Below, in pieces: positions 1 through 60,634 of a stretch of DNA of 60,634 nt; position 1 is the first letter of the stretch; every line of letters begins with the position of its first letter. The stretch comes from Candidatus Cloacimonadota bacterium (lineage in GTDB: Bacteria > Cloacimonadota > Cloacimonadia > Cloacimonadales > JAIOQZ01). Both the position numbers and the translations under genes were made by a program. Under the pieces are notes generated by a model. That model was not told the DNA's origin. It made no database searches and worked only from the letters and a program-made list of their open reading frames with translations. The stretch is taken from assembly GCA_021108395.1 (NCBI GenBank), contig JAIOQZ010000060.1:1-60634 (forward strand), in the 5' to 3' direction.

Positions 1-2
1 GC

Positions 3-290
3 GTCCCTGCGGCGTCCTTCGCCCTGCACGGCTGCTATCCCAACCCGTTCAACCCAACCACCACCGTGCGATTCAGCCTGGCGCAGCCGAGCGATGTGCA
101 ATTGGACATCTACAACGTGCGTGGGCAACACGTTGCCACGCTCGTCGATGAACACATGCAGGCCGGTGAACACGAACTGGTGTGGGACGGCCAGGACGAC
201 AACAACCGCGCCTCTGCCAGCGGAATCTATCTGTTGCGCCTCGATGCCGGTGGCCGCACCGCCACATCGAAGGCGTTGCTGTTGAAATAG
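3..290 (+). CDS. C-terminal part of a T9SS-secreted protein (5' end outside window)
   Basis: The reading frame is open from the window edge to a TAG at 288-290, so only the last 95 residues are visible. They form a complete type IX secretion sorting domain of the FlgD-Ig type: a YPNPFNPTTT start, an IYNVRGQHV core, a LVWDGQDDN turn, an ASGIYLLRL strand and a short basic tail ending in LLLK. In FCB bacteria such domains direct proteins from the periplasm through the T9SS to the cell surface or medium. Nothing can be said about the functional part of the protein. A strong terminator follows 16 nt after the stop. The last 64 nt overlap the end of the convergent gene on the other strand. Confidence 0.85.
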   Translation, partial: VPAASFALHGCYPNPFNPTTTVRFSLAQPSDVQLDIYNVRGQHVATLVDEHMQAGEHELVWDGQDDNNRASASGIYLLRLDAGGRTATSKALLLK

Positions 291-2239
291 GCAGTACTAT
301 CTACTACACGGGAGCAGGCTTGGCCGGCTCCCGTGTTTTTTTGTTCGCCGTCGTCATCGCGTTTCCGTAAGTAGCAATAAGTGGTTTGGGTGATTCCGGC
401 ATTGTTTAACACTTCAAGCATATCCCACCCAGCGATGTCGTCGAGCTTTCGATAACGGAAAGAGCGAGTTGATGATGAATTCAAATGATGTCTGTAAATA
501 ACTCCCTCGCCGTTACCCCAGGTTGTCTTCTTTATCTGTTTGTCTTCATAGAAGACGCGTAATGTATCGTAACCTGTCACTTTGCCATACCTGTGTTTTT
601 CCGTGATTATCATATAATTGAACTGCTCTGATGGGATATCCACTGTTACCCAGCCTGTTTCAGATCCTCTGTGCTCTCGTTGTGTTCGTAGTACATCAAT
701 TGAGTCATGCAAGACATCAAGAACAACTTTAAAATTTGAGAGTCCAAATAGCAAATTGCTGCATTGCTCAGCCTTTACTCGACCGAACAACAGAAGTTCT
801 TCTTCAATCGTAGCGGTCTGCTGGAATTCAGAAGCGGCTTTAAGCAGGTTCCAGAGAGGCAATGCTGCGCGAGTGCAACCATCATATTCTGTGACAACAG
901 CCGAAAGCGGTATTGAGGAGGGGCCCTGCCGTTGTATCCATATCTTGTAGAAAGTCATTCCCTGAAATACATTCTGTACTAATGAGTCTTCAAATACTTC
1001 TTCTCGAATGATCTCGACATCATGATCTCCGAAATCGTAAAGTCTTCTTTTCTCACACATATTTGCGAGTACATCATCTCTTTCAAACCCGGGTACCACA
1101 AAATCAAGTCTGACAAATTGAGATGCGTTCCTAAACATCGTATAGTGTTTAATTTGCATGTCTTCATAAAGGACGTGTAATGGAAACAGCATTTCACGTT
1201 CATTGATAGTCTTCATTGTACTAATCAAATAATTGAAAGACAACAGCGTGTTCTCATCAGTTAGCCATCTAACTGGTGAATAGTTACTTCTTCGTTGCTC
1301 CTGTAGTTCCAATGAATCAAGTACAACTTCCTCATTCCTGTATTCCCTTCCATTCTTAGTATGTTGGCGGTCTTGAATCGTTTGAATCAAACCAAACAAT
1401 TGAAGTTCCTCTTCGATTGAAACTGATTGCTGAAAACCTGTTGCAGCTTTCAGTTGATTCCATTGCTCTGGAAGATTATATTCATTATTTTGATAATTGG
1501 CCCTCACTCTAACCACCGGATGGTTTCGATTGTGTTTTTGTATCCAGATAAGCTTGATTATAACATTTGGGAATACTCTTTGCACCAGTGGATTATCGTA
1601 CACCAGTTCTCTAACGAGCATTCCCTGATTGAGCAGCAGTATATCTGTATCTGATTTTATACGAATAATTTGCTGATTTGCATAGTAAATGCGGCTTGTT
1701 CTGTAGTTTTGAACCACTCCATCTTTTTTATCTGCCCATATAATCGTATAATTGTATGGATGGGGATACTCTATATACCTGCCCCTAAGTTCATCTGCCT
1801 CTGCGAATACAATACTGTCTGGCTCAACAGAAACGAACTCTGTAGTAAAATTACCGCATGGGCCGAAGCATCCATTACTCCTTCTTTTTAGCACGTCTGA
1901 TTTTACAAATGCACTGATTTGACCATACAATGCCAATTCTTCTTCTATAGAAGCGGTTTGTTGAACCCTCATTGCAGCCTTAACTTCATTCCATTGTGAA
2001 AGGACATTGTATGTTATACCATTATATTGTGCCTTTATTGATAGATTGAGATAGCTCTTAACATAACCATGAGGTAAAGTCCATTCTTTGTACACCACCA
2101 CCCCCGGAAAAACCATGTGAACAAGCGGGTTCTCGATAATTTCCTCACGAATTTTATCAGTATCCCAAGGGATGCCATAGGCAGTCATAAAAGCAAAGCT
2201 GAGTAGTGCAGCCATCAGCAGTTTCTTTCGTGTCATCAT
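227..2239 (-). CDS. exported protein with three tandem ~195-residue repeats, unknown function
   Basis: The 670-residue product starts with a typical signal peptide (about residues 1-22), preceded by an AAAGGA ribosome site. The mature part is three divergent copies of one module, at about 29-208, 209-405 and 408-600. Each has a head with NPLVxxVFP or a related string, then a tryptophan region (EQWNQLKAA in copy 2), a QQ(T/S)xxIEEEL segment and an aromatic C-terminal half with Y(Y/E)xxQI. I do not recognise the family and see no catalytic motif. No T9SS sorting domain is present. The last 50 or so residues are low in similarity to the repeats and are read through the terminator and tail of the convergent neighbour. 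The natural stop may therefore have been lost, and the last part may not be functional. Base composition is more AT-rich than the T9SS genes. Confidence 0.72.
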   Translation of the reverse strand: MMTRKKLLMAALLSFAFMTAYGIPWDTDKIREEIIENPLVHMVFPGVVVYKEWTLPHGYVKSYLNLSIKAQYNGITYNVLSQWNEVKAAMRVQQTASIEEELALYGQISAFVKSDVLKRRSNGCFGPCGNFTTEFVSVEPDSIVFAEADELRGRYIEYPHPYNYTIIWADKKDGVVQNYRTSRIYYANQQIIRIKSDTDILLLNQGMLVRELVYDNPLVQRVFPNVIIKLIWIQKHNRNHPVVRVRANYQNNEYNLPEQWNQLKAATGFQQSVSIEEELQLFGLIQTIQDRQHTKNGREYRNEEVVLDSLELQEQRRSNYSPVRWLTDENTLLSFNYLISTMKTINEREMLFPLHVLYEDMQIKHYTMFRNASQFVRLDFVVPGFERDDVLANMCEKRRLYDFGDHDVEIIREEVFEDSLVQNVFQGMTFYKIWIQRQGPSSIPLSAVVTEYDGCTRAALPLWNLLKAASEFQQTATIEEELLLFGRVKAEQCSNLLFGLSNFKVVLDVLHDSIDVLRTQREHRGSETGWVTVDIPSEQFNYMIITEKHRYGKVTGYDTLRVFYEDKQIKKTTWGNGEGVIYRHHLNSSSTRSFRYRKLDDIAGWDMLEVLNNAGITQTTYCYLRKRDDDGEQKNTGAGQACSRVVDSTAYFNSNAFDVAVRPPASRRNR
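307..342 (+). terminator. Rho-independent terminator of the first gene
   Basis: A perfect 9-bp stem, CACGGGAGC (307-315) with GCTCCCGTG (327-335), has an 11-nt loop and is followed by seven T residues (336-342). It sits directly behind the stop codon of the plus-strand T9SS gene. It also lies inside the 3' end of the convergent minus-strand reading frame, which runs through it. Confidence 0.88.
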
Positions 2240-2269
2240 AGTGTCCTTTGCAGTTTCAATCTGAGTAGA

Positions 2270-2297
2270 TTAGTATTCATCTAACTCAGTCTGTCAA
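2270..2297 (-). promoter_or_regulatory. sigma70-like promoter of the triple-repeat gene
   Basis: Read on the minus strand, a perfect TTGACA (2292-2297) is followed after 16 nt by TACTAA (2270-2275). The start codon is about 31 nt further on. The same TTGAC(A/T) spacing pattern recurs upstream of other minus-strand secreted-protein genes in this window. Confidence 0.5.
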
Positions 2298-2317
2298 GAT
2301 TTCTCATCGAGCAACAC

Positions 2318-2352
2318 AGAACGCCCGCCAGGTGCATCCCGGCGGGCGTTCT
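2318..2352 (-). terminator. hairpin terminator behind the beta-repeat gene
   Basis: A perfect 12-bp stem, AGAACGCCCGCC (2318-2329) with its complement at 2341-2352, has an 11-nt loop. It lies 20 nt beyond the stop of the minus-strand gene ending at 2372 and just upstream of the next promoter. The T tract on the minus strand is poor, so termination strength is uncertain. Confidence 0.6.
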
Positions 2353-2371
2353 TTGTGAACTGAGAGAGGGT

Positions 2372-3577
2372 TTACAGCTTGAAGTACCCAGCATTCTTCA
2401 CCATGTACTCCTTTTCGTCCTTTTTTTCTTCCTCCTGGGCCGCCGAGTCAACGATCTTGCCCTTGTTTTCCTGAACGCGGGCGCGCAATGCGCCGCACAC
2501 GTCGCCCCGGCAGTCAATCTTGCCGTGGTTGATGACGAATTCGAGCTTATCGAACAGCGCCTTCGGCTCCACGTCCGGCTCGATGGTGAGCTTGCCGTTG
2601 ACCACCAGCGCGAAGCTCTCGCCGCGGAACTTCAACTCTGCTGCCGAGAGGCTTTGCACCCCGTCCACGATGAGCAGTTCGTGGGTGTAGGCCAGCATCT
2701 CTGGCTCGTTCTCGCTCAGATCGAGCAGTGTCGGGCGCAACTCCTTGCGACAGACGATCTGGTCGGTGCAGCGCAACGAGGCGATGTGCTGGCGCAGCAT
2801 CTCCGGGGTGACGTCGTGGGTGAAGCGGATGCGATCGTCTGACCACAGCCGCACCTTGTCGTAGCGTACGAGCGCAGCGGCATCCAGTTCGATGTCGTCA
2901 TCTAACTGCGTGGCGTCGTCGGGGATGATCTTCACCTCGGCGAAGGCGCCTTCGAGCCGGTCGCCTAGAACACTGGCGTAACGCTCGCGGAGCTTCACCT
3001 GGCCGTACACCTTGAGTCCTGCGATGTTTTCGAGCAGCGTCGGATCGAAATCGTCGAGCACGGTGACAGTTCCCATCACCAGGAACCGTGTGGGAGCGGC
3101 AAGCCCCTGTAGCATGGAACCGGTAATGTTGAGATCGCCCATGATAATCTGGTGCTTGCCGTCGTCGGCCACAAGTTCGCCATTGAGTGTTTCGATGCGG
3201 GAGCGCACAACGGCGGCGCAGGCTTCGGGGCAAAGCACCACACCGTTCACCCACAGCTTGCCCAGTCCGTGCTCGACATCGGCTACAGTAACGTCTCGCT
3301 TGATGCTTATCTGTCCGTTGACGATGTAGCTGAGCGGTTTGTCTGTGTTGGCCAGCGTTTCGTGGTCAAGCTCGATGTTACCGTTGACGATGCGGGTGTC
3401 CTTATCCGTTTCGATAGAGCTGCCGACATTGCTGATGCTGAGACTGGTGAGCAAATGCTTGGTCTCGGCAGTGTACAGAAGCATGCCGACGTTTCCTATT
3501 CCGGCGATATTTTCGACGATTTCGGCGGTAGCCTCGCGCATGTCGAGGACTCCCAGGTTTCCAATGTGCTTTTTCAT
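2372..3577 (-). CDS. beta-strand repeat protein coupled to an ECF sigma factor, unknown function
   Basis: The 401-residue product has no signal peptide, so it is probably cytoplasmic. I chose the second ATG because AAGGAG lies 6 nt before it, whereas the first ATG at 3601 overlaps the end of the sigma gene without a good site. The sequence is built from irregular 40-50-residue units. Each has a hydrophobic beta strand ending in NG or a related turn, for example YIVNGQISI, LWVNGVVL, LVMGTVTV, LKVYGQVKL and LVVNGKLTI, and these alternate with acidic helical segments. This looks like a solenoid or stacked beta-roll. A lysine/glutamate-rich tail follows, about residues 375-390. Because it is translated right after the sigma factor, it could be the sigma factor's partner or main target. 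That role is inferred from position only. Confidence 0.72.
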   Translation of the reverse strand: MKKHIGNLGVLDMREATAEIVENIAGIGNVGMLLYTAETKHLLTSLSISNVGSSIETDKDTRIVNGNIELDHETLANTDKPLSYIVNGQISIKRDVTVADVEHGLGKLWVNGVVLCPEACAAVVRSRIETLNGELVADDGKHQIIMGDLNITGSMLQGLAAPTRFLVMGTVTVLDDFDPTLLENIAGLKVYGQVKLRERYASVLGDRLEGAFAEVKIIPDDATQLDDDIELDAAALVRYDKVRLWSDDRIRFTHDVTPEMLRQHIASLRCTDQIVCRKELRPTLLDLSENEPEMLAYTHELLIVDGVQSLSAAELKFRGESFALVVNGKLTIEPDVEPKALFDKLEFVINHGKIDCRGDVCGALRARVQENKGKIVDSAAQEEEKKDEKEYMVKNAGYFKL

Positions 3578-3594
3578 TTTTGTCTCCTTGTTGT

Positions 3595-4062
3595 TTACCA
3601 TTGTCTGGCCATGTTTTTCTTGAGCAAACCGTGTGCGCTTTGCAGATGGTGGCGCACAGTTGATGAAGGCATCTGGAGGTCATCGCCGATCTGGACCGAG
3701 TTCATGCCCAGCCAGTACTTGCGGTGCAAGATGTCGCGGTAAAGTTCGGGCAGATCGTCCAGCCGCCGCTCGATCTCCGCCACCAGCTCGATTGGCGTGA
3801 CCGGCTGTGGCTGTCTTTCCCGCTCCAGCTCGTGGTGACGCTTCTCGGCGCGGCGAACATCGATGACGCGATTGCGGATGGCTGTGAACAGCCAGCTGCG
3901 ACGCTCGCCCGCCGAGAGAATCTCCAGCAACGGCAGATTCGCTTGCGCCCGCAGCATAACCTCCTGCACCACATCGTCCGCCTCCGACCGATCCCGCGCA
4001 ACAGAGCGCGCAAAGCGGCGGCAGTCTTTGTAGTAGAGGTCATGCAGGTCATTGAGCGTCAT
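3595..4062 (-). CDS. ECF-type RNA polymerase sigma factor
   Basis: The 155-residue protein has the two-domain layout of extracytoplasmic-function sigma factors. Region 2 is visible at about residues 10-70, with ADDVVQEVMLRA and then RSWLFTAIRNRVIDVRR, which contact core polymerase and the -10 element. Region 4 is at about 98-150 (LPELYRDILHRKYWLGM, then a helix-turn-helix ending STVRHHLQSAHGLLKK) and reads the -35 element. GGAGGA stands 4 nt before the start. There is no classical anti-sigma factor with a membrane helix beside it. Instead, the stop codon overlaps the possible upstream start of the beta-repeat gene, so the two form one transcription unit. Confidence 0.92.
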   Translation of the reverse strand: MTLNDLHDLYYKDCRRFARSVARDRSEADDVVQEVMLRAQANLPLLEILSAGERRSWLFTAIRNRVIDVRRAEKRHHELERERQPQPVTPIELVAEIERRLDDLPELYRDILHRKYWLGMNSVQIGDDLQMPSSTVRHHLQSAHGLLKKNMARQW

Positions 4063-4165
4063 CGATTCCTCCAGATACTTCTACATGACAGACGAATGAA
4101 ACAAGGGAAGTGTCGGCGGTTTTTTTCAATTCATGCACAAACGAGCATAGCTGGAAAGAAAAATC

Positions 4166-4194
4166 TTGGCTGATTCAACAGCAAACGGTATGAT
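4166..4194 (+). promoter_or_regulatory. sigma70-like promoter of the lipoprotein gene
   Basis: TTGGCT (4166-4171) is separated by exactly 17 nt from TATGAT (4189-4194). Transcription would start near 4201, giving a 5' leader of about 20 nt that contains GGAGG. Confidence 0.6.
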
Positions 4195-4220
4195 GCACCA
4201 TAGACATTATGGAGGTATAT

Positions 4221-5066
4221 ATGAAATACTTTGTTGTTGTTACAATGCTTGCCATGCTGTTGGCCGCCTGCTGCCCGCCAGAAAACCAAGAAGCCCAATC
4301 CGCCAATTTCTGGTCGGCTGACGGCAGCTATTTCCACCAGGGCAAGGTCATCACGCCAGCGCCTGGCGCTGGGGTTATCAGCGCCCTCATCGACGAAACC
4401 TGGCAGGAGTTCGAATTGCAGGAGTTCCCCGAAGGATTCATGCGCTGGAACATTGGCCGGCGTCTCGAGTCACTTGCCGGATTCCGGGCAATGCCGCCCC
4501 GTCCGCCAATGTGGGCAGGCCCGCATAACGGCATCGTGGCGACGCAGGGACATCAGCGCGAGGACACGCAGTTCAGCCTGAACAACGCCGTGAAAGGCAT
4601 GGGCTTTCTTCCACGCGAGGAAACAATGGCCATGATGATTGATAAACTGACGGAAACCTACGAATCGCCCTTCCCGGAAAAGCTCGATGTGCTCGAGTGG
4701 ATGTACGATAACACCGACTCGCTGTTCCACATGAATCGTCAAGTCTCGCTCGAACTGTATTCCACGCCGGATTTCGAGACGCAGAGTTTTCTCAACCAGA
4801 TGGCCTATCCGGTCTCCACTATCGTTTATCTCGACAGAATATCCTACAAACTCAAGACCATCACCCAGCTGCTGCATCCCGCCGACCCCAAGCTCACCGA
4901 ATATGAGCAATTGGTCGTCGAGTACGTCAATCTCATCCACAGCTACTTCCACGGTGAATTCGACAAGGACTTCGCCGCGACTGTGTATTATGTGGTCGAG
5001 GTGTTCGACAACTCCCCAGGCAAGCCGTACGCCAAGGGACAGCGGGTAATGCCACCACTGCCTTAA
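4221..5066 (+). CDS. lipoprotein of unknown function
   Basis: The start at 4221 is preferred over the ATG at 4209 because GGAGG ends 5 nt before it. The 281-residue product begins with a short hydrophobic signal and a clear lipobox, LLAAC, so Cys18 would be acylated after signal peptidase II cleavage. The mature part has no repeats, no membrane segment and no motif I can name. It is rich in aromatic residues and methionine, and helical in its second half (about 140-260). It stands alone, with its own promoter, between the divergent sigma operon and a convergent T9SS gene. A perfect hairpin follows the stop. Confidence 0.75.
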   Translation: MKYFVVVTMLAMLLAACCPPENQEAQSANFWSADGSYFHQGKVITPAPGAGVISALIDETWQEFELQEFPEGFMRWNIGRRLESLAGFRAMPPRPPMWAGPHNGIVATQGHQREDTQFSLNNAVKGMGFLPREETMAMMIDKLTETYESPFPEKLDVLEWMYDNTDSLFHMNRQVSLELYSTPDFETQSFLNQMAYPVSTIVYLDRISYKLKTITQLLHPADPKLTEYEQLVVEYVNLIHSYFHGEFDKDFAATVYYVVEVFDNSPGKPYAKGQRVMPPLP

Positions 5067-5087
5067 GGCTCACTCCACTTTCGCCAT

Positions 5088-5120
5088 GCAGCACCAACTT
5101 CGGTATGAAGTTGGTGCTGC
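5088..5120. terminator. perfect 13-bp hairpin between convergent genes
   Basis: GCAGCACCAACTT (5088-5100) pairs perfectly with its complement at 5108-5120 around a 7-nt loop. It sits between two convergent stop codons (5066 and 5168) and could end transcription from both sides. No long T run follows on either strand. Confidence 0.6.
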
Positions 5121-5166
5121 AAAGCTTTCGTTCGATGGTTTCGTTTTTCGCTACGCGAAATACGAA
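5121..5166 (-). repeat. single copy of a 3'-flanking repeat also found at 39.3 kb
   Basis: The stretch with CTTTCGTTCGATGGTTTCG followed by TTTTTCGCTACGCGAAA is nearly identical to part of each 76-bp unit at 39275-39425. In both places it touches the stop codon of a minus-strand T9SS gene. Read on the minus strand it can fold into nested stems, GTTTCG with CGAAAC and TTTCGC with GCGAAA, so it probably acts as a 3' UTR hairpin. Confidence 0.7.
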
Positions 5167-5167
5167 A

Positions 5168-7285
5168 CTACTTCAGCAGCAGCAGCTTGGCCGCTTGTGA
5201 GCCTGCGCCTCCTTCGATGCGGGCAAAGTACACGCCGGACGCCACTGGGGCGCCGTTGTCGTCAGCGCCGTTCCAGGTAAGCGTGTGCGAACCGGCCAGC
5301 AAGTTGCCTTCGGTCAGCGTTTTCACAAGCCGACCGCGGACATTGTACACCGCTACGCGCACATGGCCGGGCGCGGCAAGCTCGAAGGCCACCTGCGTGG
5401 TGGGATTGAACGGGTTGGGGAAGGCACAGAGGCCATAGTCGTCCCAGACGGGGACAGTTTCATCGTCAGTGGCGCCGCTATTCATGATGAAATCGATGTC
5501 GAGAGCGCAATACTTCATCATGCCGCCGTCGGCTGGGCCGTTGCCCTGAATGCTCGAGCCAAACGAGGTATCGTCGAGGAAGAACAGGTGCAGCTTGCCG
5601 TGGCCATTGCCCAGGTCTTCGATGTGAGAGCCAGGATAAACGTACTCCGGAATCATGCCGGCAAATTCTGGCGTGTCGACGCTGCTGAGTCGAATAGGCT
5701 CAGTCCATTCTTCACCGTTCAATCTACCAACTTGAAGCGATCCAGATATCGAAATGTATGTCTCCGGCGCAGTGGCCCAGTCGGCGTAATCCTCGTCACC
5801 GGCGTCGTTATAGTAGCGGTTTTTCAGGCCGTCCTGCCACACGGCAACCATCCAGCCGTTGTCGGGGTTGGTGGCCAACTTGAAGTTGTTTTCGTGGAAG
5901 GCGTCGTCCCAGCCCCACCAGTATATGGGCCAGCCGAGTTCGGACATCACGGTACCCTCGTCGCTATACTCGTCAATCACGCCGTCCTGATCGGTGTCCC
6001 AGGGCAGGAAGGGGAAGTCACAATTATCCACCGTGCTCTGCGGATAGATGTCCTGCCAGATGATTTCATCCGTGTCCGGATCATAGATGACACCTTTTAC
6101 ATAGCTGTAGTATGCCCAGAGATAGTGATCGCCCACGTCGTCGAGGTAGCCCAGCACCATGTTTCCGATGAAGTGCAGACGCCCCTGGCTGTCGAAAGCG
6201 GCGTGGGGGTGGCTCGAGTTGACGAAGTCGAAGAAAATCTCGTCGGCGTCGAAATATGGCGTACCGTCCTGATTGAGGGGTATATCGACCGTGAAGCCCG
6301 CGTTCTCCTGAATCACCTCCCACTCGCCTTCGCCGAAGTTATCATTGTAGAAAATGGTGAGGCGTGTACGACCGTCGGTGAACTCGTCGGCGGCGAGGTA
6401 GCCAATCATGGCCACCTGGCCGTCATCGTTCACGGCGATGGACTGGTTGTAGCGGCCCCAGCAAGGATCGCCGGCGTTGTAGCCGTCGAGCAGCGGGAAG
6501 GTGTAGTAGTTCCAGTCAAGCTCGGCGAGATTTGCGCTGTCGAGATTGGCAGTGGTGAAGTCTGCCCAGGTGAGCAGCACGTTTTCCGAGGGGTTGGATG
6601 TCGGGCCAGTGCTGTTGTTGGCGAACACCAGCACGCGGCGGGAACCGTCGGTATCGTAGGTGGGTGACTTGATGACATAAACGTATGGCCACACAAATCT
6701 GTCTTCGGCAAATGGCGTGTGAACGCCGGCGATGGCCTGGTTGTCGATGACTGTGAACGGCGTGGCGATGAGGCCGGGCCCCTGGAGAACATGCCACATG
6801 TCAAAGGTCAGATCTACGTGAGCTTCGGGCGCCCCGAAGGCAACGTGATAGACGGCCAGCGGGTCCTGCGTCTCGGGATCGATGTCAATCGAGCCGTAAC
6901 CCTCCCACACTTCGTTCTGGCCCATGAAGTTGGTGGCGCCGACCGTGCCGTCTGCGTTGATATAGCAGAGGTATTCGCGGCGTTGCGCGGCGGACGTCTC
7001 GCGGGAGTGAAACACGATGTAGGCGCCGTTAGCGCCGCCCACATTGTTGGTTTGCACCTGCAATGGCGTAGAGACGTAGCTGCCGGGCATGTAGTCATAG
7101 TAGTTGGTGAGGATGTCCACCGGCTCGACTATGAACGAGTAGTCGGGCGCTGGATACGTGCGTGGCGCTGTGCGCGGGTGGAGCGTTTCCAGTTCAGCTT
7201 CGCGGTATAACGGTTCTGGCATGGTGTCTGCCAGAAGCATCGCGGCCAAGCACAAGAAAACAAACAGCATAGTAAGGCGTTTCAT
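5168..7285 (-). CDS. large T9SS-secreted protein, possible beta-propeller
   Basis: The start at 7285 follows AGGAGG by about 5 nt; an upstream ATG at 7303 has no such site. The 705-residue product has a signal peptide (about 1-19) and a T9SS sorting domain (about 615-705, with FPNPFNPTTQ, VYNVRGRLV and ASGVYFARI). The body of roughly 590 residues is rich in Trp, Tyr, Asp and Asn. It has recurring short strands and phrases such as GRLHFIGN and GKLHLFFLD, which resemble sialidase-like or propeller repeats. An Asp-rich loop, DTDQDGVIDEYSDEG, could bind calcium. No catalytic residues can be assigned. It is probably a surface or released protein. It ends at the repeat and hairpin shared with the convergent lipoprotein gene. 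Confidence 0.8.
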   Translation of the reverse strand: MKRLTMLFVFLCLAAMLLADTMPEPLYREAELETLHPRTAPRTYPAPDYSFIVEPVDILTNYYDYMPGSYVSTPLQVQTNNVGGANGAYIVFHSRETSAAQRREYLCYINADGTVGATNFMGQNEVWEGYGSIDIDPETQDPLAVYHVAFGAPEAHVDLTFDMWHVLQGPGLIATPFTVIDNQAIAGVHTPFAEDRFVWPYVYVIKSPTYDTDGSRRVLVFANNSTGPTSNPSENVLLTWADFTTANLDSANLAELDWNYYTFPLLDGYNAGDPCWGRYNQSIAVNDDGQVAMIGYLAADEFTDGRTRLTIFYNDNFGEGEWEVIQENAGFTVDIPLNQDGTPYFDADEIFFDFVNSSHPHAAFDSQGRLHFIGNMVLGYLDDVGDHYLWAYYSYVKGVIYDPDTDEIIWQDIYPQSTVDNCDFPFLPWDTDQDGVIDEYSDEGTVMSELGWPIYWWGWDDAFHENNFKLATNPDNGWMVAVWQDGLKNRYYNDAGDEDYADWATAPETYISISGSLQVGRLNGEEWTEPIRLSSVDTPEFAGMIPEYVYPGSHIEDLGNGHGKLHLFFLDDTSFGSSIQGNGPADGGMMKYCALDIDFIMNSGATDDETVPVWDDYGLCAFPNPFNPTTQVAFELAAPGHVRVAVYNVRGRLVKTLTEGNLLAGSHTLTWNGADDNGAPVASGVYFARIEGGAGSQAAKLLLLK

Positions 7286-7458
7286 ATCTCCTCCTGTGGA
7301 CAATTCGCATTGAAATTCATTGATATTGAAAGTTGTGCAAGCTTGAATGGCTTGTCAAGCTGTTCCTGTAGATACTGAAAAAACAACTTGCCATTCTCAA
7401 GTAATCCAGCCAAATGCCGATAACATTGAAGGAGCATTCATACTATCGGGAGGGGGCT

Positions 7459-8274
7459 ATGCTGTCCTCGGTTCTGCTCGTTTTTGTCGGACTTGTCTTG
7501 GTGGCTCTCGCCGCCGAGTATATCGACTCGACGCTGGGCATGGGTTATGGTACAACGCTTACGCCCTTACTGCTCATGCTCGGTTGGCAACCGTTGCAAA
7601 TCATTCCCGCCATTCTCTTCTCGGAGTTGCTCACAGGGCTTGCCGCCGCTTTTTTTCATCACGCCGTCGGCAACGTCGATCTTCTGCCGCGACGGCCCAG
7701 CAAGGGCATTCTCTTACCCTCCGCAAACGGCAGGCATTTACCTGTTGCATTGCGCGTGGGACTGGTAATCGGCAGTTGCAGTCTGGTGGGAACAATCGTG
7801 GCGGTGGCGCTGGCGATACAATTGCCGGTATTCTGGCTCAAGCTCTACATCGGAGTACTTGTAACGGCAATGGGATTGCTCATCCTTTTCACCCGCAAGC
7901 GCGAACTGCCGTTCAGTTGGAAGCGCATCATCGGCCTCAGCACCGTCGCCTCGTTCAACAAGGGACTGAGCGGGGGCGGCTATGGGCCGATAGTCACCAG
8001 CGGGCAGATTCTCTCCGGCGTGGGCGTCAAGAGCGCCATTGCGATTACCTCGCTGGCCGAGGGCCTCACCTGCCTGGTCGGGTTTTCAGCCTATCTCGTC
8101 ATCTCAGGATGGCCGGGCACGGAGCTGCTACTGCCGCTGAGCCTGGGTGGGTTGCTGTCGGTGCCGCTGGCGGGATTCACGGTGCGTCGGATGCGCGAGC
8201 GCAACCTGCGCCATGTCATCGGCTGGGTCACGCTGGCGCTGGGCGCTTTCACGCTCTACAAAGTTTTGTTCTAA
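7459..8274 (+). CDS. TauE/SafE-family membrane permease
   Basis: The 271-residue integral membrane protein has about eight hydrophobic segments in two halves. The first half carries the loop [19 protein letters not shown] and the second the matching loop [13 protein letters not shown]. These paired glycine-rich loops are typical of the TauE/SafE (DUF81) family, proposed exporters of sulfite, sulfoacetate or related anions. The substrate here cannot be told. I chose the start at 7459 because GGGAGGGGG lies just before it, rather than an ATG at 7414. Its stop codon interleaves with the stop of the convergent rph gene (CTAA at 8271-8274), so no terminator separates the two. Confidence 0.87.
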
Positions 8275-8966
8275 GTCATTGTCAGAGCGGCGCGTTGCGC
8301 TGCTATCAGCTCGGCGATGGCGGCCTGTGCAGCGTCTATAAGCTGGTCAAGCACAGCGCGGTCGAACGGCTCGCCCTCGGCGGTGCCCTGCACCTCCACC
8401 AAGCGACCAGAAGCCGTCATCACCACGTTCATGTCCACCTCGGCGCGGCTGTCTTCTTCGTAACACAGGTCAACCACCACCTCACCGTCAACGACACCCA
8501 CGCTTATGGCTGCCACAAGTTCGCGCAGTGGCTCATCAACGAGCAACCCCTGCTCGCGCATGACTGTGAAAGCGTCGGCCAGGGCCACACAAGCGCCGGT
8601 GATGGCGGCTGTGCGGGTACCGCCGTCTGCCTGCAGCACGTCGCAGTCGAGGGTGATGGTGCAGCCGGGAAACGCCGTGCGATCGACCACTGCGCGCAGC
8701 GTTCTGCCGATGAGCCGCTGGATTTCTGCGGTGCGCCCGCCCACGCGGCCCGCGACCACCTCGCGACGAGACCGGGTGTGGGTGCTGCCCGGCAGCATGC
8801 TGTATTCGGCGGTCAGCCAGCCCTCGGCGGACTCTTTGAGAAAGGATGGAACGCTCTGCTGAACGCTGGCGGTGCACAGCACTTTCGTGTCGCCGGTGCA
8901 GATGAGCGCCGAGCCTGCCGGGTGCTTGAGATAGTGACGCTGGATAGTGAGATTTCGGCGGTGCAT
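8271..8966 (-). CDS. rph: ribonuclease PH, N-terminally short
   Basis: RNase PH trims the 3' end of tRNA precursors by phosphorolysis. The family core is well kept: [56 protein letters not shown] and the acidic site [14 protein letters not shown]. The start at 8966 has GGGAG 5 nt upstream and gives 231 residues. A possible TTG start four codons earlier is preceded directly by TGA, so the frame cannot extend further. The usual N-terminal segment with the RxDGR motif before LRPV is therefore absent, about eleven residues shorter than standard members. The enzyme may still fold, but the N-terminus deserves a check for an error or a real loss. Confidence 0.93.
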
Positions 8967-9287
8967 GTTTACTCCCAATCACCTTTTGTTGTTTCATGTC
9001 TAAAATCGTGTCTAAACTATAATTTATTAAAACCAATAGACACGAGGATTTTGAAAACAGCGTTATTCTGTTATTTCTTTTATTTATAGGATATTCGACA
9101 TCTGTATTACATGTGTGCAACACAAACAATGTTCAAAGAATTAGCGTTTTGTGTCTAAAATGCTGCCTAACTGAACCTTCTTTGTGAGCAGCAAGATACG
9201 CCTATTTCAAATACCAAGTAGAAATATTACCTCTTTTTTCACAATAATTGTATTTTGTTGAAATAAAGCAAATATTGACTCATCTAA
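8967..9287. other. AT-rich intergenic region with an inverted repeat
   Basis: No gene is apparent in these 321 bases. TCGTGTCTA (9006-9014) is repeated inverted as TAGACACGA (9037-9045). Flanking AAAATC matches extend the similarity, and a third partial copy, TGTGTCTAAAAT, lies near 9152. This could be the rph control region or the remains of a mobile element. The base composition is clearly more AT-rich than the neighbours. Confidence 0.4.
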
Positions 9288-9665
9288 TTATAGTGGTACT
9301 TTAATTTTTTCTGTCATTGAATTGGTCCTAATCTCTCCATTTTTAAAATAAAATGTTCCGGAGTATTCGAAAGTAAAGATGTAATGTGTTTTTACTTCAG
9401 AGTTATCAATCCCCTCAGTCTCTACACATTGTCCTAATGTCCATAGGAACCAGTACAACTTAGATTTTCTTGTTAGTTTTTTTCTTATTTTGTCCGCCAT
9501 AACTGCTAAATCTCTGGCAGCAGAAGGAGACTTTAGACAAGTTTTGACATTTGTTACATCCGGTCCTTCTTCAGAATGCCCATCCGCATAAAATATCCTA
9601 CTTGTGACATTGAAATTCGCATCAACATAATCACATTTATCAAAAGCATGTTTAAAAATACTCAT
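9288..9665 (-). CDS. hypothetical protein, second gene of an AT-rich pair
   Basis: The 125-residue product has no signal peptide or membrane helix and matches no family I know. The N-terminal part is polar; a central basic stretch (IRKKLTRKSKLYWFLW) is followed by strand-like segments rich in Tyr, Phe and Thr. Its start overlaps the stop of the upstream small gene in an ATGA, with an AAGGA-like site in that gene. The two are clearly cotranscribed. Codon use is AT-rich compared with rph and dprA on either side, which suggests acquisition by transfer. A toxin-antitoxin or immunity pair is possible, but nothing in the sequence shows this. Confidence 0.55.
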   Translation of the reverse strand: MSIFKHAFDKCDYVDANFNVTSRIFYADGHSEEGPDVTNVKTCLKSPSAARDLAVMADKIRKKLTRKSKLYWFLWTLGQCVETEGIDNSEVKTHYIFTFEYSGTFYFKNGEIRTNSMTEKIKVPL

Positions 9666-9886
9666 TCAAGCATCCTTTTGTCATCTTCATATTTCAGTTG
9701 CTTCATTCTTTCTACAACACCCTTTGCTATGATTTTTGCAACATTATATGAATTTGTCTCAACATATAACTCAATGCCTGAATCTCTATAGACTAATCTG
9801 AAGTATCGTTCAATATCTTGAGGAGCCCAACTTGGTAACATCGACGACAGTAACGATAATGCTGCTGGAATAATATCATAACTCAT
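9662..9886 (-). CDS. small hypothetical protein, first gene of an AT-rich pair
   Basis: The 74-residue product begins 7 nt after GGAG. It has a mildly hydrophobic N-terminus (about residues 5-18, with a PAALSLLSSMLP-like run) and then an amphipathic helix-strand pattern ending in a charged helix, ERMKQLKYEDDKRM. The hydrophobic part is too short for a sure membrane helix. Its stop overlaps the start of the 125-residue gene by ATGA, so the two products are probably made together. No family is recognised. Confidence 0.55.
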   Translation of the reverse strand: MSYDIIPAALSLLSSMLPSWAPQDIERYFRLVYRDSGIELYVETNSYNVAKIIAKGVVERMKQLKYEDDKRMLE

Positions 9887-10009
9887 AATTATCTCCTTTT
9901 ATTTCTCTATATTAATTCGAGCCACTCTGTTTCATTTCGGTCAAAACTAAGTAAGTAGTCAAAAAGCTTTCTCATATTCAAAACAACTCCTAACCAAGAA
10001 AATTATTTA

Positions 10010-11098
10010 TCAGCGCAGCGGCACGATGCGATTGCCGGCCATGCGCTTGATGACGCCTTTGAGGTCGAGTTGCAGCAGCAGCGAGGAGAGCTTGCCCAGC
10101 GGTAATCCCACCGCGATGTAGAGGCTGTCCACGTCGATGCCCTCCTGGTGCCGCAGCAAATGCTGATAGAGCTTGTCTTCTTCCGCCGTGAGTTCGGGAA
10201 ACACCCGCATCTGGTCATCCTGTTCGTCTGCGAGGTTGTATTCATCGAGAATTTCCGTGGCGCCGGTGACAGGCTTGGCGCCCAGGCGAATGAGCTGAAG
10301 GGGGCCGGCCGCCTGCTCACGAACCACGTCACCGGGCAACGCGAACACGTCACGGTTCTGGTCGAGAGCGAACTTGCTTGTCACCAGCGCGCCGCTTTTC
10401 AGTCCGCCCTCCGTAACCAACGTGCCCAGCGACAGCCCGCTGATGATGCGGTTGCGTTGCACAAAGCTGCCTGCGTATGGGTCTTCGCCGGGCAACAGCT
10501 CGCTCACCAGCGCTCCCTGGTCGACGATTCTTTCGGCGAGTGCGTGGTTGCTGGGTGGATAGCTGCGGTCGAGGCCGCAGGCCAGCACTGCAACCGTACG
10601 GCCACCCGCCTTGAGCGTAGCTGAATGCGCCACAGTGTCGATGCCGTAGGCCATTCCGCTGACGATGGTGAAACCTCGTCTGGCCAAGCCCATGGCGATG
10701 GACTCCGTGAGCATCCGGCCATAGCTGCTGGGTTTGCGCGTTCCCACGATGGCGAACGGACGGCGCAGATCGTCGTCGAGCAGGTTTCCGCGAATGAACA
10801 GCACCGTCGGTGGCGCATAGATGGCCTGCAACAGGCTGGGATAGTCGTCGTCAAGGATGGTGCGCCAGGTGATGCCGTGCTTGTCGATAAGCTGGCGGAT
10901 GCGGTCCCATCCCTCTGGCGGGCCCGGCGTTTCGAGGTTGCGGCGGGTTTCGTCATCGAGAAAGTCGAGCGAGGCGACAGCGCCGGAGCGGCCAACCCAG
11001 TCGGCCGGTTCACCCAGGCTGCGCACGACGCGAAGCACTTTTATGATGCCCAGGCGGGGGGTCTGCTGCAATCGAATCCAGTATTTCAGGTTGTCCAT
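10010..11098 (-). CDS. dprA: DNA processing protein DprA (Smf)
   Basis: DprA loads RecA on incoming single-stranded DNA during natural transformation. The 362-residue product contains the Rossmann-like DprA core with AIVGTRKPSSYG, SGMAYGIDTVAH, VLACGLDRSYPPSN, RNRIISGLS and SGALVTSKFALDQNRDVFALPG. After the core comes a C-terminal winged-helix domain (about 295-362), found in many DprA proteins. I start it at 11098, four nt after the TGA of obg, because the longer frame upstream runs into obg and has no family similarity there. AGGA lies 8 nt before the start. It is translationally coupled to obg. Confidence 0.93.
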   Translation of the reverse strand: MDNLKYWIRLQQTPRLGIIKVLRVVRSLGEPADWVGRSGAVASLDFLDDETRRNLETPGPPEGWDRIRQLIDKHGITWRTILDDDYPSLLQAIYAPPTVLFIRGNLLDDDLRRPFAIVGTRKPSSYGRMLTESIAMGLARRGFTIVSGMAYGIDTVAHSATLKAGGRTVAVLACGLDRSYPPSNHALAERIVDQGALVSELLPGEDPYAGSFVQRNRIISGLSLGTLVTEGGLKSGALVTSKFALDQNRDVFALPGDVVREQAAGPLQLIRLGAKPVTGATEILDEYNLADEQDDQMRVFPELTAEEDKLYQHLLRHQEGIDVDSLYIAVGLPLGKLSSLLLQLDLKGVIKRMAGNRIVPLR

Positions 11099-11102
11099 TA
11101 CC

Positions 11103-16143
<5,041 letters not shown>

Positions 16144-16147
<4 letters not shown>

Positions 16148-16941
16148 AACGCTTGCTCTTGTTTTTCGTCATGCTGTCCATGACAGTCGGCAGCGCCGCG
16201 CTGGATCTGGTCATCGACGAGGTTGGTATGGGCAACTGGTGCTGGGCAGCGCCGGATGAGGTGTGGTTTGTGGTGATGGATGGTAATCAGGGCGACGTGT
16301 ATGGTCCCGACTATCAGCTCATCGCCGACTTCGACACCGGCAACGCTACACCAAATTACATCTATGGCTGTGGACGCGACTTCGACTCCGACGACAATAT
16401 CGAAGTGATGTATAGCATCTACCACAGTGATACTTACACCCAGTCCATCATCGTGCGGGACATCGTCACCGGCCAAGTTGACCTCGAACTGCCCGGAACA
16501 GCGTCCCACAGCTGGTACGCAAGTACCTTCTACAACGCGGGTGAACGCTTCGTGCAGGGCAACCGTCTCGTGTCAGGCACTGCCAACTATGACCGCACTG
16601 TGGTCTATCGCTCTAACATCGTCCACAGCGTCACCGATGTCACGCAGCCGCATCCATCGGCGTTGCAGGCATGGCCAAACCCCTTCGTACCGACGAGGCA
16701 AGCCGGGGTGCGCCTAATGTTTGCGATGCCTGTGGCCGCCCGTGCCAGCCTGGCTGTGTATAACGTGCGCGGACAGAAGGTGCGCACCTTGCGCGAGCAT
16801 GAGATGTTTGAAGCTGGTGAACACACTGTGTGGTGGAACGGCCTCAATGATCGTGGGCAGCCGGTAGCGTCTGGCGTCTATCTGTTACGGCTCGACAGCG
16901 GTGGGCACACTTTAGTGCACAAGTCGCTTGTGCTGCAATAG
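16144..16941 (+). CDS. small T9SS-secreted protein coupled to the HEAT-repeat gene
   Basis: The 265-residue product has a signal peptide (about 1-19) and a T9SS sorting domain (about 172-265, with AWPNPFVPTR, VYNVRGQKV, VWWNGLNDRG and ASGVYLLRL). The middle part of roughly 150 residues has Asp-rich strands such as GRDFDSDDNIEVMY, similar to a degenerate FG-GAP or propeller blade. I cannot assign a function. GGAG in the end of the upstream gene lies 5 nt before the ATG, and the genes overlap by 4 nt. The stop codon abuts the stop of the convergent minus-strand gene without a spacer. Confidence 0.83.
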
Positions 16942-17805
16942 TTATCTCAATAGCTCCGCAATTGCCTCGCACAGTCTCGCATCGCCTTCGCTCTCGGCAA
17001 GCCCAAGCCCCACATCGAGATACCAGCGCCCGTCAGCCATATCCCCCTGCGACAACAGAAACCGCCCCAGAGCGTAGTTGCTGAGCGCGGCGTCCGGCCA
17101 GGCGGCGACCAACTCGCGGAACTTCGCTTCCGCCGTGGCTGTCTCACCCGCCCTGAACGCAACTTCACCCCATACGAGATTGGTCAGCGGGTCTGTTTGC
17201 GCACGTCCCTGCGCTCGGATGAACCAATCTTCTGCCTCATCGTAGCGCGCCGTGGCCAGCCACTCACCCATCGCACGCTCTGACATCGAAAGCACAAGCT
17301 CAGCGCCGCCGGTCACTTCCATCGCAGTCGGGTAACGCTGTCCCGCAGGTTCGCATGTGCCGTGCAGCGGGTCGTAGTCGAGCTTACCGTCGGTGAGAAA
17401 TACATGGCGGGCACGAACCACGAAGGCAAGGCTGTCGCCTGCGGTTGCCCACACATCGTGCATGAGAATAGCCAGCGAGGTGCAATCGAGATCGCGGTCG
17501 GCAAGGTCCTGGGCGAGGATGTCATCGCGCGTGGTTATGGCGTGGAGTTCACCCGTAAGTCGAGTGAAAGCCAGGAATCGTTCAGTGTGAGTAGCCTGGC
17601 GACTGAGCGAGGCATCGATTGAGGTTGCCAGGCTGTCCACCAGCGCAACGTAATGATGTGTTGGGAAGGAAAGCGTGTCCGGCAGCCCAGCCGACTGGAG
17701 GCGCAACACACGCTCACCCAGCGTTTCATCTTGCGTTTCACCCAGCGTCATGCTCATGAGCGCTGTTGTCACGAGCATCAGAGCCGCAAGCGCTGCCAGA
17801 CGCAT
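16942..17805 (-). CDS. exported transglutaminase-like/TPR protein
   Basis: The 287-residue product has a signal peptide (about 1-20). Its central part shows the Cys-His-Asp order of transglutaminase-like folds: DCTSLAILMHDVW (Cys108), RARHVFL (His134) and KLDYDP (Asp143 or Asp145). The C-terminal third (about 176-285) is a helical repeat region that reads as two to three TPR units. The layout resembles SirB1-like proteins, where hydrolase or cross-linking activity is often unproven. The gene starts one nucleotide after the TAG of the upstream M1 peptidase, with TGAGG inside that gene, so it is translationally coupled to it. A joint role in peptide or cell-wall processing outside the cytoplasm is an inference. 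Confidence 0.72.
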   Translation of the reverse strand: MRLAALAALMLVTTALMSMTLGETQDETLGERVLRLQSAGLPDTLSFPTHHYVALVDSLATSIDASLSRQATHTERFLAFTRLTGELHAITTRDDILAQDLADRDLDCTSLAILMHDVWATAGDSLAFVVRARHVFLTDGKLDYDPLHGTCEPAGQRYPTAMEVTGGAELVLSMSERAMGEWLATARYDEAEDWFIRAQGRAQTDPLTNLVWGEVAFRAGETATAEAKFRELVAAWPDAALSNYALGRFLLSQGDMADGRWYLDVGLGLAESEGDARLCEAIAELLR

Positions 17806-17806
17806 T

Positions 17807-20683
17807 CTACCTCAGCAGCAGCACCTTGCGCGTCTGGGCGCTGTCGCCGTGTTTCACGTGCAACAAATAGATGCCGCTGGCAACAGGCTTGTCGTTGCGG
17901 TCACGACAGTTCCACGACAGGCTGTGCTCCCCTGCAGGCAGCGTTTCGCTGGCGAGGGTGGCCACGCGCCGGCCACGGATGTTATAGACGCCGGCCTCCA
18001 CCACGCTCTGCTGTGGCAGACTGAGCCGCACCGAGAGGTTTTGCAATCCCGGGCGCAGGGGGTTGGGCCACACGCTCAACGCAACTTGGGGCAGCGGATC
18101 GGGCGACACCGACACCGTCTCGCCGAACTCGGTGAGCAGCGCGTCGCACAGCGACTCGACACCGGCGGGCTGCTGGAAGTAGAGCGGGAACCCGAACAGC
18201 ACGAAAGCGCCTCCGGGCTGCGTCTTGAGGGCGCACGGCTGGCCGACCGGGTCGGATTCGCCCTCGAAGGTGTACATAGCGGCGGCGGCTTCGGGGAAGG
18301 TGCAGGCATAGGCGAGGTGTCCATTCCAGGGAGAAAGCATTTTATCAGGGTCAACGGTAAGCGCGGGATACGATGCCGATACAGCGCCTGTATAGTATGC
18401 CTGTGTCCACATCTGCACAGGAGTGTCGTACAGGAAAGTGGTGAGGAAGTTGGAAGGCAGTTCCTGGGCTGTTTTCCATCCGCTCACCACGAGATTGCCA
18501 CCACCCAGTACATAGTTGCCCAGCGATTGCAGGTTGTCGTCGATGTGGTGCTGAGTGATGTCGTCGTCAATCCAGAAGACTGTCGAGTAGCAGGCGAGCG
18601 TGTCGAGTGGCGGTATGCCCTCGGCGGCGTAATCCCAAGCGCGATAGGCATTATTGACTACCCCCGCATAGAAGGCGTCAACCATCTCGTCTGTGGGGCT
18701 GATGGGCGTGGCGCCGTTGCCGTCGAGCGTTTCATCCACCAGCAGCACGCCGCGATCGAGCGGGAACTCCATCGGCTCTGCATTGAGCACGTCCGATCGT
18801 TGTGTTTCCCATACGTCGTCCAGCACGGCGCTGATAGCGTAATAGTATGTTTGGCCGTTAGATACACTGTTGTCTGTGTAAGCGGTATCTTCGACGGGTA
18901 AATCGTTGACGCGCTCGAAGGGACCTTCGGGGTTGTCGGCGCGGTAGATGTTGTAGCCAATATCGAGATCGGGCCAGAATTGCAGCCATTGCAGCATCAC
19001 GGCGCCATCGGCGGCATATGCGCCCACCAGCTCTGGCAGATGGACGTCATGATACCTCACCAGTACCCAGCTGTTCGGGTCGATGTTGATTTCTGTCCAG
19101 TCGGCGAAGGGCGCGTCATACTCATAGGCGACTATCTCTGGCTCGGCGGTCACCAGCACCGAATCGCGGTCGCCGGCAGTGTTCTCGAACACCACAGGCA
19201 CGTGCAGATCGAAGTCGGTGTCACCGTTGCCCTGAGTCACCGCCGAGCAGCGGAACTGCCCTGGGTCGTCCTCATGAAAGAAGAAGGCGTAGTCCACCGC
19301 CGGCATACCCTCGCCATATATCCACTGGTTGAAGAGCCAGTCATATTCGCCGCCTGTCACCTGGTTCACCATGCTGACGAAATCCTGGGTGACAACCCAG
19401 CCGTTATGGTAGGTTGTGAACCATGTCTGCAATATTTCAAAGAAGGTGTCGTCCCCCACCTCGAGACGCAGCATGTGCAGCACACTGGCGGCTTTCTCGT
19501 ACTGCGGCGGATAGAAAAACTGGTTATACACCGGATCGTAGATTGTTTGTGGTCCAGAACCGGCGGCCCAGTTCCTATAGTAGTTCATTATCTCGGTCGT
19601 AACGTAATCCACCGACTCTTCCCAACCCAGCCAGGCCTGCGTGTAGAGCGCTTCGGAGTAGGTGGCGAATCCCTCCGACAGCCACACATCCACCCAGGTG
19701 AGCGGCGTGAGGCAGTTGCCAAACCACTGGTGCGCCAGCTCGTGTGCGATGATGCGCTCGCCGCCGTGATTGCCATCGATGAAACTGCTGCCCAGCGTGG
19801 TCATCGTCTGGTGCTCCATTGCGCCAAAGGTTTGCATTCCCAGCACAACGTTGCCGTATTTCTCGAACGGATAGGGGCCATAGAGCGCCTCGAACGTTTC
19901 GATCATGAACGGCATGTTAGAGAGGTCTTCTATGGCGTTGGTGTAATATGCCTGCGGGATGAAATCGTGAATGGGTGTGACGCCAGCCTGCTGTTCGTGT
20001 TCGAGGAAGGGGCCGCCGTGAATGACGAACACATGTGGCGCTATGGGGTTGCTGCCGTCCCAGGTGGTGGTGGCGGTGTCGTCACCGTTATCGACTATGC
20101 CGGTGCGTATCCCGTTGCAGGCCACAACCCAGTCGTCTCGCATGGTGATGGTATAGTCAACTTCCGCCTTGTCCCAGGGGTGGTCGTAGGCCGGCATCCA
20201 CCAGCGCACCCCGCTGGGATCGGAGAGGGTGAAAAGATAGCCGCCCATGAACAGCATCCCCTCGTGGTAAACGTCGTTGGACAATACCGGGTTGCCCTCG
20301 TAGTCAACCTCCGTGGTGAACGTCTGGCCGGTGGGAATGCCCGGCAGGTCAATCGTGATGAGGTGGTCATCATAGGTGTAGGCGGCGGCCTGGCCGTTTA
20401 CGCGCACAGCGGTGACATCCAGCAGTTCGAGCTCGTAAGCAATCTCGTTAAGTGTTTCCTCGGCGGCCACAGTGGCCATCACGGTGCCCTGTATCCACTC
20501 CTGAGCGTCGTCGATGGTGAGTACGAGGTCGTATGAGAGCACGTCGAAACCGTGCGCGGAATCGGCGCGGGTGTGATAGCTTTTCCAGACATCCCAGTGT
20601 TCCTGTGTGGGCATCTGCGGCATGGCGGCAAGAGTAGCGAGCAAACCAAGTATAACGAGTGTCAGCATCGTGCGAAGCGGCAT
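17807..20683 (-). CDS. M1-family zinc metallopeptidase with FN3 and T9SS sorting domains
   Basis: This 958-residue secreted aminopeptidase-like protein has a signal peptide (about 1-20) and an M1 N-terminal beta domain. The gluzincin core follows: HELAHQWFGN near residue 310 gives two zinc ligands and the catalytic Glu, and WLSEGFATY near 333 gives the third ligand. The exopeptidase motif reads GAMEH instead of GAMEN, near residue 284. A fibronectin III-like domain follows at about 550-625. A further domain of about 220 residues (VLLVDETLDGNG onward) looks like a class I amidotransferase-like fold. The T9SS sorting domain ends the protein. GGAGG lies 5 nt before the start. It forms an operon with the downstream transglutaminase-like gene. 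Confidence 0.9.
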   Translation of the reverse strand: MPLRTMLTLVILGLLATLAAMPQMPTQEHWDVWKSYHTRADSAHGFDVLSYDLVLTIDDAQEWIQGTVMATVAAEETLNEIAYELELLDVTAVRVNGQAAAYTYDDHLITIDLPGIPTGQTFTTEVDYEGNPVLSNDVYHEGMLFMGGYLFTLSDPSGVRWWMPAYDHPWDKAEVDYTITMRDDWVVACNGIRTGIVDNGDDTATTTWDGSNPIAPHVFVIHGGPFLEHEQQAGVTPIHDFIPQAYYTNAIEDLSNMPFMIETFEALYGPYPFEKYGNVVLGMQTFGAMEHQTMTTLGSSFIDGNHGGERIIAHELAHQWFGNCLTPLTWVDVWLSEGFATYSEALYTQAWLGWEESVDYVTTEIMNYYRNWAAGSGPQTIYDPVYNQFFYPPQYEKAASVLHMLRLEVGDDTFFEILQTWFTTYHNGWVVTQDFVSMVNQVTGGEYDWLFNQWIYGEGMPAVDYAFFFHEDDPGQFRCSAVTQGNGDTDFDLHVPVVFENTAGDRDSVLVTAEPEIVAYEYDAPFADWTEINIDPNSWVLVRYHDVHLPELVGAYAADGAVMLQWLQFWPDLDIGYNIYRADNPEGPFERVNDLPVEDTAYTDNSVSNGQTYYYAISAVLDDVWETQRSDVLNAEPMEFPLDRGVLLVDETLDGNGATPISPTDEMVDAFYAGVVNNAYRAWDYAAEGIPPLDTLACYSTVFWIDDDITQHHIDDNLQSLGNYVLGGGNLVVSGWKTAQELPSNFLTTFLYDTPVQMWTQAYYTGAVSASYPALTVDPDKMLSPWNGHLAYACTFPEAAAAMYTFEGESDPVGQPCALKTQPGGAFVLFGFPLYFQQPAGVESLCDALLTEFGETVSVSPDPLPQVALSVWPNPLRPGLQNLSVRLSLPQQSVVEAGVYNIRGRRVATLASETLPAGEHSLSWNCRDRNDKPVASGIYLLHVKHGDSAQTRKVLLLR

Positions 20684-20933
20684 GAGAACCTCCGGTATCG
20701 AGATTCATCCATACTGCATTGGAAGGTGTGTTTCTGTCAAGTTGTCGCTGAGTTATTCTGCGACAATTTCTTCCGCGCTTTCCATTTTTATGTGCGGCGG
20801 GATCCACATTTTGGGCATCACTTGTGTGTCATTTTTTTAAGCTCTTACATAAAACAGGTGATAAATGACATACTACAAAAGGCTAACACCTATAATAGCA
20901 ACCAATTTTTGTCCATCAGGCCTCCTATCAGGT

Positions 20934-22340
20934 TTATTTCACCAGCAACACCTTGCTGGCGGCAATGGCTTTGTTCTGAACACTCAACTGACACAAATAC
21001 ACGCCCGAGGGCAAGGTTCGACCTCTGTTGTCCGTTCCATCCCAACTGGCGCGCTGCTTACCCTCGACCCGGTAACCAAGCTCCAGGCGGTGTACCTTTT
21101 GCCCACGGCAGTTGAAGACATTGATTTCAACCTCACCGTTCTCGGGAAGATCGAACTCGAATACCGTGTTGACACTGAAGGGATTCGGGTAGTTGTTCAG
21201 CCTGGCTCTGATGATTTGATCCGGCTCAGGTGGAAGCGGGCCAGCCACGAAATGCCCTGTTCCATCGTTATACGCGATTCCAACATAGGAAACACCACCT
21301 CCATAACTTGGACCGATGATGTCGATGGAGCCATTCCCGTCCATGTCGGCGAAATTGATTGGATCTCCCTGCAAGAAGGTTGTATCCGGGGGAGCAAACT
21401 CCAGGTTGCCCTGATTGAACATCATCATGTTGCCGAACAACATGTCGTTGTACCCGTTACCGTCGAAATCCTCCACACCGCTTGAACTGGCTTTATCGTA
21501 GTAGGAATACGTGTAGTCCAACGTGAAATTTCCCGATCCGTCATTGCAGTACACCGTAACGTAGATGATATCCCCAATATACCAAGTTCCAGCAGCGATG
21601 TCTTTATCGCCGTCGTTGTCCATATCCGACAAATGAGCCATGAACATCGGTATTTGGGGTTCAACAATCGATGATTGCCATGTACCCTCTTCGTAGTCAC
21701 AAATCGTGAGCCACTGTCCCGCGATCAACACCTCATCCCGTGAGTCTCCGTCGACATCGCCGATAGAGATGCCTTGGGGCGGAAGCCCTAAGGCGATGTA
21801 TTGCGGAGAGGATAAATATCCATTATCGTTCATCACGAAACCGGCACAACTACCATGATTCGAGCAAAAAGCAATGTCGTCGCCAGGAAGTCCGTCGAAG
21901 TTGCCTGTTTGAACACCAGACATGTACTTATCTTTATCATAAGCGATTGAGTCAATGTAGGAGAAACCTGAAATCGCGTAATCGTGAACAATTGCAAAGT
22001 GAATGGACTCAAGATGATCGTCAGCATCTAATACGCAAGAAGTGGTTACAATATCAGGATATTGATTCCTGTCCATGTCACCAATTGCTATATTATCATG
22101 ATTGCCTATCATGTAGCATGAGTCCTGAAGAGACACATTGCCACTCATATCATTGAGTAAAACTGCGATACCCGCCCAATCGTCTACACTGACTTGTTTT
22201 GATCCTGCCACAACATCGGGATAACCATCAAGATTTAGATCGGACACTGCGGTCGATTCAATATAATGCGGTGCCCGGAAACGAAGACCGTTCAGGACAA
22301 TCGTCAACAAGCAGAAGACAAGAATCAATACCCTTCTCAC
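20934..22340 (-). CDS. FG-GAP repeat T9SS-secreted protein
   Basis: The start is GTG at 22340, with TTGAGG 7 nt upstream. The 468-residue product has a signal peptide (about 1-19), then FG-GAP/VCBS-type propeller blades with Asp-rich calcium loops such as DLNLDGYPD, DVDGDSRDE, DMDNDGDKD, DFDGNGYND and DMDGNGSID. It ends in a T9SS sorting domain (about 385-468, YPNPFSVNT, VFNCRGQKV, PSGVYLCQL). Such integrin-like beta-propellers usually mediate surface binding. It shares this plan with the two tandem genes at 53.4-56.5 kb but is clearly more diverged. A TTGACA promoter precedes it. Confidence 0.88.
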   Translation of the reverse strand: MRRVLILVFCLLTIVLNGLRFRAPHYIESTAVSDLNLDGYPDVVAGSKQVSVDDWAGIAVLLNDMSGNVSLQDSCYMIGNHDNIAIGDMDRNQYPDIVTTSCVLDADDHLESIHFAIVHDYAISGFSYIDSIAYDKDKYMSGVQTGNFDGLPGDDIAFCSNHGSCAGFVMNDNGYLSSPQYIALGLPPQGISIGDVDGDSRDEVLIAGQWLTICDYEEGTWQSSIVEPQIPMFMAHLSDMDNDGDKDIAAGTWYIGDIIYVTVYCNDGSGNFTLDYTYSYYDKASSSGVEDFDGNGYNDMLFGNMMMFNQGNLEFAPPDTTFLQGDPINFADMDGNGSIDIIGPSYGGGVSYVGIAYNDGTGHFVAGPLPPEPDQIIRARLNNYPNPFSVNTVFEFDLPENGEVEINVFNCRGQKVHRLELGYRVEGKQRASWDGTDNRGRTLPSGVYLCQLSVQNKAIAASKVLLVK

Positions 22341-22379
22341 GATGCTACCTCAAGAATACAATAAGAATTCTATATTCTA

Positions 22380-22407
22380 AGTCTAATTAGACAATTCTAC
22401 CTGTCAA
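22380..22407 (-). promoter_or_regulatory. sigma70-like promoter of the FG-GAP gene
   Basis: On the minus strand TTGACA (22402-22407) is followed after 16 nt by TAGACT (22380-22385). The GTG start codon lies about 40 nt downstream. Confidence 0.5.
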
Positions 22408-22538
22408 TATTCTTGTTGTTTTGACCACTGTGTTTGTCATAATTGTTTCTGAATTGTTCTTTCCAATTGATTGTCGGCGTACATCATTTCGGTCATTTCG
22501 ATACTCAGTCAGTTATCCTGAGCCAGGTATATCCAGCA

Positions 22539-23300
22539 CTATGTCTTCACAACGGCCTGTAACGCGTGCTCGATGCGCTCCACCGCCACTCGCGTGTTAA
22601 CGCAGGGTCCTTCGGGGCGGTCGTTCAGCACGCCGTAAACGGGGATAGGGAATACATCCTGGATGCCACTCACCAGGTCACGATGACAGGCCACGGCAAT
22701 GATAAACTTGGGGCGGTTCTTGACCACGATTCGCCGAGCCAGCGTTCCGCCGGTGGCAATAGCGATGGGGACGCCATAGCGCCGCGCCAGTTCTTTCAGC
22801 TCGCCTATGTCGCAGCGCCCGCATGACTGGCAGCGACCTATATCGAGGGTAATACGTATTCCACAAGCTGTTTGTTGCAGGCAGTGCGGCAGTAATATGA
22901 GCACTCGCGCCGGAATAAATCTGCCCTTCATCGACTTGATGAATGAGTTGTTCACATGCACGAACGACTCCTGTAGCCGGTCACGGGAAAGAAAGAGCCT
23001 GCCTAATAACAACGCGACAGGATACAGTATCATCATCGAGAGGCGCACAGCGAAACGAATAACGAGAAAATTCCTGCCTGTGTAGCATGTAAGCAACACC
23101 AGCACGATACCGATAAGAATCACGAGATAAAAGAGGCGCAAAGTGTAGAGTAAGACGATGGCCAGCAGTTCACTGATGATATGAAGTTGTGGCGACACGA
23201 GCCACCACAACAATGTAGTGACCGCCATGAGCAAAAAAAGCCCGACAATTGCGAAAAAGAGAAAGAGCCCCTTGCCGCTGGTATTGACATCATTCAGCAT
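22539..23300 (-). CDS. DUF116 family membrane protein
   Basis: The 253-residue protein has two or three N-terminal membrane helices (about 10-35, 40-70 and 80-100). The DUF116 domain follows, with conserved cysteines in LLPHCLQQTAC and CQSCGRC, then IAIATGGTLARR, VACHRDLVSGIQD and VYGVLNDRPEGPCVNT. The cysteine pattern suggests a metal or iron-sulfur site, but the biochemical role of DUF116 is not known to me. In many genomes it lies next to fmt and def, as it does here. Its start overlaps the end of fmt by 11 nt, so it is the last gene of the long minus-strand operon. Confidence 0.88.
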   Translation of the reverse strand: MLNDVNTSGKGLFLFFAIVGLFLLMAVTTLLWWLVSPQLHIISELLAIVLLYTLRLFYLVILIGIVLVLLTCYTGRNFLVIRFAVRLSMMILYPVALLLGRLFLSRDRLQESFVHVNNSFIKSMKGRFIPARVLILLPHCLQQTACGIRITLDIGRCQSCGRCDIGELKELARRYGVPIAIATGGTLARRIVVKNRPKFIIAVACHRDLVSGIQDVFPIPVYGVLNDRPEGPCVNTRVAVERIEHALQAVVKT

Positions 23301-24276
23301 CAGTCATCCTCAGTGTTTCGTGTGGTTTCACCTGTGCTCCCAGATGAAACGCCCAGGCATCCATGATGCGTTTGCCTGCCGGTTGCACTCGTTCGAGCAA
23401 CAGGCGCCCCCCACCGCAGGCCACCACGATTCCCTCGTTCTTGCGCACCTCAACCACCATACCTGGCTCCGCCGATGCAATGCCCTCCAGTTCGCGGCAG
23501 GCGATGATCTTCAGCGGCGCTCCCCGAAACATAGCCACAGCGCCCGGTGTCTCGGCCAGTCCACGCACCTGGCGGCGTACCTCGGTTGCCGTGCGGCTCC
23601 AATCGATGGGCAGGTCGCTCTTCTCGATTTTCTTGGTGAAGGTGGCCAGAGATTCATCCTGCGAGGTGGGTGAAGCTTTTCCGCACATGAGCAGTTCGAG
23701 CGTGTGCAACACGTCCTTCGCCCCTTGTTGCGCCAGGCGATGCAGCAGATCTGTGCCGCATTCATCGTCACCCATAGGTGTTTTGCTCTGGTAGATGATG
23801 GGGCCGGCATCCATACGCGCAGTCATGCGATAAACGGTGTTGCCTGTGATGATGTCGCCGGAAAAGAGGGTGTAGTTGACCGGCGCCGCGCCGCGATGTC
23901 TTGGCAACAGCGAGGGGTGAAGATTGAGACAACCCAGCCGCGGCAGTTTTCTGAGCACGCGACGCAAGTAGCCGCCATATGCCGCGGTGACAATGAAATC
24001 CGGTGATAAGTCTTGTATCGCCAGCGCTGCTTCTGGGGAGTTTACGTCTTCGGGCTGAAGCAGCGGCAGGCCCAGCTCCTGCGCCACGACCTTGACTGGT
24101 GGTGGGGTCAGCTTGCGGCGACGGCCACTGGGTCGATCGGGTTGAGTGATAACTAAAGATGGGCGCAGGTGGCTGTCTGCCAGGGCGCGCAATGTGGGCA
24201 CGGCAAACTCCGGCGTACCCATGAAGACGAGGCTAATCGACGCTGTCGGCAAGGATATTGACTCCGTTATCATCTG
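23290..24276 (-). CDS. fmt: methionyl-tRNA formyltransferase
   Basis: Fmt puts a formyl group from 10-formyl-THF on initiator Met-tRNA. The 328-residue product has FMGTPEFAVP at the N-terminus. The active site segment LNLHPSLLPRHRGAAP gives Asn117 and His119, and Asp155 in MDAGPI stands 36 residues after the His as in E. coli. A C-terminal OB-like domain follows. The start is ambiguous. The first strand needs residues before FMGTP, so I take ATG at 24276, inside def (44-nt overlap). A TTG at about 24252 with GGAG upstream is an alternative. It pairs functionally with def, which removes the formyl group after translation. Confidence 0.94.
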   Translation of the reverse strand, partial: QMITESISLPTASISLVFMGTPEFAVPTLRALADSHLRPSLVITQPDRPSGRRRKLTPPPVKVVAQELGLPLLQPEDVNSPEAALAIQDLSPDFIVTAAYGGYLRRVLRKLPRLGCLNLHPSLLPRHRGAAPVNYTLFSGDIITGNTVYRMTARMDAGPIIYQSKTPMGDDECGTDLLHRLAQQGAKDVLHTLELLMCGKASPTSQDESLATFTKKIEKSDLPIDWSRTATEVRRQVRGLAETPGAVAMFRGAPLKIIACRELEGIASAEPGMVVEVRKNEGIVVACGGGRLLLERVQPAGKRIMDAWAFHLGAQVKPHETLRMTDAE

Positions 24277-24805
24277 TCTCGCCTTCCAGTTCGCGGATGC
24301 GGCGTTTCCAGGGCAGCAGGCGAAGCTTGGCCACGCGGTCGATGAACAGGACGCCATCGAGGTGGTCATACTCGTGCTGGAGCACTGTGGCGCCATAGTC
24401 TTCCGCTTCGACACGGAACAGTTCACCTTCGGGTGACATCGCTTCCACGATTACCCGGCCAGGACGTTTGACTTTCTCGAAGATACCTGGCAGGCTGAGG
24501 CAACCTTCTTCGTAGGTGAATGAGCCACCGCTTTCGACTATTCGAGGATTGATGAAAATCTGTGGCTGCTTCTCTTTCGTTTCGTAATAGTAGGGGTCTA
24601 TTGCAAAAATACGCAACGAACGCCCGACTTGCGGCGCAGCCAGTCCGGCTCCGTCACGCAAGTACATGGTGTGCACAAGGTCGTCGATAAAGTCGCGCAC
24701 TCCATCTGTAATCTCATCGACTACCTCGGCGCGACTACGAAGAACCTTGTCACCTACCACCCGTATGGGCAGCGCTTCAGGCTGTTTCTTCCTCATTGCT
24801 CTCAT
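24233..24805 (-). CDS. def: peptide deformylase
   Basis: The 190-residue enzyme has all three deformylase motifs: GAGLAAPQ (52-59), EGCLSLPG with metal ligand Cys102, and HEYDH (144-148) with two His ligands and the catalytic Glu. It removes the N-formyl group from new proteins. It is a little longer than E. coli Def because of an N-terminal MRAMRKKQP extension. A second ATG at 24796 is equally possible, and neither has a strong ribosome site. The start lies within yajC (29-nt overlap) and the end overlaps fmt, so expression is tied to both. Confidence 0.95.
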   Translation of the reverse strand: MRAMRKKQPEALPIRVVGDKVLRSRAEVVDEITDGVRDFIDDLVHTMYLRDGAGLAAPQVGRSLRIFAIDPYYYETKEKQPQIFINPRIVESGGSFTYEEGCLSLPGIFEKVKRPGRVIVEAMSPEGELFRVEAEDYGATVLQHEYDHLDGVLFIDRVAKLRLLPWKRRIRELEGETDDNGVNILADSVD

Positions 24806-25133
24806 TCATAACACTGACGACTGCCTGTTTCTGGAATTCAATCTTGGTGCCGGTAGCGTCGTCCACGCGCAACACCACAGTGCCTTTGTCGTTCTTGAGG
24901 GCGACTATCTTGCCCACTATGCCCGACGAAGTCATCACCACATCGTGCATCTTGATCCCCGCAAGCATCTGCTGGTGCTCTTTCTGCTTCTTCTGCTGCG
25001 GACGAATCATGAAGAAGTATAGCACCACGAACATAAGGCCGAACATCAACAGCATTGACATCCCGCCACCCGTCGCAGCCTGCTCGGTAGCTTCAGTAGC
25101 TACTTCCCCTGCTTGTAAAAGAAAATACGGCAT
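24777..25133 (-). CDS. yajC: preprotein translocase subunit YajC
   Basis: The 118-residue product has one membrane helix (about 28-46, MLLMFGLMFVVLYFFMI). It is followed at once by the YajC signature RPQQKKQKEHQQML and a soluble domain with MHDVVMTSSGIVGKIV and VVLRVDD. YajC associates with SecDF and YidC at the inner membrane. The start at 25133 has AGGAG 7 nt upstream; an ATG at 25184 lacks support. No secD or secF follows; def comes next instead. Confidence 0.93.
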   Translation of the reverse strand: MPYFLLQAGEVATEATEQAATGGGMSMLLMFGLMFVVLYFFMIRPQQKKQKEHQQMLAGIKMHDVVMTSSGIVGKIVALKNDKGTVVLRVDDATGTKIEFQKQAVVSVMNESNEEETA

Positions 25134-25207
25134 ATTCTTACTCCTTGAACGTACTGACGATACCATCCCCCGTAAGGGGTTCATCTGTCAACGAAAAGAT
25201 TGCGGGC

Positions 25208-25687
25208 TTAGGCGAAAGGGGAAATATGCAACGCGAGAACAGCTAATTGCACCAGCAGATTGGCTGCCAGCCCCGCGCCGATGTCGTCGAGCATAACGCC
25301 CCAGCCGCCCTTGAAACTCTGTAGCTTGCCAATACCAAGCGGTTTGGTGATGTCGAACAGGCGAAACAGGATGAAGGCCGCCAGCCAAACCCACCACACA
25401 CGCGGTAGAAACAACAGCGCCACCCACATGCCGGCCACTTCGTCCAGCACGATGCGGCCGTTGTCGTGGCCCAGGCGTTGCTCGGCCAATCCGCAAACAC
25501 CGGCGGTTACAAAGGAAAAAGCGACGACAAGGCCCAATCCCCACAGCGACTGCCAGAAAAGCGCCGGAAAAAGCACGGCCAACGCGAGAGCGAACGCCGT
25601 GCCAAAGGTGCCGGGCGCCCAGGGGATATATCCCACCCCCAACGCCGTAGCCAACGCCAGATTAACCTTCGAGAAGAATCTCGACAT
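25208..25687 (-). CDS. pgpA: phosphatidylglycerophosphatase A
   Basis: PgpA dephosphorylates phosphatidylglycerol phosphate in the inner membrane, the last step to phosphatidylglycerol. The 159-residue product shows the family motifs GYIPWAPGTFGT near the N-terminus, VLDEVAGMWVAL in the middle and FRLFDITKPLGIGKLQ, then GGWGVMLDDIGAGLAAN. It has four hydrophobic segments. The start lies 26 nt inside the end of the SurA-like gene, which shows coupling. A 74-nt spacer separates it from yajC. Confidence 0.93.
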   Translation of the reverse strand: MSRFFSKVNLALATALGVGYIPWAPGTFGTAFALALAVLFPALFWQSLWGLGLVVAFSFVTAGVCGLAEQRLGHDNGRIVLDEVAGMWVALLFLPRVWWVWLAAFILFRLFDITKPLGIGKLQSFKGGWGVMLDDIGAGLAANLLVQLAVLALHISPFA

Positions 25688-26921
25688 ACTTTTCCTTCAT
25701 CAACTCCTTGATCCAATCGCTATACAATTCGGTCTGCTTTTCACTGCGCACCATTTCGCGCAATTCCTGCTCAATTTCAAGATATTCGTAGGCGCGGCGA
25801 GGCACCTGACGTAGCTTGACCACAATGAAATAGCTCTCACCAAGCACGATTACATCGCTGTACACCCCATAGTCGAGCGCTTGTAGCGCCTGGTTAAAGG
25901 GTTTGGGGTATTCGCCCTGAGGAAACTCGCCCAGAACGCCATCGTTGACCGCGGTCGAGTCGTCTTCGGAATAGGTACGAGCCATATCGGAGAAAGGCTC
26001 GCCCTCGCGCAGGCGGTCAAGCACACGGGCCATGAGCACATGCTCGGCTTCGTGGTCGGCAGCGCCAGGCGACAGCTTTTTCATCATGTGCAGCACATGC
26101 ACTTCGTCATCACTGGTTTCCACCAGCTTGATGATGTGGATGCCCTGCACTGTCTCGATCACCTCGCTCAACTGCCCGGGCTTGAGGCTGAACGCGGCAT
26201 CCTCGATCGCCTCAATCATCATGCCACGGCTGAAAAACCCGAGATCGCCGCCATTCTTTGCAGCGGGGCCTTCGCTGTATTGTTTGGCAAGGTCGGCGAA
26301 ATCCTCACCCTGATGCAGACGGTCCATCACAATATACATGGTAGCCAAAGCTTCGGAGCGTGTCGCGTCGCTTATTTTCACCGTCCGCTGAATAATGCCA
26401 ATTTCGTCCATAGCGGGGCGCATGGGAAACTGATCCCTGCTCTCGCGGTAGAATTCCTCCACCTCGGCTTCCGTCACATGAACGCGATTGCTGATCTGGT
26501 TGCGAATAATCTGCTCTTTGAGCCTTTCTTCGGTGAGCATCTCGATGAACATTTTGCGAAGATCCGCCTGGTTAAGGCCTGCCTTTTGCAGCTCCTGTTG
26601 AAACGCCTCGGCCGTAGGAAACTGGTTCCGTATCTGGTCAATCTGCTGCTGCGCCAGTTCGCGCACCTGATCATGATCGACTGTGTAGTTCTGTTCACGC
26701 GCTTTCTGAATCACCAGGCGCGTTTCCACCATCTGTTCGAGCACGTCACGGCCTGTGACGCCAGAGACCAGCATGTCGAGTTGTTCGAGCTGACGCATCT
26801 GTTGGTCAAGCTCGCTTTCAAGAATAATTTCGCGTCCCACCTTGGCGACGATACGGTCAAGAACGACCGCCTGCGCCGATAGGACAAACATGAGCATCAA
26901 AAAGGTCGATATAATTCGCAT
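25662..26921 (-). CDS. SurA-like periplasmic peptidyl-prolyl isomerase
   Basis: The 419-residue chaperone has a signal peptide (about 1-18) and a SurA N-terminal helical domain starting LDRIVAKVGREIILESELD. Two parvulin domains follow. The first is well conserved (FADLAKQYSEGPAAKNGGDLG, then GIHIIKLVE). The second is degenerate (FSDMARTYSEDDSTAVNDG). This matches SurA, which guides outer-membrane proteins through the periplasm. I start at 26921 because GGAG lies 6 nt before it, while the ATG at 26933 only overlaps the upstream stop. Its place behind a lipoprotein chaperone and before pgpA and yajC fits an envelope-biogenesis operon. Confidence 0.9.
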   Translation of the reverse strand: MRIISTFLMLMFVLSAQAVVLDRIVAKVGREIILESELDQQMRQLEQLDMLVSGVTGRDVLEQMVETRLVIQKAREQNYTVDHDQVRELAQQQIDQIRNQFPTAEAFQQELQKAGLNQADLRKMFIEMLTEERLKEQIIRNQISNRVHVTEAEVEEFYRESRDQFPMRPAMDEIGIIQRTVKISDATRSEALATMYIVMDRLHQGEDFADLAKQYSEGPAAKNGGDLGFFSRGMMIEAIEDAAFSLKPGQLSEVIETVQGIHIIKLVETSDDEVHVLHMMKKLSPGAADHEAEHVLMARVLDRLREGEPFSDMARTYSEDDSTAVNDGVLGEFPQGEYPKPFNQALQALDYGVYSDVIVLGESYFIVVKLRQVPRRAYEYLEIEQELREMVRSEKQTELYSDWIKELMKEKYVEILLEG

Positions 26922-26932
26922 GGTTTTCTCCA

Positions 26933-27730
26933 TTACAGTTCAATCACAATCTCGGCAGTCGCTTCGCGCTCGAGTATCAGGCGTTTCACCAGTTCCTGCT
27001 CGCGTTGCAGCTCGAGGCGGCGGCGAATTTCGCTACGCGCATTTGGGTGGTCGAAACCCAGATCAATTTTTCTGCGGCTGGTGTATCTCGCCAGGTCATA
27101 GCGGCCATCGTCCGCCGCTCGCACAGCTTCAAAGCGCGCCGCTTCCACCAGAGCGTCATATAGCCCTGCGGGAAGCATCTCTCGTGAAACTGCGCCGCGC
27201 TGGTAGGCAATGCCATCGGAAACGTGTCGCTGATAAACATCGTAGAACGACGCACCGGATTGCAGTTCATTCCAAGCCACTTGAGCCAGTTCTTCATCAT
27301 GGATTGTGAGCCGCTGAATATCGAACTCGAAGCGCGTTTTTTCGTATTGCGTCTGATAGTATTCGTGCATCTGTGTTTCAAAGGTGTCTTCGGCAGGTTC
27401 GAGCTGCTGCAATCGGCGCGAAAGCAGCATGTTGGCCAGAATCTTTCGCCTGCCGTTGGCAAGGGCGCTCTGCGCCGCAGGTTCCTGGTCGATGCCTTCT
27501 TCCTGAGCCAACTGGCTGAGCAACGCCAGACGTTTCCAGTCCTCGACCCACAGTTGCTTGTCCGCGACAGGCATGGCGTCCCATTCACCTGCCGGCAGCA
27601 GGGAAACCACTTCGCTCCTGGTCAACACCTCATCATTCACACTGGCGATAACATCTTCTGGAACAGGAGCGTCAGGCGGGCCACAGGCCGCCAACAACAC
27701 AAACGGCAGCAGAATCCACAGGTTCTTCAT
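26933..27730 (-). CDS. PrsA/SurA-like lipoprotein chaperone
   Basis: The 265-residue product has a lipobox LLAAC, so it is a lipoprotein. The segment VIASVNDEVLTRSEVVSLLP resembles the start of SurA/PrsA chaperone domains. The region after about residue 140 has only weak parvulin-like features, so isomerase activity is doubtful. It is probably a partner of the next gene. The second ATG (27730) is used because GGGAG stands at a proper distance; the first one overlaps the upstream stop in an ATGA. Confidence 0.82.
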   Translation of the reverse strand: MKNLWILLPFVLLAACGPPDAPVPEDVIASVNDEVLTRSEVVSLLPAGEWDAMPVADKQLWVEDWKRLALLSQLAQEEGIDQEPAAQSALANGRRKILANMLLSRRLQQLEPAEDTFETQMHEYYQTQYEKTRFEFDIQRLTIHDEELAQVAWNELQSGASFYDVYQRHVSDGIAYQRGAVSREMLPAGLYDALVEAARFEAVRAADDGRYDLARYTSRRKIDLGFDHPNARSEIRRRLELQREQELVKRLILEREATAEIVIEL

Positions 27731-27732
27731 TT

Positions 27733-28929
27733 TCATTCTCCCAAGTCTGGCTTCGTGAACACAATGCGCAGTTCCATGCCGCTTTGCAGCATGAGTATGC
27801 CCATGTTTCTGTGCTCCTGCAGTGAACTCACCACGAAACCATAGTTTTCGTCGAAGCCGGCGACAACCGCCTGCACAATGGGTGTCAGGTCAATGGTAAG
27901 TTCGCCGTCATCGTAGGCGCCAATGTCGGTATAGGCGTATGATTTCAGGTGGTCGGAAGTGTATGGCAGGCTATCGACGCTGACGCTGTCGATAACCAGA
28001 TAGCTGAAAACGGTGAAAATGTCTTCGGGGATGAACGATGCTGTCGAGTCAACCATGATGACCAGCTCGGCGCTGTTGATGGTGCTGCGTTGCAGCTCGG
28101 TGGTGTCGGGGAGAATGTGAGTGGACGGCAGAATGGCGTTGAAGGCTTCGAGGCTGAGATCCCACTTGGTCATCAGGCGCGTCGGCATGATGTTTGCCAG
28201 GTGGTCGGGTGTAAGTTCACCCGGCTGCACAACGCCGTCGCAGACAAATACGTCGGCGGTGGCGCTGAATGTGTATGTGGCAATGGTGTCATCCTGCGTG
28301 TAAAAAACCGAGAGCTGAGGCTGGTTGCCAGAGCCAAGCGCGTGGAACTGGCAGATGCCTTCGTCGTTGCTCAACAGGGCGAGGCCATAATTAAGCGTAT
28401 CACCATCGATCCAGCTCTGCACAATGTCTGGGGGAAGCGTGACGAGAAGCGTGTCGGAATCTGTGGTCACCACATCATAGCTATCTAACAACTCCCAACG
28501 CGGCTCGACCCAGGGTATTTCGGTTTGCGCCTCATCCCAGGTGACATCATATTCATCCCACTGTTGCAGCACACGGGCAAGTTGCAGCGTTTGCCCGGCA
28601 TCGCCCATACGGTCTTCAAATACGAGCTGCACCTCGGCGGAATCGCATATGACACTATCGGCAAAGTTGTCGAACAGCAACAGACCGACCGCGGCAAGGC
28701 CATCACGATTGCCAACACTAAAGCTGCCGGTGGTACCGTGGTTGTCCAGAGTGTCTTGATAAGTGAAGGCGTGAGTCATCCAACCGGCCTCATCGAACAC
28801 AAGCAGTATCGGCTTAAGCTCACTGGGATTGTATCCCGCAAGGTTGTCTTTTTTGGTGCATCCCATCGTGCCAAACAGGCCAATCAGGATGATGAGGGCG
28901 AGGGTTCCTCGCATTCTTTGTTTTGTCAT
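27733..28929 (-). CDS. lipoprotein with DNRLRE-like domain
   Basis: The 398-residue product has a hydrophobic signal with lipobox GTMGC. The mature part contains SAEVQLVFEDRMGDAGQ followed by VLQQWDEYDVTWDEAQTEIPW. The V..W.E..VTW pattern is that of DNRLRE beta-sandwich domains, carbohydrate-binding-like modules of surface proteins. A second similar half follows (about 240-395, with TINSAELVIMVDS and LTIDLTPIVQAVV). It is the first gene of the operon that runs to the DUF116 gene, so it may be a cell-envelope component made with its own chaperones. Function is otherwise unknown. Confidence 0.75.
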   Translation of the reverse strand: MTKQRMRGTLALIILIGLFGTMGCTKKDNLAGYNPSELKPILLVFDEAGWMTHAFTYQDTLDNHGTTGSFSVGNRDGLAAVGLLLFDNFADSVICDSAEVQLVFEDRMGDAGQTLQLARVLQQWDEYDVTWDEAQTEIPWVEPRWELLDSYDVVTTDSDTLLVTLPPDIVQSWIDGDTLNYGLALLSNDEGICQFHALGSGNQPQLSVFYTQDDTIATYTFSATADVFVCDGVVQPGELTPDHLANIMPTRLMTKWDLSLEAFNAILPSTHILPDTTELQRSTINSAELVIMVDSTASFIPEDIFTVFSYLVIDSVSVDSLPYTSDHLKSYAYTDIGAYDDGELTIDLTPIVQAVVAGFDENYGFVVSSLQEHRNMGILMLQSGMELRIVFTKPDLGE

Positions 28930-29255
28930 CGTTTCATTCCTTATATTCGAAGAACACTAAATTATAGAATATGTTTCGTAGAAGTAGTAGAACGTGTGTA
29001 TAGGTGAATCCGTCAAGGATTTTCTGTCTATTTGCAAGCAAGGCAGTCATTTAATTAGAACCTTTCGTTGTGGAGAGCTTGTGTATAACCTTCGTTTTCA
29101 TACACATCCATCCACATGGATGATGTAGTGCAACGACTGAATGTGAACCATACACATGAATACACCGGCGAAAATGTGGATATGTGTAAAACGTGCGAGG
29201 GTGTGTGGGTGAGCATGTTGAAGTGCAGTGTTTTGCGGCGCTGAAGCGTGTGCGC
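28930..29255. other. intergenic region downstream of dnaA with DnaA-box-like sites
   Basis: There is no gene in these 326 bases. Read on the complementary strand, TTATACACA occurs at 29080-29088 and ATATCCACA at 29175-29183. CATACACAT-like copies stand near 29098 and 29149, and a short inverted repeat (CATCCA with TGGATG) is at 29105-29122. This is a loose cluster of DnaA-box variants and may be one half of a split replication origin around dnaA. Confidence 0.4.
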
Positions 29256-30587
29256 TTATTGATTCTTTATTTCCTTGATGAGCATTTCAATCTGGATGCG
29301 CAGTTTGTTGTCGGTGCGAAACTGGATTTCAATCATCTTTTTCGCATGGAGAACAGTCGTGTGGTCTTTGCGTTTATAGTAATGGGCGATTTGCCTTAGT
29401 GGGATATTGGGTATAAGCAGATTGGAGAGATACATGGCCACTTGGCGCGGGAAGGCGATGGTTTTCTTTCTGGTTTTGTCGAATATTTGCGCTGGGGTGA
29501 TGCCATATAGCTTGCACACTTTCTGCATGATGAGGTCGAGCGAAATTTCGTGCACTTTTTCCGAGACAATATCGGAGAGGATATCGCGGGCGAGTTCGGT
29601 GTCGATTTCAATGGTATCGTGATTGTTGTATGAGGCGAAGGCTAACAACCTGATGAGCGAGCCTTCGAGCGCACGCACGTTGCTATAGATGTTCTCGGCG
29701 ATGAAGGCGATGACATCCGGTTGCAGCTCGATGTTCTCGTTTTCGGCTTTCTTGCGCAAGATGGCTACCCGAGTCTCGAAATCGGGGCTTTTGAGGTCGG
29801 CCAGCAGCCCCCACTCGAAACGTGTCACCAGGCGTTTTTCGAGGTCGTGAATTTCCTTGAGCGGCCTGTCGGATGTTATGACGATCTGTTTACGGTTTTC
29901 ATAAAGAGCGTTGAAGGTGTGAAAGAACTCTTCCTGGGTTGACTCTTTGCCCGCCAGAAAGTGAATATCATCGACGAGCAATAGCTCTATGTTGCGAAAT
30001 TTGTTGCGAAAACTGGACATTGATTTTGTCTTCAACGCCTCGATCATCGTGTTGGTGAATTGCTCGGCGGTGGTGTAGTATATATTGAGATCATCGTTTA
30101 CTTCGGTAACGAAGTGGGCGATGGCTTGCATGAGATGGGTTTTGCCCATGCCAGATTCACCGTAAATGAACAGCGGGTTGTAGGCGGTGCCTGGTGATTC
30201 GGCAACCGCCAGAGAAGCCGAATGGGCGAAATTGTTGCTTTTGCCAACCACGAACTGGTCGAAGGTGTATTTCTGATTGAGCTTGGAGGATTGGTTGTTG
30301 CCATTGTAGTTGGCGCCGTTGTTGTTGCGCTGGCGTTTCAAGGGAACATTGCTGAAACGAACGGAGTACTTCTTCTTGTACAGAGCGTAGCTGATCTCAG
30401 CCAGCAGCTTGGTATAGTTTTGATTCATGTAGTCGGCATAGAACTTGGTGGGAACCTGCACATGCAAATCATTGCCATCGATATCGACAAGCGTGGTGTC
30501 ATTGAACCATGTCTTGAAACTGTGTTCGTTTATATGGTCTTCGAGTTGATTTAAGATGTTTCCCCAGATGTCCTGATCTCTCTGCAT
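29256..30587 (-). CDS. dnaA: chromosomal replication initiator DnaA
   Basis: The 443-residue initiator has domain I at about 1-80 (WGNILNQLEDHINEHSFKTWF), an Asn-rich linker (about 88-103) and the AAA+ domain with Walker A GESGMGKT (143-150) and Walker B LLLVDDIHFL. DNA-binding domain IV carries RQVAMYLSNLL and the signature KDHTTVLHA. The Walker A reads GESGMGKT rather than the more common GGVGLGKT. AGGA lies 5 nt before the start. No dnaN or rpmH is adjacent. A pair of perfect DnaA boxes lies 39-61 nt upstream of the start, which suggests autoregulation and an origin. Confidence 0.97.
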   Translation of the reverse strand: MQRDQDIWGNILNQLEDHINEHSFKTWFNDTTLVDIDGNDLHVQVPTKFYADYMNQNYTKLLAEISYALYKKKYSVRFSNVPLKRQRNNNGANYNGNNQSSKLNQKYTFDQFVVGKSNNFAHSASLAVAESPGTAYNPLFIYGESGMGKTHLMQAIAHFVTEVNDDLNIYYTTAEQFTNTMIEALKTKSMSSFRNKFRNIELLLVDDIHFLAGKESTQEEFFHTFNALYENRKQIVITSDRPLKEIHDLEKRLVTRFEWGLLADLKSPDFETRVAILRKKAENENIELQPDVIAFIAENIYSNVRALEGSLIRLLAFASYNNHDTIEIDTELARDILSDIVSEKVHEISLDLIMQKVCKLYGITPAQIFDKTRKKTIAFPRQVAMYLSNLLIPNIPLRQIAHYYKRKDHTTVLHAKKMIEIQFRTDNKLRIQIEMLIKEIKNQ

Positions 30588-31143
30588 GTTAGTCCTGATC
30601 GCGCTTTTTGATTGTTTTCCACAAAATTATCCACAAGCTGTGTGGATAACTTTTATTATCTATAACACCCTACCCAATAAAACCTTACTAATTATCATAC
30701 AAGGTTTTCTCTCTCACTTATGCACGTTGCCTGTTGGAAGAGGCATCCCAGTCACACTGCCTGGAAACACTACACATCTTCTCTGGCTCGTATGATTTGT
30801 CAAGCGACAAAACTTAACCAGAAGTCACTCTGGTGTCGGGGGAAGAAAGTGCTAATATGACGTTTTTCAACCTGATAGTCTTTTGATTGAGTGATATTGT
30901 AAATATGTAACAACATTGCTATCATCAGTGATTTCAGGTAAGAATAACTATGTTTCAGAACGCGTAATTATTTTTTTGAACCTCGCTCATTTCTTTTGGT
31001 TTCCCTGATATTACTCCAGCTATTCTAAGGGGTATGGCATATTTGAGCCGCCTGTTTGCGAATTACGGGCAGACAGAGAAATTTGTGTTGCATTGATTGA
31101 ACCTTAGGATTCTCTGGCATCATCTCACGAGGATACAAAGAAC
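30588..31143. other. candidate oriC / dnaA control region
   Basis: This 556-base intergenic stretch has no convincing gene. Close to dnaA it holds three DnaA boxes and then an AT-rich segment. An inverted repeat of AAAACCTT (30679-30686) and AAGGTTTT (30701-30708) follows. The middle and right parts are AT-rich, with a T7 run near 30970. The phrase TGAGCCGCCTGTTTG occurs here at about 31044 and again inside the MFS gene at about 31170. Confidence 0.5.
30614..30648. promoter_or_regulatory. DnaA box cluster
   Basis: TTTTCCACA (30614-30622) and TTATCCACA (30626-30634) lie on the plus strand, and TGTGGATAA (30640-30648) is the inverted consensus box. The last two form a perfect palindromic pair with a 5-nt centre. 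This spacing is typical of dnaA promoters and origins. Confidence 0.8.
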
Positions 31144-32376
31144 ATGAACGCTGAAGAAAGAAAAAACCTGAGCCGCCTGTTTGTGGCTACCCTGCTCAAT
31201 GGCTGCCTGTTCAGTCTGGGCACCATGCAGGACATTATCGCTAAGAAAGCGCTGGGCGCTCTTGACTGGCAGATTGCGCTGCTTGCCGTGGTGTGGCCGG
31301 TGTCCAATTTCTTCTCGATCTGGTGGGGCAAGATTCTCGAGCGCAGCGAAAACAAAGCGCCCTACTTCTTCCTTGTGGCTGTGCTTGGCCGCCTGGTGCT
31401 GTTGCTCACGCTCTGGGTGACTCATTTCTGGCATTTGTTGATAATTCTTGTGATACTTTATTCGTTCAACGCATTATATATACCTTTGCAGAACAGCATG
31501 TTACAGCGGGCGTTCAGTGCGCGGGTGCGCGGGCGCGTGTTCGGGTGGATGAGCAGCATCACCACACTGGTGGTGGTATTGTTGTCGTTCTTTGGCGGCA
31601 GGCTGCTGGATGTGAACGAAGGCGCCTATCGTCCGATGTTCGCCATATTCGGCATCGTCGGTTTCGTCGGAACCTCGATGCTGGCGTTCATACGCTACAC
31701 GAATCCGGCCAAACCTGTTGTCAAAGAGCCGTTGTCGCTGTCAGGTCTGCTGCTTGGCCCTATCAAACGCGCCTGGCTGCTGCTGCACCACAATCGTGGC
31801 TTCGCCCTGTTCGAGCTGAGCTACTTCATCTACGGCATGGGCTTTCTGCTCATCATCCCGGTCATCCCGCGCTATCTCGTCACCGACCTCGGGATGGACT
31901 ACACACAGAGTTTCCTCGCCAAGGGCGTCATCGCGCAGCTTGGCATCATGCTGCTGTCACCGCTGGCGGGCAGGCTGCACGACAACCGCCATCCTTTGAA
32001 ATACTCGGCTGTGGCGTTCGCGCTGCTGGCGCTCTATCCGATGCTGCTGCTGGCCTCGAGCTTTGCCGGTGACTGGTCACACATGATGGTATATCTCGCG
32101 TTCGCGTGTTTTGGGGTGGCTATGGCCGGAGTCAACATTTCGTGGAATCTCGGCTCCATCTACTTCGCCGGCGACGAGGACGCCTCGATGTACCAGAGCG
32201 TGCATGTGACGCTCACCGGCGTGCGCGGGGCGTTGGTTCCGTTCATGGGGCTGGGCTTGATGCGGCTGGCGGGCATTCGGGCGGTGTTTCTCACCGCGGT
32301 GGTGTTGCAGCTCACCGCGGCCAGCATCAACTGGCGCAAATGCCGGCGAGGCGGGAAGGGGTGTGAGGGGGAGTGA
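31144..32376 (+). CDS. MFS transporter
   Basis: The 410-residue inner-membrane protein has about 12 hydrophobic segments split by a cytoplasmic loop near residues 185-205 (TNPAKPVVKEPLSL). The loop ARVRGRVFGWMSS between helices resembles an MFS signature, and a related NRHPLKYS loop is found in the second half. The substrate cannot be told. The start has GAGG about 10 nt upstream. The gene is alone on the plus strand; it converges with a lipoprotein gene 12 nt away and no terminator is seen between them. Confidence 0.85.
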   Translation: MNAEERKNLSRLFVATLLNGCLFSLGTMQDIIAKKALGALDWQIALLAVVWPVSNFFSIWWGKILERSENKAPYFFLVAVLGRLVLLLTLWVTHFWHLLIILVILYSFNALYIPLQNSMLQRAFSARVRGRVFGWMSSITTLVVVLLSFFGGRLLDVNEGAYRPMFAIFGIVGFVGTSMLAFIRYTNPAKPVVKEPLSLSGLLLGPIKRAWLLLHHNRGFALFELSYFIYGMGFLLIIPVIPRYLVTDLGMDYTQSFLAKGVIAQLGIMLLSPLAGRLHDNRHPLKYSAVAFALLALYPMLLLASSFAGDWSHMMVYLAFACFGVAMAGVNISWNLGSIYFAGDEDASMYQSVHVTLTGVRGALVPFMGLGLMRLAGIRAVFLTAVVLQLTAASINWRKCRRGGKGCEGE

Positions 32377-32388
32377 TTGCGCGTTATT

Positions 32389-33144
32389 TCAAGGTGGAGC
32401 TATGTTTGAAAATATTTTTAGCTTGTACAATGCGGCGATTACCATGTTTCTGTAAGTTGCCTCATTAAGAGAACCATCGAGAAAAATATCACCCCAGGCA
32501 ATTGGAGCTTGCTGATTGTAATCCCAAACAATGAACCGAGCACTTAAACCAAGCCTGAGAAGATACGCTGGTTTAGCGAAAGTACCTGTAACTCTAGCGT
32601 TTGCTTTATAATAAAAGAATTTGATTTTATTAAAAACAAGAACAACATCTGGTTGATACCCATGGTTAATTAAAAGTTCATTCATAGGATAATAGAAAAC
32701 ATCATTTATGTCACGGCCTTCGGTATGATAATTTTCAAAGTCAACATCAAGGCTATTAGATAAACTGATTGGCAAGCCATTGGGTATATAGATTGGTAAA
32801 TGTATTGATTTGAATTTAGTTGTGTCATTGTAAGAACTTATTGGGAAGGAAGGTATTGAATCAAGTAAACCGATTTTAGGGTCAATTTTTTCAAGAAACG
32901 TCATCATTGTTTGCATCATTGAATCCCTAATTGCTGATTCTGGAAAAGATCCCAACGCATAGTATTCGTTTGGGACATAACCGCCTTTAAACGTAATAGC
33001 ATTGTCGGCAATTGGAAATATTAAAAGTGTTCTGTTTTTAAATCCAGGCTTGATTAATTCTATATCAGACTGGACATTCGAGGTAGAACAACCTGTAAAA
33101 GCAATCAATATAAGTAAAAATAAAGAATAGAGTGTGTTGCGCAT
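32389..33144 (-). CDS. lipoprotein of unknown function
   Basis: The 251-residue product has a signal with lipobox AFTGC, so it is anchored to a membrane. The mature part has NRTLLIFPIADNAITFKGG near its N-terminus and DVVLVFNKIKFFYYKANA, then LGLSARFIVWDYNQQAPIAWGD later. This strand pattern resembles small outer-membrane-associated lipoproteins that respond to stress, but I cannot name the family. The gene is clearly more AT-rich than its neighbours, which hints at transfer. Its promoter region contains a 17-bp palindrome. Confidence 0.7.
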   Translation of the reverse strand: MRNTLYSLFLLILIAFTGCSTSNVQSDIELIKPGFKNRTLLIFPIADNAITFKGGYVPNEYYALGSFPESAIRDSMMQTMMTFLEKIDPKIGLLDSIPSFPISSYNDTTKFKSIHLPIYIPNGLPISLSNSLDVDFENYHTEGRDINDVFYYPMNELLINHGYQPDVVLVFNKIKFFYYKANARVTGTFAKPAYLLRLGLSARFIVWDYNQQAPIAWGDIFLDGSLNEATYRNMVIAALYKLKIFSNIAPP

Positions 33145-33188
33145 ATGTCTCTCCTTATGTGTATAATAGCAGAACCCAACATAATTAT

Positions 33189-33205
33189 GCTCATTTATAA
33201 TGAGC
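33189..33205. promoter_or_regulatory. 17-bp palindrome upstream of the lipoprotein gene
   Basis: GCTCATT and AATGAGC flank a 3-nt centre (33189-33205). The minus-strand TATAAA within it could be a -10 box, with a TTGACA at a rather long distance. The palindrome may be an operator. Confidence 0.35.
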
Positions 33206-33286
33206 TTGACTTGAATCTGCTGTCAAGAAGAAAAGCCTGTTGCCGTGCGGTGCGCGCCTTTCCTCAGAAAAATACTTGACGAGAAG

Positions 33287-33313
33287 CTGGCACTCATATT
33301 AGGTGTCTGCTAA
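33287..33313 (+). promoter_or_regulatory. CIRCE-like operator upstream of groES
   Basis: CTGGCACTC (33287-33295), a 9-nt spacer and GTCTGCTAA (33305-33313) match the HrcA operator TTAGCACTC-N9-GAGTGCTAA at 7 of 9 positions in each half, with the exact spacer length. It overlaps a weak promoter, TGGCAC (33288-33293) and TAATAA (33311-33316) 17 nt apart. It ends 48 nt before the groES start. Confidence 0.55.
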
Positions 33314-33361
33314 TAATACTATGGTTATCTGATCATAACACTAAAGAAACAGGAGTACACG

Positions 33362-33631
33362 ATGAACATCAAGCCTTTGGACGATCGCGTCGTCATCAAA
33401 TCGCTCGAGGTGAAAGAGAAGCAGGTCGGCGGCATATACATCCCTGATACCGCCAAAGAGAAGCCGCAAATAGGCGAGATCATCGCCGTTGGCACTGATG
33501 AAGAACTACAGGAAGCCGTCAAAGTGGGTGACAATATTCTGTACGCCAAGTACGGTGGTACCGAGGTTGAAGTCGAAGGCGCCAAGTACATCATCGTCTC
33601 GCGCAACGACATCCTCGCCGTAATCGAATAA
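33362..33631 (+). CDS. groES: co-chaperonin GroES
   Basis: The 89-residue product has the Cpn10 fold: IKPLDDRVVIKSLE at the start, a mobile loop KEKQVGGIYIPDTAKEKPQIGEI and a C-terminal VEGAKYIIVSRNDILAVIE. It caps the GroEL chamber. AGGAG lies 6 nt before the start. The usual groEL gene does not follow. Instead there is a long palindromic element and then a convergent T9SS gene, so groEL must be elsewhere. A CIRCE-like site upstream suggests heat-shock control by HrcA. Confidence 0.96.
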   Translation: MNIKPLDDRVVIKSLEVKEKQVGGIYIPDTAKEKPQIGEIIAVGTDEELQEAVKVGDNILYAKYGGTEVEVEGAKYIIVSRNDILAVIE

Positions 33632-33636
33632 TCTAC

Positions 33637-33824
33637 GGATAGGGGCGCTGCCCCCATCCTCGTCCACTTTTTGCAAAAAGTGGAATCAAAAACTCTTGGC
33701 GGATGCTAACGCATCCTATGCACAAGATTTTTCTTTGTACATAGGATACGCAGTATCCGTTAAAGCTTTTTGGTTTTACCTTTTTCAAGAAAAAGGTAAG
33801 CGGGGATAGGGGCAGCGCCCCATC
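33637..33824. repeat. 188-bp near-perfect palindrome, MITE-like
   Basis: The whole stretch can fold on itself around about 33730. The outer parts GGGGCGCTGCCCC and GGGGCAGCGCCCC match as terminal inverted repeats. Further in, CCACTTTTTGCAAAAAGTGG and ACCTTTTTCAAGAAAAAGGT are small hairpins in mirrored places. Further in again, GGATGCTAACGCATCCTATG mirrors CATAGGATACGCAGTATCC. There is no open reading frame. It lies just behind groES, so it may also end transcription. The structure is that of a non-autonomous mobile palindrome. Confidence 0.7.
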
Positions 33825-33846
33825 TTTATGGGCAACGGTTTTTCTT

Positions 33847-33876
33847 AAAAAAAAGCCGGGCACATAGTACCCGGCT
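33847..33876 (-). terminator. Rho-independent terminator of the lamin-tail-like T9SS gene
   Basis: AGCCGGG (33854-33860) pairs with CCCGGCT (33870-33876) around a 9-nt loop. The minus strand then has eight T residues (33847-33854). It lies 20 nt beyond the stop of the minus-strand gene. Confidence 0.88.
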
Positions 33877-33896
33877 CGTTTCGTTATTGTCGAGGA

Positions 33897-35573
33897 TTAT
33901 TTGATGAGCATCATCTTGCGCATCTGGACAAAACCAGGCGCGCTGAGACGATAGAAATAGAGGCCCGAGCCGACTTCGTTGCCGTTGTCGTCATTGCCAA
34001 ACCAGATGATGGAATGATCGCCAGGCTCGATAAGGCCGGTGTGCAGTGTGCGCACACGCTGACCGCGAATATTGAAGATAACCAGATCGGCGTTCACGGG
34101 CATGTCTTCGGCGCCGCGGATGCTGAAATCTATGTTGGTCTCCGGGTTGAAGGGGTTGGGATAGTTCGCGTTGAGCTTATTCAACTCGAAGAAATCAGGA
34201 ATGTCTTCTTCCTCGGGACTGATGGTGGCGTAAACCGGACCGAACAGGTCGGAGGAGCCGTCGCCGCCCAGGCCTTCGAGCCAGTAGTAGTATGTATGCT
34301 CAACCATCACTTCGATATCCTCGAAGTTATAGCTGGTTTCCTCGGTGCTGTTGGTGGCGGGTATCAAGTTGATGGTGACGCAGGCGGCGAGGTCGGCGCT
34401 GTTGGTTTCGCCGCGAAGCACGTTGTAGCCTATCATGTTGGTCTCGGTCTGGGTGACCCACTCGAGCATGACGGTCTGACTGGTGGTGACCAGAGCCGAG
34501 AAGCTGGACAGTTCGACGGGCAGCGTCTGGCCGGTAGTGCCAACGCCGGGGGTGCTATCGCCTGGTCCACCGGAAACCCAACCTCCTACAGTCATTTGCA
34601 CAGCCTGTTCATTAACCAGTACATTGGGCGAGTGGTCGAGTTCGGCGCGGACGACAGTGTTGTTGAACTGATATGCCGAGCCGCTTGTAATGCCAAGATC
34701 GATGCCGTCCAGGTAGTTGCTGATTGTCGTGCCCCAGGCCGTTTCGAAGGTTGCCTGATCGGCGCCGTTGCCGATGGTGAGGTAGGCTCTCGCATCGAGC
34801 GTTGTGCCGAGCGGGATGGTGTATGTGGCTCCACTGGCAGTGAACACGCCGTCGGTTTCCGTGCCCTGTACGAGGGTGCAGTCGCTGAGGTCGAGGGTTG
34901 TTTGCGTTCTGTTGAACAGCTCGACATAGCCAGTGCTCTCAGCCTCTCCACCGAGATTGTCGCTCACTTCGCTGATGTAGATGTCGCCGGCGACGGGGAG
35001 CGCGGCGCCTGGTTCGATTCTGTGGATAACCGCAGTGTCAGAGCTTACAGTTATCGAGGTGTCGTCGAAATAGAGAACATTGGCGCCTTCCGAACTGTAG
35101 ATTCTTGCCTCTACAACTATTCCGGTACGAGCGCCACCATCTGTATCAACTGTCCATTGATGAGATAATTCACTCCATCCCGAACCGTCAGAATAGGTAC
35201 TGTTGCCACTTGCAGAACCAGCGTAGGTATCGATATCATTAGGATCAGATGTATAGTGACCCCAAATTCGTCCACTTGGAGAAGCTGAAGGAGTAACGTC
35301 GTAACAATAGAAACTCGCATCGATGATGTCACCATCTGCTATACCCGTTACCCACCAGACCCAAGCTTGTGGCGTTCCGCCAATGGGGTCTTCAGTTAAT
35401 TTGAGACTGCTGGTTCCGGAATTTGCCTGCTCTGTGCTGTTTTCAGCGCTGCCTACATTGCCGTATGTTCCCAAAACGGTTCCGCCATCTTCCCAGCCAT
35501 AAGTGTCTGTTTGCACAGCAAACACACTCATAACAACAACCATGAAACCCAGAAGAAGAATCAACTTTTTCAT
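33897..35573 (-). CDS. T9SS-secreted protein with lamin-tail-like domain
   Basis: The 558-residue product starts at 35573, after GGGAG, with a signal peptide (about 1-20). The N-terminal 170 residues look like a carbohydrate-binding-type beta sandwich (SGTSSLKLTED, YFDDTSITV). A lamin-tail-like domain follows at about 195-335, with GDIYISEVSDNLG and TGYVELFNRTQTTLDLSDCTLV. After it comes PVELSSFSALVTTSQTVMLEW, a connector frequent before sorting domains in FCB bacteria, then an FN3-like part and the T9SS domain (about 465-558, YPNPFNPETN, FNIRGQRV, GSGLYFYRL). It is probably an adhesive or structural surface protein. Confidence 0.87.
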   Translation of the reverse strand: MKKLILLLGFMVVVMSVFAVQTDTYGWEDGGTVLGTYGNVGSAENSTEQANSGTSSLKLTEDPIGGTPQAWVWWVTGIADGDIIDASFYCYDVTPSASPSGRIWGHYTSDPNDIDTYAGSASGNSTYSDGSGWSELSHQWTVDTDGGARTGIVVEARIYSSEGANVLYFDDTSITVSSDTAVIHRIEPGAALPVAGDIYISEVSDNLGGEAESTGYVELFNRTQTTLDLSDCTLVQGTETDGVFTASGATYTIPLGTTLDARAYLTIGNGADQATFETAWGTTISNYLDGIDLGITSGSAYQFNNTVVRAELDHSPNVLVNEQAVQMTVGGWVSGGPGDSTPGVGTTGQTLPVELSSFSALVTTSQTVMLEWVTQTETNMIGYNVLRGETNSADLAACVTINLIPATNSTEETSYNFEDIEVMVEHTYYYWLEGLGGDGSSDLFGPVYATISPEEEDIPDFFELNKLNANYPNPFNPETNIDFSIRGAEDMPVNADLVIFNIRGQRVRTLHTGLIEPGDHSIIWFGNDDNGNEVGSGLYFYRLSAPGFVQMRKMMLIK

Positions 35574-35653
35574 TGTTGCTCCCATTTAATCCGTTTGTAT
35601 CAGCCAGAGCCGAGATTGTAGATTCATTATATTCACTTCTATTATACCTTTCT

Positions 35654-35684
35654 ATTATAAGAAATAAATAAATATTCCTGTCAA
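35654..35684 (-). promoter_or_regulatory. promoter of the lamin-tail-like T9SS gene
   Basis: On the minus strand TTGACA (35679-35684) and TATAAT (35654-35659) are perfect boxes, but 19 nt apart, which is longer than ideal. A TTATAA one base closer is an alternative -10. Confidence 0.5.
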
Positions 35685-35771
35685 CAGAAAAAAGGGGCAA
35701 GTGTTAAAAAAAATCGCACATTACATCTCTTGCTATAAAAGGCGCCTCTGCGGACGCCTCTCATAAAGAAG

Positions 35772-35795
35772 AGAGAGGCGCAGGAACGCCTCTCT
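35772..35795 (-). terminator. terminator left behind a dead T9SS gene
   Basis: AGAGAGGCG (35772-35780) pairs perfectly with CGCCTCTCT (35787-35795) around a 6-nt loop. It lies 18 nt beyond the stop of the minus-strand remnant. A second, overlapping copy of CGCCTCTC allows alternative pairing. Confidence 0.6.
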
Positions 35796-35813
35796 TTATC
35801 TCAATGCTGATGC

Positions 35814-36309
35814 CTATTTCATCAGATGGCTTTCTTCACCTCGGTCGTAGTCGCCTGCCTGTAAGCGGACTAAGTAGATGCCGCTGGCACACTCACCAGA
35901 TTTTCACCTGCAAGGCTGAAGCGCACCGCTATGCTATCGGAGAAATTATCCGTCGTCGATTAAGTAAGGGTATAAAATCTCACCCCCCTTGGCAAATTGA
36001 ACTCTCGCTCCTGAGATGGCGGCAAGCTTCGTCTTCTCATAGAGATAAGTCGAGCGACCGCGATAGTTCATAAATGGCAAATCGGTTACTATCGGTTCTT
36101 TTAGTATCACTATAATGGCACAAGGGTTCCACTCTGACGGCATTATAAGTTTCTTTCACAGCGAGAGATAGCCCTAAGTGTAAAGTGACACCTATGTTTT
36201 CATTTTGTGACAGCATGATTTCACTACTTCCACTTGTTGAATGGACAAAGAACGACCTTATCTCTTTCATGTCTTGTTGCTTAGATGCAGTCGTATTTAG
36301 AAACTGCAA
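35814..36309 (-). pseudogene. frameshifted remnant of a T9SS-secreted protein gene
   Basis: Reading on the minus strand, three pieces in different frames follow each other. They are an N-terminal piece of unknown type (36309 to about 36100), a second piece ending in ISGARVQFAKGGEILYPYL (to about 35946), and the start of a sorting domain, DSIAVRFSLAGENLV. Another shift follows, and then the end of the sorting domain, ASGIYLVRLQAGDYDRGEES up to TAG at 35814-35816. The central IYNxRGQ part of the sorting domain is deleted. No signal peptide is found. Confidence 0.6.
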
Positions 36310-36576
36310 GTGACGGCAATTTTTCCATTCTGCAAAAACGCTGGCCTGAAATATCGAAGTCTAAGCCAGTAATCGAGCAGCATAATTAACCCCATCGGTC
36401 TATACTGCATACATTTAACCGACAATTCAGGGGTCAGTTCTCCGCTATAATTACCCAAATGGAAAACATGCTGGCACTTTTTGCTGTAACGCTATGGGGT
36501 GTATCATGATGCGGATAGACGAGAGCCTGTTCTCAGACAGAAACCAGGCTCCAGATTGTAGCTGATTTCAGGTCTA

Positions 36577-36748
36577 TTCCCCACCCTTCCACACGTAGAG
36601 TACGCCTCGAACGCGATGAGTTCTCCGATGCAATCTCGTCTGGGATGGCAGGTACGCTGGTGGCTCCCCTGTTAGTTCCGGTATCTACTTTTGTCGCTTC
36701 GAATCCGGGGATAAAACAATGACCAGGAAAATGCTGCTGCTGAAGTAG
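36577..36748 (+). pseudogene. remnant of a T9SS sorting domain on the plus strand
   Basis: A frame with RRVRLERDEFSDA is followed, after a shift of frame, by NLVWDGRYAGGSPVSSGIY and a tail TMTRKMLLLK ending at TAG 36746-36748. These are the RGQxVRxL, VWDG, SSGIY and basic tail parts of a sorting domain. Everything upstream of it is lost. It points towards the convergent beta-helix gene. Confidence 0.7.
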
Positions 36749-36874
36749 AAAGTGCAATCGAGAATGGGGGAGTGGAAACGCTTCCCCTTCTGTTTACTAC
36801 TACACTGCCTGAACGATGACTATGCCATTATTCGACAACTTTAGATGTTATCTCGAATAATGTGCTCATTGCAT

Positions 36875-39172
36875 TCACTTCAGCAACAGCATTTTCCTTG
36901 TGATCGTTTCGCCGTTTATCGTCATACGGGCGAAATACATGCCCGAAGCTACCGGTTTGCCGCAGCTGTCGGTCGCCTTCCAGGTGAACTCGTACCGCCC
37001 TGGAACGCTGTACCCCTTGAACAGGCGTCTTACGAACTGCCCACGCACGTTGTATATCGCCAATTCCACTTCCCCCGTCTGCGCCAGTTGCATCTTCAAA
37101 GTCGTTTGTGTACGCACGGGATTGGGAAATACGTAGAAGGTAGTATATGCCGGCAATAGGGATGGCTCATCAATGGAAACTCCCTGGTATTCGTACGCTC
37201 CCAGATCGACCGACTCTCCCACGAGGCGCGGGTTGCCGGCAAGATCCGTGACGGGCAGGATAACGCCGTCTGGCAAATCGAGAGTGCCGGCGTCGATGCA
37301 GGGACTGTCTGACGAGAGAGCATAGGGGAAGTCGGCGCTCTGGCCTGCAAAAAGCGGGTCTGTGTCGAGGTTGCCATGATCCCACTGGATATCGCAATTG
37401 TCGGGATTGCCGACATCGCCGGCGCCGCCCTGTACCAGGCTGCTGCTGACCTCGAGCGTGCCGGGATATCCCGGGTTTGACCCGCAGTGAATCTGCCGCG
37501 GCTGGTTCCCGTTGAAGATGGTGTTGCCCCAGAGGATACTGTTTGTAATGGTCATTTGAGGGTTATCGCCGGCGAGATTGACCGCGCCGCCGTTCTCGAG
37601 GCATGTATTGTCGGCGATGGTGCAGTTGGTAAGCCAGCCGTGGATGTTGCTTGATACCGAAATCGCGCTACAGCTTGTCGGCCAGAAGTCGTTGTTGTTG
37701 AGATTGTTGGTTATCTGCGTGTTAGAGACAAACACACGGAATGTACCGGGCGCATTCTGACGGCCGATATTTACGATGACCGCGGCGCCGTCATCATCCT
37801 GGTTGTCGTATGGCCCGTTGTTTTCGAACAGGCAGTTTTCGATAATCACCGGTTCGAGGTTGGACTCGTGCCAATAGCGTATGCAAACCTGGGAAGAACC
37901 CGCTGTACTGTTGCGGTAGGTAAGGTTACGGGCGGTAAAAGTTGCATAGGTGGTTTCAATGCCGCTGCTCCACGAGTGGAAATCCGAAATTGTGATATTT
38001 TCCATCAGCACCGGCGACAGCGCCGGCGTTCGAATATTGAACAGAATGCTGCCCAGAATATGTTCATTCATCACGTTGATGATGGACATATTACGCAAGG
38101 CAACGTGAAACTCTACAGATATGCAGTTCACTGCCGCGTTGGTGAATTCCACATCGATGACCGTGAGACCTTCTCCGGCGCCCTCGATGGTTACATATTC
38201 CTTGATGCCAAAGGGATAGCGTTGGTCGTTCAGCCCGGGGGAATACACGCCCGGGGCGAGATGAATGGTGCGGGGGTGCTCTGCGTCCGCATCGATCATC
38301 AGCATGGCCTTGTCGATGGTGAGCAGCGGCAGGTCTGCGCTCGTGCCGGCATTGGCGTCATCACCATCCGGGCTAACGTACACGTCGGATGGAACGCGTT
38401 CCATCCAGCCATGCAGCACATCGAGGTTGTAATCGAAGTAGAATTCACCGTTTCTGAATAAGGCGATTTCATTAGTTGATGGGTTCAATACTGATAATGT
38501 ATCCAGTACAATATTAATTTCATTATCTGGAATTGATGTACCAATGTCACAGGAATACGGTGCCCGGTTGCCATATATTGAGCATCTTCTCTCTTCACTC
38601 ATAATCAGAAAAGTGTCATAGTTATGCCCTGCCAGTAAAAACCCACCTACAGCTCTGCCGGCCCTGTTGTGCCGAATACAGGTACGTTCCAGCTCCAGTT
38701 CGCCATAAACGCAATAGATTCCACCACCGGAAGCGAGGCACTCGTTATACTCAATTACACAATCACTTATGCGAAGATTGCTAATGCCCGCATAGATGCC
38801 TCCGCCATAGTAGTTGTCGTTATAATCCATGGCGGAGCCGCCAGTAATGGTGAAGCCCGAGATGGATACGGAATCGCTCTGCATTATCCAGATTACGCTC
38901 GCCAGGCCCATGCCATCGATGACCGTTGCGCTGATGAGCGAATCGCTCATACCCGGCTGAAACAAACCGGAAAGGGTGAAGCTAAGCTCGTCGATAACGA
39001 GATTCTCGCAGTATGTGCCAGGCCAGACGAGCACGGTGTCGCCTGTCGTCGTGGCGTTTATAGCGTCCTGAATGACGGTGAAATCGCCCATGCCGTCCTG
39101 CTGCACGGTGAGCGTGGCGGCGGACAGGGCGGTCGCCAGGCAAAACGCCGCCAACATCAGGAATCCTCGCAT
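36875..39172 (-). CDS. T9SS-secreted parallel beta-helix protein
   Basis: The 765-residue product has a signal peptide (about 1-18). It then begins with LTVQQDGMGDFTVIQDAINATTTGDTV, the usual opening of pectate-lyase-like right-handed beta-helix proteins. Helix coils rich in Asn, Ile and Gly continue (GGGIYAGISNLRISDCVIEYN, ENITISDF, NCTIADNTCLENGG). A LDTDPLF and SPCIDAGT closing segment typical of such proteins is near 610-650. The T9SS domain ends it (about 680-765, FPNPVRTQT, IYNVRGQFV, ASGMYFARM). A second start of the same type, VYVSPDGDDANAGTS, near 265 suggests two helix domains. A catalytic site is not visible; it may bind polysaccharide. GGAGG precedes the start. Confidence 0.9.
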   Translation of the reverse strand: MRGFLMLAAFCLATALSAATLTVQQDGMGDFTVIQDAINATTTGDTVLVWPGTYCENLVIDELSFTLSGLFQPGMSDSLISATVIDGMGLASVIWIMQSDSVSISGFTITGGSAMDYNDNYYGGGIYAGISNLRISDCVIEYNECLASGGGIYCVYGELELERTCIRHNRAGRAVGGFLLAGHNYDTFLIMSEERRCSIYGNRAPYSCDIGTSIPDNEINIVLDTLSVLNPSTNEIALFRNGEFYFDYNLDVLHGWMERVPSDVYVSPDGDDANAGTSADLPLLTIDKAMLMIDADAEHPRTIHLAPGVYSPGLNDQRYPFGIKEYVTIEGAGEGLTVIDVEFTNAAVNCISVEFHVALRNMSIINVMNEHILGSILFNIRTPALSPVLMENITISDFHSWSSGIETTYATFTARNLTYRNSTAGSSQVCIRYWHESNLEPVIIENCLFENNGPYDNQDDDGAAVIVNIGRQNAPGTFRVFVSNTQITNNLNNNDFWPTSCSAISVSSNIHGWLTNCTIADNTCLENGGAVNLAGDNPQMTITNSILWGNTIFNGNQPRQIHCGSNPGYPGTLEVSSSLVQGGAGDVGNPDNCDIQWDHGNLDTDPLFAGQSADFPYALSSDSPCIDAGTLDLPDGVILPVTDLAGNPRLVGESVDLGAYEYQGVSIDEPSLLPAYTTFYVFPNPVRTQTTLKMQLAQTGEVELAIYNVRGQFVRRLFKGYSVPGRYEFTWKATDSCGKPVASGMYFARMTINGETITRKMLLLK

Positions 39173-39188
39173 ATCACCTCCAGAAAAC

Positions 39189-39232
39189 GGCGGGAGTATA
39201 TAAATCCTACTCCCGCCATATGTTCATGTCAA
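39189..39232 (-). promoter_or_regulatory. promoter overlapped by a perfect inverted repeat
   Basis: On the minus strand TTGACA (39227-39232) and TAGGAT (39204-39209) are 17 nt apart. GGCGGGAGTA (39189-39198) and TACTCCCGCC (39208-39217) form a perfect 10-bp inverted repeat with a 9-nt centre that covers the -10 box. It could be an operator, or the hairpin may end transcription from the upstream gene. Confidence 0.6.
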
Positions 39233-39274
39233 GGAATATCGGTATTCCACTTCAGAATAACGTCTCTTGACGTT

Positions 39275-39425
39275 GTCCTCCACTTTCGGGTATTCGCTAC
39301 GCTACACACCCTTTCGTTCGATGGTTTCGTTTTTCGCTGCGCGAAATCCTGTCCTCCACTTTCGGGTATTCGCTACGCTGCACACCCTTTCGTTCGATGG
39401 TTTCGTTTTTCGCTGCGCGAAATCC
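39275..39425 (-). repeat. tandem 76-bp repeat behind a T9SS gene
   Basis: Two direct copies (39275-39350 and 39351-39425) differ at one internal base (CTACACACC versus CTGCACACC) and at the last base. Each ends in CGTTCGATGGTTTCG and TTTTTCGCTGCGCGAAA, which can fold. The second copy runs into the stop codon region of the minus-strand gene. The same end part is found at 5121-5166 behind another T9SS gene. Confidence 0.8.
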
Positions 39426-39429
39426 GAAA

Positions 39430-42108
39430 CTACTTCAGCAGCAGCATCTTGCGGGCAAGCGTCCGGCCGCTCGCCTCGAGGCGGAAGAAATAGACTCCGC
39501 TGGCGACGGACTGCTGGTTCTCGTCGGTTCCCTGCCAGACCACAGTGTGTGTGCCTGCTTCCACGTTTCCGCGCAACAAAGTGCACACGCGTTGGCCTCT
39601 CACGTTATACACGACCAGCTCGACCGGCCCGGCCTGGGGAAGGTGAAAACGTATCTGCGTGCTGGGATTGAACGGATTGGGGTGGTTGGCGAACAGCTCG
39701 AGCGGACGCGACGGCGCCTGCCCACCTGTTTCCTTCAGCCGAACGAGGGCGTAGTCCTGCCGGCCTGCAATCAGCCGAGACTTCTCGAACGCGCCAGTAT
39801 CGGGATTGAAGACTTCATATCCCACCGAAGCGGCATTGCGGCCGCCCCAGGTCGCGATGTTCAGTTCCGGCTCGGTGCGGCCGGTCGGCTGCGTATAGCA
39901 GAGCACAGTGACGGCGCTCGAATCAATCACCGCGCCGCCAATGCAGACGCCGTCCTGGAAGACGCCGATCTCCTCGACGCCTTCGGGTATATCGAGCACG
40001 TCCAGCGGCATGTAGTCGGCGCCTGCTTCGCCCTGGAAGTATTCGGTTTTTTGGCCTTGTGTCCCTCCGAGCGGTATTACGAAACCGGGCACATTCCAGG
40101 TAAACAATGAGACGGGTTCAAAGAAACGCACGACGTATCCCTTGCCGAAGTGCATATACTTACCTTTCCAACCTCCGGAGGGCGGTTGCGCCCCGAAGTC
40201 ACGAGTTGGCATGCTTGAAGAGAGGTAATACCACTGATCAGCCTCAACGGATTTCACCAGCGGCCACAGATCGCCGAACGCTTCATCGACCTGCTGGGAG
40301 CAACGCACCCAATAGGCGAGCCAGTGCTCAGTCACGGTTTCTAAGAGCTCAATCTCGGTGTCCTCCGCCATGAAGGTTTCGGAGATTTGTTGCTCACCCA
40401 CAACGTCATCATTCACAAAGTCAACCATGCACTTGAACAGATTGGTTGAACTCATCGCATAATCCACAGGAAACCACCCCGGAGAAGGTGTCCATACTGC
40501 ATTACTTCCCTCACCCTCGATAGTGACTGATTGCGGGGGATACTGCCCAATTAGCCAATCAAACAAATATGGCGCTGTGAATTCCTCGCCGGAGGGTTGC
40601 CAGGGGAAGCCCTCCCAGCGGTATTCTTCATCCGGGTAGTATTTCACTTCGTAGCCGAGGTCGTAATGGAACGCCCCTATCTCGTAGCGGGAGCCGTCGT
40701 ATTCGAGGTCTTCGGGTTCGTAGAGGTAGTCGTCGCCGTCCATGTTGGGGTCACCGGCGTCGATGCAGGGGCTGAGGGTCTGGAGATGGAAGTCATAGTT
40801 AGCCGCATCGACGAAGAGCGGGTCGAGATCGATGTTACCTTCGAGTGTATACCCGGTTGGCCAGGTTCCGTCAGTGCAGTTGTAGCGGATGTCGAAGGGA
40901 TCGCCGGTGAAATCGTCAAAATAAAATGGATTGGGAAAGCCCTGTATGATATTATTCCGGAAGTGACTGATTCTGCAATTCGAATCGAGTCGAATGGCTG
41001 CTAAGGTGGTAGGAGGATTCGTTCCCAAGAAGCAGATCGTGTTTGATTCTATGTTGACATTTTCGTGGTTTGCACTGATATTTATCTGGTGTACGTTAAC
41101 ACCATTTGGTGAGATGAAAACATTGTCCATGATATCCGGACCTGGTCTCATGGCTGCCCCATTACCAGACAAAATACCTGTTTTGTAGCCGATGAATGTA
41201 TTCCCTTGAACGGTACCTTTATTGAATGTGCAAAGCTTCACAGCATGTTCGTTATGAGAAAAGGTGGTTGGCGCTGTGAATATGTTGTTGCGGATATCAT
41301 ATGACGAGTAATACCAGACATTGATAGACCTGGTATTGTTTTCGAACAGGTTGTTATACACAATATAATGTGCATCATAGGTATATTCCTGCGTCAATTT
41401 CAAGGCTGGATCATTCGAGCCAGTACCACTGAAATTACGGATCTGGTTGTCTCGAAATTCGATCTCGTTGTATCTCCCATCGCAAGAGACGGCAGTCCCA
41501 ATATTCGGCACACCTTCAGCATCATTGCCATCCATCAGATTCCCACCGATGTACCCATCCTCAATCGAAAACAATGTTAGAAATATCCCGTTTATTCCTG
41601 AATGAAGGTAGGGTAACTGGAATGTTGAGTTTGTGATTGACAGCTCTTTTATCACCTCTGCTTCTATTGCATGGTAGCAATCGGAGAAGGTGCAATTCGT
41701 TATAGTGAGCTTGTCTATATCATTCGGGTATGACGTGCTTGCCTCCAAACCTGGACCGGAGTTTATAAACGTAAGGCCGGCCACTTCGAACTCGGCTTCG
41801 TCGAATTCAGAACGCAGACTAAGTGCATAGGAATCATGGCTATTTGCTGAGAGAGTGCAAGAGGCGGGGTAATCCACGCCGATAAAGCGTACCACACTGG
41901 GTGTATTATCGGTAATCACGCAATATATGCTCACGTAATTATATGTCCCCGCATGGATGTTGAAGATTACCTCGCTCTCTGTGGTGCTTGTCATGGTTTC
42001 CTCGACGACTTGACTCAGGTCGTCGCCAGGGTTGATTTCGACAATTTCCTGCGCTTGCAGCAATGCAAACATAAACATCACGCTCAATGCAAATTTCAGT
42101 AGTTTCAC
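39430..42108 (-). CDS. T9SS-secreted parallel beta-helix protein
   Basis: The 892-residue product begins with GTG; AAGAAGA upstream is a weak ribosome site. A signal peptide (about 1-19) is followed by a right-handed beta-helix region to about 440, with coils such as LTITNCTFSDCYHAIEAEV, YNNLFENNTRSINVW, and the closing LDPLFVDAANYDFHL, SPCIDAGDPN. About 350 residues of other folds come next. The last of them (WYYLSSSMPTRDF, GVCIGGAVIDSS, YEVFNPDTGAFEK) is a beta-sandwich seen before sorting domains. The T9SS domain is at about 800-892 (HPNPFNPSTQ, VYNVRGQRV, ASGVYFFRL). It shares its plan, but little sequence, with the neighbouring beta-helix gene and is likely a cell-surface or glycan-related protein. 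Confidence 0.9.
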   Translation of the reverse strand: MKLLKFALSVMFMFALLQAQEIVEINPGDDLSQVVEETMTSTTESEVIFNIHAGTYNYVSIYCVITDNTPSVVRFIGVDYPASCTLSANSHDSYALSLRSEFDEAEFEVAGLTFINSGPGLEASTSYPNDIDKLTITNCTFSDCYHAIEAEVIKELSITNSTFQLPYLHSGINGIFLTLFSIEDGYIGGNLMDGNDAEGVPNIGTAVSCDGRYNEIEFRDNQIRNFSGTGSNDPALKLTQEYTYDAHYIVYNNLFENNTRSINVWYYSSYDIRNNIFTAPTTFSHNEHAVKLCTFNKGTVQGNTFIGYKTGILSGNGAAMRPGPDIMDNVFISPNGVNVHQINISANHENVNIESNTICFLGTNPPTTLAAIRLDSNCRISHFRNNIIQGFPNPFYFDDFTGDPFDIRYNCTDGTWPTGYTLEGNIDLDPLFVDAANYDFHLQTLSPCIDAGDPNMDGDDYLYEPEDLEYDGSRYEIGAFHYDLGYEVKYYPDEEYRWEGFPWQPSGEEFTAPYLFDWLIGQYPPQSVTIEGEGSNAVWTPSPGWFPVDYAMSSTNLFKCMVDFVNDDVVGEQQISETFMAEDTEIELLETVTEHWLAYWVRCSQQVDEAFGDLWPLVKSVEADQWYYLSSSMPTRDFGAQPPSGGWKGKYMHFGKGYVVRFFEPVSLFTWNVPGFVIPLGGTQGQKTEYFQGEAGADYMPLDVLDIPEGVEEIGVFQDGVCIGGAVIDSSAVTVLCYTQPTGRTEPELNIATWGGRNAASVGYEVFNPDTGAFEKSRLIAGRQDYALVRLKETGGQAPSRPLELFANHPNPFNPSTQIRFHLPQAGPVELVVYNVRGQRVCTLLRGNVEAGTHTVVWQGTDENQQSVASGVYFFRLEASGRTLARKMLLLK

Positions 42109-42431
42109 AGGATTCTTCTTTTGTTGCTGAGTTAGTTGTCATTTCTTGCGTTTGCTACAGGAGGACAGCTCGTTTGAATTCTACAACCATATTTATTGCC
42201 AATATCATACATGCAAGAAACACGCCAGTCAAGGAAATATGTGGGGGTATGTTCAGTGCGCAGAATGCTCGCCAATTGATGTAATAGTTGCAACATGCAT
42301 ACTTGAAGCTTGTCACTTCTCCAGAAAATAATTGACAGCGTGAGTTGCTTCGTCTTTGTGTTGATGATTACTGGCAAATCGACTCTGAAATACACACTGG
42401 TTTAGTAACCTGGCAACGCACGGTATTACAC
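42109..42431. other. divergent intergenic region at the island's left edge
   Basis: These 323 bases hold the promoter of the minus-strand beta-helix gene. I find no other gene or repeat and no clear ribosome site for the plus-strand HsdR fragment. A start of that fragment further upstream (ATG near 42345) is open but has no family similarity. Confidence 0.5.
42204..42232 (-). promoter_or_regulatory. sigma70-like promoter of the beta-helix gene
   Basis: On the minus strand TTGACT (42227-42232) is followed after exactly 17 nt by TATGAT (42204-42209). The GTG start is about 95 nt downstream. Confidence 0.6.
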
Positions 42432-43118
42432 ATGACTTACAACGAAGCAGACACGAGAGCGAAACTTATCGATCCGGTCATTCACAAACGTGGCTGGAAC
42501 GAAGACCTGATACGCCGCGAGGTGACAGCCGGAAAGGTTGAGATATATGGTGGTAAAGGCAGGCGTCGAACTGGTGGGACCATCGATTATGTGCTTCGCG
42601 TCAAGGTGAACGTGGATACGCAACCGGTGGCGCTGGCGCTCATCGAAGCAAAGAAAGAGAGCCTGCCGCCCGGTCACGGCCTCGACCAGGCCAAAGGCTA
42701 CGCGCACTGTAAGCGACTCAACATCCGCTTTGTCTTTTCTTCAAACGGTCACCTATTCGTTGAATACGATAACTTCACAGGGATTACCTCGGCGCCGCGA
42801 CCATTGACCGAATTTCCCACGCCTGCCGAATTGCGCGACCGCTACGAAAAAGGCATGGGTTTCTCACTCGATTCAACAGCGGCTCGCCCATTACTGCAGC
42901 AATACCCAGGCGGCGAAGGTGTCCGCCGTTACTACCAGGACGCCGCCATACGCGCCGTGATGGAAAAGATCGCTCAGTGCGAGCATAACGGCCGACCAAA
43001 GCGCGCGCTGCTCTCGCTTGCCACGGGTGCGGGCAAGACTTTCATCGCCGTGAACCTGCTCAAGCGGCTTCAGACCGCTGGTGAGACATACACACGTAAG
43101 ATGCTGTTGTTGAAGTAG
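42432..43118 (+). pseudogene. truncated type I restriction HsdR fused to a T9SS tail
   Basis: The frame codes for 228 residues. Up to about residue 212 it is the N-terminal part of a type I restriction subunit R. It carries a PD-(D/E)xK nuclease with IDYVLR (Asp52) and LIEAKKE (Glu72, Lys74), a linker LDQAKGYAHCKRL, and the first helicase motif ATGAGKTFIAVNLLKRL. There the family sequence stops. The last residues TAGETYTRKMLLLK are the end of a T9SS sorting tail like those of other genes here. The remaining 700 or so residues of HsdR (helicase lobes) are missing, so restriction activity is impossible. The junction must come from a deletion or recombination between an hsdR gene and a T9SS gene, possibly through a short shared RLQTAG stretch. 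Confidence 0.85.
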
Positions 43119-43142
43119 CAAGGACTGCTACGGAGATCAACT

Positions 43143-46100
43143 ATGAGTCACGGCCTGCAAGTTCAATCCAAGCACATTAAGAACCTCGACGAAAAACAAC
43201 TAGTGACATTGTTGAGGATGTTGCTGAACGCCGAGGCTCTGCGCTTTGGCATACCCCTCAGCAACATTCACGTTCCCGATTCGATCAACGTTGCCGATGG
43301 TGGCATCGACGGATCAATTCTTAGCTGTGGCTTTCCCCCAGACGGCTTCCTGAAAAACCGCAATTGCTTCTTTCAGGTCAAAGCGCGAGCACGATGGACT
43401 CCTTCACAGACGAAGAAAGAGCTACTCCAAAAGGGCAACCTGAAACCTCGCCTGGAAGAGGTTCTAAGCGAAACGGATGCAGGGTACTACCTGTTCTTGA
43501 ATGTGACGATGCAGGCGAAAACCATCGATAAGCATTTACAGGCAATCATCGAAGTACTGAGCAAGGATGGAATTGAGCAACCTGAGAGAAAGGCACATGT
43601 GTTTGACGCCAAGAAAATAGCAGCTTGGAGCAATCACTACCCGCTTCTGAAAGCATGGGTGTATGAGAAAAGCGGATTCCCACAACATGTGCCATATCGG
43701 AGCTATACGCAGGAAAGAGAACGTTTCGCGCGAAAGAATTCCACTTCAGTGTCTTTTGAAACTACTGAACGATTGGTCGATTATCAATCACAACTCAAGG
43801 AGGCCGTTCAATCCCAAAAGATTAGCTCAATCATCCTTGCCGGTCCTCCTGGAATTGGCAAATCCCGTTTCATTCTGGAATGGGTGAGACAGATGGACGA
43901 AGAAACAGCGTCGACGGGTTTGAAATTCAGCACTGCTTGTGTGTTTATGGAAGCAGACTCCATTGCACGAAATAGAATCGACTACATCCAGATGAACAAT
44001 ATTGCCTTCAATACAGTGTTCATTGTTGATAATATCACAATAGAGGTATTTGAATCCTTGAAAACAGATCTGCACAATGGCAACTTCCTTCTCGGTATCG
44101 CGCCAGATTACCTGCATGAGTCACATTATACAGGAAAGGACTATCGCATCTTACAACTCAAACCAGAGAACATGAAGCCTGTTGTGATAACAATGGTCGA
44201 AAATGCATTGCGTCCCAACGACCACAATTGTTACGACATCATTCGGTTTTCGGGTGGATTCCCTCTGATGGCTGTCCTGATGTTGGACAGAGCAAGTAAT
44301 GGCGAGCCTTTCGCGCAACTCGGGCAAAACGATCTCGCCCTCCGGGTATTGGGTCTGAAAAAAGGTGATGACGGTGAAAACTGCATCACAGCCCTGGCTT
44401 TGTTCAATTCATTCGGGTATGAAGATGAAGTAGCTGATGAATTCAAGGACATCATTGGTCATACTCTCTTGTCCCTGACGACAGGGGGATTCGATTATGA
44501 ACGAGGTCGCAAGATATGCGACGACTTGACTGATCGAGGGATATTAGAGAAGCGGGGGCGATTTCGTAGCTTTCGTCCTGTCCCCGTAATGCTGCAACTT
44601 GTCGAGAACTGGTGGGAACGGGTTGCGAGCCGCTATGCAGAAGTAGAAGATTTTTTGAAATATCTACACGACAGAACATCATCCGGTGGTCGCCATACGT
44701 TGTTAGAACGGTTTTGCCAGCAGATCGAACTGCTCTCCTGGTGCGAACACCCGAAACGATTCGTCAACAATGCGCTGGGAGCTGATTCCCCTTTTGTGTC
44801 CCTGGAAGTATTGAGCACAGCGTGGGGCGCTCGACTCTTCCATAGCTTTTGCTACGTTGCCCCACAGAAGGCTGCCGCGACGTCTTTTCGTCTCTTCAGT
44901 AATCTCGGCATTCCGCAGCTGCGCGAGATTAAAGATGGCAGATCATACCTTGTGTGGGCACTCGAAGCCGCCGCCTGGCACGAAGATGCCTATTTCGACG
45001 CCGCCAGAGCCATTTTCTGGCTGGCGCTGGGAGAGAACCAGTCATATTCCAATAACGCGACAGGCTTGCTCTTGCAGTCGTTTCACCTGCATCTTCCAGG
45101 AACCAAAGCCGACTTGCAGGAGCGATTGAAGGTTGTGCAATACATGTTGCGCCAATGGAAAGACACTGATATCGATTGTAGCGGACTCATCATGCAAGCC
45201 ATCATGCATGGACTGCCACAACAGCACTATACACGAACGCATACACATCCTTTTCAGAATGCGAACGAAGACTTTTTTCCAAACTATATACAAGTTACAG
45301 AATACATCGAAGAACTGCTGTCCATCTTGGAGAGGGAATTTCTGGCAAATGAGAAGTACTTCGAATCGGCATTTGAGAAGTTCTCACAGAATATGGACGG
45401 TTTAGTTAGTGCGGGATTACTTGCCCAACTAAAACGAGTCATTGATATTATAGCCGATAAGCTCGTCGTAAATGCACCTCTGATTGAATCGCTGGAGAAT
45501 TTGATCCGATATCGAAAGGAAGAATCGTGGCGTCAGCAAATCGAACTGTGGATCGACGAACTGAAGCCGTCCGACTGGATTGGACGCTTCAGGCTGTATG
45601 TGAAGCAGGAACTGGGCAGCGTTTCCTTCCTAGAAGAACGCACCGAGTCAGAGTTCTCCTTGCTAATCGATGAGCTGAAGAGCGACAGTTCGCTCTTGCA
45701 GCAGCATTTGGGTGATATCCTGTCTGGTCGTGGCATTGGCAGCGATGCGTTTGGCAAGAAGCTCTTTGACATCGTCGAGGACACAAGTGATTTCATCCAA
45801 GCTTGTCTCGATGAGACTGACGACTGGGAAGAGGCCCCGGATATCTATCTGCTGGCGGGTTTTCTCAATGCATCCACAGAACAGACGTTGTGGGAACAAG
45901 CTCTGGACGGCTTCATCCAGCGTAACCATCCGGACTGGGCAATTGAGTTGCTGACACACAAGGCTACGCTCATCGATGCAGACATCGAGAAGTATCTCCC
46001 GTTGGTAGAACATCATCCAAGCATTACCAGACAATTTGCCGGGTTCATCTACGGAAGTGTCACCAAGCATGTCAGCCCCCAGATGATTGTTACAATGGTC

Positions 46101-46958
46101 AAGTGTCTGGCCGAACAGTCTGATGACGGCGCCTGGATTGGATTGGAGATTCTCTCCATGCACGAATTAGGGCGACATGACAAGAAAAAGCGATACGGAG
46201 ACTACCAGCCGTTTCTTCAGGAGTTTGTGCTGATGGACGTATTCCTTGCGTCGCCTCCGGTGAATGCTTCAATGAGCACACATGCTTTGAAAGAAATTCT
46301 TGTCTGGCTCGTCAGGAACATCAAGGATGATGAGTATCAGCTACAACTGGCGAAGAAGTGTCTGTACGTGGTGTTCAGACCTCCTGAATCTCCCTATGCG
46401 ACCGATGATCGCTTCGAGGATTACATGAAGGCTGTGGCCCTGCATCGCTTCCCTGTCTTCTGGACCGTTATCAAGGATTACCTGCTCAAGGAAGAAGGCG
46501 ACTTCTGGATTCGCGAGATGCTGGGCAACCATCTGCACGACCATGATGCAGAGGGCTTGCTGTTTCGCCAAGCAGAGCACTACGATACTATCCTTGACTG
46601 GTGCAAGCAGAACGGCACACAAGCACAGAAGAACATCGCGTACATCATGCCTGTCTACAAGTTATTGGATTACCCGAAATTGAGCACAGCCGTTCTTCAC
46701 CCGTTTTGTAAGCTGTTTCTGCTTCGGTTTCATTCCCCTGATGTTATCCATTGGTTATCCATGAATCTTGGTTCCTTTGGCTTTTCAGGTTCCATTGTTC
46801 ATCATTTCCGAATGCACCAAGACGTCTACCGTCAATTGGAAGCTTTCGGCGAAGAACACAATCTATCCGAACTTATTGGTTTTGGTTCTCAATTGATTCG
46901 AGAATACGAGCAGCTAATCCAACGCGAAACACGGGAATCGGAAGAGAAGTGGATTTGA
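43143..46958 (+). CDS. STAND-like NTPase with N-terminal PD-(D/E)xK nuclease, putative antiphage sensor
   Basis: The 1271-residue cytoplasmic protein starts 24 nt after the HsdR fragment. At about 1-175 it has a nuclease-like pattern: Glu31, then GGIDG (Asp56) and QVKA (Gln78, Lys80), as in Mrr-like PD-(D/E)xK enzymes. At about 205-480 it has a STAND-type NTPase with Walker A GPPGIGKS (234-241), Walker B VFIVDN (292-297) and a GGFPLMAVLML motif (371-381) matching the GxP motif of STAND proteins. A winged-helix-like part may follow (about 430-500). The remaining 770 residues are helical, without clear repeats, and would be the sensor. Avs proteins, which recognise phage proteins and then cut DNA, have this order. 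Its place beside restriction genes supports defence. I cannot match it to a named Avs type. Confidence 0.72.
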   Translation: MSHGLQVQSKHIKNLDEKQLVTLLRMLLNAEALRFGIPLSNIHVPDSINVADGGIDGSILSCGFPPDGFLKNRNCFFQVKARARWTPSQTKKELLQKGNLKPRLEEVLSETDAGYYLFLNVTMQAKTIDKHLQAIIEVLSKDGIEQPERKAHVFDAKKIAAWSNHYPLLKAWVYEKSGFPQHVPYRSYTQERERFARKNSTSVSFETTERLVDYQSQLKEAVQSQKISSIILAGPPGIGKSRFILEWVRQMDEETASTGLKFSTACVFMEADSIARNRIDYIQMNNIAFNTVFIVDNITIEVFESLKTDLHNGNFLLGIAPDYLHESHYTGKDYRILQLKPENMKPVVITMVENALRPNDHNCYDIIRFSGGFPLMAVLMLDRASNGEPFAQLGQNDLALRVLGLKKGDDGENCITALALFNSFGYEDEVADEFKDIIGHTLLSLTTGGFDYERGRKICDDLTDRGILEKRGRFRSFRPVPVMLQLVENWWERVASRYAEVEDFLKYLHDRTSSGGRHTLLERFCQQIELLSWCEHPKRFVNNALGADSPFVSLEVLSTAWGARLFHSFCYVAPQKAAATSFRLFSNLGIPQLREIKDGRSYLVWALEAAAWHEDAYFDAARAIFWLALGENQSYSNNATGLLLQSFHLHLPGTKADLQERLKVVQYMLRQWKDTDIDCSGLIMQAIMHGLPQQHYTRTHTHPFQNANEDFFPNYIQVTEYIEELLSILEREFLANEKYFESAFEKFSQNMDGLVSAGLLAQLKRVIDIIADKLVVNAPLIESLENLIRYRKEESWRQQIELWIDELKPSDWIGRFRLYVKQELGSVSFLEERTESEFSLLIDELKSDSSLLQQHLGDILSGRGIGSDAFGKKLFDIVEDTSDFIQACLDETDDWEEAPDIYLLAGFLNASTEQTLWEQALDGFIQRNHPDWAIELLTHKATLIDADIEKYLPLVEHHPSITRQFAGFIYGSVTKHVSPQMIVTMVKCLAEQSDDGAWIGLEILSMHELGRHDKKKRYGDYQPFLQEFVLMDVFLASPPVNASMSTHALKEILVWLVRNIKDDEYQLQLAKKCLYVVFRPPESPYATDDRFEDYMKAVALHRFPVFWTVIKDYLLKEEGDFWIREMLGNHLHDHDAEGLLFRQAEHYDTILDWCKQNGTQAQKNIAYIMPVYKLLDYPKLSTAVLHPFCKLFLLRFHSPDVIHWLSMNLGSFGFSGSIVHHFRMHQDVYRQLEAFGEEHNLSELIGFGSQLIREYEQLIQRETRESEEKWI

Positions 46959-47142
46959 AAAGATAGGCAAGAAGAATGTGCATGTATAAAATGCCAGAGA
47001 CGTTATCGTTTCCGCCGAATTATTTCTTGTGCTTTTTGTGCATCTTCTTTCTTCTTGCTCATAATATGAAAATTCTACGTAGAGTCTACATGTTGTCTCT
47101 CAAATTGACTCCCACATGCATCTTGGATGCGAGGATAGAGCT

Positions 47143-50130
47143 ATGTCCCATGTTGTGATAGAGAACCCGGTGATCAACTCACCGTTCAAGGAACCAGACA
47201 AGCACTTCAGGTTTACCGATGAGGGCATCACCAACGAAGTGGACTCTGGTCGGAGAACAAGTCAGTATTTCACGCCTATCGCCCGATCCCAGAAGGAAAA
47301 GGGTAAGCAACAGATTCTCATCGATACCGAGTGGACGAAGGATCGCATAGAGGAAAACGTGTTTGTAAACCAGATACGAGACCGTGTCTCAAGGTGGCGT
47401 ACTGGCGGCTATCAGGGCGTGACCCCGGTAACCAGGAGCCTTCTGGATTACTGGACGAAGCAGGATCGCGAGAAGCCGTTGTTCTTCTGCCAGATCGAGG
47501 CTCTGGAAACTGCGATTTACATTGCAGAAATTGCCAAGAGATACAATGACCAATGGATTGACAATGAACTGATTGATGTAAACAACAGCTCGAATCCAGG
47601 ATTGCCGCGGATTGCTTTCAAAATGGCCACCGGAGCTGGTAAAACTGTGGTTATGGCCATGCTGATAGCCTGGCAGGCGCTGAACAAGTTCGCCAATCGA
47701 AGCGATTCACGCTTTACCGATGCTTTTCTGATTATCTCGCCTGGCATCACAATCCGTGACCGCCTTCGTGTACTCATGCCGAACGACCCGCAGAATTATT
47801 ATCGGTTGCGCGACATCATCCCGGCTTCCGACATCGACCGCTTGATGCAGGCCAAGATCGTTATCACCAACTACCACTCTTTTCTTCCTCGTGAGAAGGT
47901 GAAAGCGGCAAAATTGACCAAAGAGCTGTTAAGCCAGAAAGGTACAAGCGCTTTTGTAGAGACACCCGATCAGGTAGTGAGAAGGGTGTGCCGGGATTTG
48001 GGCAACAAGAAGGGTATCATCGTCATCAACGACGAAGCTCACCACTGCTATCGCAGGAAACCGGACGACACCCTCACAGGCTTTGATCGCGATGAAAAGA
48101 AAGAGATCAAGAAATGGGACAAAGAAGCCAGAGTCTGGATTTCGGGGATTGAAGCAGTCAAAGCGAAAATGGGCGTGAAAACCGTTTACGACCTTTCTGC
48201 CACTCCCTTCTTTCTACGAGGATCGGGTTATTCTGAAGGTGTGCTCTTCCCCTGGGTGGTCTCGGATTTCTCGCTAATCGACGCGATTGAATCGGGCATC
48301 GTCAAGGTACCCCGCGTACCTGTCTCCGACAACTCCATGACCGGTGAGCAGCCCACCTTTCGCAACCTCTGGTATCGCATTCGCGATCATCTCCCCAAGA
48401 AAGGCAGAGGTACGGAGTCTGTCGGTGGAAAGCCCCATCTACCTGTGGAACTTCAGGCTGCTTTGCACAGCTTGTATGGCAACTATGAGAAGTACTATGG
48501 GGATTGGGAGAACAATGCCGAATCCCGTGAAAAGGGCATCACGCCGCCCGTGTTCATCGTGGTGTGCAACAACACGAACGTGTCCAAGATGGTCTATGAC
48601 TACATCGCCGGCTGGGAGAAGCAAGTCGAGGATAAGCTGATCGTGCAGGCTGGTCAACTGGATATCTTCCGCAATGATGACGGCCGGGGCGAATGGCTTC
48701 AACGACCCAATACGATTCTCATCGACAGCGAGCAGCTTGAATCCGGCGAAGCCATGAGCAATGAATTCAAGAAGATTGCCGCTGTCGAAATCGAGGAGTT
48801 CAAGGCGGACTATCGCATCCGCTTTCCTGGACGCGATACAGACAACATCTCCGATGAAGACCTGCTGCGGGAAGTGATGAACACCGTCGGCAAGACCGGG
48901 AAGCTTGGTGAGCACGTGAAGTGCGTCGTCAGCGTCTCGATGCTCACCGAAGGCTGGGACGCAAACACCGTCACCCATATCCTCGGCGTCAGAGCGTTCG
49001 GGACGCAACTCCTGTGCGAACAGGTGGTGGGCCGCGCTCTGCGGCGCATGAGCTACGCCCCGAACGAGGCGGGCATGTTCGAGCCGGAATACGCAGAAAT
49101 TTATGGCGTACCCTTCTCCTTCATTCCTTGCAGTGGTTCCGCGAAGCCCGTCAAGCCCGGGCCGATTCCCACTCGTGTTCGCGCTCTGGAAGATCGTTAC
49201 GAATGCGAAATCACCTTCCCGCGCGTAACCGGCTATCGCTATGATGTTGCTGGTGAGCGTCTCTCCGCTCAATTCACGGACGACTCCACCCTCATCCTCT
49301 CCACCGAGGACATCCCGACAATAACCGAGAGTTTGCCTATCGTTGGTAAGGGGAGCATTCATACGCTTGATGATCTGCTGCGCCATCGCGAGAACGAAGT
49401 GGCGTTCCGTCTGGCAATGAACACGATGGAGAGGTACTTCCGTGATGATGAAGGCGCATCAAAACCCTGGCTGTTTCCGCAGCTTCTACGCATCACTCGT
49501 CGCTGGATGAACGAATGCGTGCGGCTCAAGGACAACGCCTTCATCCAGATGCTGCTGCTGGCCGATTACGCTTCGCAAGCCAACGACCGCATCTACCGCG
49601 CCATCGTGTGTGCCGACAGCGGTGAAGCCGTGCTCAAGCCGATACTGGCGCCGTATGACACCATCGGCTCGACCCGATATGTTGACTTCGACACAGTGCG
49701 CTCGGTGTACGCCACCGATCCCGCCAAGTGCCATATCTCGCATGTGGTGGCCGATACCAAGTCGTGGGAGCAGAAGATGGCCCAAACGCTCGAGGCCATG
49801 CCCGAAGTGGTGAAATACGTGAAGAACCACAATCTCCGTTTTCTGATTCCCTACACCATCAATGGTGAACCGCGCAACTATATACCAGATTTCATCGCCT
49901 GCATAGACGTCGGGCGCGACGACCTGTTCAACCTCATCATCGAGGTGAGCGGTGAACAGCGCAAAGAGAAGCTCGAGAAGGTCGCCACGGCGCGCACGCT
50001 GTGGGTTCCGGCGGTGAACAATCACGGCGGCTTCGGTCGCTGGGGCTTTGTCGAGATTGACGATCCCTGGGACGCGGAACATCTTATCCGCGCCACCATG
50101 CAGCAACTGACGCAACAGGAGAAACCATGA
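47143..50130 (+). CDS. type III restriction enzyme, Res subunit
   Basis: The 995-residue product is a superfamily 2 helicase-nuclease. Motif I ATGAGKT (about 162-168) and motif II NDEAHH (near 300) are followed by motif III SATP. Then come VSMLTEGWDANTVTHILGVRAFGTQLLCEQVVGRALRR, covering motifs V-VI. The C-terminal nuclease-like part reads YIPDFIACI, then LIIEVSGEQRKEK; the usual ExK lysine is not in the standard place, so activity is uncertain. I start at 47143, where GAGG stands 8 nt upstream and MSHVVIENPVINSPF fits the family. The stop overlaps the start of mod by 4 nt. With an intact Mod it would cut between two unmethylated sites. Confidence 0.93.
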   Translation: MSHVVIENPVINSPFKEPDKHFRFTDEGITNEVDSGRRTSQYFTPIARSQKEKGKQQILIDTEWTKDRIEENVFVNQIRDRVSRWRTGGYQGVTPVTRSLLDYWTKQDREKPLFFCQIEALETAIYIAEIAKRYNDQWIDNELIDVNNSSNPGLPRIAFKMATGAGKTVVMAMLIAWQALNKFANRSDSRFTDAFLIISPGITIRDRLRVLMPNDPQNYYRLRDIIPASDIDRLMQAKIVITNYHSFLPREKVKAAKLTKELLSQKGTSAFVETPDQVVRRVCRDLGNKKGIIVINDEAHHCYRRKPDDTLTGFDRDEKKEIKKWDKEARVWISGIEAVKAKMGVKTVYDLSATPFFLRGSGYSEGVLFPWVVSDFSLIDAIESGIVKVPRVPVSDNSMTGEQPTFRNLWYRIRDHLPKKGRGTESVGGKPHLPVELQAALHSLYGNYEKYYGDWENNAESREKGITPPVFIVVCNNTNVSKMVYDYIAGWEKQVEDKLIVQAGQLDIFRNDDGRGEWLQRPNTILIDSEQLESGEAMSNEFKKIAAVEIEEFKADYRIRFPGRDTDNISDEDLLREVMNTVGKTGKLGEHVKCVVSVSMLTEGWDANTVTHILGVRAFGTQLLCEQVVGRALRRMSYAPNEAGMFEPEYAEIYGVPFSFIPCSGSAKPVKPGPIPTRVRALEDRYECEITFPRVTGYRYDVAGERLSAQFTDDSTLILSTEDIPTITESLPIVGKGSIHTLDDLLRHRENEVAFRLAMNTMERYFRDDEGASKPWLFPQLLRITRRWMNECVRLKDNAFIQMLLLADYASQANDRIYRAIVCADSGEAVLKPILAPYDTIGSTRYVDFDTVRSVYATDPAKCHISHVVADTKSWEQKMAQTLEAMPEVVKYVKNHNLRFLIPYTINGEPRNYIPDFIACIDVGRDDLFNLIIEVSGEQRKEKLEKVATARTLWVPAVNNHGGFGRWGFVEIDDPWDAEHLIRATMQQLTQQEKP

Positions 50131-50909
50131 CTCGCAAGAAAGCAAGCAATCCCATCAAGGTGAAAACGCTGCAGCATAAAGACAAACGGGCCAACATCCC
50201 GACGGAAGAGCTGCGTGACTTCGTGGTGGAAGACGAGAACGACCCCCCAACGATGCTCTATCCACGCGACACCTCGCTCGATCCGCAACTGGTGTGGCAG
50301 GGCAAGGACGAGCAGGACAAGGAAGACCTCGCCGTTCCCATCGCGCCCATCTACATTCAGGAGAAGATACATCCGCAGGCCATCATCGACAGCCTGCCAC
50401 GCAAAAAGACGCCGGAAACGGACGCGCCCGACCTGTTCGCCGATTTCAACGGGCTGCCGGAGGACTTCGACCAGCGCGTCGATTTCTACCACCATCAGCA
50501 GCACTGGTCGAACCGCATGATTCTCGGCGATTCTCTCATGGTGATGACCAGCCTGGCCGAGAAGGAAGGCCTCAAAGGCCGTGTGCAGACCATTTACATC
50601 GATCCGCCCTACGGTATCAAGTTCGGCAGCAACTGGCAGGTGAGCACCCGCAAGCGCGACGTGAAGGACGGCAAGCACGGCGACGCCACCCGCCAGCCGG
50701 AGCAGGTGCGCGCCTTCCGCGACACCTGGAAGCTGGGCATCCACTCCTACCTGGCCTACCTGCGAGACAGGCTCGTGGTGGCACGGGAACTGCTCACCGA
50801 GACAGGCAGTATCTTCGTGCAGATTGGGATCGAAAACGTGCATCTGGTAAGATGTTTACTTGACGAAGTTTTTGGTAGTGAGAACTTTGTGTCGCTTATC
50901 CCTTTTTAA
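50127..50909 (+). CDS. Mod fragment 1: N-terminal part with DPPY motif
   Basis: This 260-residue open frame starts in an ATGA overlap with res and has AGGAG upstream. It ends at TAA (50907-50909), right behind a T5 run. It contains the N-terminal domain and DPPYG, but not the AdoMet-binding motif. The end FGSENFVSLIPF continues smoothly in the next frame as LTTGSQTSIGPASVTDFLLW. Confidence 0.8.
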   Translation: MTRKKASNPIKVKTLQHKDKRANIPTEELRDFVVEDENDPPTMLYPRDTSLDPQLVWQGKDEQDKEDLAVPIAPIYIQEKIHPQAIIDSLPRKKTPETDAPDLFADFNGLPEDFDQRVDFYHHQQHWSNRMILGDSLMVMTSLAEKEGLKGRVQTIYIDPPYGIKFGSNWQVSTRKRDVKDGKHGDATRQPEQVRAFRDTWKLGIHSYLAYLRDRLVVARELLTETGSIFVQIGIENVHLVRCLLDEVFGSENFVSLIPF

Positions 50910-50986
50910 CAACTGGTAGTCAGACATCGATTGGCCCAGCCTCAGTCACTGATTTCTTACTGTGGTATGCAAAAACAAAAGAGGTT

Positions 50987-51997
50987 GTGAAGTTTCGCCC
51001 ACTTATAATACATCAACCACGTCGCGCCTTAGCCCCGACTATCTCTTGGTTTGTCGAGACAAACAACCAAATAAGATCGTTAGCTCGGCACGAAGTAGCC
51101 AATCCTGCTTCACTACCTTCTGAATCCAAGCTTCTCTGGCTTGCTGATTTATTATCAAGAAGTGGTGGACCATCAACTCAGTTCAATGTTTTGTTCGACA
51201 ATACAAATTTCTTCCCACACCGAGGTGGATGGCGAACTAATCAAGACGGTTTCAAGAAACTTATCGCTGCTGATCGTTTATTTATTAAAGGCAAAACACT
51301 GCTTTTCAAGCGTTTCTTCGAAGATTATCCCTATACACCGTTGAATGCTCTATGGCTTGATACGCAGATGGGCGGCTTTGCTGCTAAAGACAAAGTCTAT
51401 GTTGTACAGACAAATAGAATTGTAATTGAACGCTGCCTCCTGATGACCACCGACCCCGGCGACCTGGTTCTCGACCCCACCTGCGGCAGCGGAACCACGG
51501 CCTATGTGGCGGAGCAATGGGGCCGGCGTTGGATCACCATAGACACCAGCCGCGTAGCTCTGGCCCTGGCCCGCACGCGCCTCATGGCCGCCAAGTACCC
51601 CTACTACCTGCTGGCGGGTTCTGCGGAAGGCCGGAAGAAGGAAGCGGCGCTGTCGGGGGCCAAGCTGGAGGCGAGCAGCGGCAAACAGCCGGAGGGCGAC
51701 ATCCGCAAGGGCTTCGTTTACAAGCGTGTACCACACATCACGCTGAAGTCAATCGCCAACAACCCGGACATCCGCGAGGGCATGACGCGCGAGGAGATCG
51801 ACGAGGCCATCGCCCGTCACGCGAACACCGAGTACCTCTACGACCAGCCGTATCAACTGAGCAAAACCGTGCGCGTGTGCGGCCCGTTCACCGTCGAGAG
51901 CCTGTCGCCCCATCGCGTCCTCGCCCCGGCGGACGAGAACATGGACGGGTATGTCTCGCAACGGAGGCGCAGAAGAGCCAGAATTTCGAGGATATGA
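50987..51997 (+). CDS. Mod fragment 2: AdoMet-binding part
   Basis: The family similarity in this frame begins at about 50906, ahead of the ATG at 50987. The frame contains the target-recognition region and DPTCGSGTTAYV, then WITIDTSRVALALAR. It ends in an unrelated basic tail (QRRRRRARISRI), produced by a second frameshift near 51940-51960. No ribosome site was seen before 50987, so it may not be translated. Confidence 0.7.
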   Translation: MKFRPLIIHQPRRALAPTISWFVETNNQIRSLARHEVANPASLPSESKLLWLADLLSRSGGPSTQFNVLFDNTNFFPHRGGWRTNQDGFKKLIAADRLFIKGKTLLFKRFFEDYPYTPLNALWLDTQMGGFAAKDKVYVVQTNRIVIERCLLMTTDPGDLVLDPTCGSGTTAYVAEQWGRRWITIDTSRVALALARTRLMAAKYPYYLLAGSAEGRKKEAALSGAKLEASSGKQPEGDIRKGFVYKRVPHITLKSIANNPDIREGMTREEIDEAIARHANTEYLYDQPYQLSKTVRVCGPFTVESLSPHRVLAPADENMDGYVSQRRRRRARISRI

Positions 51998-52755
51998 TTC
52001 TGGGCGAGCTGTGCAAGGCGGGCGTACAGAACACCAAAAAGAAAGAACGGCTGAAGTTCGACTACCTTACCTCCCATGCGGGAAAGTGGATTCACGCCAC
52101 AGGCGAGTACACCGATGCGTCCGGCAACCACCGCCGCGTGGCGGTGTCCATCGGCCCGGAGCAGGGGACGGTGGGTCCGAGGCAGGTCAACGAAGCCGCC
52201 AAGGAAGCGGTGCAGGGTCTCGGCCACGACCTGCTGCTGGTATGCGGCTTCGCTTTCGATCCGCACGTGGGCGAGGAGACGAAGCGCTTTGGCAACCTGG
52301 ACGTGCTGCCGGTGCGCATGAACCCCGACCTGGCCATGAGCGACAAACTGCTCAAGAAGACCGGCGCGGGCAATCTGTTCATGGTCTTCGGCGAGCCGGA
52401 CTTCGATGTGCACCACCTTCCCGATAACATGATGACCGTCGAGATCAAGGGTGTTGACATCTACGATCCGACGACGGGCGAGGTGCGCTCTTCATCCACC
52501 GACGACATCGCCTGCTGGTTCATCGACACCGCCTACAACGGCGAGAGCTTCTTCGTGCGGCACGCCTACTTTACAGGCGATAAGGAGCCGTATGACAAGC
52601 TGAAACGCGCCCTGCGCGCAGAGATCGACGAGGAAGCCTGGAGCAGCCTCTACCAGACGGTCAGTCGTCCCTTCCCCAAACCGGCAGACGGCAAGATTGC
52701 AGTGAAGGTCATCAACCACTACGGCGACGAGGTGCTGAAGGTGTGGGAGGTGTAA
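51994..52755 (+). CDS. Mod fragment 3: C-terminal part
   Basis: The similarity begins a little upstream (TEAQKSQNFED from 51961); the first ATG in this frame is at 51994. It covers the C-terminal domain with LCKAGVQNTKKKERLKFDY, GNLDVLPVRMNPDLAMSD and DDIACWFIDTAYNGESFFVRH. It would be silent alone. It is in the third frame compared with fragments 1 and 2. Confidence 0.65.
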   Translation: MILGELCKAGVQNTKKKERLKFDYLTSHAGKWIHATGEYTDASGNHRRVAVSIGPEQGTVGPRQVNEAAKEAVQGLGHDLLLVCGFAFDPHVGEETKRFGNLDVLPVRMNPDLAMSDKLLKKTGAGNLFMVFGEPDFDVHHLPDNMMTVEIKGVDIYDPTTGEVRSSSTDDIACWFIDTAYNGESFFVRHAYFTGDKEPYDKLKRALRAEIDEEAWSSLYQTVSRPFPKPADGKIAVKVINHYGDEVLKVWEV

Positions 52756-52997
52756 AATCGCCTGGAGTGCATTGTTTTCTTAGCCATGTCGGCTCGGTGT
52801 TCTTGTGATACTGTCGCAGTAGTGATTACAGTTCTAAGCCCAGCTCTGCGCTTCAGTTTTCTGCAATGGCAAACTGGCTCTCTTTTCTTTGATTTGACCT
52901 GCTTTCTCATTCTTCTTCGTCGTCTTTTCGGTGCGTTATTGATCACCTTTGGAACGATGTTTTTATCCATGTTGCTACCAACCATCATTAAGTCAAT

Positions 52998-53261
52998 ATG
53001 GCGAACCGCTTTGAACCGGCCATCAACGAAATCAACAACGCTTTTTCGTTGATAACCCGCCACATCTATGGAGCTATCGTTGATGAGATAAACGATACTC
53101 ATGTATCAAACGTAATTGTACCCCTATTGCGTGACGTGAGTGTCCAGCGGAAGATTAATGAAATGGTATTACAAGCGAACAGAAAACGCTACAAGGCATA
53201 CTTGTTGGAACAGGAAGCGTTAAAGATTATGAACGAACAGGTTATCTACGCTCAAGAATAA
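52998..53261 (+). pseudogene. C-terminal remnant of an HsdS-like specificity subunit
   Basis: The 87-residue frame starts just after a stop codon and has no good ribosome site. It reads ITRHIYGAIVDEINDTHVSN, then VIVPLLRDVSVQRKINEMV, followed by LLEQEALKIMNEQVIYA. The short target-region end followed by IPL...Q..I...V..A....A..LE..AI is the pattern of the last helix of type I specificity subunits. The preceding 240 bases (52756-52997) have no recognisable gene; both strands carry open frames but neither looks real. It may be a remnant of the same type I system as the HsdR piece at 42.4 kb. Confidence 0.45.
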
Positions 53262-53393
53262 GCTTTCACGAAAAGCAAGTGAAGCACAGAAAATTCTTGA
53301 CGCAGCCCAATTCATATGAGATTCACATATTGCCATAGTGAGTGAGCGATATATCATGTATTCACCGGCTTCAAAGGAGCCAAGGGGTTTGTT

Positions 53394-54950
53394 ATGAGAC
53401 GGGGAACTTTGCTGATTCTTTGGTTATTCGTATTCATCTCACTCAGTGCTCAGACCGAACTACAGACAATGCTGGTGTTCGAGTCACCAACTGATGGTAT
53501 GTATCAGGGACATTTCACGGCCAGCATTTCGGGCAATGGCGACTTGAACGGCGACGGCTTCAGCGACATCGTGATTCCGGGCCACCCCCTTGGCGAACCG
53601 GAGGACGAACGACGCCTCTACATCTATCTCGGTAGCGCGCAGCCCGACAGCGTGGCCGACTACATCATCGATGTCCCGTCTGTCGACCCTGGCGACATGG
53701 ATTCGTTCGGCAAAGCTATCGCCTATGACGGCGACCTGAACGGCGACGGATACAACGATCTTGTTGTGTCTGCGCCAACATACGATGGCCATTTTCCCGA
53801 TGCGGGAATGGTGTTCATTTACTGGGGTGGTGAGACACTTTCAACGACGCCTGATGTCGTGCTGGACGGGCTGGACTACGGCGACGACTGCTGGGGGCTC
53901 AAGTTCGGCAGCGACCTCGACACCTCCGGTGACCTTAACGACGATGGCTACAACGACCTTGTCATCGGTTCACCAGGCCCGTCACTGTACTGGAACGGGC
54001 AGGTGGACATCTTCTTCGGCAGTGATGCTTTCGACACGGATGTGGATTGGCACAGACAAGGTGAATTGGATGACAATCTTGCAGATCATGTCACGACAGG
54101 TGATATCAATGGGGATGGCTATGATGACTTGTGCTTCAGTGAGCAGGCTGGAGCACAAGGTCACCAGAGATTTGTCATCTATCAAGGGGGGGATTCAATT
54201 GACTACATTGCCGATTACACGAGTGATGACATAGCCTGTTCTGGGTTTAGTGATTTGCTCATGAAAGGCGATGTTGATTCAGATGGATTTAATGATCTGA
54301 TCGTTAATCGGAATAACCTCTACTTGATGAAAGGAGCTTCAAATTATTGCAATCCCTTGGAACATATGGTGATATCAGGAGGATATGGCGGCGTTGGCAG
54401 AGTTTTTTTATCACAAGAAGCCAATGATATATACGTTGGATGTTCATGCCCCCTTGATGCATCGCTTCTTCTTACTCAATACAGCGACTCACTTCTAGTT
54501 GTATATTGCTTCACTGGAAACTACTATCCACAAAGATTTGGAGAATTGACATACTTCATTGGCGATCATAACGGAGACGGACACAGTGATTATATCATCA
54601 GTACAGTGGAAACAGTAGATAGCCCATGGATTCTACGCATCTTTACCACAGAATACGTAGACATAGATAATGAGCCAATACCACCAGCGTCGCTCAATCT
54701 TTCTTGCTTCCCTAATCCCGCACGGAGTGGGGCGACGGTGCGGTTCAGTCTGGCGCAGGCGGGGCCGGTGGAGGCGGCCATATACAACATCCGTGGACAG
54801 CGCGTGGCCACGCTCGCCGCTGGGCACAGCTTCACCGCCGGCGAGCACACTTTGCGGTGGGACGCCGGGGACGCAGCCAGCGGGATCTATCTCGTGCGAT
54901 TGACCACACCACACGAAACCACAATAACGAAACTGCTGAGGTTACAATGA
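53394..54950 (+). CDS. FG-GAP repeat T9SS-secreted protein, first of a tandem pair
   Basis: The 518-residue product has a signal peptide (about 1-20). At least six FG-GAP blades with calcium loops follow (DLNGDGFSD, DLNGDGYND, DLNDDGYND, DINGDGYDD, DVDSDGFND, DHNGDGHSD), then a T9SS domain (about 430-518, FPNPARSGA, IYNIRGQRV, ASGIYLVRL). It would form an integrin-like propeller on the surface. The stop overlaps the start of the next gene by ATGA. The first 240 residues and the sorting domain are almost the same as in that gene, but the middle differs. Confidence 0.9.
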   Translation: MRRGTLLILWLFVFISLSAQTELQTMLVFESPTDGMYQGHFTASISGNGDLNGDGFSDIVIPGHPLGEPEDERRLYIYLGSAQPDSVADYIIDVPSVDPGDMDSFGKAIAYDGDLNGDGYNDLVVSAPTYDGHFPDAGMVFIYWGGETLSTTPDVVLDGLDYGDDCWGLKFGSDLDTSGDLNDDGYNDLVIGSPGPSLYWNGQVDIFFGSDAFDTDVDWHRQGELDDNLADHVTTGDINGDGYDDLCFSEQAGAQGHQRFVIYQGGDSIDYIADYTSDDIACSGFSDLLMKGDVDSDGFNDLIVNRNNLYLMKGASNYCNPLEHMVISGGYGGVGRVFLSQEANDIYVGCSCPLDASLLLTQYSDSLLVVYCFTGNYYPQRFGELTYFIGDHNGDGHSDYIISTVETVDSPWILRIFTTEYVDIDNEPIPPASLNLSCFPNPARSGATVRFSLAQAGPVEAAIYNIRGQRVATLAAGHSFTAGEHTLRWDAGDAASGIYLVRLTTPHETTITKLLRLQ

Positions 54951-56506
54951 AAACGTTAACGCTGCTCACGCTTCTCGCTCTGTGCGCACTGCTTTACGCT
55001 CAGACGGAGCTGCAAACCATGCTGGTGTTCGAGTCCCCGACAGATGGGACATACGATGGCCATTTCGGAGAGAACATCTCCGGCAATGGCGACCTGAACG
55101 GCGACGGCTTCAGCGACATCGTGATTCCGGGCCACCCCCTTGGCGAGCCGGAGGACGAGCGACGCCTCTACATCTACCTCGGCGGCGCGCAGCCCGACAG
55201 CGTAGCCGATTATATCATCGATGTCCCGCCAGTCGATCCCGGCGACATGGACTCGTTCGGCAGGTTCATCGCCTACGACGGCGACCTGAACGGCGACGGC
55301 TACAACGACCTCGTCGTTGCGGCGCCAACATACGATGGCCATTTTCCCGATGCGGGAATGGTGTTCATTTACTGGGGTGGTGAGACACTTTCAACGACGC
55401 CTGATGTCGTGCTGGACGGGCTGGACTACGGCGACGACTGCTGGGGGCTCAAGTTCGGCAGCGACCTCGACACCTCCGGTGACCTTAACGGCGACGGCTA
55501 TGACGATCTGGTTATTGGCTCGCCTGGCCCATCGTATTATTGGAACGGACAGGTGGACATCTTCTTCGGCGGAGACCAGTTCGACACGGAAGTGGACTGG
55601 CATTTGCAAGGGGATTACTGTGAGTTGTTTGGTGATAACGTGGCAACAGGTGACATCAATGGCGATGGCTACGATGACCTTGCTGTCAGCCAGGAGATTG
55701 CAAACTCAGACTATATGCAATTCCAAATTTATACAGGAGGTGAAACAATCAGTACAACTGCATCGTATGTAAGCGATAACATTTACTCGACGAATATATG
55801 TCAGTTGTTCATGAACGGCGACCTGAACGGTGATGGTCTTTCTGATCTAATCATGATTAATAGTACAGCTTCTGGAACAATGAATGTTTTATTGGGCGAC
55901 GTATATCTTGATTCCGTATTATTAACATACCAACTAGAGGGTGCATTGCGGGTAGTGGAATGCTTCTACTCCGTGTTTGACAACACATGTATGATAGGAG
56001 GGTCATCACCTTTAGATTCGATGATAGTCTTTTTTGAATACGTTGATGAAGACTCTTTGATTACGCAGTACTGCCGTTCATTCCAATCGAATGGATATTC
56101 ATCGGCGGCATACAATGTTGGTGATTTTAATGGGGATGGGCATGGGGATATCTTACAAAGCTCATTCGAAGATAGTGATAACTGGCAAATATGCATCCTC
56201 ACCACCGAGTATGTAGACATTGGCGATGAACCATCGCCACATCCATCGCTCGCCTTCGCCTGCTTCCCCAATCCCACGCGAGGTGGTGCTACCGTGCGGT
56301 TCAGTTTGGCGCAGGCGGGGCCGGTAGATGCGGCGGTGTACAACACCCGCGGCCAGCGCGTGGCCACGCTCGCCGCTGGGCACAGTTTCACCGCCGGCGA
56401 GCACACTTTGCGGTGGGACGCCGGGGACGCAGCCAGCGGGATCTACCTTGTACGTATGGCGCATGCATTGGGATCAACCACCAGTAAGCTCGTTTTATTG
56501 AAATAA
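54947..56506 (+). CDS. FG-GAP repeat T9SS-secreted protein, second of a tandem pair
   Basis: The start at 54947 overlaps the upstream stop and has GAGG 5 nt before it. The 519-residue product has its own signal peptide (about 1-19). The order of blades is the same as in the upstream gene, and the T9SS domain has FPNPTRGGA and YNTRGQRV. A 169-nt block (55322-55490) is identical to 53772-53940, and the sorting-domain DNA is nearly identical. About 190 residues between them (roughly 235-425) are only distantly alike. Duplication followed by gene conversion or selection on the middle part is likely. Confidence 0.9.
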   Translation: MKTLTLLTLLALCALLYAQTELQTMLVFESPTDGTYDGHFGENISGNGDLNGDGFSDIVIPGHPLGEPEDERRLYIYLGGAQPDSVADYIIDVPPVDPGDMDSFGRFIAYDGDLNGDGYNDLVVAAPTYDGHFPDAGMVFIYWGGETLSTTPDVVLDGLDYGDDCWGLKFGSDLDTSGDLNGDGYDDLVIGSPGPSYYWNGQVDIFFGGDQFDTEVDWHLQGDYCELFGDNVATGDINGDGYDDLAVSQEIANSDYMQFQIYTGGETISTTASYVSDNIYSTNICQLFMNGDLNGDGLSDLIMINSTASGTMNVLLGDVYLDSVLLTYQLEGALRVVECFYSVFDNTCMIGGSSPLDSMIVFFEYVDEDSLITQYCRSFQSNGYSSAAYNVGDFNGDGHGDILQSSFEDSDNWQICILTTEYVDIGDEPSPHPSLAFACFPNPTRGGATVRFSLAQAGPVDAAVYNTRGQRVATLAAGHSFTAGEHTLRWDAGDAASGIYLVRMAHALGSTTSKLVLLK

Positions 56507-56528
56507 CAACTGATGATAAGGAGGGATG

Positions 56529-59500
56529 ATGAAAGCGCAAAAGCGATTCTGGCTCATGGTGTTGATCGTAATGGCTGTTGCCGTGTGCGAGGGAGTGGAC
56601 TATCAGGCGACGTACAGCGCAGGCGATCTGTCGTTTGACATGGATCGCACAAATGTGTATGATATGATCATGCTTGATGGCCTTGGATTGACCAACGATC
56701 CTGGCATGCCCCAGCTTCCGGTGGAGTATGTCACGCTTATCATCCCCGCGAACATGGAGATAGGCAACATCACGGTATCCTCTTCTTCGCAGGCGATAAC
56801 AGGATCCTACTGGGTGTATCCGGGACAGGGTATCACAAGCCCATCAGATGATCCCGGTCCGTTCGTCGAGCCGGACAGCGTGGTTTACACCACCAACGCG
56901 CAGTACCCCGACCCCATAGTGGAAGTCGCGGGGTACGGTTTCTTCGACGGCAACGCGCATCTGGCGACACTCGCCATCCAGCCCCTTCAATACAATCCCG
57001 TCACTATGTCTCTTGAACTCACGACGTCGATTTCTATCGACCTGACCTTCACACCTGCGAACACTAATCCGGTGTATCCAGCAGTTCGCAGGGCGGAGAC
57101 ACAGGCGAGGGTAACCGACGCACTCACCAACATGGTCGCCAACCCTCAGGACATATCTTCGCGATACACCACGCCGATGCCCGATCAATCGGCGGAAGAT
57201 ATGGTCATCGTCTGCCCCGTCGAACTGGAGTCTGCACTCGAGGATTTCGTGCTCTGGAAACGCAGCAAGGGACTCAACGTGGTTGTGGAGACGCTCGAGG
57301 ATATCTACACGCAGTATCCCAACGGCGATCAGGTGATCCCTGGCGGCCTGGGCATCGACGATGACGCGGGCTCGACACGGCAATACCTGTACTCGATGTA
57401 TCTGACAAACGGCGTTTACTACGCCCTGCTGGTGGGGGATGATTCGATATGTCCGATAAGACAGGGATTTTATAATGATGAGTTGTTCTGGGACGAAGAC
57501 TTCATCATAGCTGACCTATATTATGCTGATTACAACGGAGACTGGAACGCTGATAATGATGAAAGGTATGGGGAGAAACATGAAGAAAACTCTGGTGACG
57601 CCCCCGACATGTATGCCGACATCATGATTGGCCGTCTCCTCGTAGAAGGAGGGGCGACAGGGCAGGAGCAAATCGCCAACTGGACCGAGAAGCTGCTGAC
57701 CTACGAGACGAATCCTGGGTATGGCGATGACGATTATCTGACGCGTGCGGTATTTACATCCTCCGATCAGTTTGTTTTTCAAGAAGGAACCGCAGCGATC
57801 ATTGAGCAAGCCATTTACAATCTCAGCCGGTTGGGTTTCGACAACATCCACTTAATTGAAGATCCGCCCGAAGGGGTCCTTGGTCTGCCGACAGGAAATC
57901 AAGTTATTGCAGCCATCAATGAAGGGACGGGAATCATCGGTCTCAACAATCATGGTCATGTTGAGGTGGCGTGGGTGGCAACAGAAAGCTCCGGAACTTC
58001 ACCTGTGCAGGCTATCGCTTCATTCAATAATTACGATCTCCTTGATGTCTATATTGTCAACGAGAGCTCGAATGGCTTCGACAACCTGAAAGCCAATGGC
58101 AAATATCCCATCCTTCATTCGTCGTGTTGTCATGTTGCCGGTTTCGATCTTGAAGTTGATACAATGTGCATGGCTCGCGCTTTCACAACAGCGATGCCAG
58201 ACAGAGGCGGGCCGGCATTTCTTGGCAATACGCGAGAGGGGTATTTCAATCCATCAACCAATCGCGAGAGATTGTTCTGTGAGCATCTTGCCGTCTTCAA
58301 CAACAAGAACATCGGGTTACTGCACGCTTCTTCACAAGCGGTGACAAATCCATGCCATAGAGTAACCTACGCCCTTAACCTCTTTGGCGACCCTGAGATG
58401 GAAGTCTGGACTGCTGCGCCACTGGATCTCGACGTCGCTTTCGACTTCACGAATCGTTCGATCACTGTCACTTCAGACGGATCACCTATGGAAGGCGCTG
58501 TGGTCGTGTTCACCTCTGCCGGTGGAGCGACAACTACCCAAACGACCACAGATGCAACAGGCGTCGCTTCCTGCGCTTATGATTATCAGACAGTCTGTGT
58601 GACCCAATATGGCTATAAACCTAACATGCACAGAATCGGATTGCCGAATGAGACCATCTCGTCCGACACGGAGCTGAAGTGGGACATGATCATCCCCACT
58701 GGTCGAACAGTAACCATCGACAATAGTACGCTTACGCTAAGCAGCTTTGGTGGCAGAAACGCCACAATCACGGTTGAGGACGGTGCGACATTGACGATTG
58801 GAAACGGCGTAACCATCGAGGGCGAGGCTGCAACGTTCATTCCCACTGCTGGATCTGACATCCAGGTCGAGATCCCCGGTAACAGCATCGAAGTATATGG
58901 TGATCTCATGTTTACCGGCGCGCCAATGTTTTTCTCTTCTGTAGGTTGGGACGGCATCCATTTGATCACTGCAAACTGTGTGTGCACTGGAGGCGTTTTC
59001 ATCAAGACACCTCTCGTGCTCGATGAACACTCGTCTTTTGCAGGCGATGATCTCAGCTTCACGGACTCACCCATCAATGTCGACACCAGCGACCTCGAGC
59101 TAGACGAGTGCGAGCTCTTGAACTCACCAATCAGCGGATTCTACTACGATCCGGGGCCCTTCCAACAGCAGCGTCATATCAATATCACTGACTCTGATCT
59201 GAGTGATTCGATGGAAGATCCGGCAGTATTACTCACGAACTATCCTGATTTCGAGTTCGCAGGGAACACGATATCCGACAACAGCATCGGGCTGTACATC
59301 GAAGAATCAGGATTATCGGGTCCGAGGTTGATAGAGGACAACATCATCGAGGATAACAGCCTTGCTGGCGTCGTGCTATATCACAGCTATGTCGAGTTGA
59401 GTGGGCATAACGTCATACGCAATAACAATCGCGGCATGATTGTGTATCACGATACAAACTGGGAAATGATCGGCGACAACGCATATCCCATGCAGACAGT

Positions 59501-60572
59501 GTATGGAAACACTCACGAAGAAATCCTGTTCGCGTATAACAGCGCCCCGACTGGAGCGACATTCTACTTCAATCAAATTAGTGATACGGATGTTAACCAC
59601 GAGTACGCTCTGATGAAGTGCTATACTACGCCTTCCAGCGTTATCGATGTCGCAGATAATAGCTGGGGCACGCTCTTCTCACCTTCGTTGGACCTGTTCC
59701 CAGAGGGATTATACGCATATCAGCCAATATGGGTACCCGGAAACCCGAGATCGACATCGTTCGATGACGAGGAGCTCTACGACATGGCTCAGCAGTATGA
59801 GAATGATGAAAGCTACTTGCTTGCCAAGTCAACCTACGAGGATCTGATAGAGGAGTATCCGTCGAGCAAGTTTGCAAAGCTATCAGCCAGCGCCCTGCTT
59901 GCTCTCGAGAAGCAACTCGGAAGCAACTACGAAGATTTACAAGCCTACTACGCATCGATCTGCACCGACAGCCTGGATGCGGAACTCACCCGTGTCTGCG
60001 ATTATCTCGATAACTACTGCAACCTGGAAATCGGGGAGTACGAGACTGCGATAGAATGGTTCGAGGCTGTTATTGATGACGCACCTACACTTGAGGACTC
60101 CGTGTACGCCGTCATCGATGCCGGTTTCACATACCTTCTCATGATGGAAAACGAAGAGGGAGGAGATAGAGGAGCTTATACTGGGCGCATGGCCTGGCTA
60201 AGACCGGAATCACAAAGCGCTCATGAAAAACGAAAAGCTGAACTCCTTGCTTTACTTTGGGGAGACTCTGAGGGTGAAGGACAAGATATCCCTGCAGTTG
60301 TTTCCATGACGCAGAACTACCCCAATCCGTTCAATCCGACCACAATGATCAAGTTCTCAATTCCTGACGAAGCGAGAGTAAAGCTGACAATCTACAACAT
60401 CAGAGGACAGCGTGTGGTTTCCTTGTTGGAAGACACACTGCCTTCAGGATTCCACGAGGTTGTGTGGAACGGTAAGGATGCTACGGGTCGAACCGTCTCA
60501 TCCGGTGTGTATTTCTATCGTCTCGAAACTGGGGATAGAACACTCACGAAAAAAATGCTTCTACTGAAATAA
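56529..60572 (+). CDS. gingipain-like C25 cysteine protease with beta-helix and T9SS domains
   Basis: AGGAGG lies 4 nt before ATG 56529; an ATG at 56526 is too close. The 1347-residue product has a signal peptide (about 1-22) and a propeptide-like domain (about 25-215). The C25 catalytic domain follows, with His in GLNNHGHVEVAW (near 472) and Cys in PILHSSCCHVAGFD (near 531), the two active residues of gingipains. GDPEMEVWT ends that domain. Next are an Ig-like domain (about 640-700), a right-handed beta-helix (about 720-1065) and a helical TPR-like stretch (about 1080-1215). The T9SS domain is last (about 1260-1347, YPNPFNPTTM, IYNIRGQRV, SSGVYFYRL). It likely degrades proteins outside the cell, and related peptidases also act as T9SS sortase. 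Confidence 0.92.
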   Translation: MKAQKRFWLMVLIVMAVAVCEGVDYQATYSAGDLSFDMDRTNVYDMIMLDGLGLTNDPGMPQLPVEYVTLIIPANMEIGNITVSSSSQAITGSYWVYPGQGITSPSDDPGPFVEPDSVVYTTNAQYPDPIVEVAGYGFFDGNAHLATLAIQPLQYNPVTMSLELTTSISIDLTFTPANTNPVYPAVRRAETQARVTDALTNMVANPQDISSRYTTPMPDQSAEDMVIVCPVELESALEDFVLWKRSKGLNVVVETLEDIYTQYPNGDQVIPGGLGIDDDAGSTRQYLYSMYLTNGVYYALLVGDDSICPIRQGFYNDELFWDEDFIIADLYYADYNGDWNADNDERYGEKHEENSGDAPDMYADIMIGRLLVEGGATGQEQIANWTEKLLTYETNPGYGDDDYLTRAVFTSSDQFVFQEGTAAIIEQAIYNLSRLGFDNIHLIEDPPEGVLGLPTGNQVIAAINEGTGIIGLNNHGHVEVAWVATESSGTSPVQAIASFNNYDLLDVYIVNESSNGFDNLKANGKYPILHSSCCHVAGFDLEVDTMCMARAFTTAMPDRGGPAFLGNTREGYFNPSTNRERLFCEHLAVFNNKNIGLLHASSQAVTNPCHRVTYALNLFGDPEMEVWTAAPLDLDVAFDFTNRSITVTSDGSPMEGAVVVFTSAGGATTTQTTTDATGVASCAYDYQTVCVTQYGYKPNMHRIGLPNETISSDTELKWDMIIPTGRTVTIDNSTLTLSSFGGRNATITVEDGATLTIGNGVTIEGEAATFIPTAGSDIQVEIPGNSIEVYGDLMFTGAPMFFSSVGWDGIHLITANCVCTGGVFIKTPLVLDEHSSFAGDDLSFTDSPINVDTSDLELDECELLNSPISGFYYDPGPFQQQRHINITDSDLSDSMEDPAVLLTNYPDFEFAGNTISDNSIGLYIEESGLSGPRLIEDNIIEDNSLAGVVLYHSYVELSGHNVIRNNNRGMIVYHDTNWEMIGDNAYPMQTVYGNTHEEILFAYNSAPTGATFYFNQISDTDVNHEYALMKCYTTPSSVIDVADNSWGTLFSPSLDLFPEGLYAYQPIWVPGNPRSTSFDDEELYDMAQQYENDESYLLAKSTYEDLIEEYPSSKFAKLSASALLALEKQLGSNYEDLQAYYASICTDSLDAELTRVCDYLDNYCNLEIGEYETAIEWFEAVIDDAPTLEDSVYAVIDAGFTYLLMMENEEGGDRGAYTGRMAWLRPESQSAHEKRKAELLALLWGDSEGEGQDIPAVVSMTQNYPNPFNPTTMIKFSIPDEARVKLTIYNIRGQRVVSLLEDTLPSGFHEVVWNGKDATGRTVSSGVYFYRLETGDRTLTKKMLLLK

Positions 60573-60634
60573 CCCGTTTTGTAGTGCACCCCTTGTCAAG
60601 ACCATTCTGTTGGCTGAATAAGGTGGATTCATTC

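Follow-up and report, generated by a model that had tools for sequence, protein, structure and literature searches.

Two groups of described proteins are closest to the protein treated here. According to the passages of Vassallo et al. 2022 that concern it, PD-λ-4 (PD-λ-4_A/B; PADLOC PDLC03991/PDLC03992) is one of the systems selected experimentally against λvir in E. coli (PMC9519451), and the corresponding passage of a later review gives it as a P-loop NTPase system, outside the PD-(D/E)xK list (PMC10952713). The Avs (AVAST) proteins Avs1-4 have been summarised as nuclease effectors for which phage proteins act as triggers (PMC12931631). Our analysis concerns P0001, a protein of 1271 aa encoded in a stretch of 60,634 nucleotides from a Candidatus Cloacimonadota bacterium (hereafter the window, to whose forward strand all coordinates refer unless another locus is named). 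P0001 has nuclease motifs and a nuclease profile match, a STAND fold with its motifs and a solenoid fold; it is homologous to a tested defence protein, and its family occurs in mobile and defence-rich contexts. The preliminary description had presented it as a new Avs-like defence protein. Novelty has to be given up: by sequence comparison, P0001 is of a kind already known, namely a distant full-length homologue of PD-λ-4_A; the anti-phage role guessed for it is probably sound. What has apparently not been pointed out before is the Avs/NLR-like design of the PD-λ-4_A family. If PD-λ-4_A is read as a nuclease-STAND-solenoid receptor, a phage-selected E. coli system and its relatives annotated as 'hypothetical protein' become testable NLR-like sensors; this reading names residues to mutate (Lys80 and Lys240) and predicts that phage specificity is set by the distal solenoid.

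Gene and domain architecture of P0001

The gene (43143..46958, +) is an intact open reading frame with an ATG start, preceded at a distance of 7 nt by a GGAG ribosome-binding site (43132..43135). Its 1271 codons compare with a maximal stop-free run of 283 codons when the mononucleotides of the whole window were shuffled 20 times. Both the frame and the motifs that had been read from it are confirmed, i.e. Glu31, Asp56, Gln78-x-Lys80, GPPGIGKS (234-241), VFIVDN (292-297) and GGFPLMAVLML (371-381). Searched as a single sequence, P0001 gives a weak AAA signal and nothing else in Pfam, and chance calmodulin matches only in the PDB.

Residues 1-180 (43143..43682) form an Mrr-type PD-(D/E)xK nuclease domain, the predicted effector, modelled by AF2 with a pLDDT of mostly 80-98. 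Because a PDB sequence search with the nuclease profile returned no credible match, a profile-profile comparison with Mrr_cat (PF04471) was used. Against a set of 14 Mrr_cat domains drawn from related genomes, hhalign aligns residues 15-161 with a probability of 86% and an E-value of 5e-6, bringing the DGGxD and QxK motifs into register; the controls, four further segments of P0001 and five profiles with shuffled columns, yielded no match to Mrr_cat. A comparison with the DUF4365 profile was negative, and one relative matches DUF4365 weakly. Asp52, Gly53, Gly54, Asp56, Gln78 and Lys80 are invariant in 61 homologues, whose search pattern included DGG-D (Asp52-Asp56) but neither Gln78 nor Lys80. 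In an unbiased set of plasmid homologues found by tblastn, Asp52-Asp56 are nearly invariant too, and Gln78 and Lys80 are invariant. Hence Asp56 (43308..43310) is the predicted catalytic Asp of DGGxD, and Gln78-x-Lys80 (43374..43382), which aligns with the QxK of Mrr, is the predicted catalytic motif. The Mrr-type assignment in the preliminary description is thereby upheld, and a PD-(D/E)xK fold is predicted at the N-terminus, where its absence would have told against the description. The role given there to Glu31 is upheld in part: the residue is conserved in more than 90% of the 61 homologues, but in the profile-profile alignment it is off the Glu of Mrr helix 1, lying later on that helix. 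Stand-alone Mrr proteins also differ from P0001 in having neither STAND domain nor solenoid.

The nuclease is followed by a STAND/NB-ARC-type NTPase core (residues 205-400; 43755..44342). It contains the Walker A motif GPPGIGKS (residues 234-241; 43842..43865), the Walker B motif VFIVDN (residues 292-297; 44016..44033) and GGFPLMA (residues 371-377; 44253..44273), a STAND GxP-type motif. Across the 61 homologues, Gly234, Gly237, Gly239, Lys240 and Gly372 are invariant, as is Pro479, and Asp296 of Walker B is conserved in more than 90%. The secondary structure of the AF2 model indicates a winged-helix subdomain in residues 401-500 (44343..44642). Searched against the PDB, the family STAND profile matches the NB-ARC domain of NRC1 (E-value 5e-7) and also Apaf-1. 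The AF2 model of residues 1-560 has a pLDDT of 88.5 and a pTM of 0.86; in a Foldseek search of the PDB its first match is Avs3-terminase and its third Avs4-portal, followed by SAMD9, Apaf-1, CED-4 and the AVAST5 filament. The TM-scores to Avs3 and Avs4, normalised by query, are low (0.23-0.30), probably as a result of differing or uncertain domain orientation. Taken together, P-loop, Walker B, GxP motif, winged helix and structural matches bear out the STAND core that had been claimed. P0001 thus shares the ATPase switch of Apaf-1, CED-4 and plant NRC proteins, but these carry other effector and sensor domains. Within its own family the STAND domain of P0001 is unusually divergent, with a mean identity of 17% to relatives versus 27% within the family, and it lacks the family residues Arg231 and Cys298 (Ile at 298).

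The remainder of the protein, residues 501-1271 (44643..46955), is predicted to be an all-helical HEAT-like solenoid. The AF2 model of residues 480-1271 is nearly all helical (pLDDT 88.9, pTM 0.78), and in Foldseek it resembles karyopherin and HEAT proteins, though weakly; the best matches are not Avs proteins. Mean pairwise identity in the family is 0.29 for the nuclease but 0.19 for the distal solenoid, the fastest-evolving part. Such a gradient is as expected for a variable sensor, and it would fit a loosely constrained scaffold equally well; we infer that the solenoid senses a phage protein. The preliminary description recognised no family for this region, which turns out to be common to PD-λ-4_A proteins.

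Family membership, distribution and restriction-gene setting

PD-λ-4_A is the best family for P0001 in PADLOC, with an E-value of 9e-27 over residues 7-721, and a whole-genome profile search adds a second stretch (profile positions 860-1039). A full-length bridge is provided by L003, a plasmid homologue from Thalassobaculum (Pseudomonadota): P0001 is 25.7% identical to it over 5-1269, and L003 itself matches PD-λ-4_A over 1-1260 with an E-value of 6e-111. All 61 homologues scanned match the PADLOC model. An E. coli gene with the same domain order and catalytic residues scores 2531 bits over all 1283 PD-λ-4_A positions; it lies in an integrase island behind ssrA and is followed by PD-λ-4_B. The A proteins are collinear over their full length (1283 versus 1271 aa), and nuclease and Walker A residues are the same in both; P0001 is nevertheless only about 17% identical to the E. 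coli protein, belongs to another lineage and has a divergent STAND domain. In addition, the E. coli copy has a B gene, whereas PD-λ-4_B is found in none of the 32 A-carrying genomes tested, including that of the window, where it neither adjoins P0001 nor occurs elsewhere. It follows that outside the E. coli clade the PD-λ-4_A-type protein probably acts alone.

The 80+ bacterial and archaeal relatives gathered have a near-constant length of about 1280 aa, the same domain order and invariant nuclease and Walker A residues; they are single genes with a median stop-to-stop length of 1281.5 codons. Relatives occur in 28 plasmids, 5 viral contigs and at least 186 stretches of genome contigs, the last found with an alignment query and confirmed by tblastn, and they represent many bacterial phyla as well as archaea. 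Single-sequence queries against viral and genome contigs found no relatives, and none of the phage records holds a homologue. The distribution is patchy: within the class to which the window belongs, 4 of 125 genomes have a relative, and a homologue of an Enterobacter member carried on a plasmid occurs in 173 of 5,426 complete E. coli genomes. The tree mixes phyla and domains: a Bordetella gene groups with one from a Sphingobium plasmid, and Brocadia clusters with Methanosarcinales and Aenigmatarchaeota. In this tree P0001 branches deeply and on its own (end branch 1.47), and its exact position is uncertain.

The restriction-gene setting given for P0001 in the preliminary description is real. 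Upstream, at a distance of 24 bp, lies a truncated hsdR of the EcoAI type (42432..43118), which matches positions 2-212 of 768 of the NCBIfam model restrict_EcoAI and stops just after Walker A; from the look of the break, the rest may have been lost through a deletion or when P0001 arrived. Downstream follow an intact restriction endonuclease of the BPTD_3080 family (47116..50130; NCBIfam, 1193.6 bits against a cut-off of 800) and a type III methyltransferase gene, mod (50127..52755). Translation in three frames shows mod to be spread over all of them by two frameshifts, with pieces matching positions 78-294 and 705-982 of the 983 in PADLOC MTase_III; no tandem repeat that would explain the frameshifts is present at the joints, so that mod is either a pseudogene or affected by assembly errors. 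The G+C content of P0001 is 0.48 versus 0.54-0.62 in the restriction-modification genes, which suggests that P0001 arrived separately from them. Elsewhere in the window, 12236-16147 encodes a protein of 1303 aa that has HEAT-like (NblB-type) repeats close to the C-terminus, and an overlapping gene of 265 aa with no NCBIfam match follows it; at 53394-56506 lie two FG-GAP repeat proteins in tandem, both ending in a type IX secretion tail. No Rfam elements were found in the window.

Proposed mechanism and rival explanations

We consider it likely that P0001, as a member of the PD-λ-4_A family with an Avs/NLR-like build, acts as an immune receptor against phages and does so as a single protein. 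In the resting state, P0001 would be kept inactive by its solenoid and by the STAND module with ADP bound. Upon infection the solenoid would bind a molecule produced by the phage, a conserved phage protein being the likeliest candidate, and nucleotide exchange would then allow the STAND modules to assemble. Assembly would gather the N-terminal nucleases, which would cut DNA of the phage and probably of the host, and the infected cell would cease phage production. This sequence of sensing, STAND assembly and DNA cleavage appears likeliest because of the analogy with Avs proteins; it is by analogy that we infer the trigger, oligomerisation, DNA as the substrate and cell death. Vassallo et al. 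report that, of 11 systems containing a domain for DNA binding or cleavage, 7 conferred direct immunity (PMC9519451), and for this reason cell death is not certain for P0001. The divergent STAND domain, the missing PD-λ-4_B and the low TM-scores to Avs proteins also weigh against this reading of P0001.

How close P0001 stands to the Avs proteins depends on whether architecture or sequence is considered. The succession of effector, STAND domain and C-terminal region that characterises Avs1-5 is present in P0001 according to AF2 and Foldseek, the sensor role being a presumption: like Avs4 and Avs3 (PDB 8dgf, 8dgc), it has an N-terminal nuclease, a central STAND ATPase and a long C-terminal region, and these two are the top PDB fold matches of its N-terminal 560 residues. 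One could therefore regard P0001 as a true Avs4- or Avs2-type AVAST protein which has merely diverged and senses portal or terminase, the domain order being identical. We think this improbable, since P0001 has no match at E<=0.1 among the Avs models in PADLOC and NCBIfam, the 61 relatives have none at E<=0.01 in their N-terminal parts among those in PADLOC, a comparison with an Avs2-like protein aligned the P-loop alone at a probability below 7%, and the solenoid is closest to HEAT-like proteins rather than to Avs. On these models and this comparison, P0001 is built like Avs, yet is not a sequence-defined member of Avs1-5; 'Avs-like' thus holds for its architecture and fails for its sequence. 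STAND proteins may also serve other purposes, and STAND regulators such as MalT exist. P0001 might accordingly be a transcription regulator or a switch for stress other than phage, with an inactive nuclease domain that binds DNA without cutting it. That Asp56, Gln78 and Lys80 are invariant is more than DNA binding alone needs; moreover, the system to which the E. coli homologue belongs was selected for its defence against phage (PMC9519451), and the gene is carried on viral contigs and plasmids, so that we give this possibility very little weight.

The state of the neighbouring genes bears on two further explanations. P0001 could be part of the adjacent restriction-modification systems and assist the BPTD_3080 enzyme and Mod, either as an accessory nuclease or as a regulator: the genes are adjacent on the same strand, and one relative (L064) directly adjoins a complete type III restriction-modification pair. 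Most relatives, however, stand alone among unrelated genes, and P0001 is intact while hsdR is truncated and mod frameshifted; with the difference in G+C content added, such a partnership seems highly unlikely. The same broken neighbours, together with the drift of its STAND domain, could instead mark P0001 as a non-working defence gene, a divergent relic in a decaying island. The intact frame of 1271 codons, the retention of all predicted catalytic and Walker residues and the confident folding of the models argue against decay, which we regard as unlikely. Beyond the reading of P0001 as an immune receptor, we tentatively suggest, as a possibility somewhat short of an even chance, that the PD-λ-4_A family constitutes a separate, ancient and widespread NLR/Avs-like class with Mrr nuclease, STAND domain and HEAT-like solenoid. 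This class would be mostly single-gene, would have been transferred from phylum to phylum and between bacteria and archaea, with P0001 among its deepest branches, and may sense phage signatures other than terminase and portal.

Neighbourhoods of the relatives

Among the relatives in annotated records, some adjoin phosphorothioate genes, Argonaute, CBASS, Abi, type I restriction-modification and toxin-antitoxin genes, and others are without any defence gene nearby; plasmid or island contexts are scattered among them. At 20 loci, 120 adjacent genes match 99 PADLOC models (E<=1e-20), including Gabija A/B, SspB, SspC, SspD and type III restriction-modification. The 120 control genes, taken from the same contigs but far from these loci, match 34 models, largely look-alikes such as helicase, nitrilase and SIR2. 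The two figures are counts of models rather than of genes and carry no p-value, but they indicate the enrichment of homologues near defence genes that the preliminary description had led one to expect.

Other large proteins accompany the family at several loci. On a Rhizobium plasmid (L015:3807-7925, +; 1373 aa) and in E. coli (L025:3790-7557, -; 1256 aa), a PD-λ-4_A-like gene has beside it a protein weakly similar to the PD-λ-4_A family; the two proteins are 29% identical end to end, and the one from Rhizobium has an N-terminal HTH. Possibly they represent a sister receptor family travelling with PD-λ-4_A. On a Leptospira plasmid, an nSTAND3 protein of 1243 aa (L023:4115-7843) is encoded directly upstream of a PD-λ-4_A-like gene, of which it is a distant relative (family HMM E-value 5e-19). 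Upstream of yet another PD-λ-4_A-like gene lies a protein of 1259 aa that combines a calcineurin-like phosphoesterase with HATPase (GHKL) (L029:6086-9862).
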